37,998 nt of DNA, taken from positions 1-37,998 of the forward strand of contig JAEUJY010000030.1 of NCBI GenBank assembly GCA_016794525.1. The letters run 5' to 3'. The notes beneath the pieces are model-generated. The model was not told the DNA's origin, did not search any database, and saw only the letters and a program-made list of their open reading frames with translations. Origin of the DNA: Myxococcales bacterium (GTDB lineage: Bacteria > Myxococcota_A > Polyangia > Haliangiales > Haliangiaceae). The translations under genes and the position numbers were made by a program. Below are positions 1 to 37,998 of the stretch, piece by piece (within the stretch, counting starts at the first letter, position 1; each line of letters begins with the position of its first letter).

Positions 1-828
1 TTGTGCGACCCGCAGCTCGCGGGCTCCCACGTGGGAGATGGGGCGGCGGCCGCCAAGCCGATGCACCAGATCGCGATCACGCAGTGCAGCGATTGCCGCA
101 AGGCGTGGCACGACGTCGCCGGGCACACGATCGAGCTCAGCGCCGCCGAGCTGGCGCAGGCGTCATGCGACGCGGAGCTGCTGGGCCGGGTCGACGGCGA
201 CAAGCCCGCGCGGGTGACCAGGACGATCCCGCCGCGGACCCGGCGCGCGGTACTGCGGCGGGATCGCGGGCGGTGCGTGGTGCCGGGGTGCCGGAATGCG
301 CGGTACGTCGACGTGCACCACCTCGTGCCGCGGGCGAAGGGGGGCAATCACACGCCGACCAAGCTGGCGGCGCTGTGCTCGGCCCACCACGGGGCGGTGC
401 ACGATGGCCGGCTCCGAGTCGAGGGCACCGCGCCCGGCAAGCTGCGGTTCATGCATGCCGATGGGCGCCCCTATGGGACGCCGCCGTCCCACGTGGGAGA
501 TGCGGCAACGGCGACGCCGCCGTCCCACGTAAGGGATGCGGCAGCGGCGACGCCGCCGTCCCACGTAAGGGATGCGGCAGCGGCGACGCCGCCGTCCCAC
601 GTGGGTGATGAGGCAGCGGCGAGGCCTCATGCGGGCGCCGCGGTCCGGGCGCCGTCGGCACCAAGACGGAGCCAACGGGTCCAGGCCCCGGCGGCAAGGA
701 GAACGTCGGGGACCGCGAAGGCGGATCGCCGCCGCAAGCGCACGACCGCGCACGAACCGATCGGCACTGGCGCTGCGCGCCGCGGGGCGCCGGCGACTGC
801 GCTCAGCCCGGCTCGACGGCGGCGTTGA
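1..828 (+). CDS. HNH endonuclease domain protein (5' end outside window)
   Basis: The reading frame is open from base 1, so the true start and any N-terminal domain lie upstream. Residues about 75-140 form an HNH nuclease domain: an Arg-rich entry (RRAVLRRDRGRC), two CxxC-like pairs (CVVPGC, then C...H), DVHHLVP for the first HNH histidines, and LCSAHHGAVHDG for the last. This matches the C-terminal part of the DUF222/13E12-type HNH proteins that are multi-copy in high-GC bacteria; metal-dependent DNA cleavage is expected from the family but not shown. Residues 160-207 are four 12-residue repeats of the form TPPSHVxDxAxA, encoded by exact 36-bp DNA repeats. The tail after them is basic and low-complexity. 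The 3' end overlaps the convergent nucleotidyltransferase gene by 26 bp. Confidence 0.8.
   Translation: MCDPQLAGSHVGDGAAAAKPMHQIAITQCSDCRKAWHDVAGHTIELSAAELAQASCDAELLGRVDGDKPARVTRTIPPRTRRAVLRRDRGRCVVPGCRNARYVDVHHLVPRAKGGNHTPTKLAALCSAHHGAVHDGRLRVEGTAPGKLRFMHADGRPYGTPPSHVGDAATATPPSHVRDAAAATPPSHVRDAAAATPPSHVGDEAAARPHAGAAVRAPSAPRRSQRVQAPAARRTSGTAKADRRRKRTTAHEPIGTGAARRGAPATALSPARRRR
478..621 (+). repeat. Four 36-bp in-frame tandem repeats with CACGTG core
   Basis: Units lie at 478-513, 514-549, 550-585 and 586-621. Units 1 and 4 contain the palindrome CCCACGTGGG; units 2 and 3 carry CCCACGTAAG instead. A related copy, the 14-bp palindrome CTCCCACGTGGGAG followed by GATG, sits at 24-37 of the same gene outside the array. 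Each unit codes for 12 residues, so copy-number changes keep the frame. Confidence 0.9.
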
Positions 829-1828
829 CCATCACCAGCGTCAGCCAGTTGTCGATGACCTCGCGCGCCGACCGGGCGCGGTGGGTCGGCACGGTGATGC
901 GGTGCCGCCAGGTACCGTCGCCGGCGGGATCGAGGTCGAGGCGGCCCCACGAGCGGACCGCGCCCAGCGCCTCGAGCTCGCGCACCAGGCCGCGGGCCAC
1001 GCCCTCGTAGCGGCCGCGCGCCTCGTCGTCGTCACCGACGATGACGACGGTCGCGCCCGGCGGCGGATCGTCGGCGAGGTCGGCGATCCGCGCGAGCGCG
1101 TCGGCGTCGGTCGCGGCGTCGCCGATCGCGGCCGCGGCGGCGCGGGCCTCGGCGAACAGCACCGCGGCGGCGCGCTTGGTGAGCCGCGCGACGTCGCGCG
1201 CGGGCGGCGCCGGCGCCGCCAGGTAGAACGGCTCGGCCGCGCCGGCGCGGGTGGCGTCGAGGCCGACCCAGGCGCCCGGCGCGAGGCGCCCGAGCCATCG
1301 CAGCCACGCCGGCACGACCGCGCCCGGCGCGGCGGCGCGCAGCGCGGCATCGGTGGCCAGCGGCGCCGCCAGCAGTAGCGCCCAGCCGAAGCTGCCGAAC
1401 CAGCCCAGCCCGTTGTGCCCAAGCGCGCGCGCCTTCACGAACCGCCGCACGTGCGGCCACGCCGTGGTGAACGCCGCCTCGCGATCGTGCGCGCGCAGGT
1501 GCGCGACCAGCGCCGCCGCGTCGCGCGGCCCCGCCCGCATCTTGCGCGCGACCTCGTCGTCACCGGTGACCACCGTGACGTCGACCGGCACGCCCTCGAG
1601 CGTGCCGTGCATGCGCGGCGGCACCGTCGGGATCGGCGTCAGCCCGAGCGCCGCCGCCAGCCGCGCCGGATCGTCCTCCGACACCAGCACGTCGACGTCG
1701 CTGGCGTGGGCCGGCGCGTAGACGCTCGAGCCGTACGCCTCGACCACCGCGCCGGGCGCCGCGACCGCGCGCACCCGCGCGAGCACGCGGGCCGCCGCCG
1801 AGGCCGGATCGAGCGCGGGCTCCATCAT
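803..1828 (-). CDS. Nucleotidyltransferase / poly(A) polymerase-like protein
   Basis: 341 residues. Residues about 25-60 carry a nucleotidyltransferase signature: a GSS loop (YGSSVYAP) followed by SDVDVLV, supplying the GS and the DxD carboxylates that bind metal and NTP. A third acidic strand is probably PVDVTVV at about 83. The segment LGHNGLGWFGSFGWALLLA resembles the central helical domain of eukaryote-type poly(A)/oligo(A) polymerases. The C-terminal 100 residues are unassigned. The family transfers NMP to RNA, small molecules or protein; the substrate here is unknown. The start is the first of two adjacent ATGs; no Shine-Dalgarno is visible. It converges on and overlaps the HNH gene by 26 bp. 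Confidence 0.75.
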   Translation of the reverse strand: MMEPALDPASAAARVLARVRAVAAPGAVVEAYGSSVYAPAHASDVDVLVSEDDPARLAAALGLTPIPTVPPRMHGTLEGVPVDVTVVTGDDEVARKMRAGPRDAAALVAHLRAHDREAAFTTAWPHVRRFVKARALGHNGLGWFGSFGWALLLAAPLATDAALRAAAPGAVVPAWLRWLGRLAPGAWVGLDATRAGAAEPFYLAAPAPPARDVARLTKRAAAVLFAEARAAAAAIGDAATDADALARIADLADDPPPGATVVIVGDDDEARGRYEGVARGLVRELEALGAVRSWGRLDLDPAGDGTWRHRITVPTHRARSAREVIDNWLTLVMVNAAVEPG

Positions 1829-1912
1829 CGCCCTAGCAGACGGCAGATCGCGCCGCGACGCCAGGCAGGCACGCCAGGATCCGGCCCGGCGACAGCGTCA
1901 CCCGGGCGCGCC

Positions 1913-2218
1913 CTACACCAAGGCGCCGCCTCCACGGCGCTCGTCGACTGCGGCGCCCAACGCCTGCTCGCACCGCGCCCGGACGTCTGGGGGGAGCACC
2001 CCCGGGAACTCGTCATCGAACGCGGCGAGATCGACGAGCAGCTGCTTCATCGACGCGACCTGGAGGTCGACGTGGTACGCGAGCGTGTCCTCACATCGCA
2101 GGCGCAGCCAAGCGATGTCGTGATGCGCCTCGGTCGGCGTCGCGGCAAGGCGCACGAGCGCGTCGCGCAGCGACTCGACGCTGGCGACGGCTTGGTCGAG
2201 GGCGAAGCGGATCATCAT
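1913..2218 (-). CDS. Small hypothetical protein
   Basis: 101 residues, predicted mostly helical and mildly acidic, with no signal peptide, membrane segment or motif that I recognise. The internal pattern (DALVRLAATPTEAHHDI, then CEDTLAYHVDLQ, then KQLLVDLAAFDDEF) looks like a genuine helical-bundle protein rather than a shadow frame, because charged and hydrophobic residues alternate regularly. Two start codons are possible (bases 2218 and 2215). It stands alone between the nucleotidyltransferase gene and the RRM gene, all on the minus strand, so it could be carried on either transcript. Function unknown. Confidence 0.55.
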   Translation of the reverse strand: MMIRFALDQAVASVESLRDALVRLAATPTEAHHDIAWLRLRCEDTLAYHVDLQVASMKQLLVDLAAFDDEFPGVLPPDVRARCEQALGAAVDERRGGGALV

Positions 2219-2284
2219 GGCGCGGCGCGCGGTGGCGTCACGGCGACGCTACACCCGCCCCGCGCCGCGTGGCCCGAAACGACA

Positions 2285-2318
2285 GCCGGCCCGGATCCAG
2301 GGGAGGATCCGGGCCGGC
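2285..2318 (-). terminator. Strong hairpin downstream of the RRM gene
   Basis: Perfect 14-bp stem (GCCGGCCCGGATCC pairing with GGATCCGGGCCGGC) and 6-base loop, about 80 bases past the RRM stop codon. On the minus strand it is followed by TGTCGTTTCGG, only weakly T-rich, so either intrinsic termination or 3'-end protection is possible. Confidence 0.5.
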
Positions 2319-2398
2319 CTTGGAACGAACTCACCGCGGGCAGCGCCACGGCGCGGTGGAGGCGGTGGCGTCGGGTCACGCCACCGCTTCCGGGCTAG

Positions 2399-2758
2399 CT
2401 AGTAGCGGCCGCGGCCGCCGCCGCCGCCACCACCACCGCCACCACCGCGCGGACCGCGGCCACCGCCGCCGCCGCCGAAGCCGCCACCGCCGCCGCCGCC
2501 GCCGCGACCCGGGCGCTCCTCGGCCTCGTTGACGCGGAGCGGGCGACCGTCCACGTTCTTGCCGTTCATCTCGCTGATCGCCTTCTGCGCCTCAGCCGGC
2601 GAGCCCATCGTCACGAACGCGAAGCCGCGCGGGCGGCCGGTGTCGCGGTCCATCACGAGGTGGACGTCGGTGACTGCGCCGATCGCCTCGAACTCGCTGC
2701 GGACGGTGTCGCCGGTGGTGTTGAAAGAAAGGTTGCCTACGTACAGTCGGGTGCTCAT
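2399..2758 (-). CDS. Single-RRM RNA-binding protein with Gly-rich tail
   Basis: 119 residues. Residues 1-80 form one RNA recognition motif: RNP2 is LYVGNL (residues 5-10) and RNP1 is RGFAFVTM (about 43-50), with the aromatic residues that stack on RNA bases. Residues 84-119 are almost only Gly with a few Arg and Phe, like the tails of cold-inducible Gly-rich RNA-binding proteins of plants, cyanobacteria and some proteobacteria. A cytoplasmic RNA-chaperone role, possibly cold-linked, is the family expectation. The ATG at 2758 was chosen over an upstream in-frame start because the RRM begins at once and GAGAGA lies about 7 bases upstream. The frame extends 19 codons further but without domain support. 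Confidence 0.9.
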
Positions 2759-2842
2759 CGTAACTCTCTCGTCTCGGAGCGCAGTTCGGAACCAGCGATC
2801 TCGCGGCGCGCTCACGTCCGCGGGATCGAGTCCAAGACGAGG

Positions 2843-3031
2843 TCAGACCTCGTCGAGAAATGGCAGGTCGGGCGCCTTGGCGACCGGAGTGTCGACCTCG
2901 ACCGGGGCACCGGCGGCGCCGGCGGCGACGCGCTCGGCCAGCCGCAGCTTGCGGTCGGCGTGGCGCTGCTCGCGCGCCTTCTCTTCGAGCTCGCGCGCGT
3001 GCTTGGCCGTCGGGGGCTTGCGGTCGGTCAT
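2843..3031 (-). CDS. Small charged hypothetical protein
   Basis: 62 residues, very rich in Lys, Arg, Glu and Ala. Residues 8-38 (KHARELEEKAREQRHADRK) look like one long amphipathic helix, possibly a coiled coil. The C-terminus is acidic and hydrophobic (DLPFLDEV). No signal or membrane segment. The sequence just upstream of the ATG is CCACCTCCTCCACC, the complement of a Shine-Dalgarno, so no ribosome site supports the start. It lies upstream of and parallel to the RRM gene. The composition is more protein-like than the competing frames, but this remains a weak call. Confidence 0.45.
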   Translation of the reverse strand: MTDRKPPTAKHARELEEKAREQRHADRKLRLAERVAAGAAGAPVEVDTPVAKAPDLPFLDEV

Positions 3032-3102
3032 GGTGGAGGAGGTGGGTCTCGCGTTTCGGGTGGTCGTGCGGGGGAGGTTCGTTGCGGAAGCCCCTCACAG
3101 AA

Positions 3103-3408
3103 TCAGGTTTCGGGGTCGGGCTCGGCGTGGCGGCTCCAGCAGGTGCGCGCCGCCGCGGTGGCCGCGCGCGCCATCAGATCGAGTCGCTCGGGAGCCGGCG
3201 CCGGCAGCCCGTTGCGGGTCAGCGCGGCGATGATCTGGCCCTTGGCCTCGCGCAGCGTGCCCGGCCATCCGCCGGTGACCGCGCGATCGGCGGCGTGGAG
3301 CTCGCGGACTCGCGCCACCGCCCAGTCGCTGCCGACGGTGGCGGCGATGGCGTCGAGATCGACGACGGGGATGGGCAGGGGGACGTGAGGGCGGGGCAAC
3401 GGGGCCAT
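3103..3408 (-). CDS. Small hypothetical protein
   Basis: 101 residues. After a Pro-rich start (MAPLPRPHVPLPIPVV) come helical segments such as DLDAIAATVGSDWAVARVREL and LREAKGQIIAALTRNGL, ending with a possible third helix and a polar tail. No signal peptide, cysteine motif or membrane segment. It is on the minus strand, 71 bases from the next small gene. No family recognised; the regular helix pattern argues for a real gene. Confidence 0.5.
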   Translation of the reverse strand: MAPLPRPHVPLPIPVVDLDAIAATVGSDWAVARVRELHAADRAVTGGWPGTLREAKGQIIAALTRNGLPAPAPERLDLMARAATAAARTCWSRHAEPDPET

Positions 3409-3548
3409 TCCGCACGGAGTCGCTGGTCCCTTGTTCGCGCTCCACCACGGAGGCCAGCGATCACATCCCAGAAAGTCGCGTGTGGGCTGTGAGTATCACG
3501 CGGGGGGCCCGGGGCAAGCACAATCGCCCCACCCTGCCCGATCGGGCG

Positions 3549-4493
3549 TCAGGGCGACCAGACGAACACCGTGGCCTCGGGCTGATACGCGAGGCGCGCG
3601 GCACCGCCCGGCACCAGCATCGCGCCTCGCACCACCGCGCCCTGGGTGCCGGCGCGCGGCGCGGGCAACGGTGGCAGCGATCGCCAGCGGTCGCTGCGGG
3701 GCGCGTACACCTCGACGGCGGCGACCGCGGCGGTGCCCGCCTCGCCGCCGGCGCACCACAGCTCGCCGTCGACCACGGCGGCCGCGCAGCCGCCGCGCGC
3801 GGTCGGCATCGGCGATCGCGGCGTCCACGCGGTGGCGCCCGGCGGCAACGCGAGCACCTCGGCCAGCGGCTGCGTCGCGTCGAGCGTGCGCAAGCCGCCG
3901 GCGACGATCAGCGTGCCGTCGCTGGCGACCATCGCCACCGGGTGCGAGCGCGGGCTCGGAAGGTCGGGCAGCCGGCGCCAGGCGTCGGCGGCGACGTCGT
4001 ACGCCAGCGCCGAGGCCAGCGCCGCGGTGGTCGACGCGCCGCCGACCAGGTACAGCGTGGTCGCGTCGGCGGCGACGCCCGCGCTGCCCCGCTCCTCGCC
4101 GACCGGCAGCGGCGCCCGCGCCCGCCAGCCGGCGCCGTCGTCGACGAACACCTCGCCGCGCGCGACGAAGCCCGTGCCGGCGAGGCCGCCGGCCAGCACC
4201 AGCCGATCGCCCACCGCCGCCAGCTGGGCGTGGGTCCACGCCACCGGCGCGTCGGGGCCGCGGGTCCATACGCCGGTCGCCGGGTCCAGCTCGTCGCGGG
4301 TCGCGCCGATCGCCAGCGTCGGTCCGAAGCCGCCCAGCACCACCAGCCGATCGCGCCACGCCGCGGTCGCCGGCTCGAGGCGCGCCGCCGGCAGCGGCAC
4401 GGTCTGGCGCCACGGCCCGGTGTCGGCGTCGGCCGGCGCGCGCTGATCGCCGCACCCGGCGAGCGCCAGCGCGACCAGCGCCGCGCGGCTCAC
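3549..4493 (-). CDS. Kelch-repeat lipoprotein
   Basis: 314 residues. GTG start; a short signal peptide ends in a lipobox with Cys14 (LALAGCGDQ), so the protein is probably lipid-anchored outside the cytoplasm. From about residue 40 on there are six kelch-type blades marked by Gly-Gly strands (LVVLGGFG, LVLAGGLA, LYLVGGAS, LIVAGGLR, LWCAGGEA, MLVPGGAA), each followed by a conserved Trp or Tyr region, implying a beta-propeller used for binding. The GTG overlaps the stop of the L,D-transpeptidase gene by 4 bp (GTGA), which indicates translational coupling and co-expression. A ligand or partner in the cell wall is plausible but not shown. Confidence 0.85.
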   Translation of the reverse strand: MSRAALVALALAGCGDQRAPADADTGPWRQTVPLPAARLEPATAAWRDRLVVLGGFGPTLAIGATRDELDPATGVWTRGPDAPVAWTHAQLAAVGDRLVLAGGLAGTGFVARGEVFVDDGAGWRARAPLPVGEERGSAGVAADATTLYLVGGASTTAALASALAYDVAADAWRRLPDLPSPRSHPVAMVASDGTLIVAGGLRTLDATQPLAEVLALPPGATAWTPRSPMPTARGGCAAAVVDGELWCAGGEAGTAAVAAVEVYAPRSDRWRSLPPLPAPRAGTQGAVVRGAMLVPGGAARLAYQPEATVFVWSP

Positions 4494-5788
4494 GGCGTCG
4501 TCCGCTCGCCGTGGTAGCCGCGCCACGGCGGCTCGGGGTGGCGGCGATCGCGGATGCGCACCGGCGTGCCGGTCGCGAGGTCGGCGGGATCGTCGGCCAA
4601 GGTCGCGCGCGTCGCCCAGCCCGCCGGCACCTCGGGCCCGACGAAGTCGAACAGGCGCGCGGCGTCGGCCGGCGACAGGTTCACGCACCCGTGGCTGCGC
4701 GGCGTGCCGAAGCCGTCGTGCCAGTAGGCGCCGTGCAGCGCGAAGTTCTTGCGGAAGCCCATCGACCACGGGACCTCGGCGACGTCCCAGTGGGCGCGCG
4801 CGCCGTCGGGGCTGCGCATGCGCCGCCGCTCGGCCTTCTCGCGCACGCGGTAGACGCCGATCGGCGTGCGCCACTTCTTGCGGCCGGTCGACACCAGCGT
4901 CGCGTACACCGGCGTCGCGCCCTCGTACGCGATCAGCACCTGCTGATCGAGATCGACGTCGATCCACCGCGCGTCGGCCGCGACCCCGGTGGGCGCCGCG
5001 GTCTGGCGCGCGATCCGCAGCCGCGCGGTCTCGACCCAGCGATCGGCGCCGATCCGGGTCCAGCGCCCGCTGGCCTCGAACACCGCGACCACCGTGCGCG
5101 GCGCCAGCTGCTCGACGACCGCGGCCCGCCGCGCCGGCGCGGCCACCACGTCGATCGGCTCGCCGCGACGCGCCGGCACCGCCCACGCGAACGGCCACGC
5201 CGGCGGCGGCGCCTGCGATGGATCGAAGCCGGCCCAGCCGCTGGGCGTGCGCAGCGACAGCGCGCGCTCGGGCAGGTAGCCTTGATCGGTCTCGAGGTAG
5301 CGCACGCCGCCGACCTTCAGGCTCTTGGCGCGGATCGCGACGAACGTCGTGCCGGGGATCGTGCCGGTCGGCACGCCGGCGCGGACGTCGGCCTGGGTGG
5401 CGAACACGTCGACCTGATCGCCGCGCACGTCGGCGTACGGCCCCAGCGACAGCTCGGGATCGAGCGGCGGGTCGTCCGACGGCCGGACGTCCTTGGCGCA
5501 CACCGCGCCGCGCGGCGCCAGCGCCAGCCACAGCGGGCAACGGCGATCGCCAGCCACGACGTCGGTCCAGGTCAGCCGCGCATCCTTGCGCAGCTGGCCG
5601 ATCGCCTGGCGGCGCGCCGGCGCCGTATAGATCGTGGCGTGGCGACCGCGGGCGGCCAGCGACTGCGTCGAGGCCGGCCAGCCCAGCCGGTCGAGGCCGG
5701 GGAGATCGTCGGCGCGCGCGGGCCCGGCGAGGACCAGCGCCGCGACCAGCCCGAGCAGCCCGCGCCGCACGCGCCGCCGGATCGTCAC
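4490..5788 (-). CDS. L,D-transpeptidase (YkuD domain) with N-terminal SH3-like regions
   Basis: 432 residues. A basic N-region and a hydrophobic stretch (GLLGLVAALVLAGPARA) give a signal peptide of about 26 residues. Residues 40-270 contain two stretches that look like SH3b-type wall-binding domains (inference). The catalytic YkuD domain starts near residue 275 (WIDVDLDQQVLIAYEG) and holds the signature His352-Gly, Ser365-His366-Gly-Cys368-Val-Asn; Cys368 is the expected nucleophile. The family makes meso-DAP cross-links in peptidoglycan or attaches proteins to it. GTG start overlaps the upstream gene's stop (GTGA), and its own stop overlaps the kelch gene. The neighbours suggest wall-anchored surface proteins as partners. 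Confidence 0.9.
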   Translation of the reverse strand: MTIRRRVRRGLLGLVAALVLAGPARADDLPGLDRLGWPASTQSLAARGRHATIYTAPARRQAIGQLRKDARLTWTDVVAGDRRCPLWLALAPRGAVCAKDVRPSDDPPLDPELSLGPYADVRGDQVDVFATQADVRAGVPTGTIPGTTFVAIRAKSLKVGGVRYLETDQGYLPERALSLRTPSGWAGFDPSQAPPPAWPFAWAVPARRGEPIDVVAAPARRAAVVEQLAPRTVVAVFEASGRWTRIGADRWVETARLRIARQTAAPTGVAADARWIDVDLDQQVLIAYEGATPVYATLVSTGRKKWRTPIGVYRVREKAERRRMRSPDGARAHWDVAEVPWSMGFRKNFALHGAYWHDGFGTPRSHGCVNLSPADAARLFDFVGPEVPAGWATRATLADDPADLATGTPVRIRDRRHPEPPWRGYHGERTTP

Positions 5789-6276
5789 GGCTTGCAGACC
5801 GCGCCCCAGCGCGTGCACGCGCCGGCCGACCACGCCTCGCAGCTGCGGTGCAGGCCGTCGGTCGGATCGTAGGCGCAGCCGCCGGCCGGCTGGCACGGCT
5901 TGCCGAACGCCGCGCACTGGCCCTCGTTCGGCGCGTCGCAGTGGCGGTACGCCTTGGCGGCGGCGTCGAACATGCAGCCGTCGGCCGGCGCGCAGCGGGC
6001 GCCGAAGTGGAAGCAGCTGCCCGCGCCCGACGACAGGCACGTGAAGTACGCGCCGCCGACGATCCCGCCGTGGTAGACGCAGCCGGGCGCGGGGCACGAG
6101 TTGTCGATCGCCACCGCGCCGCCGCCGCCATCGACGTGGCCGCTGCCGCTGCCGCCGCCGGTCCGCGGGCCCGAGCCGCTGCCCGGGCCGCCGCCGCCGG
6201 GCGAGGTCACCGCGGTCCCGGGGCCGGGGCAGGCGGTGGCGAGCAGCAGCAGGGACACCACGCAGGCGCGAACCAT
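5785..6276 (-). CDS. Lipoprotein with three Cys-rich repeats
   Basis: 163 residues. The signal peptide ends in LLLLATAC with Cys16 as lipid site; a Gly/Ser linker spans residues 20-55. Residues 61-163 hold three modules of 33-35 residues, each with four cysteines: 66/80/88/95, 101/113/121/128 and 134/146/154/161. Spacings in modules 2 and 3 are identical (12, 8, 7) and module 1 differs only in the first gap (14, 8, 7). This suggests a disulfide-linked extracellular repeat. The ATG at 6276 was chosen over an upstream in-frame start because it gives the signal peptide and has TAGCCT seven bases before it. First gene of the operon with the L,D-transpeptidase. No family recognised. Confidence 0.8.
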   Translation of the reverse strand: MVRACVVSLLLLATACPGPGTAVTSPGGGGPGSGSGPRTGGGSGSGHVDGGGGAVAIDNSCPAPGCVYHGGIVGGAYFTCLSSGAGSCFHFGARCAPADGCMFDAAAKAYRHCDAPNEGQCAAFGKPCQPAGGCAYDPTDGLHRSCEAWSAGACTRWGAVCKP

Positions 6277-6283
6277 CGCGTCG

Positions 6284-6289
6284 AGGCTA
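6284..6289 (-). promoter_or_regulatory. Putative -10 (TAGCCT) for the Cys-repeat operon
   Basis: TAGCCT on the minus strand lies seven bases before the ATG at 6276, with no Shine-Dalgarno. Transcription would start at or next to the ATG. No good -35 is visible. Confidence 0.5.
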
Positions 6290-6310
6290 CCGCGGCGGGT
6301 GCAGCGATGC

Positions 6311-6316
6311 CACCCT
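6311..6316 (+). promoter_or_regulatory. Putative -10 (CACCCT) for the HD-type gene
   Basis: CACCCT lies six bases before the ATG at 6323, in a 46-bp divergent intergenic region. Same spacing as at other genes here; the hexamer itself is a poor match to TATAAT. Confidence 0.35.
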
Positions 6317-6322
6317 GGCACC

Positions 6323-6946
6323 ATGCCGACGCGCTTCGCCGACGCCCCGCTGGCCATCCCGCCCGCGTGCGCCGCCGCGGTGATCGCCGCGTGGTCGACG
6401 CCGCCGCGCGCGTACCACGACCTCGCGCACCTCGACGCGGTGCTGGCCGAGTTCCACGCCGCCGCGGCCCGGGCGCCGTGGCGCCAGCCGCGCGAGGTGT
6501 ACTGGGCGCTGGCCTGCCACGACGCGATCTACGTCGCCGGCGCCACCGACAACGAGGCCCGCAGCGCCGACCGCGCCGACGCGCTGGCCGCCGCCCACCT
6601 CGCGCCCGACCTCGACCGCGCCGCGGTGCGCGCGATGATCCTGGCCACCGCCCGCCACGGCGCCATCGCCGGCGAGCAGCTCGATCCCGACACCGCGCGC
6701 ATGCTCGACTGCGACCTGGCCATCCTCGGCGCCCCGCCCGATCGGTTCGACGCGTACGACGCCGCGATCGCCGTCGAGTACGCCCACGTCCCGGCGGCGG
6801 CGTTCCGCGCCGGCCGCCGCGCCTTCCTCGCCGGCCTGCTGGCCGCGCCGCGCATCTTCTGCTCCGACGACGGCCACGCGCGGCTCGACGCCGCCGCCCG
6901 GTCCAACCTGTCGCGCGCGGTGGCCCGGCTCGCGATCGACGCTTGA
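6323..6946 (+). CDS. Predicted HD-superfamily metal-dependent phosphohydrolase
   Basis: 207 residues, cytoplasmic. Metal-site residues of the HD family are visible: His32 and His36 in RAYHDLAHLDAVL, His66-Asp67 in ALACHDAIY, and a later Asp within DCDLAILGAP. The motif set (YH.L.H, HDAIY, DNE..SA, D.DLAILG) is that of a group of small bacterial HD proteins of unknown substrate. The internal ATG at 6323 was chosen because homology-like sequence begins right after it and the upstream codons overlap the divergent gene. Activity on nucleotides or phosphate esters is a family expectation only. Confidence 0.8.
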   Translation: MPTRFADAPLAIPPACAAAVIAAWSTPPRAYHDLAHLDAVLAEFHAAAARAPWRQPREVYWALACHDAIYVAGATDNEARSADRADALAAAHLAPDLDRAAVRAMILATARHGAIAGEQLDPDTARMLDCDLAILGAPPDRFDAYDAAIAVEYAHVPAAAFRAGRRAFLAGLLAAPRIFCSDDGHARLDAAARSNLSRAVARLAIDA

Positions 6947-6973
6947 TCCTCGCGCGCGACGGCGCGGTCGCGG

Positions 6974-6979
6974 TAGGGT
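6974..6979 (+). promoter_or_regulatory. Putative -10 (TAGGGT) for the hydrolase lipoprotein
   Basis: TAGGGT is seven bases before the ATG at 6987; there is no Shine-Dalgarno. Predicts a leaderless transcript. Confidence 0.5.
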
Positions 6980-6986
6980 CGCCGCC

Positions 6987-8954
6987 ATGCGCGCGCTCGT
7001 TGTCGTGGCCATGGCCTCCCTCGCGTTCGGTTGCGGAGACGACGGCGGTGCGCCGTTCCCGGTGCCCGCCGAGTGCAACCCGCTCGGCGGCGGACACTGC
7101 ATGGAGCCGTGGCCGTCGTCGGTCTACGAGCTCGCCGACCCCGCCAGCGCGACCGGCGTGCGCCTGGCGATCCCGGTCGGCGGCCTGCTCACCAACTCCA
7201 ACGGCGACAAGGTCGACCCGGCGCCGTGGAACAAGGCCGACGGCTTCTCGGCGGCGGCGGCGATCGTCACCGCGTTCCCCGGCGGCATCGACGGCAGCAA
7301 CCTGGTCGATCAGCTGCACTTCGCCGACAGCCTGACCGCGACCAGCCCGACGGTGCTGCTCGACCTCACGACCGGCGCGCGGGTCGCGCACTTCGCCGAG
7401 CTCGACGTCACCGCCGCCAGCACGCCCGACAGCGAGGCGCTGTACATCCGCCCGGCCGCGCGCCTGACCGCCGGCCACCGCTACGGCGTCGCGATCCGCA
7501 AGAGCCTCAAGGGCAAGGGCGGCGGCGCGCTGCCGATCTCGCCCGGCTTCCAGGCGCTGCTCGACGGCCGGGACGTCGACCACCCGCTCTTCGCGCGGGC
7601 CCGCGACCGGTTCGGTGCGCTGCGCGACGCGCTGGCCACCGCCGGCGTGCCCGCCGACGATCTGGTGCTGGCCTGGGACTTCACCGTCGCCTCGGACGAG
7701 TTCGTCCACCGCCTGCCGCGGTCGGCGCGCGATCAGGTGGTCGAACGCCTCGCCACCACCCGCCAGACCTACCGCATCGTCGACGACGTGATGGTCGACG
7801 CCAACATCCGCCGCCGCGTCGACGGCTTCGTCACCGCGCCGCTGTTCCTGACCAACAACGGCGCCTACAACCCCGGCACGACGCTGGCGCTCGGCAGCGA
7901 CGGCCTGCCCGCGTACCAGGGCATGTACGAGATCCCGTTCACCGCGGTCATCCCGACCTGCGCGTACACCGCGACGGCGCCGATCGGGATCATGATGTAC
8001 GGCCACGGCCTCAACGGCTCGGGGTCGCAGGCGGCCTCGGGCGCGATCCGCGACACCGCCGCCGCCGCGTGCGTGATCAGCGTCGGCACCGACATGCGCG
8101 GCATGAGCGAGAAGGACATCGCCAACATCGCGCGCGCGCTGTCGGACCTCAACCACGGCGACGAGATCTTCGAGGTGCTGGTCCAGGGCATCGCCAACCA
8201 CGTCGCGCTCGAGCGCGCGATGGAGACGGTCTTCGCCGAGGACCTGTTCGTGTGCCGCCCCGAGGACGCGACCGCCACCGGCTGCACCGCCGGCGCCCGC
8301 CTCGCCGACCCGACCAAGCTCTACTACTACGGCCTGTCGCAGGGCCACATCTTCGGCACCACCGTCGTCGCGTACGCCACCAAGATCCGCCGCGGCGTGC
8401 TCGGCGTCGGCGGCGGCAACTACTCGACGATGCTCGAGCGCTCGACCGACTGGCCCACCTACAAGACGATCCTGCTCGGCACCTACCCCGATCCGTTCGA
8501 CGTCGTGCTGGCGATCAACCTGTTCCAGCAGCGCTGGGATCAGAGCGAGACCTCGGGCGTCGCCAACGTCGTGCTCGCCGGCACGCCGCTCGGCTCGCCG
8601 CCCAAGCAGCTGCTGCTGCACATGGCGATCGGCGACGACGAGGTGCCCAACCTGGCCACCGAGTGGCAGGCGCGCACGATGGGCATCCCGGCGCTGTCGC
8701 CGGCGTCGGCGTACACGCCCTACGGCATGACCGCGATGGACGGGCCGATCGTCGGCGGCAGCGCGCTGGTGGTGATGGACGGCGGCGCGCCGATGGTGCC
8801 GCTGACCAACGAGCCGGCGCCCGAGACCGGCATGCACAACCTGACCCGCACCCAGGCCGCGAGCCGCCGGCAGATCAAGCGCTTCTTCGAGACCGGCGAG
8901 ATCGTCAACGAGTGCGCCGGCGCCTGCCTGTGCGCGCAGCACCAGTGCGACTGA
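6987..8954 (+). CDS. Large alpha/beta-hydrolase-like lipoprotein
   Basis: 655 residues. The signal peptide ends in SLAFGC with Cys16 followed by GDDGG, so it is probably a surface or periplasmic lipoprotein. Residues 30-330 form a beta-rich N-terminal region similar in layout to bacterial virulence-lipase N-domains (inference). The C-terminal half looks like an alpha/beta-hydrolase: MMYGHGLNGSG as a possible oxyanion loop, GLSQG with Ser451 as nucleophile elbow, Asp550/Asp551 in IGDDEVP and His617 in GMHNL as candidate triad members. The last residues hold a Cys cluster (CAGACLCAQHQC) that may form disulfides. Ester or lipid hydrolysis is inferred. Followed after 13 bases by a small gene, possibly co-transcribed. 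Confidence 0.8.
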   Translation: MRALVVVAMASLAFGCGDDGGAPFPVPAECNPLGGGHCMEPWPSSVYELADPASATGVRLAIPVGGLLTNSNGDKVDPAPWNKADGFSAAAAIVTAFPGGIDGSNLVDQLHFADSLTATSPTVLLDLTTGARVAHFAELDVTAASTPDSEALYIRPAARLTAGHRYGVAIRKSLKGKGGGALPISPGFQALLDGRDVDHPLFARARDRFGALRDALATAGVPADDLVLAWDFTVASDEFVHRLPRSARDQVVERLATTRQTYRIVDDVMVDANIRRRVDGFVTAPLFLTNNGAYNPGTTLALGSDGLPAYQGMYEIPFTAVIPTCAYTATAPIGIMMYGHGLNGSGSQAASGAIRDTAAAACVISVGTDMRGMSEKDIANIARALSDLNHGDEIFEVLVQGIANHVALERAMETVFAEDLFVCRPEDATATGCTAGARLADPTKLYYYGLSQGHIFGTTVVAYATKIRRGVLGVGGGNYSTMLERSTDWPTYKTILLGTYPDPFDVVLAINLFQQRWDQSETSGVANVVLAGTPLGSPPKQLLLHMAIGDDEVPNLATEWQARTMGIPALSPASAYTPYGMTAMDGPIVGGSALVVMDGGAPMVPLTNEPAPETGMHNLTRTQAASRRQIKRFFETGEIVNECAGACLCAQHQCD

Positions 8955-8967
8955 GCGCCGCGCCGCG

Positions 8968-9261
8968 GTGATCGTCGTCGCGCTGCTCACGGTCCGCCGC
9001 GCCGAACTGGCGCGGTTCCGCGCCTACGAGGCGTTCGCGATCGCCCGCGCGCGCGCCCACGGCGGCGCGCTCGAGCGCGTGATCGAGCTGACCGACCCCG
9101 ACCCCGATCGCCACCGCGAGCTGCACGTGCTGCGCTTCGCCGACGCCGACGCCTTCGCGCGGTTCCGCGCCGACCCCGCGCTGGCCGACCGCCAGGCCGA
9201 CCGCGCCGCCGCCGTGATCGCCACCGAGGTGTGGACCGGCGTCGACGGCCCGGGCTACTGA
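8968..9261 (+). CDS. Small ferredoxin-like-fold protein (DUF1330/EthD type)
   Basis: 97 residues from a GTG 13 bases after the hydrolase stop. The pattern IVVALLTVRRAELARFRAYE ... RELHVLRFADADAFARFRAD ... resembles dimeric alpha/beta-barrel proteins such as DUF1330 (strand, helix with F..YE, strand, helix with DADAFARFRADP). These proteins are small cytoplasmic dimers of unclear or diverse function. It reads as the second gene of a two-gene unit with the lipoprotein. It converges on the dehydrogenase gene. Confidence 0.7.
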   Translation: MIVVALLTVRRAELARFRAYEAFAIARARAHGGALERVIELTDPDPDRHRELHVLRFADADAFARFRADPALADRQADRAAAVIATEVWTGVDGPGY

Positions 9262-9280
9262 GCCGCCGGCGCCGGGCCGC

Positions 9281-9967
9281 TCACCACGGCGTCGTGCCGC
9301 CCTGCCAGTGCAGGAAGCCGCCCGAGGTGCGGGCGTCGAGCCGATCGATCTGCGCGAGCACGCCGCGCGCCGAGTCGGCCACCGGCGTCGGCGCCGCGCG
9401 GCCGCCCATGTCGGTCTGGACCCAGCCGGGATCGATCACCGCCGACCAGATGCCCTCGCCCGCGAGGTCGCGCGCCAGCGACCGCGACGCCATGTTGAGC
9501 GCGGCCTTGGCCATCCGGTAGCCGTACCAGCCGCCGCTGGTGTTGTCGGCGATCGACGCCATCCCCGACGACAGGTGCGCCAGCTTCTTGAGCCGGCCGC
9601 GGCGCAGCGCCGGCAACAGCGCCTCGGCGATCCGCAGCGGCGCCAGCGCGTTGATCGCCACGCACCGGGCCAGCTCGTCGAAGTCGAGCCCGCCCAGCGC
9701 CTGGCCGTCGTCGGGCCACACCCCGGCGTTGTTGACGACGACGTCGAGCGCGCCGCCGCCGATCGTCGCCGCCAGCCGCGCCACCGCCGCGGGGTCGGCG
9801 ACGTCGCACGCGATCACCTCGCGCCCGGGCGCCGCCGCCAGGCTGTCCGGATTTCGGACCACCGCGACGACGGCGTCGCCGCGGGCCTCGAGCTGCCGCA
9901 CCAGCTCGCGGCCGATGCCGCGGTTGGCGCCGGTCACCAGCCAGCGCTGCGGGGACGTCGCCTCCAT
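9281..9967 (-). CDS. Short-chain dehydrogenase/reductase
   Basis: 228 residues, cytoplasmic. The NAD(P)-binding TGxxxGxG motif is TGANRGIG at residues 12-19, NNAG is at about 79-82, catalytic Ser is at 133-134 (LSSGMAS) and the YxxxK pair is Tyr150/Lys154 (YRMAK). An Arg after the glycine motif and VRNP at the end of strand 2 hint at NADP preference (inference). The sequence resembles carbonyl-reductase/sniffer-like SDRs, including the C-terminal DPGWVQTDMGG segment. Substrate unknown. A TAGCTA lies six bases before the ATG. It is divergent from the CBS-domain gene. Confidence 0.92.
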   Translation of the reverse strand: MEATSPQRWLVTGANRGIGRELVRQLEARGDAVVAVVRNPDSLAAAPGREVIACDVADPAAVARLAATIGGGALDVVVNNAGVWPDDGQALGGLDFDELARCVAINALAPLRIAEALLPALRRGRLKKLAHLSSGMASIADNTSGGWYGYRMAKAALNMASRSLARDLAGEGIWSAVIDPGWVQTDMGGRAAPTPVADSARGVLAQIDRLDARTSGGFLHWQGGTTPW

Positions 9968-10051
9968 CCGCCGTAGCTACCACGTGATCGCGCGCCCGCG
10001 CCTCGACTTCGGCTACACTGCGCCGGCCGCCGGGTGCGGGCAACGCGCGGG

Positions 10052-11368
10052 ATGCTCGACTTCCTCCTCATCTTCTCCCTGATCGTCGGCAACGGCGTGT
10101 TCGCGGGCGCCGAGATCGCGCTGCTGTCGGTGCGCAAGACCCGGCTGTCGGAGTACATCCGGCGCGGCGACAAGCGGGCGCTCGCGGTGAAGTCGCTGCG
10201 CGACCGGCCGGAGCGCTTCCTCGCCACCTTGCAGATCGGCCTGACGGTGGTCGGCACCGCTGCCGCGACGTTCGGCGGAGCCCACGGGGCCGGCGCCATC
10301 GCCGACCTGCTGCGCGACCTCGGCCTCGGCGCCTCGGCCGACACGGTCGCGCTGGTGCTGGTGATCGCGGCGATCTCGTTCGCCGAGCTGATCATCGGCG
10401 AGCTGGTGCCCAAGTCGCTGGCGCTGCGGTTCTCGGACACCGTGTCGTTCGCGGTGGCGCGGCCGGTGCTGTTCCTCTCCCACGTGATGGCGCCGCTGGT
10501 GTGGTTGCTCACCGGCGTCTCGAACGTCGTCCTCAAGCTGTTCGGCGACAAGACCACGTTCACCGAGACCCGGCTGTCGCGCGACGAGCTGCAGGAGCTG
10601 GTCGAGGAGGCCGCCAAGACCGGCTCGGTCGACCCGCGCGCGTCGGAGATCGCGTCGCGGGCGCTCGAGTTCGAGGCGGTCACCGTCGCCGAGGTGATGG
10701 TGCCGCGCAACCGCGTGGTCGCGCTCAAGCGCGGCGCGCCGGCCGAGGAGATCCAGCGGGCCATCCTCGAGGAGGGCCACTCGCGCATGCCGGTGTACGA
10801 GGGGACGATCGACAACATCGTCGGCTACGTCGTCGCCCGCGACGTGCTGGCGCTGGCCTGGGAGCAGGGCCTGGTGCAGTTCGCCGACATCCTGCGCCCG
10901 CCCTACGTCGTCGGCGAGCGCACCCGCGCGCTCGACCTCTTGCGCGAGATGCAGCGCCGCCGGGTGCAGATGGCGGTGGTGACCGACGAGCACGCCGGCC
11001 TGGCCGGCCTGGTCACGATCGAGGACCTGATCGAGGAGCTGGTCGGCGACATCTTCAGCGAGGACGACGAGCCCGAGAAGCTGGTCGAGCGCGAGGCCAG
11101 CGGCACCGCGATCGCCCAGGGCTGGGCCCCGGTGCGCAAGGTCAACCGCGCCCTCGACCTCGACCTGCCGGTCGGCGCCGATCGCACGACGATCGCCGGC
11201 CTGTGCATGTCGCTGGCCCACTCGATCCCCCAGGCCGGCGAGCGGCTGACCACCGAGGACGGCACCGTCCTCGAGGTCATCGAGGCCTCGCCGCGCCGGG
11301 TCCGCCGCGTGCGGATCCACCCGGTCGGCCTGACCGCGGCGCCGGCCGAGCCCAGCCCCGAGGCCTGA
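10052..11368 (+). CDS. CNNM/CorC-type membrane protein with CBS pair (HlyC/CorC family)
   Basis: 438 residues. Residues 1-150 are a DUF21/CNNM transmembrane domain with hydrophobic helices (FLLIFSLIVGNGVFAGAEIALL, then VALVLVIAAISFAELIIGELVPKSL), including the E-IALLS and GELVPK motifs of the family. Two CBS domains follow (about 205-325), then a CorC_HlyC domain ending near residue 425. Family members act in Mg or Co transport or in ion homeostasis at the inner membrane. A GTG six codons upstream is an alternative start. TACACT at 10014-10019 could be the -10, giving a short leader. Confidence 0.92.
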   Translation: MLDFLLIFSLIVGNGVFAGAEIALLSVRKTRLSEYIRRGDKRALAVKSLRDRPERFLATLQIGLTVVGTAAATFGGAHGAGAIADLLRDLGLGASADTVALVLVIAAISFAELIIGELVPKSLALRFSDTVSFAVARPVLFLSHVMAPLVWLLTGVSNVVLKLFGDKTTFTETRLSRDELQELVEEAAKTGSVDPRASEIASRALEFEAVTVAEVMVPRNRVVALKRGAPAEEIQRAILEEGHSRMPVYEGTIDNIVGYVVARDVLALAWEQGLVQFADILRPPYVVGERTRALDLLREMQRRRVQMAVVTDEHAGLAGLVTIEDLIEELVGDIFSEDDEPEKLVEREASGTAIAQGWAPVRKVNRALDLDLPVGADRTTIAGLCMSLAHSIPQAGERLTTEDGTVLEVIEASPRRVRRVRIHPVGLTAAPAEPSPEA

Positions 11369-11403
11369 TCTTCGACGGGGCGCGCGTCCGGGCGCGATCC
11401 GCG

Positions 11404-11433
11404 TTGTCGAGAGCACGTCGGGTCCGCTACAAT
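11404..11433 (+). promoter_or_regulatory. Sigma-70-like promoter of the SPFH-like gene
   Basis: TTGTCG (11404-11409) and TACAAT (11428-11433) are 18 bases apart; TACAAT matches the -10 consensus at five of six positions. It ends 11 bases before the ATG at 11445, so the leader is very short. Confidence 0.6.
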
Positions 11434-11444
11434 CCTTGCGCCCG

Positions 11445-12731
11445 ATGATCGCCCGTGACGCAGTGGCCGCCGACCAGCTGGTGTACGCCTACCCGTACTC
11501 GGTCGGCCCCGCGGTCGACGTGTCGTGCGGCGCCGACGAGATCGTCGTGCTGTGCCCGGCGTGGTCGGTGGGCGGGATGCTGGGCCCGGGCCGCCACCAG
11601 TGGCAGTCGCCCGAGCCGGGCAAGCCGCTGGCGATCTACTTCGTGCTGACCGGCCCGGTCGAGGTGCCGTTCGACATGGTGACCGGCTTCGTGCTGCCCG
11701 GCACCGCCACCCAGATCACGGTCCGCGCCACCGGCAGCGTGCTGGTGCGCGTCGGCGATCCCGGCATGCTGATCGCGCAGTTCGTGGGCCTGCCGTTCGA
11801 CCGGGTCAACGCCGGCCTGATGGCCAGCGTCGGCACCAGCGTCGAGCGCCTGCTGGGCAAGGTGCTGCCGCGCAAGATCGCGATCGCCGGCTCGCCGCGC
11901 GCGGTGACCGATCCGTCGATGTGGGCGCCGCTGGCCGAGGAGCTGTCGGCGTACAACCCGACCACCGGCGCGGTCTACGGCGTGCAGTTCGTCCGGTTCG
12001 CCAGCCTCGAGATCGCGCAGGTCGGCCCCAACCTGCAGCCGATCGAGGTGCCGCAGTGGGCCCCGGCCGGCACGCCGCCGTACGCGGCCCCGGCCCACGT
12101 GCCCGCGCCGCAGCCGTCGCCGCCCCCCGTCCACGTGCCCGATCCGTCGGTCCGCCCGCAGGAGGCGTCGGGGTGGATCGGCGGCAAGAGCGAGGCGTCC
12201 GGCATGATCGGCGGCAAGGTCGAGGCCTCCGGCATGATCGGCGGCAAGCCCGAGGCGTCCGGCATGATCGGCGGCAAGGTCGAGGCCTCCGGCATGATCG
12301 GCGGCAAGGTCGAGGCCTCCGGCATGATCGGCGGCAAGGTCGAGGCGGCCGGCACCATCGGCGGCAAGGCGGCGGCCTCCGGCAGCCAGCCCGACCTCCA
12401 GCCCGATCTCGCGGCGGACGCGGCGGGCATCGGCGGCCAGGCCGACGGCGTCGCGTGGCTGGGCGCCAACGACGTCGTGCTGGTCGAGGACACCGCCAAC
12501 GGCCCGGCCCCCGAGCCGGCGCCGGCGCCCGCCCCGGTGGCGGCGGCCCCGCCCGCCCCGGCCGCGCCGTCGACCTACCCCGCCGGCACCCGCGTGCTGG
12601 TCGCGCTCGCCGACGGCCTGCTCCACGCCGGCACGGTGCGGCAGGCGATGGACGGCTACTACGAGCTCGAGATCGGCGGCGCCGACGTGCCGCTGTGGAT
12701 CCACGGCAACGCCGTCACCGTCCAGCCGTGA
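11445..12731 (+). CDS. SPFH-like protein with decapeptide repeats and Tudor-like C-terminus
   Basis: 428 residues. Residues 1-200 are compatible with an SPFH/virion-core-like domain: VVLCPAWSVGGMLGPGRHQW is like the 'fGPGrh' start of that fold, followed by strand-rich sequence. Residues 205-235 are Pro-rich. Residues 240-309 are seven decapeptides with consensus EASGMIGGKV, plus a partial eighth. A second Pro/Ala linker leads to about 50 C-terminal residues (GTRVLVALADGLLHAGTV..., GYYELEIGGADVPLWI) that resemble a Tudor/agenet-like small barrel. No signal peptide or clear membrane segment. The ATG at 11445 was chosen rather than the TTG at 11436. Domain names are by pattern only; function unknown. 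Followed by the TPR gene on the same strand. Confidence 0.7.
   Translation: MIARDAVAADQLVYAYPYSVGPAVDVSCGADEIVVLCPAWSVGGMLGPGRHQWQSPEPGKPLAIYFVLTGPVEVPFDMVTGFVLPGTATQITVRATGSVLVRVGDPGMLIAQFVGLPFDRVNAGLMASVGTSVERLLGKVLPRKIAIAGSPRAVTDPSMWAPLAEELSAYNPTTGAVYGVQFVRFASLEIAQVGPNLQPIEVPQWAPAGTPPYAAPAHVPAPQPSPPPVHVPDPSVRPQEASGWIGGKSEASGMIGGKVEASGMIGGKPEASGMIGGKVEASGMIGGKVEASGMIGGKVEAAGTIGGKAAASGSQPDLQPDLAADAAGIGGQADGVAWLGANDVVLVEDTANGPAPEPAPAPAPVAAAPPAPAAPSTYPAGTRVLVALADGLLHAGTVRQAMDGYYELEIGGADVPLWIHGNAVTVQP
12162..12383 (+). repeat. 30-bp coding tandem repeat (decapeptide array)
   Basis: Seven full 30-bp units run from 12162 to 12371, with a partial eighth to 12383. Each codes EASGxIGGKx. Units 2 to 6 are nearly identical at DNA level and vary mainly between GAGGCGTCC and GAGGCCTCC and in the last codon (GTC or CCC). 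The strict 30-bp period points to slippage or unequal exchange. Confidence 0.95.
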
Positions 12732-12756
12732 CCTGAGCGGCCCCGAACGCGAGCAC

Positions 12757-12787
12757 CTCGCGCGCCCCTCGTCGGGGCGGCGCGCTC
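12757..12787 (+). terminator. GC-rich hairpin after the SPFH-like gene
   Basis: GCGCGCCCC pairs with GGGGCGGCGCGC around a TCGTC loop with one bulge, about 30 bases after the stop at 12731. The nearest T-run (TTTT at 12802) is 15 bases on, so this is only a possible terminator. Confidence 0.35.
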
Positions 12788-12842
12788 GACGGGCGGGCAG
12801 ATTTTGCGGCATCCCGCGTCACACCGCGGCGGCAGAAGACTC

Positions 12843-12848
12843 CATCCT
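12843..12848 (+). promoter_or_regulatory. Putative -10 (CATCCT) for the TPR gene
   Basis: CATCCT lies six bases before the ATG at 12855 and no Shine-Dalgarno is present; it follows the spacing rule seen at other genes in the window. Confidence 0.35.
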
Positions 12849-12854
12849 TTTGCC

Positions 12855-14990
12855 ATGTCCGATCCGCGCGAGGGGAACGCCGACCAAGACACCGCGCTCG
12901 CCCGCCAGGCGCTGGCGCAGCGCGACCTGCCGCACGCGCTGCACCACATCGGCTGCGCGCTGACCCACGACCCGATGCACCGCGAGCGCATGGCCGTGCT
13001 CAACGAGATCATCGCGGCGGCGCCGGACCCGATGGCGCTGGTGCAGCTCGAGGGCGACGTGTCGTTCGTCGACGCCGCCAACAAGAGCTACGTGCTGGCG
13101 TGGATGCGGCGCTGGTCGGAGGCGATGGACCTCATCACCGACGTCGCCGAGATCCGCCCCGACATCCCGTACATGCTGTGGTGCGAGTGGTGGATGAGCC
13201 AGCCCGGCGTGCTGGCGTCGATCCCGCTGCCCGAGATCATCGGCGGCATCGTCGTCGACATCCTCAAGATCGCGTCGAAGTGCCCGATCCCCACCGGCGC
13301 CGACGATCCGCGCAAGCCGACGCTGGAGTCGGGCGCGCGCATCCTCGCGGCGATCCGCCAGCTCCACCCCGCCGAGGGCATGCTGTGGTTCGGCAGCTCG
13401 ATGGTCGCGCGGCGCATCGGCGCCACCGGCGAGGCGCTGCAGTTCGCGCAGCACGCCTACCAGATCGATCCGTCGTGGAAGGCCGCGGTCGGCGTGGCCA
13501 ACGCGCTGCGCGACGCCAAGCGGTTCGACGAGGCGGCCCAGTGGTTCGCGCAGGCGATCAAGCACGATCCCAAGGACGTCAGCGCCCACCTCGACTGCGG
13601 CGACATGATGCTCGACGCCGATCGCCTGGCCGACGCCCAGCGCCAGTACGAGGCCGCGACCGGCAAGGAGCCCGACCACCCGTGGGCCACGGCGTCGCTC
13701 CTGTACATCCGCTACCTCGGCAACAAGGACGCCGCGACCAAGCTCGCGCTGTTGCGCCTGACCGAGGCCGAGCCGCCCAACCACCGCGCCGAGGAGCTGT
13801 ACGAGAAGCTCGACCCGCCGCGGCTGTTCATCAACCGCCTGCCCCACCCCGCCGACGCCTCGGCCAACGCGCTCAACGCGATCTTCGAGGAGATGTTCGA
13901 CAACCCGGCCCAGCACCACGGCTCGACGGTGCGGCTCAAGCTGTCGCACGTCGAGTCGCCCAGCGTCGTCGGCGCGTTCTGGCTGCAGATGGAGATGTGG
14001 GGCCCGCAGGTCGGCTTCGACTACCAGGTCGAGACGATCCAGCAGCCCGACCCGCGCCAGCCCAAGGCCCAGGTGCCGTTCCAGATCTGGCAGTGGGATG
14101 GCACCCAGCCCAAGCCCGGCATCGAGCGCCCGAGCTTCCCGACCGTCACCGCGATCCACAACCTCGCCAGCGAGCCGTTCGCGCTCGACGTCTGGACGCC
14201 GATCGCCGAGCGCACCGCCGCCAAGCTCGGCGGCAGCGCCGCGATCCGCGAGCTGCTCGGCACGCTGGTGTTCCCGCCGCGGCCGCCGGGCTCGGCGTGG
14301 CGCGTGCTGCCGTGGGTGCAGCGCGCGCAGATCGCGACGGCCTTGACGATCGCCCACTGCGATCCGCACACGCCGTGGCAGGGCAGCCCGCGCCAGCAGG
14401 CGCTGTACGGCCTGCTCTACGGCCCCACCGACTGGACCACCGGCGCGGCGATCATCGCGCTCGGCGTGCTGGCCCGCCGCGACCCGGCGATCCGCGCCGA
14501 GGTGGTGCAGGCGTTCGGCTGGCTGTTCCAGCAGATCCCGCGCGAGGGCTTCTGCTGCTGGGAGGCGCCGCTGGTGGTCACCTGGCTGACCTTCCCCGAC
14601 GTCGACGACGTCACCAAGCAGCGGCTGACCGAGTACAAGGCGCGCATCTTCGACAACAAGACCGGCGGCTCGTCGGTGCGGATGGTCCAGCTCGAGGCCA
14701 AGAAGTTCGACATGGCGGCCGAGGTGCAGGCCGCGCAGGCCGCGCAGCAGCAGCTCGCGACCGGCGGCGGCGGCGATCCCGATCCGGTGGTGTTCCCCGG
14801 CCAGCGGGTGGCGCGGCTGTCCGACTACGTGAAGCTGATGAAGGCGATGCAGACCGGCAACATGATGGGCGCGCTCGGCCAGTTCGGGCTCGACATGATG
14901 GGCTACGCGTCGGTCGCCACCGCGTGGGGCCAGAAGCTCGCGCAGGATCCGCCGCTCAACGCCAAGTTCGCGGCGATGATGGCACGGTAG
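12855..14990 (+). CDS. Large TPR-repeat protein of unknown function
   Basis: 711 residues, no signal peptide or membrane segment. Helical repeats occur near residues 10-60 and again at 170-290, where three TPR-like units are visible (GEALQFAQHAYQIDPSWKAA, DEAAQWFAQAIKHDPKDVSAH, ADAQRQYEAATGKEPDHPWA). Residues 330-440 are strand-rich with conserved-looking Trp and Pro (FQIWQWDGTQPKPGI), and the C-terminal third is helical with GFCCWEAPLVVTWLTFPD, then a Gln/Ala-rich helix and a Gly run. I do not recognise the family. It follows the SPFH-like gene on the same strand after 123 bases, which suggests a shared context, perhaps a scaffold and its partner. The ATG at 12855 is followed by a clean hydrophilic start; an upstream in-frame start adds 17 basic residues without support. 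Confidence 0.8.
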   Translation: MSDPREGNADQDTALARQALAQRDLPHALHHIGCALTHDPMHRERMAVLNEIIAAAPDPMALVQLEGDVSFVDAANKSYVLAWMRRWSEAMDLITDVAEIRPDIPYMLWCEWWMSQPGVLASIPLPEIIGGIVVDILKIASKCPIPTGADDPRKPTLESGARILAAIRQLHPAEGMLWFGSSMVARRIGATGEALQFAQHAYQIDPSWKAAVGVANALRDAKRFDEAAQWFAQAIKHDPKDVSAHLDCGDMMLDADRLADAQRQYEAATGKEPDHPWATASLLYIRYLGNKDAATKLALLRLTEAEPPNHRAEELYEKLDPPRLFINRLPHPADASANALNAIFEEMFDNPAQHHGSTVRLKLSHVESPSVVGAFWLQMEMWGPQVGFDYQVETIQQPDPRQPKAQVPFQIWQWDGTQPKPGIERPSFPTVTAIHNLASEPFALDVWTPIAERTAAKLGGSAAIRELLGTLVFPPRPPGSAWRVLPWVQRAQIATALTIAHCDPHTPWQGSPRQQALYGLLYGPTDWTTGAAIIALGVLARRDPAIRAEVVQAFGWLFQQIPREGFCCWEAPLVVTWLTFPDVDDVTKQRLTEYKARIFDNKTGGSSVRMVQLEAKKFDMAAEVQAAQAAQQQLATGGGGDPDPVVFPGQRVARLSDYVKLMKAMQTGNMMGALGQFGLDMMGYASVATAWGQKLAQDPPLNAKFAAMMAR

Positions 14991-14997
14991 CCCGCGC

Positions 14998-15897
14998 TCA
15001 CGGCGGCGCGAACAGCGCCGCGACCCGCTCGGCCAGGAACTCGACGAAGCGCGTCGTCAGCGCGGTCCGCTGCGCGCTGTGCGGCCACACCGCGTAGACC
15101 GGCACCGCGGCGGCGTGCCAGCCGGGCAACAGCTCGACCAGCCGACCGCGCGCCAGGTCGGCGCGCACCGTGACCTCGGGCAGGGTCGCGACGCCGACGT
15201 CGGCCAGCACCAGCTCGCGCATCGCCTCGGCGCTGTCGGCGGCGACCCGCGGCGCGTAGGCCACGGTGGCGGTGTGGCGGCGGTCGCGCGACGTCAGCAC
15301 GAACTCGGCGGGCCGCGAGCTCAGGTGGACCACGTCGAGCGCGGCCAGCCCGGCGGGCGCGGTCACCGGGTGCGCGGCGCGGTAGCGCGGCGAGGCGACC
15401 AGCACCCGGCGCATCTCGGTCAGCTTGCGCGCGGTGTGCGTGCTCTCGGTCAGGCGGCCCAGCCGCAGCGCGAGGTCGAGCCCGTCGCGCAGCAGGTCGC
15501 GCGGCGCGTCGGTGAACGCCAGCGTCAGCCGCACCCGCGGGTGGGCCCGCGCGAACTCGGCCAGGTCGCGCGGGAACCGGGTCGTCGTGAGGAACGCCGG
15601 CGCGGTCACCCGCAGCGTGCCGGCGACGGTCGCGCCGCGCCCGGTCACCGCGCCCAGCCCGCGCTCGGCGGCGTCGGCCATCTCGCGGGCCGCGGCCACC
15701 AGCACCTCGCCGTCGGGCGTCAGCGCCAGCCGCCGGGTCGAGCGGTGCACCAGCGGCAGCGCCAGCCGGGCCTCGAGCTCGCGGACGTGGTGGCTGACCA
15801 CCGAGGGCGACAGGCCCAGCGCCCGGGCCGCGGCCCGGAACGAGCCCAGGTCGGCGACCTTCGCGAACACCGCGAGCGCGCGGAGCTGATCGAGCAT
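14998..15897 (-). CDS. LysR-family transcription regulator
   Basis: 299 residues. Residues 1-60 are the winged helix-turn-helix (FAKVADLGSFRAAARALGL, SPSVVSHHVRELEARL, then RSTRRLALTPDG), and residues 90-295 are a two-lobed substrate-binding domain starting at GTLRVTAPAF. Length is normal for the family. It is divergent from the SnoaL-like gene, the usual arrangement for a LysR target. TAGAAT lies six bases before the ATG, within an inverted repeat TCGTTCGA/TCGAACGA, so it could repress itself. Effector unknown; the sequence is of the CrgA/DsdC-like broad group (inference). Confidence 0.93.
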   Translation of the reverse strand: MLDQLRALAVFAKVADLGSFRAAARALGLSPSVVSHHVRELEARLALPLVHRSTRRLALTPDGEVLVAAAREMADAAERGLGAVTGRGATVAGTLRVTAPAFLTTTRFPRDLAEFARAHPRVRLTLAFTDAPRDLLRDGLDLALRLGRLTESTHTARKLTEMRRVLVASPRYRAAHPVTAPAGLAALDVVHLSSRPAEFVLTSRDRRHTATVAYAPRVAADSAEAMRELVLADVGVATLPEVTVRADLARGRLVELLPGWHAAAVPVYAVWPHSAQRTALTTRFVEFLAERVAALFAPP

Positions 15898-15948
15898 CGT
15901 TCGATTCTATCGCACAGTGACTCGCAACCATCGTGGCTAGTCGAACGA
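15897..15948. promoter_or_regulatory. LysR/SnoaL divergent control region with inverted repeat
   Basis: TCGTTCGA (15897-15904) and TCGAACGA (15941-15948) are perfect inverted copies 36 bases apart. The left arm touches the LysR start codon and a minus-strand -10, TAGAAT (15904-15909). Probable operator for the LysR protein. Confidence 0.45.
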
Positions 15949-15997
15949 CCCTCGCGGCGCCATCGTGGGGTCACGGGCGGCGCACCCCGCGCCCGCC

Positions 15998-16004
15998 GAG
16001 GAGG
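15998..16004 (+). promoter_or_regulatory. Shine-Dalgarno of the SnoaL-like gene
   Basis: GAGGAGG five bases before the ATG at 16010. It fixes this ATG as the start rather than an upstream in-frame codon. Confidence 0.75.
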
Positions 16005-16009
16005 CCCCG

Positions 16010-16426
16010 ATGAACCGTTCCGATGCCGTCGCCACCGTCTCGCGCTTCTACCAGCAGGCCCTCACCGTCAGCCCCGGCGGCGACAGCACCGCGGTGCTGA
16101 CCGCGCTGCTGGCCGACGACTTCCAGTCGATCAACAGCCGGGAGGTGAAGCCCAAGGCCGCGCTGATCAAGCAGATCGAGTTCTTCTGGAAGCTGGTCCC
16201 CGACCTGACCTGGACCCCGCAGCAGTACGTCGTCGAGGGCGACCACGTCGTCGTGCGCAGCGTCGCCACCGGCACGCCGCGCGGCACCTTCATGGGCCTC
16301 GAGGTCGACGGCGCGCGGTCGTTCCGGATCGACACCATCGACATCCACGAGCTGGCCGGCGGCCGGATCCAGCGGGTCCACCACCTCGAGGACTGGGCCA
16401 CCGCGATGCGGCAGCTGCGCGGGTGA
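16010..16426 (+). CDS. SnoaL/NTF2-like fold protein
   Basis: 138 residues. The pattern fits the SnoaL-like polyketide-cyclase/NTF2 fold: an N-terminal helix (VSRFYQQAL), ALLADDFQSINSREVKPKAALI for the cone entrance, FFWKLVPDLTWTPQQYVVEGDHVVV for the central strands, and RFR/IDTIDIHELAGGRIQRVHHLEDW at the end. Such proteins bind or isomerise small hydrophobic molecules or have unknown roles; no polyketide genes are nearby. It is divergent from the LysR gene, its likely regulator, and ends seven bases before the convergent lipoprotein gene. Confidence 0.8.
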   Translation: MNRSDAVATVSRFYQQALTVSPGGDSTAVLTALLADDFQSINSREVKPKAALIKQIEFFWKLVPDLTWTPQQYVVEGDHVVVRSVATGTPRGTFMGLEVDGARSFRIDTIDIHELAGGRIQRVHHLEDWATAMRQLRG

Positions 16427-16432
16427 GCCGGC

Positions 16433-18724
16433 TCAATCCACGCGCGGGCACTGCACGTCGGTCGCGACGTCGTCGTTGTTGGTCTCGTCGCACTCGGCGA
16501 CCATGCCGGGCGGCGCGTCGACGGTGACGAAGTAGTCGGTCGGCGCCGCCGGATCGGCGACGGTCGTGGTGAGGATCGTCGACTGGCCGGGCAACAGCGG
16601 CACCGTCGTCATCGCCATGCCGACCACCGGGCCGGCCGCCGACGTGCCGCGGTGGAACGCGACCGCGACGCCGGGGCGCACGCCGAGCGCGCCGCGGTTG
16701 GTGACCCGCGCCCGCAGCACCAGCTGGCCGCCGTCGCAGGTGTCGAGCCCGATCGACAGGTCGACCGCGAGATCGGGGGCGTTGAAGACGCCGTCGCCCT
16801 GGACGTTCTGCCGGTAGTTGTTGAGGCCCGGCGTCGCCCAGTTGTCGTCCTCGACCATCGGCACGTTGCCGGCCGAGGTGGCGTTGGTGACGTGGTACGC
16901 GTGCTGGGTCCACACCCGCCGGGTCGGCACCCACTGATCGCGGGCGTCGCCGTAGACGTACAGGCCGCGCCGGGGCGTCACGCCCGGGCAGTCGGTGCCG
17001 GCGTTGGAGTCGTTGGCGACCACCATGATCTCGGAGTTGCCGTCGCCGTCGACGTCGACCACCAGCGGGTACTCGTGGATCGTGCCGGTGGTCGACGGGA
17101 TCGTCAGCTGCACGCGGCCGTCGGTGCCCGAGTACACCCGCATGTAGCACTCGTCGTTGTAGACGACCTCGGCGGCGCCGTCGCCCTGGAAGTCGAACAC
17201 CGACGAGCCCGACGCGTTCGACGACAGGTCCTGGGTCGCCTGCGACCAGCGCGCGAAGATCGCGCCGGCGGCCGGCGTCGGCGTCACGCCGGTCAGGTCC
17301 TCGCCGGGCCGGGCCAGATCGTAGAGCGAGTAGCTGTGGCCGCCGGCGACGCCGATCTCGGGCCGGCCGTCGCCGTCGAAGTCGGCGATCGTCGGCGGGC
17401 CGCCGCGGTTCTGGGTGGCGCCGCCCGGGATGTTGAACGGCTGGGTGCGCAGCGCCGCGCTGGTGCACGCCGCGCCGGTGGGATCGCGCCCGCACCACAA
17501 CAGGCCGGTGCGGCCGTCGAGCACGTGGACCTGGGCGCTGGCGGTCAGCACCACCTCGGGGTGGCCATCGGCGTCGAGGTCGGCGATCGCCGGGTAGCCG
17601 TCGGCGCCGGCGTAGGTCCAGTACGCGGTGACCGTCGCCGACGCCGGCGGCCCGGCGTTCCAGGTGACGCGCCACGCCTGCTTGCCGGTGATGATCTCGG
17701 GGCGGCCGTCGCCGTCGAGGTCGGCGACCGCGGCGATGCCGCCGGTGTACGTGGCGTTGGTCCCGAGCGTCGGCCCGGCGCCGTTGCCGCCCTGATCCCA
17801 CAGCACCGTGCCGTCGTGATCGAGCAGCGCGCCGCCGATGACGACCTCGGCCATCGGGTCGGCGTCGAAGTTGGCCAAGGTCACCGCGGCGTTCTCGATC
17901 GTGAAGCGATGCGCCGCGCCGCCCGGATCGTGCGAGGTCCACAGCACCGCGCCGGTGCGATCGATCGCGACGATCAGGCTCTTGAACGCGGCGTCGACCC
18001 GCGACGCGTAGATCACGTCGGGGCGCGCGTCGCCCGAGACGTCGCCCAGCGCGATCGTCGAGCGGCCGTGCGAGCCGTAGCTGGTCGGCGGGTTGTTGGC
18101 GATCGGCGGCACCAGCACGCCGCCGGTGCGGCCGTCGAGGATCGCGATCCGGCCGCCGGGGAAGCCGGCGCCGTCCTGCTGGGTCAGGTTGACCACCACC
18201 TCGGGCGGGCCGATCCCGTCGAGGTTCGCCACCACCGGGATCGAGATGATCTGGTCGGCGGTGTAGGCCCACTCCTGGGTGACCATCAGGTCGTTGAACT
18301 GCGGCACCAGCTCGCAGGTCAGCGGATCGGGCTGCGGCAGGCACTGGCCGAGCGTCGGCTCGCAGAACTGGCCGGGCTCGCAGTCGTACGAGTCGCCGCA
18401 CGCCGCGCCGGGCACGACGCACGCGGCGGCCAGGCACACCTCGCCGGCGTTGCAGCAGGTGGTGAGGTCGGCGCCGCAGTGGACGCCGCTGGTGCACGCG
18501 GCCAGGCAGCGATCGTCGACGCACTCGTTGCCGGCGGCGCAGCAGGTGGCGGGCGAGCCGCACAGCGTGCCGCCGGTGCACAGGTCGGCGTCGATGCCGG
18601 CGTCGGCCAGCACCGCGTCGACGCCGGCGGCGTCGGGGTCGCCGCCGCCGGGGGTGTTGCGGCCCCCGCAGGCGGCCAGGGTCAGCGCGAGGGCGATCGT
18701 CCCGTACCAGCGTCGATCGAACAT
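16433..18724 (-). CDS. FG-GAP/VCBS-repeat lipoprotein with Cys-rich N-terminus and CARDB end
   Basis: 763 residues. The lipobox is LTLAAC with Cys19. Residues 25-50 are an Asp/Ala linker, and residues 49-140 hold about 18 cysteines in two related units (CC.AGNECVDDRC, CCNAGEVCLAAAC) as in myxobacterial 'tryptophan synthase alpha chain'-type misannotated surface proteins. Residues 150-640 carry FG-GAP repeats with Ca-binding-like loops (ADLDGDGRPEI, ADLDADGHPEV, ADFDGDGRPEI, VDVDGDGNSEI), implying a beta-propeller. Residues 650-763 resemble a CARDB adhesion domain (VTNRGALGVRPGVAVAFHRG, ECDETNNDD). Likely a surface-exposed binding protein. TACGCT lies seven bases before the ATG. Confidence 0.88.
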   Translation of the reverse strand: MFDRRWYGTIALALTLAACGGRNTPGGGDPDAAGVDAVLADAGIDADLCTGGTLCGSPATCCAAGNECVDDRCLAACTSGVHCGADLTTCCNAGEVCLAAACVVPGAACGDSYDCEPGQFCEPTLGQCLPQPDPLTCELVPQFNDLMVTQEWAYTADQIISIPVVANLDGIGPPEVVVNLTQQDGAGFPGGRIAILDGRTGGVLVPPIANNPPTSYGSHGRSTIALGDVSGDARPDVIYASRVDAAFKSLIVAIDRTGAVLWTSHDPGGAAHRFTIENAAVTLANFDADPMAEVVIGGALLDHDGTVLWDQGGNGAGPTLGTNATYTGGIAAVADLDGDGRPEIITGKQAWRVTWNAGPPASATVTAYWTYAGADGYPAIADLDADGHPEVVLTASAQVHVLDGRTGLLWCGRDPTGAACTSAALRTQPFNIPGGATQNRGGPPTIADFDGDGRPEIGVAGGHSYSLYDLARPGEDLTGVTPTPAAGAIFARWSQATQDLSSNASGSSVFDFQGDGAAEVVYNDECYMRVYSGTDGRVQLTIPSTTGTIHEYPLVVDVDGDGNSEIMVVANDSNAGTDCPGVTPRRGLYVYGDARDQWVPTRRVWTQHAYHVTNATSAGNVPMVEDDNWATPGLNNYRQNVQGDGVFNAPDLAVDLSIGLDTCDGGQLVLRARVTNRGALGVRPGVAVAFHRGTSAAGPVVGMAMTTVPLLPGQSTILTTTVADPAAPTDYFVTVDAPPGMVAECDETNNDDVATDVQCPRVD

Positions 18725-18731
18725 CGAGGCC

Positions 18732-18737
18732 AGCGTA
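18732..18737 (-). promoter_or_regulatory. Putative -10 (TACGCT) for the FG-GAP lipoprotein
   Basis: TACGCT on the minus strand, seven bases before the ATG at 18724; no Shine-Dalgarno. Predicted leaderless start. Confidence 0.45.
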
Positions 18738-18823
18738 GCCCGTCCGATGTGGCGGCCACAACGCGCGGGTGCGGCGGAGTGGCGCGCGACGGTTGGTCAT
18801 CTGGTCCACGCCGCCAGCGAGGG

Positions 18824-18829
18824 CATGGT
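18824..18829 (+). promoter_or_regulatory. Putative -10 (CATGGT) for the peroxidase gene
   Basis: CATGGT six bases before the ATG at 18836, in a 111-bp divergent region. Follows the local spacing rule. Confidence 0.35.
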
Positions 18830-18835
18830 GCGCGC

Positions 18836-19984
18836 ATGAAGTCGCTACTTCGCGTCGCGTTGTTCCTGTCCGTCACCGCCGCCGCCACCGGCTGCGGCAA
18901 GAAGTCGTCCGAGGGCGATCCCGCGGCGGCCCCGCCGCCGCCCACCACCGCGCAGCCCGCCGCGCCGACGCCGACCGCGCCGGCCCCGACGCCGCCGCCG
19001 GCGCCCGCGGCCCCGACCACGCCCGACAAGGCCCAGGTCGCGGCGCTGTTCAAGCCGCTGCCAGCCAACTTCGACGACGCCGCCGCGCCGCCGTCGGACG
19101 CGATGGTGGCGCTGGGCCAGCAGCTGTACTTCGACACCCGGCTGTCGAAGAACCAGGACGTCTCGTGCAACACCTGCCACGCGCTCGACAAGTTCGGCGT
19201 CGACGGCCTGGCCACGTCGAAGGGCCACAAGGGCCAGCTCGGCACCCGCAACTCGCCGACCGTGCTCAACGCGGCCGGCCACTTCGCGCAGTTCTGGGAC
19301 GGCCGGGCGGCCACCATCGAGGAGCAGGCCAAGGGGCCGGTCCTCAACCCGGTCGAGATGGCGATGCTCGACGACGCGCACGTCGTCGCGGTGCTGAAGT
19401 CGATCCCCGACTACGCCGCCGCGTTCGGCAAGGCGTTCCCCGGCCAGCCCGACGCCGTCACGTTCGACAACATGGCCAAGGCGATCGGCGCGTTCGAGCG
19501 CAAGCTGGCGACGCCCGGCCCGTTCGACAAGTACCTGGCCGGCGACGAGGCGGCGCTGTCCGACGACGCCAAGCACGGCCTCGCGGTGTTCATGGCGTCG
19601 GGCTGCACCGGCTGCCACACCGGCCCGCTGCTCGGCGGCACGATGTACATGAAGACCGGCCTGACCGCGCCGTACGCCGACACCACCGACACCGGTCGGT
19701 TCGCGGTGACCAAGGTCGAGACCGACAAGTTCATGTTCAAGGTGCCGAGCCTGCGCAACGTCGCCAAGACCGCGCCGTACTTCCACGACGGCAAGATCGC
19801 CGACCTGCCGGCCGCGATCCGCGAGATGGGCAAGCTGCAGCTCGGCAAGACCTTCACCGACGACGAGGTGAAGTGGATCGGCGCGTTCCTCGACTCGCTC
19901 ACCGGCGAGGTGCCGGCGGCGCTGGTCACGGCGCCCAAGCTGCCGAAGTCGGGCCCGAAGACGCCCAAGCCCGATCCGTCGTGA
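18836..19984 (+). CDS. Di-heme cytochrome c peroxidase (CcpA/MauG family), lipoprotein
   Basis: 382 residues. The signal peptide ends in AAATGC with Cys20 as predicted lipid site, followed by an 60-residue Pro/Ala/Thr linker. Two heme-binding motifs are present: CNTCH at 111-115 and CTGCH at 257-261, the spacing expected for bacterial di-heme peroxidases. Other family marks are LGQQLYFDTRLSKNQDVSCNTCH, GTRNSPTVLNA and FKVPSLRNVAKTAPYFHDG. The family reduces H2O2 in the periplasm using c-type electron donors, or modifies proteins (MauG). The lipid anchor and long linker are less usual. A basic Pro/Lys tail ends the protein. Divergent from the FG-GAP lipoprotein. Confidence 0.93.
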   Translation: MKSLLRVALFLSVTAAATGCGKKSSEGDPAAAPPPPTTAQPAAPTPTAPAPTPPPAPAAPTTPDKAQVAALFKPLPANFDDAAAPPSDAMVALGQQLYFDTRLSKNQDVSCNTCHALDKFGVDGLATSKGHKGQLGTRNSPTVLNAAGHFAQFWDGRAATIEEQAKGPVLNPVEMAMLDDAHVVAVLKSIPDYAAAFGKAFPGQPDAVTFDNMAKAIGAFERKLATPGPFDKYLAGDEAALSDDAKHGLAVFMASGCTGCHTGPLLGGTMYMKTGLTAPYADTTDTGRFAVTKVETDKFMFKVPSLRNVAKTAPYFHDGKIADLPAAIREMGKLQLGKTFTDDEVKWIGAFLDSLTGEVPAALVTAPKLPKSGPKTPKPDPS

Positions 19985-20024
19985 GCCCGTAGCGATCGGC
20001 GCGCGGCCGCCGCGTCGCGCCCGG

Positions 20025-20993
20025 TCACGGGACCAGGTAGCGGATCGCCAGCGCGACGCTGGCGCGGTCGAGCTGCGCCTCGTCGGTGGCGCCGTCGGCG
20101 TCGGTGGCGGTCGGCAGGCTCAGCCGGAACTGCGTGTAGCGGTTGCGGGCGGCGCGGTCGGCCTCGAGCGCGGCGGTCACGTCGAGCGACGGCGCCAGGT
20201 TCAGGCGGGTGCCGAACTCGCCCATCGTCGCGAAGCTGGTGCTGGCGAACGCGGCCGCCGACGGCGGCGTGAACGCGACGTGGTCGAGCGAGATCGCCGC
20301 GCCCAGCGCCCACGGCGAGCCGACCGGGTCGAGCTGCTGCGCGGTCACGCGGGCGCTGGCGATCGCGACGGTGGCGGCCGGCATGCGGTCGCGATCGAAC
20401 GTCAGGAGCGCGCGGTGCGGCTGGTTGTTGCGATCGTCGCCGACGCCGAGCGGGCCGCTGGTGCTGGGCGTCGTCGTGGCCGGGGTCACCGTCGCCGAGT
20501 GGGCGTCGTCGAGCGACGTCGTCCACGCCAGCTCCTTGAGCGTCGTGAACCGCAGCGCGCCCGCCGCGACGAGGCCGTCGCCGGTGCGATCGGTCGCGGC
20601 GGTGCCCAGCGAGATCGCGTAGGCGCGCGCGGCGACCGCGGCGGGATCGAGCCCCGCGCCGGTGGCGTAGGCCAGCGGCGCCGCGGGCGTGATCGTCAGC
20701 TGATCGCCGGCGGCGTTCCACGCCAGCGCCACCTCGCCCAGCGCGGCGGCGTCGAGCGCGGCCGCCACCGAGGCCGCGTCCATCGGCTCGCTGAACGCGA
20801 TCGTGATCGTGGCGTCGGCGGCGACGCCGGTGGCGCCGTCGGCGGGGGTGGTCGCGACGATGCGCGGCGCGGCGCCGGCCACCGCGGCGTCGGGGCCGGC
20901 CTCGCCGCCGTCGACACCGCCGCAGGCGGCGACCGGCACGGCCAGGGCCAGGGTCGAGAACAGGGACAGGCGGATACGGGCACGCTGCGGCAT
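20025..20993 (-). CDS. Lipoprotein with bacterial Ig-like (Big_5/SbsA-type) domain
   Basis: 322 residues. Signal peptide with lipobox AVPVAAC, Cys24, then GGVDGGEAG. Residues 38-150 look like a bacterial Ig-like domain (RIVATTPADGATGVAADATITIAFSEPMD is its classic opening, with LTITPAAPLAYATG later). Residues 165-322 form a second beta-rich domain, somewhat like DNRLRE carbohydrate/adhesion-associated domains (ARVTAQQ, RTRL-type strands; inference). Probably surface-attached with a binding role. The ATG at 20993 was chosen because GAGGAG lies seven to twelve bases upstream and the signal peptide starts there; the longer frame adds ten residues. Confidence 0.78.
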   Translation of the reverse strand: MPQRARIRLSLFSTLALAVPVAACGGVDGGEAGPDAAVAGAAPRIVATTPADGATGVAADATITIAFSEPMDAASVAAALDAAALGEVALAWNAAGDQLTITPAAPLAYATGAGLDPAAVAARAYAISLGTAATDRTGDGLVAAGALRFTTLKELAWTTSLDDAHSATVTPATTTPSTSGPLGVGDDRNNQPHRALLTFDRDRMPAATVAIASARVTAQQLDPVGSPWALGAAISLDHVAFTPPSAAAFASTSFATMGEFGTRLNLAPSLDVTAALEADRAARNRYTQFRLSLPTATDADGATDEAQLDRASVALAIRYLVP

Positions 20994-21074
20994 CGGACGG
21001 CTCCTCGGTAGCGCGGGCACCACGCCCGCTCCCTGGCTACGTGCGCGCCGCCGCGCCGCGGTTCACCGAAATCG

Positions 21075-22127
21075 TCAGCGCACCCGCACCATGTCGGTGG
21101 TGGCGAAGCCGCGCGGCGGCCGGGCGGCGACGTCGACGAAGCCGAACTTCGCGTACAGCCCCTGGGCGTCGCGGGTGCCGAGCATGACCGTCGCGGTCGC
21201 GCGCACCGCCGGGTGATCGAGCACCAGCCGGGTCAGCGCCTGGCCGACGCCGCGGCCGCGCCACGCCGGCGCGACGATCACGTCGTAGATCCAGCCGCGC
21301 TTGGCGCCGTCGCTGATGGCGCGCGCGCTGCCGATGATCGCGCCAGCGGCGTCGGTGGCGCCGACCCACGCCGTCGAGCCGCGCTGCGCGGCGGCCAGCT
21401 CGGCCCGGGTGAAGCCGGTGTTCCAGTAGGTGCCGTCGAGCAGCGCCGCGACCTCGTCGGCCGCGGCCGCCGGCAGCCACGGGTGCAGCGTCACGTCGGG
21501 CGGCGCGGCCAGGAACGCCGGGGTCGGCGCGCCGGGGTTGGCGGCGCGCACCAGCGCGATCGCGCGCGGATCGCCGGGCTCGCCGCGCTGCCACAGCGAG
21601 GTCAGGAGCGCCGCGACCTCGGCCGGCTTGCGGTTCTGCGCCAGCTTGGCCTTGCCGGCGACCTGATCGAGCCGGATGCCCGCGACCAGCAGGCCGTTGA
21701 CCGCGGCGCGGTACATCGGGTCGTCGTGGGTGATCGGGCGGTGGCCGCCGCCGGGCTGCAACACCTCCATCAGCGCCTGCAGCGCCCGGGCCTTCTGCGC
21801 GGGATCGGTCAGCTCCTCGATGACGCCGTGGACCGCGACGCTGCGGTAGTAGGTGGTCGCCGGGCACGCCTTCACCGGGTCGAAGAACGTGCTCGGCACC
21901 GTCGCGACCAGCTCCTCGGCGACCGCCACCGCGGCCCGCCCGACCGCGCCGGTCTTCTCGCCCTTGGGCGCGCTGTGGAACGCCAGGTAGTCGTCGACGA
22001 CGACGCCGTGCAGCGTGCGCAGCAGCGGCGCGCCGTCGGGCGTGGTCGACGCCAGGTGGAACGCGGTCTGGGTGGCCAGGAAGGCGCGGGCCTCGGCCGG
22101 GGTCATCTCGAACTCGGTGCGACGCAT
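21075..22127 (-). CDS. PNPOx-like flavin split-barrel / GNAT acetyltransferase fusion
   Basis: 350 residues in two domains. Residues 1-210 resemble the FMN-binding split barrel of PNPOx/PaiB-type proteins (AFHLASTTPDGAPLLRTLHGVV, FHSAPKGEKTGAVGR, CPATTYYRSVAVHGVIEEL), ending with the GKAKLAQNR motif typical of that group. Residues 215-350 are a GNAT domain: IYDVIVAPAWRGRGVGQAL holds the acetyl-CoA RxxGxG loop and VMLGTRDAQGLYAKFGF the last helices. No signal peptide. Together they suggest a cytoplasmic enzyme acting on an amine, with a flavin- or PLP-binding module; the reaction is unknown. CAGGGT lies six bases before the ATG. Divergent from a MocR regulator with an inverted repeat between. 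Confidence 0.85.
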   Translation of the reverse strand: MRRTEFEMTPAEARAFLATQTAFHLASTTPDGAPLLRTLHGVVVDDYLAFHSAPKGEKTGAVGRAAVAVAEELVATVPSTFFDPVKACPATTYYRSVAVHGVIEELTDPAQKARALQALMEVLQPGGGHRPITHDDPMYRAAVNGLLVAGIRLDQVAGKAKLAQNRKPAEVAALLTSLWQRGEPGDPRAIALVRAANPGAPTPAFLAAPPDVTLHPWLPAAAADEVAALLDGTYWNTGFTRAELAAAQRGSTAWVGATDAAGAIIGSARAISDGAKRGWIYDVIVAPAWRGRGVGQALTRLVLDHPAVRATATVMLGTRDAQGLYAKFGFVDVAARPPRGFATTDMVRVR

Positions 22128-22133
22128 GGCCCT

Positions 22134-22139
22134 ACCCTG
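22134..22139 (-). promoter_or_regulatory. Putative -10 (CAGGGT) for the PNPOx-GNAT gene
   Basis: CAGGGT, six bases before the ATG at 22127. The left operator arm (22148-22155) falls within its spacer/-35 zone. Confidence 0.35.
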
Positions 22140-22147
22140 CCGCGGCG

Positions 22148-22192
22148 CTGGTCTATCCAGGAGTACCAGTCTCGCAAACTCGGCTAGACCAG
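22148..22192. promoter_or_regulatory. Probable MocR/PdxR operator
   Basis: CTGGTCTA (22148-22155) and TAGACCAG (22185-22192) form a perfect inverted repeat, with a half-match AGTACCAG at 22163-22170. The TGGTCTA core resembles the site I recall for actinobacterial PdxR (TGGwCTA). It lies between two divergent putative promoters. Confidence 0.6.
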
Positions 22193-22222
22193 TTCACCTC
22201 GGCCGCCGCCGCCCGGTAGGCT
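22193..22222 (+). promoter_or_regulatory. Putative promoter of the MocR gene
   Basis: TTCACC (22193-22198) and TAGGCT (22217-22222) are 18 bases apart; -10 ends ten bases before the ATG. The -35 abuts the right operator arm, which suggests autoregulation. Confidence 0.5.
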
Positions 22223-22232
22223 CGATCGCGCC

Positions 22233-23753
22233 ATGGTCCACCGCCCGCGGCCGCCGCTCGTCGCCTCCACCGGGCCGCGCTTCCTGGCGATCGCCCGGGC
22301 CATCACCGACGACATCCGCCGCGGCGTGCTGGTGCCGGGCGCGCGCCTGCCGTCGAGCCGGGCGCTGGCCCGCGACCTCGACGTCCACCGCAACACCGTC
22401 CTGGCGGCGCTGGCCGAGCTCGAGGCCCAGGGCTGGATCGCCACCCAGCCGGCCCGCGGCACGTTCGTCTCCGACGCGCTGCCGGCGCAGCTCGGGCGCG
22501 CCGCGCCGCCGCACCGCGCGCGGGCCGGGTTCACGCTGCCGCCGGCGCCGATCGCGCCGCGCGGCGTCGCCACCCACGGCCGTGGCGTGATCGCGCTCGA
22601 CGCCGGCGTGCCCGACCCGCGCGGCTTCCCGGTCGACGCGCTGGCCCGCGCCTGGCGGCGGGTCGTGCGGCGCTCGGGCCGGACGCTGCTCGGCTACGGC
22701 CCGCCCGAGGGCCACCCGGCGCTGCGCGCGGCGCTGGCGGCGCTGGTGCGGACGCTGCGCGCGGTGCCGGCCACCGCCGAGCACGTGCTGGTCACCCGCG
22801 GCAGCCAGATGGCGCTCGACCTGTGCGCGCGGGCGCTGCTGCGGCCCGGCGACCGGGTCGCGGTCGAGGCGCTCGGCTACGTGCCGTCGTGGCACGCGCT
22901 GACCCTGGCCGGCGCCGAGCTGGTGCCGATCGGCGTCGACGGCGAGGGCCTCGACGTCGCAGCGCTGGCCCGGGCCCACGCCCGCGCGCCGATCCGCGCG
23001 CTGTACACGACGCCGCACCACCAGTACCCGACGACGGTGACGATGAGCGCGGCGCGGCGGCTGGCGCTGATGGCGCTGGCCCGCCGCCACCGCTGGGTGG
23101 TCATCGAGGACGACTACGATCACGAGTTCCACTACGACGGCCGGCCGGTGACGCCGCTGGCCGCCGACGATCCCGACGGCCACGTCGTCTACGTCGGGAC
23201 GCTGTCGAAGGTGCTGGCGCCCGGGCTGCGGCTGGGCTTCGTCGTCGCGCCGCCGCCGGTGATCGCCCAGCTCGCGACCTGGCGCGCGGCGATGGATCGC
23301 CAGGGCGATCAGCCGATGGAGGCGGCGGTCGCCGAGTTCATCGACGACGGCGAGCTCGAGCGCCACATGCGCCGGATGCGCGTCCTGTACCAGGCGCGGC
23401 GCGACGCGCTGGTGGCGGCGCTGGCGGCCCGGCTCGACGGCGTCGTCGCCGCGCCGTGCCCGCGCGGCGGCATCTCGCTGTGGGCGCCGGTCGCGCCCGG
23501 GGTCGACGTCGCGGCCTGGGCCGCCGCCGCCGCCGCGCAGCGCGTGCTGATCGCGCCCGGCGCCCGCTACACCTTCGACGGCCACGAGCCCGGCGCGCTG
23601 CGGCTGGTGTTCGCCCCCAGCACGCCGGCCGAGCTCGAGCGGGCGGTCGCGGTGATGGCCGCGACCGCGCCGCGCGCTACTTCCCGATCACCTTCCGCGA
23701 CTGGGTCAAGGCGCCGAGGCGCGCCTTCCGGATCTTCGCCTCCTCGGCGGTGA
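22233..23753 (+). CDS. MocR/PdxR-type regulator (GntR HTH + aminotransferase fold)
   Basis: 506 residues. Residues 12-75 are a GntR winged helix (RFLAIARAITDDIRRGVL, LPSSRALARDLDVHRNTVL, ARGTFVS). Residues 105-485 are a class I aminotransferase-like domain: GYGPPEGHPALRAAL, TTPHHQYPTT, EDDYDHEF with the pyridine-binding Asp, and GTLSKVLAPGLRLG with Lys326 as PLP lysine. Such proteins sense PLP and control vitamin B6 or amine genes. The divergent PNPOx-like fusion fits as a target. The last 25 residues are basic, lie beyond the fold and overlap the convergent acidic-protein gene by 77 bp, so the stop may be reached only by read-through of non-conserved sequence. Confidence 0.92.
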   Translation: MVHRPRPPLVASTGPRFLAIARAITDDIRRGVLVPGARLPSSRALARDLDVHRNTVLAALAELEAQGWIATQPARGTFVSDALPAQLGRAAPPHRARAGFTLPPAPIAPRGVATHGRGVIALDAGVPDPRGFPVDALARAWRRVVRRSGRTLLGYGPPEGHPALRAALAALVRTLRAVPATAEHVLVTRGSQMALDLCARALLRPGDRVAVEALGYVPSWHALTLAGAELVPIGVDGEGLDVAALARAHARAPIRALYTTPHHQYPTTVTMSAARRLALMALARRHRWVVIEDDYDHEFHYDGRPVTPLAADDPDGHVVYVGTLSKVLAPGLRLGFVVAPPPVIAQLATWRAAMDRQGDQPMEAAVAEFIDDGELERHMRRMRVLYQARRDALVAALAARLDGVVAAPCPRGGISLWAPVAPGVDVAAWAAAAAAQRVLIAPGARYTFDGHEPGALRLVFAPSTPAELERAVAVMAATAPRATSRSPSATGSRRRGAPSGSSPPRR

Positions 23754-24579
23754 TCGCGTCGACGAGGCGATCGATCTCGGCCTGGTTGGGATCGGCGCCG
23801 CCGACCACCTTCTTGAGCTGGCGGCCCAGCTCGACGACCTTCTTCTGCGCCGGCCGCGTCGCCTTCTCCTCGTCGGCGGCGATCTTCTCGAGCGCCGCGA
23901 TCTTGCCGGCGTCGAGCTGGACGTCGTCGAGATCGATGTCGAGGTCGACGTCGAGGTCGTCGAAGTCCGGCGGGTCGGGCGGATCCGGGATGTCGAAGTC
24001 GTCGTCGCCCGGCGCGAACGGCGTGCCCTTCAGCCAGCCGAGGTTGGGATCGTCGAACGGCGAGGCCTGGTCGTCGTCCCAGCTCCACGACCACTGGTGA
24101 TCGTCGTCGCTGAGGTCGATCGTCACGCCGCGCTTGCCGATGCGCACGTTGCCGTGCTTGCCGGCCTGCTTGAGCGCGCGCTCGATCTCGCCGTTGATCA
24201 TGTCGCCGAGATCGTCGAGGCCGCGCAGGTTGCCGAGCTGCGACAGATCGGCGAGGTCGCCGGGGTTGCCGCTGGCCTGGGCCCGCTTGAGCGAGTCGAG
24301 GATACGCGCCTTGATCGCGTCGGGGATGCCGTCCTCGCCCTCGATGTCGCGGATGGCCTCGGCGATGCCCTTCTTGAACTCGGCCTTGATGCGCGCGTCG
24401 AGCTGGCCGGGGGTGGGCGCCTTGGGGGGCTTGGGGGGCTTGGGGGGACGGGGGCCGGCCGGCGGCGCGGGGGGCGCGGGCGGCGGCGGGGCCGGCTGGG
24501 CGCCGGCCGAGCCGAGCAGCGCGGTGGTGGCGAACGCGCCTGCCACGAGCGAAGCCAGGGCGATACGACTGCGGGTCAT
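23677..24579 (-). CDS. Exported acidic protein of the ECF operon
   Basis: 300 residues. Signal peptide of about 27 residues (SLVAGAFATTALLGSAGA), then a Pro/Lys linker (PKPPKPPKAP). Residues 60-160 are helical (LDARIKAEFKKGIAEAIRDIEG). Residues 165-235 are strongly acidic, with Asp clusters (WSWSWDDDQ, DFDIPDPPDPPDFDD, DVDLDIDLDDVQLD), suggesting cation binding. The C-terminal 60 residues form a basic helix (KIAADEEKATRPAQKK). No family recognised. The ATG overlaps the anti-sigma stop (ATGA), so it is co-translated with sigma and anti-sigma factors, and is a likely sensor or target. GGAGGA is upstream. Its 3' end overlaps the MocR gene. Confidence 0.75.
   Translation of the reverse strand: MTRSRIALASLVAGAFATTALLGSAGAQPAPPPPAPPAPPAGPRPPKPPKPPKAPTPGQLDARIKAEFKKGIAEAIRDIEGEDGIPDAIKARILDSLKRAQASGNPGDLADLSQLGNLRGLDDLGDMINGEIERALKQAGKHGNVRIGKRGVTIDLSDDDHQWSWSWDDDQASPFDDPNLGWLKGTPFAPGDDDFDIPDPPDPPDFDDLDVDLDIDLDDVQLDAGKIAALEKIAADEEKATRPAQKKVVELGRQLKKVVGGADPNQAEIDRLVDAITAEEAKIRKARLGALTQSRKVIGK
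24424..24454 (+). other. G-quadruplex-capable G-runs
   Basis: Four G-runs on the plus strand (24424-24429, 24433-24438, 24442-24447, 24450-24454) of 6, 6, 6 and 5 G with loops of 3, 3 and 2 bases. They are the template strand of the PPK linker of the acidic protein, whose mRNA has C-runs. Confidence 0.8.
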
Positions 24580-25085
24580 GGGGTTCCTCCGACGGGGGTC
24601 ACGGGGTGACGGTGCAGATTCAAGAGCGCCCGGTGCGAGCGCAGGGGAGCCTCGATGTCGTCCCATCGCGCGGCCGGCGCCATGGCACGTTCGAAGCGGG
24701 TGAGCTGGAGCAGCTCGCGCGCGCGCGCGCTCTGCTCGGGAGCCTGGGGAGTGGCGGTGGCCAGCGCGGGGCGCAGCCGCTGATCGGCGGCCGGCCGCTG
24801 CACCTGGCGCACGGTGACGAACAGCATCACCGCGGCGGCCATCGCGGCGGCGGCGACGGTCGCGATCCGCCGGCGGCGGCGGACCACCAGCCGGCGGTGC
24901 GCGCCGACGGTCATGCGGGCCGAGAAGCCGGGGCCGGGGTCGGCGGCGCGGGCGGTGCGGGCCAGGGCGCGCGGCAGCGCCACGAGCGCGGCGCAGTCGG
25001 CGCAGCCGTCGAGGTGGGCGCGCTCGGCGTCGGTGAGGGGGGCGCCGGTCGCGACCGCGCCGGCGACGAGGTTACAGCGGGTCAT
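24576..25085 (-). CDS. Zinc-motif anti-sigma factor
   Basis: 169 residues. A ZAS-type motif HxxxCxxC is at His24-Cys28-Cys31 (AHLDGCADC), which holds zinc and binds the sigma factor in known cases. A single membrane segment lies near residues 73-95 (IATVAAAAMAAAVMLFVTV), preceded by an Arg cluster, so the N-terminus should be cytoplasmic. The remaining 70 residues would be periplasmic, with a QLTRFERAMAPAARW helix. The start overlaps the sigma stop and the stop overlaps the next gene's ATG, both as ATGA. Controls the ECF sigma factor encoded just upstream. Confidence 0.85.
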   Translation of the reverse strand: MTRCNLVAGAVATGAPLTDAERAHLDGCADCAALVALPRALARTARAADPGPGFSARMTVGAHRRLVVRRRRRIATVAAAAMAAAVMLFVTVRQVQRPAADQRLRPALATATPQAPEQSARARELLQLTRFERAMAPAARWDDIEAPLRSHRALLNLHRHPVTPVGGTP

Positions 25086-25696
25086 GGCGACACCTCGAGC
25101 AGTTCACGCAGGCGCGCGAGGCCGCGCACCAGGTGGGTCTTCGCCGTGGCCTGCTCCACGCCGAGCATCTCGGCGATCGCAGGCACCGGCAGATCGTGGC
25201 CGTAGCGGAGCACCAGCGCGGCGCGCTGCTTGGCGGGCAGATCGCTCAGCCGGGACAGCAGCGCCGCGACGTCCTGGCGGCTGCCGAGCGCGTCGTCGGC
25301 GGCCTCGGGCGCCGGCGCGTGCAGCCGCGCGCCGAGCGCGTCGCTGGGGAGGCCGTCGCCTTCGACCGGCGTCGCCTCGCCCTCGTCCGACACCCGCTCG
25401 AGCCAGCGGCCGAACACCGCGCGGCGCAGGCGCCGACGGCGGAGCGTCCGCAGGCACTGCGTCGTGACGATGCGCAGGAACCAGGCGGGCGCCGCGTCGG
25501 GGTCGCGCAGCTCGTGGAGGTTCTCGCAGGCCCGGGCCAGCGCGTCCTGCACCGCCTCTTCGGCCTCGGCGCGGTTGCCCAAGAGGTCGTACGCGATGGC
25601 GTAGGCCTTCCGCGCCGGCGCGGCCGCCAGATCGGAGAGGAGGCGCGCGCGCATCTCGGTGATGCCCGGCGCGAGGGGCGCGGAGTCGGTCGTCAA
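25082..25696 (-). CDS. ECF-family sigma factor
   Basis: 204 residues from TTG. Sigma region 2 covers about residues 20-85 (YAIAYDLLGNRAEAEEAVQDAL, AWFLRIVTTQCLRTLRRRR), and region 4 covers 140-200 (LSDLPAKQRAALVLRYGHDL, AIAEMLGVEQATAKTHLVRGL with a HTH). No region 1 or 3, typical ECF. The TTG at 25696 was chosen since GAGGA stands nine bases upstream; a GTG further up and an internal ATG are alternatives. Co-translated with the anti-sigma factor. Signal and promoter targets unknown; the operon's third gene is a candidate output. Confidence 0.9.
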   Translation of the reverse strand: MTTDSAPLAPGITEMRARLLSDLAAAPARKAYAIAYDLLGNRAEAEEAVQDALARACENLHELRDPDAAPAWFLRIVTTQCLRTLRRRRLRRAVFGRWLERVSDEGEATPVEGDGLPSDALGARLHAPAPEAADDALGSRQDVAALLSRLSDLPAKQRAALVLRYGHDLPVPAIAEMLGVEQATAKTHLVRGLARLRELLEVSP

Positions 25697-25839
25697 GACG
25701 AGTGGTCCTCGCGCGAACACTGTATGGCAAAGAGCCCCGGCCCCCGGGGTCGGTTGACACGCGCCGCCATTTTCCTGCGCGGCCCTGAGGGGCGAAGGTT
25801 CTCGATGGATCCCGCGAGGTTGCGTGGTATTCCAGGGCC

Positions 25840-26049
25840 GTGCCGTACTTGCCGCCGCAGGTGATCGGGCTGCTCCTGGCGCTGGCCGGGGTGGCCGGGG
25901 TGGCGCTGATGGTCGGGATGCGGGTCGCGCTGCGCAAGGACCTCGAGCCGCTGTCGAGCAAGGCCCGCTGGGCGCTGCTCGCGATGCTGGCCGTGGCCGG
26001 CGCCGGCGCCTACCTGCTGTACGTGCTCGCGACCCGGGCGCTGAGCTAG
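25840..26049 (+). CDS. Small two-helix membrane protein
   Basis: 69 residues from GTG. Two hydrophobic helices (residues 8-27, VIGLLLALAGVAGVALMVGM, and 44-65, ALLAMLAVAGAGAYLLYVLA) are joined by a basic loop (RVALRKDLEPLSSKARW), so it is probably an inner-membrane hairpin. No family recognised. It precedes the comM-like gene on the same strand; the gap holds a palindrome cluster. Confidence 0.6.
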   Translation: MPYLPPQVIGLLLALAGVAGVALMVGMRVALRKDLEPLSSKARWALLAMLAVAGAGAYLLYVLATRALS

Positions 26050-26060
26050 CAGGTCGCGTG

Positions 26061-26141
26061 TGTCCGGGCCCGGACAGCCGCGCGTGTCCGGTGGCCGGCC
26101 GGATCCCGGCCATTTCGTCCGAGATTCGGACAAACCGGACA
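26061..26141. promoter_or_regulatory. Cluster of GTCCG/CGGAC palindromes upstream of comM-like gene
   Basis: Perfect 16-bp palindrome TGTCCGGGCCCGGACA (26061-26076); TGTCCGGT (26085-26092) and its inverse ACCGGACA (26134-26141); and GTCCGA-GAT-TCGGAC (26117-26131). Six half-sites in 81 bases, ending 59 bases before the ATG. Likely operator array for an unknown regulator. Confidence 0.65.
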
Positions 26142-26200
26142 GCGGCGCGCGCGGGTCCGCGGGGTTGCGCGTGGCACGCGACGTGCTGAGCGCCGGGACC

Positions 26201-27760
26201 ATGCTGGCGCGGATGAGGTCGTCGACGTTGCGAGGGATCGAAGCCACCCCGATCGACGTGGAGGTCGACGTGGTCGGCGGCTTGCCGTCGTACCACGTGG
26301 TCGGGCTGCCGACACCGTCGGTGCGCGAAGGCGCGGTGCGCATCCGCGCCGCGCTCGAGGCGATCGGCCAGGCGCTGCCGCAGAAGAAGATCACGATCAA
26401 CCTGGCGCCGGCCGATCTGCCCAAGCCCGGCACCGCGTTCGATCTGCCGATCGCGATCGGCGTGCTGCTGGCCGAGAGCGAGCTGGATCCGGCGCCGGTC
26501 GATGGCCTGATGCTGCTCGGTGAGCTCGGCCTCGACGGCACGCTGCGCGCGGTGCGCGGCGCGCTGGCGGCGGCGATCCTGGCGCGCGACCTGGGGCTGC
26601 GCGGCATCGTCGTGCCGGCGGCGTCGGCGGCCGAGGCCGCGGTGGTCGAGGGTATCGAGGTGCTGGCGGCCGATCACCTGGCCGAGGTGGTCGCGATGGT
26701 GGTCGGCGGCGTGCCGCTGCGGCGGGCCACGCCGCGCCTCGGCGGGCCGCGCAGCGCCAGCTTCGATCTGGCCGACGTGCGCGGGCAGCTGCTGGCGCGC
26801 GCCGCGCTCGAGGTCGCGGTCGCCGGCGGTCACAACCTCATGCTGGTCGGCCCGCCCGGCATCGGCAAGTCGATGCTGGCGCGGCGCATCCCGTCGATCT
26901 TGCCGCCGATGAGCCACGCCGAGGCGCTGGCGGTGACCAAGGTGTACTCGGCGATCGGCGCGGCGCCCGGCGGCCTGGTCGACGAGCGGCCGTTCCGCAG
27001 CCCGCACCACTCCGTGTCGGCGGCGGCGCTGCTCGGCGGCGGCAGCGTGCCGCGCCCGGGCGAGATCACGCTGGCGCACCACGGCGTCTTGTTCCTCGAC
27101 GAGCTGCCCGAGTTCCAGCGCGCGACGATCGAGTCGCTGCGCCAGCCCCTCGAGGATCGCGAGGTGGTCATCGGCCGCGCCCACGCGACCCTGCGCTTCC
27201 CGGCCAGCTTCCTGTTCGTCGCCGCCGCCAACCCGTGCCCGTGCGGCTGGGCCGGCTCGAAGCTGCGCGAGTGCACCTGCAGCGCCACCGCGATCGAGCG
27301 CTACCGCGGCCGGCTGTCGGGGCCGCTGCTCGATCGCATCGACCTCCACGTCCACGTGCCGCCGGTCGCGCTGGCCGAGCTGCGCGGCGCCGCGCCCGGC
27401 GAGCCGTCGGCGGCGGTGCGCGATCGGGTCATCGCCGCCCGCGACCGCCAGCGCGCCCGGCTGGCGCCGTGGGGCGTCGCCACCAACGCCGAGATGGGCC
27501 CCGCCGCCACCCGCGCCACCTGCGCGCTGAGCCCCGCCGCCGAGCAGTACCTCGCCCGCCTCGCCACCCAGCGCCGCGCGATGTCGGCGCGCACGATCGA
27601 TCGCCTGATCAAGGTCAGCCGCACCATCGCCGACCTCGCCGGCGCCGATCGCATCGAGCGCCCCCACCTCCAGGAGGCCGCCGGCTACCGCGCCTTCGAT
27701 CCCGAGCCGACGCAGCCGACGCCGCCAGCGTTCGAGGACGCGGGCGCGGTCAGCCGATGA
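26201..27760 (+). CDS. comM: ComM/YifB-family Mg-chelatase-like AAA+ ATPase
   Basis: 519 residues, close to the usual length of about 505. The N-terminal domain (ChlI fold) has LPSYHVVGLPTPSVREGAVRIRAAL and KKITINLAPADLPKPG. Walker A is GPPGIGKSM (Lys223), Walker B is LFLDELPEF, and later a zinc-like Cys group (CPCGWAGSKLRECTC) and DRIDLHVHVPPV, all typical of the family. ComM acts as a helicase in branch migration during natural transformation in proteobacteria; that role here is inferred. The start MLARMRSSTLRGIEA matches the MLAKV..S..L.GI start of the family, so 26201 is preferred over ATG 26213. Its 3' end overlaps the convergent gene by 11 bp. Confidence 0.92.
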   Translation: MLARMRSSTLRGIEATPIDVEVDVVGGLPSYHVVGLPTPSVREGAVRIRAALEAIGQALPQKKITINLAPADLPKPGTAFDLPIAIGVLLAESELDPAPVDGLMLLGELGLDGTLRAVRGALAAAILARDLGLRGIVVPAASAAEAAVVEGIEVLAADHLAEVVAMVVGGVPLRRATPRLGGPRSASFDLADVRGQLLARAALEVAVAGGHNLMLVGPPGIGKSMLARRIPSILPPMSHAEALAVTKVYSAIGAAPGGLVDERPFRSPHHSVSAAALLGGGSVPRPGEITLAHHGVLFLDELPEFQRATIESLRQPLEDREVVIGRAHATLRFPASFLFVAAANPCPCGWAGSKLRECTCSATAIERYRGRLSGPLLDRIDLHVHVPPVALAELRGAAPGEPSAAVRDRVIAARDRQRARLAPWGVATNAEMGPAATRATCALSPAAEQYLARLATQRRAMSARTIDRLIKVSRTIADLAGADRIERPHLQEAAGYRAFDPEPTQPTPPAFEDAGAVSR

Positions 27761-28412
27761 GCCGGCGGAAGCCGACGAGGTGATCGGCGCGGGTGTACGC
27801 GACACCCAGGTCGCCCTCGACCAAGGTGGCGATGACCGCGGCCTCGCCCTGGAGCGCGACCCGGCGGCCGTCCTCGAGCTCGAGCGTGACGCGGTGCTCG
27901 ATCTGGCTGCGCGCGCCGTCGTCGTCGCGGAGCACGCGCACGTGCGAGTCGCACGAGCGCACGATCCCCAGGCGGGCGAGGCTGGGCGCCAGCAGCGGGC
28001 GCACCGCGCGCACGAGGAACCAGCCGACCAGTCCGCACCAACCCACCAGGAACAGCGTCCCCATCCCGGCCCCCGGGCCGCGGCCGACCGAGCCCATCAT
28101 CGCGAGCCCGAACACCAGCATGCACGCCGGCACGATCTGATGCATGCCGATGCGCGGCGCCGCGACCTGGGTCGCGATGGCCGGCGAGAACGCCGGATCG
28201 CGGCGAGCCGCGGCGAAGCGCTCGGCAAAGACCGACGGTGGCGCGCCCAGCGCGCTGGCCTCGATCGCGGCAGGCGCGCGCGCCGGCAGCGCCGCGTCGC
28301 CGACCACCATCGCGGTCGGCAGCGCCACCGGCGCCCCCATCCGCCGCCCGCAGTGTGAACAGAACGATCCGCTTCCGGGCAGCGCCGCAGCGCCGCAGGT
28401 GGTGCAGGTCAT
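27750..28412 (-). CDS. Zinc-ribbon membrane protein
   Basis: 220 residues. The N-terminus is a zinc ribbon with CTTC and CSHC (Cys3, Cys6, Cys18, Cys21). A long Ala/Pro linker follows. Two membrane helices lie near residues 93-110 (VPACMLVFGLAMMGSVG) and 117-135 (LFLVGWCGLVGWFLVRAV). The C-terminal 75 residues are a strand-rich soluble domain (VRVLRDDDGARSQIEHRVTLELEDGRRV...) resembling the DUF2500-type small barrel. Cytoplasmic face for the ribbon is expected. Function unknown. TGTAAT lies six bases before the ATG. Confidence 0.75.
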   Translation of the reverse strand: MTCTTCGAAALPGSGSFCSHCGRRMGAPVALPTAMVVGDAALPARAPAAIEASALGAPPSVFAERFAAARRDPAFSPAIATQVAAPRIGMHQIVPACMLVFGLAMMGSVGRGPGAGMGTLFLVGWCGLVGWFLVRAVRPLLAPSLARLGIVRSCDSHVRVLRDDDGARSQIEHRVTLELEDGRRVALQGEAAVIATLVEGDLGVAYTRADHLVGFRRLIG

Positions 28413-28418
28413 GTGGGG

Positions 28419-28424
28419 ATTACA
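28419..28424 (-). promoter_or_regulatory. Putative -10 (TGTAAT) for the zinc-ribbon gene
   Basis: TGTAAT, five of six with TATAAT, six bases before the ATG at 28412. TTGCGA occurs 19 bases further upstream as a possible -35. Confidence 0.5.
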
Positions 28425-28517
28425 CTAAGCGCCGCGCCTCGCGTCGCAAGGTAGTCGGGGCCGATGTCACCGGGGCGACACAATCGCCGCCCTGCGGCCG
28501 ACGCCGGCGCGGCGCCG

Positions 28518-29300
28518 TCATGGCTGCGCGACGCAGGCCATCTTGACGATCAGCCGCGGCCGATCGCCGACGTTGGCCGACGGCGCGTGCAGACAGCGGA
28601 GGTCCATGAGGATGACGTCGCCGGGCTCGCCGATCAGCTCGACGACGCGCAGCGGGACGTCGGCCGACACGCAGCCGTCGATCATGAATCGCCGATGCCG
28701 CGCGTCGGGATCGGATCCGGGGCGGAGCAGCGCGTCGACCCACGGCTCGACGCGCGCCAGGCCGCGGGTCGACTCGTCGAGCGTCAGGGCCCGACCCGGG
28801 GCGAGGTCGACGGCGAGCGCACGCAGGCGGCGCGGCGAGCCGAGCATCGCCACCGTGGCGCCACCACCGGCGGCCACGCGATCGACGAACACGAAGGCGC
28901 CGAGGCTGTACGGGTGCGGTCGGTCGGCGGTCGTCGGTTCGTCGACGTGCCAGTGACGGTGCGGCACCGACCAGCGCGCGTCGGCCCCCGGCAGGTTGGG
29001 CAACGCCACGCCGCGCCACGGCCCCCGGGTCGGCACCCAGGCGCCGGGGCCGAACACCGCGTCGAGCCCCCGCCCCAGGTGCAGCGCGAGCCCGTCGAAC
29101 GCCGCGCGTTCCACCACCGCGGCCATCGCCTGTTCGCTGCCCGGCCCCGGCCGCAGGGCGCCGTCTTGCTCGGGCAGCCCGTCCAGCGCCTGCGTCGCGC
29201 GCCACACCGCGGCGCGCATCACGCGCACCTCGTCGGCGGGCACCAGCGATGGCAGGTGCACCACGCCGGTCGCATCGAAGCGCGCTCGCTCAGCCGTCAC
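28518..29300 (-). CDS. PhyH-type Fe(II)/2-oxoglutarate dioxygenase
   Basis: 260 residues. Metal ligands are HxD at His118/Asp120 (HWHVDEP) and a distal His238 (CLHAPSANVGDRPR), with Arg249 as a candidate 2-oxoglutarate-binding residue. N-terminal FDATGVVHLPSLVPADEV is a typical PhyH opening. Cytoplasmic; family members hydroxylate fatty acyl-CoA, ectoine or natural products. Substrate unknown. The GTG at 29300 was chosen over GTG codons up to 29324 because TAGTGT lies seven bases before it and the family match begins there. Downstream of the SPRY-like gene after 37 bases. Confidence 0.85.
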   Translation of the reverse strand: MTAERARFDATGVVHLPSLVPADEVRVMRAAVWRATQALDGLPEQDGALRPGPGSEQAMAAVVERAAFDGLALHLGRGLDAVFGPGAWVPTRGPWRGVALPNLPGADARWSVPHRHWHVDEPTTADRPHPYSLGAFVFVDRVAAGGGATVAMLGSPRRLRALAVDLAPGRALTLDESTRGLARVEPWVDALLRPGSDPDARHRRFMIDGCVSADVPLRVVELIGEPGDVILMDLRCLHAPSANVGDRPRLIVKMACVAQP

Positions 29301-29307
29301 GCACCGC

Positions 29308-29313
29308 ACACTA
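29308..29313 (-). promoter_or_regulatory. Putative -10 (TAGTGT) for the PhyH-type gene
   Basis: TAGTGT, seven bases before the GTG at 29300. It makes independent transcription likely despite the close upstream gene. Confidence 0.45.
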
Positions 29314-29337
29314 TCGCGCGCCACCGCCGCCGCCGGC

Positions 29338-29940
29338 TCACGTGCCGCGCGCGCGATCGACGGTCCGCGCGGTGAGCCGCACCGCCTGGGTCGGCCGCAA
29401 CAGGCACGCCGCCGGGATCACGACCGCGCCCTCCGACAGCTCGATCGGCCGCGCGGCCCGGCCGCCGACGGCGAACGTCGCGGTACCGATCGCGTCGGTG
29501 GGCAGGTCGAGCCGCAGCGTGACCACGCCGGTGTGGCCGTCGGCGCTCTTGCCCAGCCCGCCCTCGATCGACCGGGTCGCGCACACCACGTCGCCGCTCG
29601 ACAGGTCGTAGGCCCACCCGGTCGGGCTCGAGCCCAGGTAGCCGAAGAAGCCCCAGTCCGGCCCGACGTCCCAGGCCAGCAGGAACCCGACGCCGATCTG
29701 GCCGGACGCCATCTCCTCCACGACGTACTCCAGCTCGAAGACGCCGCCGAACAGCCGGGCCTCGCTCTCGATGGGCACCCACGCCGGCGGGGGCGCGCCG
29801 GTCGACGGCCTGGACCACGCGACTCGCGCCCCGTCGTCGCTCACCGCCAGCAGCGCGGCGTTGTGATCGCGCCGCCAGCGCACGCTCCCGCGATCACCCT
29901 CCGCCATCGTCGACGCACGCAACAGCTGCGGTTCGCCCAT
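29338..29940 (-). CDS. SPRY/B30.2-like domain protein
   Basis: 200 residues, no signal peptide. Residues 60-165 are strand-rich and fit a SPRY-like binding fold: FELEYVVEE, GQIGVGFLLAWDV, GFFGYLGSSPTGWAYDLSSGDVV (the GW..D..G signature) and TLRLDLPTDAIGTATFAVGG. SPRY domains usually bind proteins and are uncommon in bacteria; the assignment is by pattern. The ATG at 29940 is supported by TACCAT six bases before it. A longer open frame upstream is a shadow. Parallel to the PhyH-type gene. Confidence 0.65.
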   Translation of the reverse strand: MGEPQLLRASTMAEGDRGSVRWRRDHNAALLAVSDDGARVAWSRPSTGAPPPAWVPIESEARLFGGVFELEYVVEEMASGQIGVGFLLAWDVGPDWGFFGYLGSSPTGWAYDLSSGDVVCATRSIEGGLGKSADGHTGVVTLRLDLPTDAIGTATFAVGGRAARPIELSEGAVVIPAACLLRPTQAVRLTARTVDRARGT

Positions 29941-29946
29941 GCCGCG

Positions 29947-29952
29947 ATGGTA
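29947..29952 (-). promoter_or_regulatory. Putative -10 (TACCAT) for the SPRY-like gene
   Basis: TACCAT, six bases before the ATG at 29940, no Shine-Dalgarno. Confidence 0.45.
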
Positions 29953-30074
29953 GCGCTCGATCGGCGCCCCCGGGGGGCGTCCAGTCGTCGGACCATCGCC
30001 GGGGCGCGCGTGACGGCGCGGTGACGCGATCGCGACGTCTCGCGCGAGGCCTCGCGAGCGTCGACGGTGATCCT

Positions 30075-30080
30075 TACCGT
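30075..30080 (+). promoter_or_regulatory. Putative -10 (TACCGT) for the CorA-like gene
   Basis: TACCGT, seven bases before the ATG at 30088; supports that ATG over the GTG at 30067, which it would leave untranscribed. Confidence 0.4.
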
Positions 30081-30087
30081 GACGGCG

Positions 30088-30843
30088 ATGGCAGCTGGTC
30101 CGATTCCGCCGAGCTGGGAGGTCCCGAAGGTGTTCCGCGAGCGGCTGGGCGCGCGCGCGGGACGACAGCGCGCGATGGCCGCCGACGGCCACCTGCTGCT
30201 GATCCTGCACGGCCTGCCCCACCCCGACGCGCCCGATCAGAACGAGGCGCGGCTGTTCTGGCGCAAGCCCGACGGCAGCTGGCGCGCCCAGGGCTCGGGT
30301 GCCACCGCGATCGCGCCGCTGCGCGCCCACGTCGAGGAACTGGCCGCGGCGATCGACGCGCTCGAGAGCCGCGCGGCCAAGGCCCAGCGCGCCCGCGATT
30401 GGTTCGCGATCATGCACGCGGCGGCGCCGCTGGCGCGCGTCGCGCGGGCCCAGAGCGCGGCGCTGCAGGAGGCGCGCGAGCTGGCCAAGGGCGATCGCGA
30501 CCTGATCACCGTCCGCGACGCGGCGCAGGACAACGAGCGCTCGGTCGAGCTGATCGCCGGCCACGCCCGCGCCGGCCTCGACTACGCGATCGCCGCCGCC
30601 GCCGAGGACAACGCCCGCCAGACCGAGCACGTCGTCGCGTCGCAGCACCGCCTCAACCGGATCGCCGCGACGTTCTTGCCGATCGGCGCGCTCGGCGCGC
30701 TGCTCGGCGTCAACCTGCGCCACGGCCTCGAGGGCTGGCACGCGCCGTACCCGTTCTGGATCGTCGCGGCGGTGGCGCTGCTGCTGGGCCTGGCGGTGCG
30801 CGCGTCGCTACCCGAGCGCAAGCCCGACGACGACCGCGGCTGA
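30088..30843 (+). CDS. CorA-like membrane protein with GVN in place of GMN
   Basis: 251 residues. The last 60 residues hold two membrane helices in CorA layout: LNRIAATFLPIGALGALLGVNL, a periplasmic-type loop, then PFWIVAAVALLLGLAV. CorA channels have GMN at the end of the first helix; here it reads GVN. Residues 70-190 are long helices (VEELAAAIDALESRAAK, QSAALQEARELAKG), like the CorA stalk. The N-terminal part is short and unlike the usual CorA alpha/beta domain. Possible cation channel or related regulator; ion unknown. It precedes the endonuclease-fold lipoprotein gene on the same strand. Confidence 0.6.
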   Translation: MAAGPIPPSWEVPKVFRERLGARAGRQRAMAADGHLLLILHGLPHPDAPDQNEARLFWRKPDGSWRAQGSGATAIAPLRAHVEELAAAIDALESRAAKAQRARDWFAIMHAAAPLARVARAQSAALQEARELAKGDRDLITVRDAAQDNERSVELIAGHARAGLDYAIAAAAEDNARQTEHVVASQHRLNRIAATFLPIGALGALLGVNLRHGLEGWHAPYPFWIVAAVALLLGLAVRASLPERKPDDDRG

Positions 30844-30866
30844 CCGCGCACCGTCGCCCGGGCTGG

Positions 30867-30872
30867 TATCCT
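30867..30872 (+). promoter_or_regulatory. Putative -10 (TATCCT) for the EEP lipoprotein
   Basis: TATCCT, nine bases before the ATG at 30882; very short or no leader. Confidence 0.4.
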
Positions 30873-30881
30873 GGGCGGTGG

Positions 30882-32048
30882 ATGTACCCGCGCGTTGCCG
30901 GACGACTGCGCCGCCTGCCGTGGATCGCGCTGGGCCTGGCGGTCGCGGCGAGCTGCGGCGACAACCGCGGCGCGCCGATCGACGCCGGCGACGGCGGCGT
31001 CATCGACGCCGACCTGCGCGACGCGCCCGACCGCGACGCGGCAGACACCGACGCCCCGGCCACCGACGCGCCCGACCTCGACGCCCCGGCCACCGACGCG
31101 CCCGACCTCGACGCCGTCGCGGCCGACGCGCCTGACCTCGACGCGCCTGACCTCGACGCGCCCGACGTCGACGCGCCCGACGTCGACGCCGCCCCGATCG
31201 ACGCGCCCGACCTCGACGCGCCCGCCATCGACGCCATCCCGATCGACGCGCCCGAGCTGCCGCTGCCGGTCACGCTGCGGGTGATGGCGTCGAACCTGAC
31301 CAGCGGCAACTTCCAGGCGTACGAGGCGCCCGGCGCGCGGCTGATCGACGGCCTCGATCCCGACATCGCGCTGATGCAGGAGTTCAACGTCGGCGGCAAC
31401 ACGCCGGCCGAGGTGCGCGCGTTCGTCGACCAGGCGTTCGGCCCGGGCTTCTACATCAGCCGCGAGGCCGGCGTGCAGATCCCCAACGGCGTGGTCAGCC
31501 GCTACCCGATCGTCGCCGACGGGCGCTGGGACGATCCGCAGGTCGGCAACCGCGAGTTCGTCTTCGCGCGCATCGACATCCCCGGCCCGCGCGACCTGTG
31601 GGCGGTGAGCGTGCACCTGCTCACCAGCGGCGCCGGGGTCCGCAACAGCGAGGCCACCGCGCTCGCGCAGTACGTGACCGCGAACGTGCCGCCCGGCGAC
31701 TTCCTGGTCATCGGCGGCGACTTCAACACCGACACCCGCAGCGAGGCGTGCATCGGCACGATCGGCGCCGTCGTCGACACCGCCGCGCCACACCCCGCCG
31801 ACCAGGCAGGCGACGGTGACACCAACGCCGGCCGCACCAAGCCGTACGACTGGGTGCTGCCCGACGCCGACCTGCGCCCCTACCAGACCGCGGTCGCCGT
31901 CGGCACCCTCAGCTATCCCGACGGGCTGGTGCTCGACACCCGGGTCTACACGCCGCTCGCCGACGTGGCCCCCGCGATGCTCACCGACAGCGCCGCCAGC
32001 AACATGCAGCACATGGGCGTGATCAAGGCGTTCACGATCACCGAGTGA
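30882..32048 (+). CDS. Endonuclease/exonuclease/phosphatase-fold lipoprotein
   Basis: 388 residues. The lipobox is LAVAASC with Cys25, then GDNRG. Residues 35-127 are an acidic Asp-Ala-Pro-rich linker built from repeats such as APDLDAPATD. The rest is an EEP (DNase I-like) domain: VMASNLTSGN for the first strand, LMQEFN with the metal-binding Glu, SVHLLTSG, GGDFNTDTRS with the catalytic Asp/Asn, and a C-terminal YDWVLPD; a final His lies in MQHMGV. Possible substrates are extracellular DNA or phosphodiester/phosphoester lipids. Likely surface-tethered. Probably its own transcript. Confidence 0.85.
   Translation: MYPRVAGRLRRLPWIALGLAVAASCGDNRGAPIDAGDGGVIDADLRDAPDRDAADTDAPATDAPDLDAPATDAPDLDAVAADAPDLDAPDLDAPDVDAPDVDAAPIDAPDLDAPAIDAIPIDAPELPLPVTLRVMASNLTSGNFQAYEAPGARLIDGLDPDIALMQEFNVGGNTPAEVRAFVDQAFGPGFYISREAGVQIPNGVVSRYPIVADGRWDDPQVGNREFVFARIDIPGPRDLWAVSVHLLTSGAGVRNSEATALAQYVTANVPPGDFLVIGGDFNTDTRSEACIGTIGAVVDTAAPHPADQAGDGDTNAGRTKPYDWVLPDADLRPYQTAVAVGTLSYPDGLVLDTRVYTPLADVAPAMLTDSAASNMQHMGVIKAFTITE
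31006..31255 (+). repeat. Asp-Ala-Pro linker DNA repeats
   Basis: In-frame GACGCGCCCGACCTC-type repeats. One 30-bp unit (31051-31080) recurs exactly at 31081-31110; shorter degenerate units continue to 31255. Codes the acidic linker of the EEP lipoprotein. Confidence 0.85.
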
Positions 32049-32091
32049 GGCGCCGCAGCGGATCCTGACACCGCCCTGACGTCGGGCGCGG

Positions 32092-32097
32092 CATGCT
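32092..32097 (+). promoter_or_regulatory. Putative -10 (CATGCT) for the small lipoprotein/hydroxylase unit
   Basis: CATGCT six bases before the ATG at 32104; the same hexamer and spacing occur before the GTG at 35602. Confidence 0.35.
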
Positions 32098-32103
32098 CGC
32101 GCC

Positions 32104-32337
32104 ATGCACCGCGCCTTCCAGGTCATGGCCCTCGCGCTCGCGCTGGGGCTGCTCACGTTCCTCGCGTGCCGCGCGCAGTCGTCGGCACCGCCGCCCACCG
32201 CCAACCGCGCCGCCGCGCCCGGCGCCGACGCCGGCGCCGACGCCACCGCCGCCCCGCCGCCGCCGCCGCCCGCGGTGTACCTGCCGGCGTCGAAGTCGGG
32301 CGGCGCGTTCCTCGAGCACCAGCAGGCCCCGCGGTGA
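32104..32337 (+). CDS. Small lipoprotein
   Basis: 77 residues. The signal peptide (ALALALGLLTFLAC) ends with Cys22, then a polar Ala/Pro linker (PPPPPPAVYLPASKSGG) and a short end. No domain recognised; it may be a small anchor or modulator. Its stop overlaps the GTG of the hydroxylase gene (GTGA), so the two should be translated together. Confidence 0.65.
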   Translation: MHRAFQVMALALALGLLTFLACRAQSSAPPPTANRAAAPGADAGADATAAPPPPPPAVYLPASKSGGAFLEHQQAPR

Positions 32338-33233
32338 TCGCGCTCGTGGTGATCGCCGGCGTCAGCCTGGCGCTGTTCGCCGTGATGTTCGTGCCGCTCG
32401 AGCGCGCGTTCCCGGCCCGCGCGGCGCAGCGACCGTGGCGCGCCGACAGCGCGGTCGACCTGGCGTTCTTCGCGGGCCAGTACCTGGTGTGGAGCACGCT
32501 GGCGCTGGCGGTGCTGACCGCGGTGCGTGGCCAGCTCGATCACGTCGTCCCCGCGGCCTGGCGCCACGACGTCGCGGCGCTGCCGCTGGCCGCGCAGGTC
32601 GCGATCGCGATCGTCGCCGGGGATCTGCTGGTCTACGCGTGGCACCGCGCCTGCCACGCGGTGCCGCTGCTGTGGCGGTTCCACGCGGTCCACCACACCA
32701 CGACGTCGCTCGACTGGCTGGCCGCGCACCGCGAGCACCCGCTCGATGGCGTCACGACCCAGCTCGTCCAGAACCTGCCGGCGATGATCCTGGCGCTCTC
32801 CCTGCGCGAGGTCGGCGCGTTGGTGGTCATCCGCGGCGCCTGGGGGCTGTTCATCCACGCCAACCTGCGGCTCGACGTCGGCTGGCTGCGCTTCGTGCTG
32901 GGCGCGCCGGCGCTGCACCACCACCACCACGCCAAGGACGCCGTGCCCGCCAACTTCGCCAACCTCGCGCCCTGGATCGACGTCGTCTTCGGCACCTACC
33001 ACCGCCCGACCGGCCCCGAGGCCTACCCGCTCGGCGTGCCCGAGCCGGCGCCGCGCGGCTACCTCGCCCTGCTCGTCTGGCCGTTTCGCCGCCCGGCGGT
33101 TGACTCTGGCGCCAGGGGGCCCATCGTGGAGGGGCCATGCGTCACATCCTCGCCGCCACCGACCTCTCGTCTCCGTCCGACCTGGCGCTCGATCGGGCGA
33201 TCGGCCTGGCGGCGCACTGCGGCGCCGCGCTGA
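32334..33233 (+). CDS. Fatty acid hydroxylase / sterol desaturase family membrane protein
   Basis: 299 residues from GTG. Membrane helices lie near residues 2-20, 45-65 and 85-105, and again around 145-165. The di-iron His clusters of the family are HRACH, HAVHH, a further H in AAHREH, HHHHH (natural, in ALHHHHHAKD) and YHRP. Members hydroxylate or desaturate lipids, sterols or carotenoids in the membrane. Co-translated with the small lipoprotein gene. The last 33 residues are basic, lie after the expected end (VWPFRRP) and share DNA with the UspA gene in another frame. Confidence 0.85.
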   Translation: MIALVVIAGVSLALFAVMFVPLERAFPARAAQRPWRADSAVDLAFFAGQYLVWSTLALAVLTAVRGQLDHVVPAAWRHDVAALPLAAQVAIAIVAGDLLVYAWHRACHAVPLLWRFHAVHHTTTSLDWLAAHREHPLDGVTTQLVQNLPAMILALSLREVGALVVIRGAWGLFIHANLRLDVGWLRFVLGAPALHHHHHAKDAVPANFANLAPWIDVVFGTYHRPTGPEAYPLGVPEPAPRGYLALLVWPFRRPAVDSGARGPIVEGPCVTSSPPPTSRLRPTWRSIGRSAWRRTAAPR

Positions 33234-34021
33234 CGATCCTCTCGGTCGAGGAGACCCACGACGCGTCGGTGCTGACGATGGACGCCAACCCGCTGGCGCT
33301 CGGCGAGTTCACCCAGCGGATGTCCGAGTTCACCGAGGCCCAGCTGTCGGAGCGGGTCGAGCGCGCCGCCGCCGCCGGCGTCACCGCCACCGCGGTCCAC
33401 AAGCGGGGGCGCCCCACCGACGTGATCTGCGAGGTCGCCGAGGAGCTCGACGTCGAGCTGATCGTCGTCGGTAGCGCCGGCCGCACCGGGGTCAAGCGGC
33501 TGGTGCTGGGGTCGGTGGCCGAGAGCGTGGCCCACCGCGCGCCGCGACCGGTGCTGATCGCCCGCGGCAAGCAGAGCGGCGCGTTCGGCCGCGTCCTGTG
33601 GGCCACCGACTTCGGCGCGCCCGCGACCAAGGCGCTGGCGGTGGCGCGCGAGCTGGCCACCGCGACCGCCGACGTCGAGGCGCTGTACGCGTGGCACTAC
33701 CCCGCCGGCAGCATGGGCCTGGCCGCGCTCGGCGAGCGCACCCACGCGATGACCGCGCTGCGCGAGGCGCTGACCCAGGGCCCGCAGGCCCGCGGCGACG
33801 CGCTGGTCGCGGCCGAGGTCGCCGCCGGTCGGCCGCTGCGATTCTCGCTGCGCCACGGCCCGGCCGCGGAGGTGGTCGTCGAGGAGGCCGGCACGTTCGG
33901 CGCCGACCTGATCGCGATCGGCACCTACGGCTCGAGCGGCGTGCGCCGGCTGTTGCTCGGCTCGGTGGCTAGCCAGATCATGCGCCACGCCGGCTGCTCG
34001 GTGCTGGTCACCCACGCCTAG
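33137..34021 (+). CDS. Tandem UspA universal stress protein
   Basis: 294 residues, two Usp domains (1-142 and 150-294), cytoplasmic. Both carry the ATP-binding pattern Gly-x2-Gly-x9-Gly-Ser: GSAGRTGVKRLVLGS in the first and GTYGSSGVRRLLLGS in the second. The family binds ATP and supports survival under stress. The ATG at 33137 has GGAGGGG upstream. The first 97 bp overlap the 3' end of the hydroxylase gene, so its translation may depend on that gene. Confidence 0.93.
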   Translation: MRHILAATDLSSPSDLALDRAIGLAAHCGAALTILSVEETHDASVLTMDANPLALGEFTQRMSEFTEAQLSERVERAAAAGVTATAVHKRGRPTDVICEVAEELDVELIVVGSAGRTGVKRLVLGSVAESVAHRAPRPVLIARGKQSGAFGRVLWATDFGAPATKALAVARELATATADVEALYAWHYPAGSMGLAALGERTHAMTALREALTQGPQARGDALVAAEVAAGRPLRFSLRHGPAAEVVVEEAGTFGADLIAIGTYGSSGVRRLLLGSVASQIMRHAGCSVLVTHA

Positions 34022-34043
34022 CGCCGCCGGGCGCGCGGTCACG

Positions 34044-34772
34044 TCACAGCTCGTCGTCGGTGTCGTCTTGCGCGGCCTGGGTCTCGACGACCGTGGGCGG
34101 CGGCAGCGCCGGCGGGTGATCGCCCCACAGGAGCCGCTCGCCGATCCGCTGCCAGCGCGCACGCCACTCGAACACGCCCTTGGCCACCAGCGCCAGCAGG
34201 CGGTACAGCCCGCTCTCGCGCGGGTGCTCGTCCGGCGGGTTGGTCGGCGTCACGTGCGGCAGCTGGAACTCCATGCACACGACGCCGCTGGCGACGTCGG
34301 CGCTGGCGGTCGGCGCCAGCGAGCGCACCAGCTCGCTCATGCTGGCGTTGATGCCGAGCATCTCGCAGCGGAACCGCTCGACGCCGCGCTCGGCGGCCGC
34401 GGCGATCAGCCGCTGGAACAGCAGCGAGCCCAGGCCCTGGCCGTGGCAGCCGTCGAGCACCGCCACCGCGGCCTCGGCGACGCCGGGCTCGCCGTCGATC
34501 TGGATGAAGCGCGCGACGCCCAGGCCCTCTCCGTCGGGGGTGACCGCGCCCAGCGCGAAGTGGCGGACGCCGTCGACCTCGGTCAGGTAGCGCAGCTCGT
34601 CTTCGGTCAGGTCGTTCTTGTAGGTGAAGAACCGCCGGTAGCGGCTCTCGGGTGACAGCGCCAGGAAGCCGCGGCGCAGCCGCTCCTTGTCCTCGGGGCG
34701 GATCAGGCGCAGCACCACCTCGCGGCCGTCGCGCAGCCGCGCGTGCTCGCAGTAGTCCGCGTCGAAGTGCAT
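34044..34772 (-). CDS. GNAT-family acetyltransferase
   Basis: 242 residues. The start (LRDGREVVLRLIRPEDKERLRRGFLALSPESRYRRFF) is like GNAT domains of protein-lysine acetyltransferases (Pat-like). The acetyl-CoA loop is seen in VAVLDGCHGQGLGSLLFQRLI (Q-G-L-G). The C-terminal 60 residues (GLYRLLALVAKGVFEWRARWQ) are a helix-rich extension, and the end is acidic. Substrate unknown, possibly protein lysine. CATCGT lies seven bases before the ATG. Confidence 0.85.
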   Translation of the reverse strand: MHFDADYCEHARLRDGREVVLRLIRPEDKERLRRGFLALSPESRYRRFFTYKNDLTEDELRYLTEVDGVRHFALGAVTPDGEGLGVARFIQIDGEPGVAEAAVAVLDGCHGQGLGSLLFQRLIAAAAERGVERFRCEMLGINASMSELVRSLAPTASADVASGVVCMEFQLPHVTPTNPPDEHPRESGLYRLLALVAKGVFEWRARWQRIGERLLWGDHPPALPPPTVVETQAAQDDTDDEL

Positions 34773-34779
34773 CACGCCA

Positions 34780-34785
34780 ACGATG
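34780..34785 (-). promoter_or_regulatory. Putative -10 (CATCGT) for the GNAT gene
   Basis: CATCGT on the minus strand, seven bases before the ATG at 34772. Confidence 0.3.
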
Positions 34786-34970
34786 GCGCACCGGCCCGGC
34801 CGCGCCAAGCGCGAAGCCACCTCACCTGCGTGACAGATCGCCCCGCGGACGAGGCTGGGTCGAACGAGCCCGCGCCCCCGCGCCACGCGCTCGCGTGGGG
34901 AGCCACGCGGCGATCGACCCGCGGCCCGCCGCGCGCTCGCGTTGCGGGTGGGGGGCCCCACGTCTTGTGG

Positions 34971-35069
34971 GGGAGGGTCTTTTCGAAAGACCCTCTCGTT
35001 AATGCGCGGGGGAGGGTCTTCGAAGGACCCTCCCGTTATTGTGTGGGGGAGGGTCTTCGAAAGACCCTC
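34971..35069 (-). terminator. Three tandem TTCGAA hairpins after the ferredoxin gene
   Basis: Hairpins at 34971-34997, 35010-35034 and 35049-35069, with arms based on GAGGGTCT/AGACCCTC and a TTCGAA-like loop. Period is 37-38 bp. They lie directly after the ferredoxin stop on the minus strand; no U-tract is present. Either duplicated terminators or a REP-like element. The rest of the 303-bp gap (34773-34970) shows only GTGGGG/CCCCAC short palindromes and no gene. Confidence 0.7.
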
Positions 35070-35075
35070 TCTGTA

Positions 35076-35480
35076 TCAGGGAGCTTCGAACGTGAGGGCG
35101 GCGATCTTGCCGTCCTCCTTCGCCGCTTCGTCGGCGCCGGGCAGCGCCTTCTTCTGCTCGGTGATGTTCGGCCACGCCGTGACCGAATCCGCGGCGGCCG
35201 CCAGGTTGCCCGGCAGCTTCGACTTGTCGATGTCGCCGGGGGCCTTGGCGCCGGTCACCAGCGCGTTGATGTCCTTGTACACCGCCCACTTCGCCGGGAG
35301 CTCGCTCTCCTCGAAGATGGCGGTGGTCGGGCACTCCGGCTCGCACGCGCCGCAGTCGATGCACTCATCGGGGTTGATCGCGAGGGAGTTCTTGCCCTCG
35401 TAGAAGCAGTCGACAGGGCACACCGCGACGCAGTCGGTGTACTTGCACTTCACGCACGGGTCAGCGACGACGTAGGCCAT
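35076..35480 (-). CDS. fdxA: 7Fe-type (3Fe-4S/4Fe-4S) ferredoxin
   Basis: 134 residues. Cysteines sit at 9, 12, 17, 21, 25, 40, 43, 46 and 50 ([17 protein letters not shown] and [12 protein letters not shown]). The usual 7Fe assignment is a 3Fe-4S cluster from Cys9, Cys17 and Cys50 and a 4Fe-4S cluster from Cys21, Cys40, Cys43 and Cys46. The C-terminal 80 residues are a longer extension, as in FdxA-type ferredoxins. Cytoplasmic electron carrier; redox partner unknown. AAGGAGA stands upstream of the ATG at 35480. Three hairpins follow the stop. No partner gene nearby. Confidence 0.93.
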
Positions 35481-35589
35481 TGCTTCGGTCTCCTTGACGG
35501 GCGACGCCGTGGTCGCCGGCGGCAGTCATATCAGATTCGCCGGGTGGTCTGCACGCTTGCGGCACATGGACGCACCGGGGCCGGTCGGG

Positions 35590-35595
35590 CATGCT
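35590..35595 (+). promoter_or_regulatory. Putative -10 (CATGCT) for small lipoprotein
   Basis: CATGCT six bases before the GTG at 35602. Supports that start over the ATG at 35566. Confidence 0.35.
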
Positions 35596-35601
35596 GCCGG
35601 C

Positions 35602-36000
35602 GTGCGCCTCGCCGTCGCCCTCGCCGTCCTCGCCGCCGCCTGCCAGACCGGGACCTCGTCGCCGCCCGGCACCGGCAGCGGTCGCCCGCCGTCCGCCGCC
35701 ACCACCGGCCAGCCCGCGGGCGCCCCCGGCGCCGCGGTGGTCGCGATGCTGACCAAGGACGAGGCCGCGGATCTGTGCAACGCCTACGAGCGCTCGGGCG
35801 CCGCCACCGACAGCCCCGACAACCGCGACTACCTCGTCGCCAACTACCTGGCCAAGGCCGTCAAGAGCGAGACCGGCCACGCCTGGCTGATCAACTTCGC
35901 GCGGCTGGGCGCCGACAAGGCGGCGCGGATCGACGCGCTCAACCGGGCCGCCAAGGACGCCGGGCTCACCAGCTGTCCGCTGGTCGCGATGTGGCAGTGA
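35602..36000 (+). CDS. Small lipoprotein of unknown function
   Basis: 132 residues from GTG. A short signal peptide (VRLAVALAVLAAAC) gives Cys14, then a Ser/Pro/Gly linker to residue 45. Residues 48-132 form a compact helical domain with two further cysteines (LCNAYERSGAATDSPDN, SCPLVAMW), perhaps a disulfide. An ATG at 35566 adds twelve residues before the signal peptide and is less likely. The family is not recognised. Converges on the next gene and overlaps it by 35 bp. Confidence 0.7.
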   Translation: MRLAVALAVLAAACQTGTSSPPGTGSGRPPSAATTGQPAGAPGAAVVAMLTKDEAADLCNAYERSGAATDSPDNRDYLVANYLAKAVKSETGHAWLINFARLGADKAARIDALNRAAKDAGLTSCPLVAMWQ

Positions 36001-36664
36001 CGTCGAGCGCGCGGGCCAGCGCCCCGGCGTGGGCCTCGCCGGCGAGCGGGTAGAGCGGCGGGCACACCACGACGCGCACCTCGGGCGGCCGCGGGCCGCG
36101 GCGCCGCGCGATCACCGGCACGATCGGCACGCGCACCATCCGCGCGACCGTCACCAGATCGAGGCGGGCGGCGAGCGCGCGCGACGCGACCACCGGCAGG
36201 CCGGCGCGCAGCGCGGCCAGCGCGTGGCGGGTGGCCGCCGCGTCGTCGTCAGTGACGACGTGGTTGCCGAGGCGCGGCGCCAGCCACGCCGGCAGCACCG
36301 GCGCCGTCGACAGCACGAACGCCGGGGCCCCGGCGAGGATCGCGCGCAAGAGCGCCGGGTCGTCGGTGCCGGCGACGACGATCGCCGCCCGCGCCGGCAC
36401 CACGCCGAGGCGATCGACCTCGACGCCGTCGAGCGCGAGCAAGCGCGCCGCGATCGCCGCCGCCTGGGTGGCGCGCTCGCTGGGCGTGCCGGGCGCGCGC
36501 CACGACCGCGCGGTGGCGGTGGCGGTTAGCCAGCCGACCCGCAGCCGCTGGCCGCGCGCGTGCAGCGCCCGCCCCATCCGCACCGCCGCCGCCAGCCGCG
36601 GGAACGCCGGGCGATCCGCGCGCCAGCCGGGAGTCTCGTCGAGTATCACCGCGTGCATCGACAT
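35966..36664 (-). CDS. Unknown protein with weak lipid-acyltransferase likeness
   Basis: 232 residues, without clear signal or membrane segment. The order of elements (AAIVVAGTDDPALLRAILAG, APAFVLSTAPVLPAWL, HALAALRAGLPVVASRAL, RMVRVPIVPVIARRRG, VRVVVCPPLYPL) follows that of LpxL/PlsC-type acyltransferases, but the catalytic HX4D motif is missing where it should be (VAGTDD). It may be an inactive or very divergent relative, or another alpha/beta protein. The ATG at 36664 is supported by GAGGAGG five bases upstream; longer frames lack this. Divergent from the DUF2252 gene. Confidence 0.6.
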   Translation of the reverse strand: MSMHAVILDETPGWRADRPAFPRLAAAVRMGRALHARGQRLRVGWLTATATARSWRAPGTPSERATQAAAIAARLLALDGVEVDRLGVVPARAAIVVAGTDDPALLRAILAGAPAFVLSTAPVLPAWLAPRLGNHVVTDDDAAATRHALAALRAGLPVVASRALAARLDLVTVARMVRVPIVPVIARRRGPRPPEVRVVVCPPLYPLAGEAHAGALARALDVTATSRPADSW

Positions 36665-36697
36665 GTCGTCCTCCTCGCCCAGCACCATCGGCCCGCT

Positions 36698-36830
36698 CGG
36701 TGACCGCGCGCGGGCCGCGCGGTAGCGATCGGGCAACATCGCGGCGCCGGCGGCGGCCGCGACCGCGCCGTCACCGGACGGTCACCGACGCGCCGCCAGT
36801 TGTCGCGCCCGCGTCGTCGGCGCGTCACCG
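36698..36830. promoter_or_regulatory. Repeated GTCACCG sites in a divergent region
   Basis: GTCACCG occurs directly at 36770, 36781 and 36824, and inverted (CGGTGAC) at 36698. The first two are 11 bases apart, one helical turn. The region lies between two divergent genes; possible operator. No gene seen in 36665-36850. Confidence 0.35.
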
Positions 36831-36850
36831 GGCGGCGGTGTGATGGCGCG

Positions 36851-37998
36851 ATGCGGTCGCTCGGCGTCCTCGTGCTCGCGCTCGTCGGCGCGTGCAGCGC
36901 CGCGGCCGACGATCGCCCGGCGGTCGTGATCGACGCGCTCACCCGCGACAACCAGCGGTGGCTCGATCGCGATCCGGCCGCGGTGGCCGCCAAGTACCGG
37001 CGGATGGCGGCGCGGCGGTTCGACTTCTTCCGGGGCAGCGCGGGGCTGTACTGGCGCGACGTGACCGGCGCCGGCGCCGGCGCGCGGCCGTCGCCGTTCG
37101 CCGCAGCCGACGGCGCGTGGCTGTGGCTCGTCGGCGATCCGCACCTCGAGAACCTGGGGACGCGCCGGCGCGCCGACGGCGCGATCTACGTCGACTGGAA
37201 CGACTACGACGCCGCGACCCGCGGGCCGTGGTGGCTCGACGGACGCCGGCTGGCGCTGGGGCTGGCGGTGGCCGCCGCCGACGCCGGGCTGCCGGCGCTG
37301 GCGCCGACGCTGATCGACGTCGCGGCCCACGCCTACGCCGGCGAGCTGGTGCGGCTCGCCGACGGCGGGCCGATCGCGCTCGAGCGCGACGGCGCGGTCG
37401 TCGCCGACCTGTGTGCGCGCGCCGCGACCGCGGGCGACGCCGGCGCGCGGCTCGCCGACTACACGCGCCTCGACGCCGCCGGGCGCCGCGTCATGTTCTA
37501 CGGCGACGTCGTGCCGCCGGCCGACGACGGCACGTGGATCGACACGACCGTGCCGGTGCCCGCCAGCGAGCGCGCCGACGTCGTGGCCGCGATCGCCGCG
37601 TGGCGACGCGGGGCGCTGGTGCCGGCGAGCGCGCTGCTCGGGCTCAGCCGACGGCTCGGCGCCGGCGTGGCCAGCTACCCGGCGCCCCGCTACTACGCGC
37701 TCCTGGCTGGCGCGAGCGATCGCCTCGACGACGACCTGCTGCTCGAGCTGAAGGAGGCGGTCGCGCCCGCCGGGATGCCAGCGGCGCCGCCGGCGATCGC
37801 GCTGGGCCTCGCCGAGGGCGACCGCGCCGTCGTCGCCGAGCGCGCGCTGGCGGCGTCGCCCGACGACGACGTGCTGCTGGGCGGCGCGACGATCGGCGCG
37901 CGCTCGTTCCGGGTGCGCAGCCGCAGCGGCTACGAGCGCGGCGTCGACCTGGCCGACCTCGCCGGCGACGCCGCCGGGCTCGAGGAGCTGGCGGCGGT
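36851..37998 (+). CDS. DUF2252-family lipoprotein (3' end outside window)
   Basis: 382 complete codons and open to the window end. The signal peptide (GVLVLALVGAC) ends in Cys15, so it is predicted to be outside the cytoplasm. DUF2252 marks follow: KYRRMAARRFDFFRGS, then WLVGDPHLENLG (the conserved GDxHxxN), VDWNDYDAATRGPWWLDGRRLAL with the ND-x-D motif. DUF2252 proteins have a kinase-like fold with unknown substrate, and most lack a signal peptide. TGTGAT lies six bases before the ATG. Divergent from the 36664 gene. Confidence 0.8.
   Translation, partial: MRSLGVLVLALVGACSAAADDRPAVVIDALTRDNQRWLDRDPAAVAAKYRRMAARRFDFFRGSAGLYWRDVTGAGAGARPSPFAAADGAWLWLVGDPHLENLGTRRRADGAIYVDWNDYDAATRGPWWLDGRRLALGLAVAAADAGLPALAPTLIDVAAHAYAGELVRLADGGPIALERDGAVVADLCARAATAGDAGARLADYTRLDAAGRRVMFYGDVVPPADDGTWIDTTVPVPASERADVVAAIAAWRRGALVPASALLGLSRRLGAGVASYPAPRYYALLAGASDRLDDDLLLELKEAVAPAGMPAAPPAIALGLAEGDRAVVAERALAASPDDDVLLGGATIGARSFRVRSRSGYERGVDLADLAGDAAGLEELAA

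Follow-up and report, generated by a model that had tools for sequence, protein, structure and literature searches.

A phased GTCCG/CGGAC array upstream of comM as a candidate sigma54 enhancer of a recombination and repair regulon

Introduction

What does a dense array of GTCCG/CGGAC half-sites do in front of a comM gene? The array lies in the window, the whole 37,998-nt stretch of myxobacterial DNA analyzed here, and was noticed in an original prediction made from the letters alone, which read it as cooperative binding by a regulator and proposed that, if comM is the target, a competence or DNA-damage switch might be at work. Here, we examine the array and its surroundings in the window, in the whole genome and in relatives, and we weigh the proteins and processes that could explain it.

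Results

The array is part of a unit that extends to the comM start codon

The original prediction holds for the array itself: six half-sites occur within 81 bases (26061-26141), and they include a perfect 16-bp palindrome, TGTCCGGGCCCGGACA, and two nested inverted pairs, the outer one formed by TGTCCGGT (26085-26092) with ACCGGACA (26134-26141), and the inner one by GTCCGA-GAT-TCGGAC (26117-26131). That count is the highest for any 81 bases in the window. In 100 third-order Markov simulations the maxima were 2, 3 and 4 in 51, 48 and 1 cases, never more than 4. Judged by the sequence, that description was incomplete rather than wrong. It missed a putative sigma54-type promoter just 5' of the comM ATG, and together with a variant dyad, of a GGCCGGA type that recurs in other arrays of the genome, this promoter extends the unit to the ATG at 26201 (Table 1).

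Table 1. Features of the array-promoter unit upstream of comM. Distances are from the GG of the -24 element.
Feature	Positions	Strand	Sequence or product	Distance from -24 GG	Basis
Distal dyad, perfect 16-bp palindrome	26061..26076		TGTCCGGGCCCGGACA	half-sites ~-111, ~-102	sequence, geometry
Half-site	26085..26091	+	TGTCCGG	~-87	sequence, geometry
Variant dyad	26097..26111		GGCCGGATCCCGGCC		sequence
Proximal dyad	26117..26132		GTCCGAGATTCGGACA	half-sites ~-56, ~-46	sequence, geometry
Most proximal half-site	26135..26141	-	CCGGACA	~-37	sequence, geometry
Conserved promoter core (model R1/R2 region)	26156..26190	+	includes CGCGGGGTTG block		alignment/profile
Sigma54-type promoter stretch continuing the array	26161-26187				sequence
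Predicted sigma54 -24/-12 element	26172..26187	+	TGGCACG-CGAC-GTGCT, TGGCACGCGACGTGCT		11/12 consensus positions
comM, predicted target	26201..27760	+	YifB-family Mg-chelatase-like AAA ATPase, 519 aa		Pfam, NCBIfam TIGR00368

The sigma54 consensus used for scoring is TGGCACG-N4-TTGC(T/A), with GG and GC at -24 and -12. At least 10 of its 12 positions are matched within 60 nt of the start in 19/25 comM orthologues, compared with 0.2% of control windows; the comM of Anaeromyxobacter matches 11/12, and no such consensus is seen upstream of comM in Geobacter or in the examined members of other phyla. The genome encodes rpoN (PF04552, E-value 2e-65). In the window the comM ATG follows the -12 GC by 14 nt; transcription is predicted to start at about 26198, which leaves a leader of about 3 nt. 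comM would thus be transcribed almost without a leader (26187-26203), and the leaders predicted in most relatives are 1-6 nt long. The recA leader is longer, and many genomes have a GGAGG-like site in it.

All 22 aligned promoters share the TT of the CGCGGGGTTG block, a few bases 5' of the -24 element. A TTG at the same place is also found at sigma54-like promoters that have no array (L178, L321, L322, L326, L333), so that this feature is probably general to the sigma54 promoters of the lineage and suggests an extended sigma54 promoter.

Half-sites are in helical phase with the promoter

Relative to the -24 GG, half-sites cluster at about -36, -46, -57, -67, -78, -88 and beyond. Periodicity is strongest at 10.5 bp, where R reaches 0.611 against a null maximum of 0.313 from 1000 random shifts per promoter. 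This value comes from 38 promoters (183 half-sites) that include orthologues and are therefore not all independent; the phase lock holds for three genes and many genomes. Within the genome that holds the window, the units show a matching half-site spacing of about 10.5 bp. Such a phase lock is what proteins lined up along one face of the DNA should produce, and it fits the cooperative binding originally proposed, for which we can now point to a candidate regulator (see below). The proximal half-sites are about 60 bp from the predicted start, and many known enhancers sit farther away.

About 30 units precede recombination, nuclease and transposase genes

The genome scan suggested as a check of the original prediction finds no random scatter. 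The pattern TGTCCGG-N0-4-CCGGACA has 26 copies in the 9.8-Mb genome and TGTCCG-N2-7-CGGACA has 53, each with none for the reversed control pattern, and the dense arrays sit at promoters. Many of the dyads are in arrays like that of the window, followed by CGCGGGGTTG-N5-GGC(A/G)CG-N5-TGC(T/A) and then usually by a start codon; the other dyads inspected are mostly isolated, without an array. A profile of the downstream block (R1) recovers nearly 30 array loci among the best 150 candidates scored, and the dyads add a few more, which puts the array-promoter units at about 30, and possibly more in the genome. All dense arrays inspected are 5' of a sigma54-like block, in fixed orientation and phase.

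In the window's genome, the units precede comM, recA and radC (RecA and RadC by Pfam). Other targets are genes for REP-associated tyrosine transposases (NCBIfam E-values of 1e-7 and 3e-14, below the cut-off), for a Uma2-type nuclease (a weak match here, clear in relatives), for a lamin-tail-domain protein and for a short putative lipoprotein. About 19 HNH-nuclease-like genes also carry units; the clearest one tested passes the Pfam cut-off, and as most of the copies are paralogues they are not independent evidence. In the sister species, units are found before comM, recA, Uma2, REP-transposase-like, putative lipoprotein and small-protein genes.

Many of the HNH gene copies are at contig ends (L036, L040-L044, L051, L053, L057, L061, L063), which would follow if the paralogues were long repeats at which the assembly breaks. 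One unannotated protein of 84-93 aa is an array target in four species (L066:2088-2366:+, L320:1202-1453:-, L304:1203-1460:-, L327:497-754:+). Its C-terminal tip, DLPF, ELPF or ALPF, resembles SSB tails; it has no match in Pfam or NCBIfam, and a sequence search of solved structures returned only weak, short matches. Sister genomes have a second nuclease-like family with arrays (L169, L175, L328, L330), which starts with VPTxDHEAP and by eye resembles the PD-(D/E)XK/Rpn type, with no clear Pfam match.

This gene content bears on whether the switch serves competence. The trio of comM, recA and radC recalls late competence genes. ComM is also the canonical branch-migration helicase of Gram-negative transformation (PMC11612176), and the array could then belong to a competence regulon in which the switch activates genes for integrating DNA during natural transformation. 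We consider this unlikely, given that HNH, Uma2 and REP-transposase genes dominate the target list, and that no array is detected near comEC or dprA, which are both present, in the stretches examined near them, where start codons and operon starts are only approximate. Of the proposed competence or DNA-damage switch, the likelier side seems to be recombination or repair, to which the apparent co-control of recA, radC, comM and nuclease genes points; competence as the whole story becomes less likely with comEC and dprA lacking a detected array, and these sequences give no support to a full competence regulon.

The arrays are conserved across genera

The array precedes comM in 6/6 relatives of the same genus, and also in other genera and families, as the original prediction would have it. 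In 25 genomes, the regions upstream of comM contain 105 half-sites, where dinucleotide shuffles give 26 ± 5; the corresponding dyad counts are 24 and 0.2. The enrichment extends to recA of the regulon type (17 genomes; 72 half-sites versus 21 shuffled, 16 dyads versus 0.16) and to the gene of the bacterial enhancer-binding protein (EBP) described below (18 genomes; 99 versus 36, and 11 versus 0.2). Upstream of the other recA type (11 genomes), we find no enrichment and no dyads. Three comM orthologues are without an array (G008, G037, G038). In another genome (G036), recA is directly behind comM on the same strand, and a single promoter may serve both.

Units, phasing, conservation and gene content are all read directly from the sequences, and they bear on two readings in which the array would have no function. 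One is chance: two-copy palindromes rich in GC are common in DNA of 75% GC. We reject chance clustering on the Markov simulations, the reversed-pattern control, the shuffles and the control windows, and we regard its probability as negligible. The other is that the arrays are a dispersed, REP-like mobile repeat, moved by the REP-associated transposases and without regulatory role. The palindromic units are indeed repeated, and at least four REP-transposase-like genes adjoin copies. Against this, orthologous comM and recA genes keep their arrays across genera while the surrounding sequence diverges, and the dense arrays inspected are not the extragenic copies untied to promoters that would characterize REP/BIME elements. 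With orientation, position relative to the sigma54 element and start codon, and helical phase all fixed, we reject the mobile repeat as the main reading and hold it to be very improbable.

An FHA-type EBP is the candidate regulator

In a sister genome (G004), an array-promoter unit is found 5' of a gene for an FHA-sigma54 activator. The orthologue in the window's genome, L027:1454-2896:-, is 63% identical to it and lies directly 3' of another array. Pfam identifies FHA, Sigma54_activat and C-terminal HTH domains in this protein, and its sequence includes the GAFTGA motif. An array precedes the EBP gene in 12/14 orthologues, versus 2/20 paralogous activators, when a weak criterion is applied (4 or more upstream half-sites per 130 nt). 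The EBP orthologues read share the recognition helix (K/R)ST(F/L). Upstream of the EBP gene of one genome (G009), locus L207 has tandem units of about 40 bp containing CCTCCGGGGTTGCG, 5' of the array. We identify L027:1454-2896:- as the most likely activator of the array promoters. Its FHA domain suggests a phosphothreonine input. FHA domains usually carry an arginine where the candidate appears to have a lysine (VGKG).

The array could also bind a different protein, such as a WYL, XRE or other activator or repressor, with the FHA-EBP merely a target and another EBP acting at the promoter. Two EBP orthologues, in G006 (99% complete) and G017, have no array, and G006 keeps the array at comM and recA; G036 has comM dyads and no close EBP orthologue was seen in it. 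XRE and WYL proteins are among the known regulators of the DNA-damage responses of Myxococcus xanthus and mycobacteria (PMC12288472). Yet the phase lock to the sigma54 -24 element suits an EBP, and among EBP genes the array marks the FHA-EBP subfamily, which has its own conserved recognition helix. A different protein at the array thus appears unlikely to us.

Discussion

We think it probable that the array is a set of enhancer sites for the FHA-EBP at a sigma54 promoter, and that it drives comM within a LexA-independent recombination and repair regulon. Several recA and EBP promoters have a degenerate GC at -12, which counts against this explanation, as do the closeness of the proximal sites to the start, the EBP genes of G006 and G017 without an array, and the comM dyads of G036, where no close EBP orthologue was seen. 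We infer binding, sigma54 dependence, the identity of the EBP and the inducing signal as follows. EBP dimers would bind adjacent GTCCG/CGGAC half-sites cooperatively along one face of the helix, and the bound EBP would assemble its AAA+ ring; at the expense of ATP, the ring would open the complex of sigma54 and RNA polymerase, turning comM on. As the EBP gene bears its own array and promoter, positive autoregulation would follow. The same switch would also drive recA, radC, REP transposases, Uma2, HNH nuclease-like genes and small unannotated proteins, in a regulon that may have a link to transformation. A phosphothreonine signal is the probable input; the FHA domain would read it, perhaps once DNA damage has occurred.

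The closest known systems are sigma54 promoters with upstream activator sites and the myxobacterial FHA-EBPs. The -24/-12 element, the upstream dyads and the putatively autoregulated activator gene have counterparts there, and the candidate shares the GAFTGA, AAA+ and HTH elements as well as the FHA input domain. The differences are in the targets, here recombination and nuclease genes, and in the array, here with up to about 8 half-sites in helical phase that begin about 60 bp upstream of the start. Sigma54 enhancers and FHA-EBPs are thus known; the array, the regulon and its proposed role appear to be new as far as we found, since the papers searched describe neither the array motif nor any sigma54/FHA protein that regulates recA or comM. 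COG2003 is the RadC family. A survey of sigma54 regulons lists COG2003 among the enriched repair genes (PMC12316311).

The LexA/SOS system of M. xanthus likewise controls recA and repair genes, and the window's genome has two recA genes, as does M. xanthus (PMC7029660). Together with its 75% GC, its size and its many EBPs, these two genes make it probable that the host belongs to the Myxococcota. LexA control of comM is rejected: no GTTC, the mark of a GTTC-type LexA box, is seen in the comM upstream region (26050-26200), whereas lexA and the second recA have such boxes and no array. In the second recA (L292:403; G000 C5), the LexA-box-like CTGAACAGGTGTTC is about 240 nt upstream. With array-promoter units at recA, radC, nuclease and activator genes, the lineage seems to have a second control circuit for DNA recombination genes alongside SOS. 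UV and mitomycin C both induce recA1 of M. xanthus, although this gene is independent of LexA (PMC7029660, PMC12288472). Mitomycin C also induces three sigma54-dependent regulators there (PMC12288472), MXAN_0353, MXAN_3418 and MXAN_5879; by analogy, the signal here could be DNA damage.

Other LexA-independent or sigma54-dependent repair systems are alike in part. The LexA-independent response of M. xanthus, which involves DdiA and other factors, shares the LexA-independent induction of recA1, but DdiA belongs to the XRE regulators rather than to the EBPs. PafBC is a WYL-domain activator that works without sigma54, unlike the proposed array system. Its regulon in mycobacteria shares LexA-independent activation of DNA-repair genes (PMC5656591, PMC12288472). 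In Salmonella, the RtcR/sigma54 RNA-repair operon also relies on sigma54 and an EBP, and its expression is linked to DNA damage (PMC9879122); RtcR, however, is a CARF-type EBP (PMC7790460), and its targets are RNA-repair rather than recombination genes.

A broader proposal is that sigma54 and the FHA-EBP form a second master switch for homologous recombination, one that acts independently of LexA, in several families of one class (probably Myxococcota), gated by a kinase through the phased array, with a gene set of recA, comM, radC, the small protein with the SSB-like tail, nucleases and REP transposases. For this proposal, we see the chances as evenly balanced. In myxobacteria, a LexA-independent DNA-damage response has been known since 2003; for this response, our analysis supplies a candidate activator, a DNA motif and a gene list that are directly testable. 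The nuclease and transposase genes within the group hint at controlled genome plasticity. If sigma54 control of recA and comM is true, recombination in these bacteria would be strictly activator-dependent and coupled to phosphothreonine signalling, unlike the derepression of SOS.
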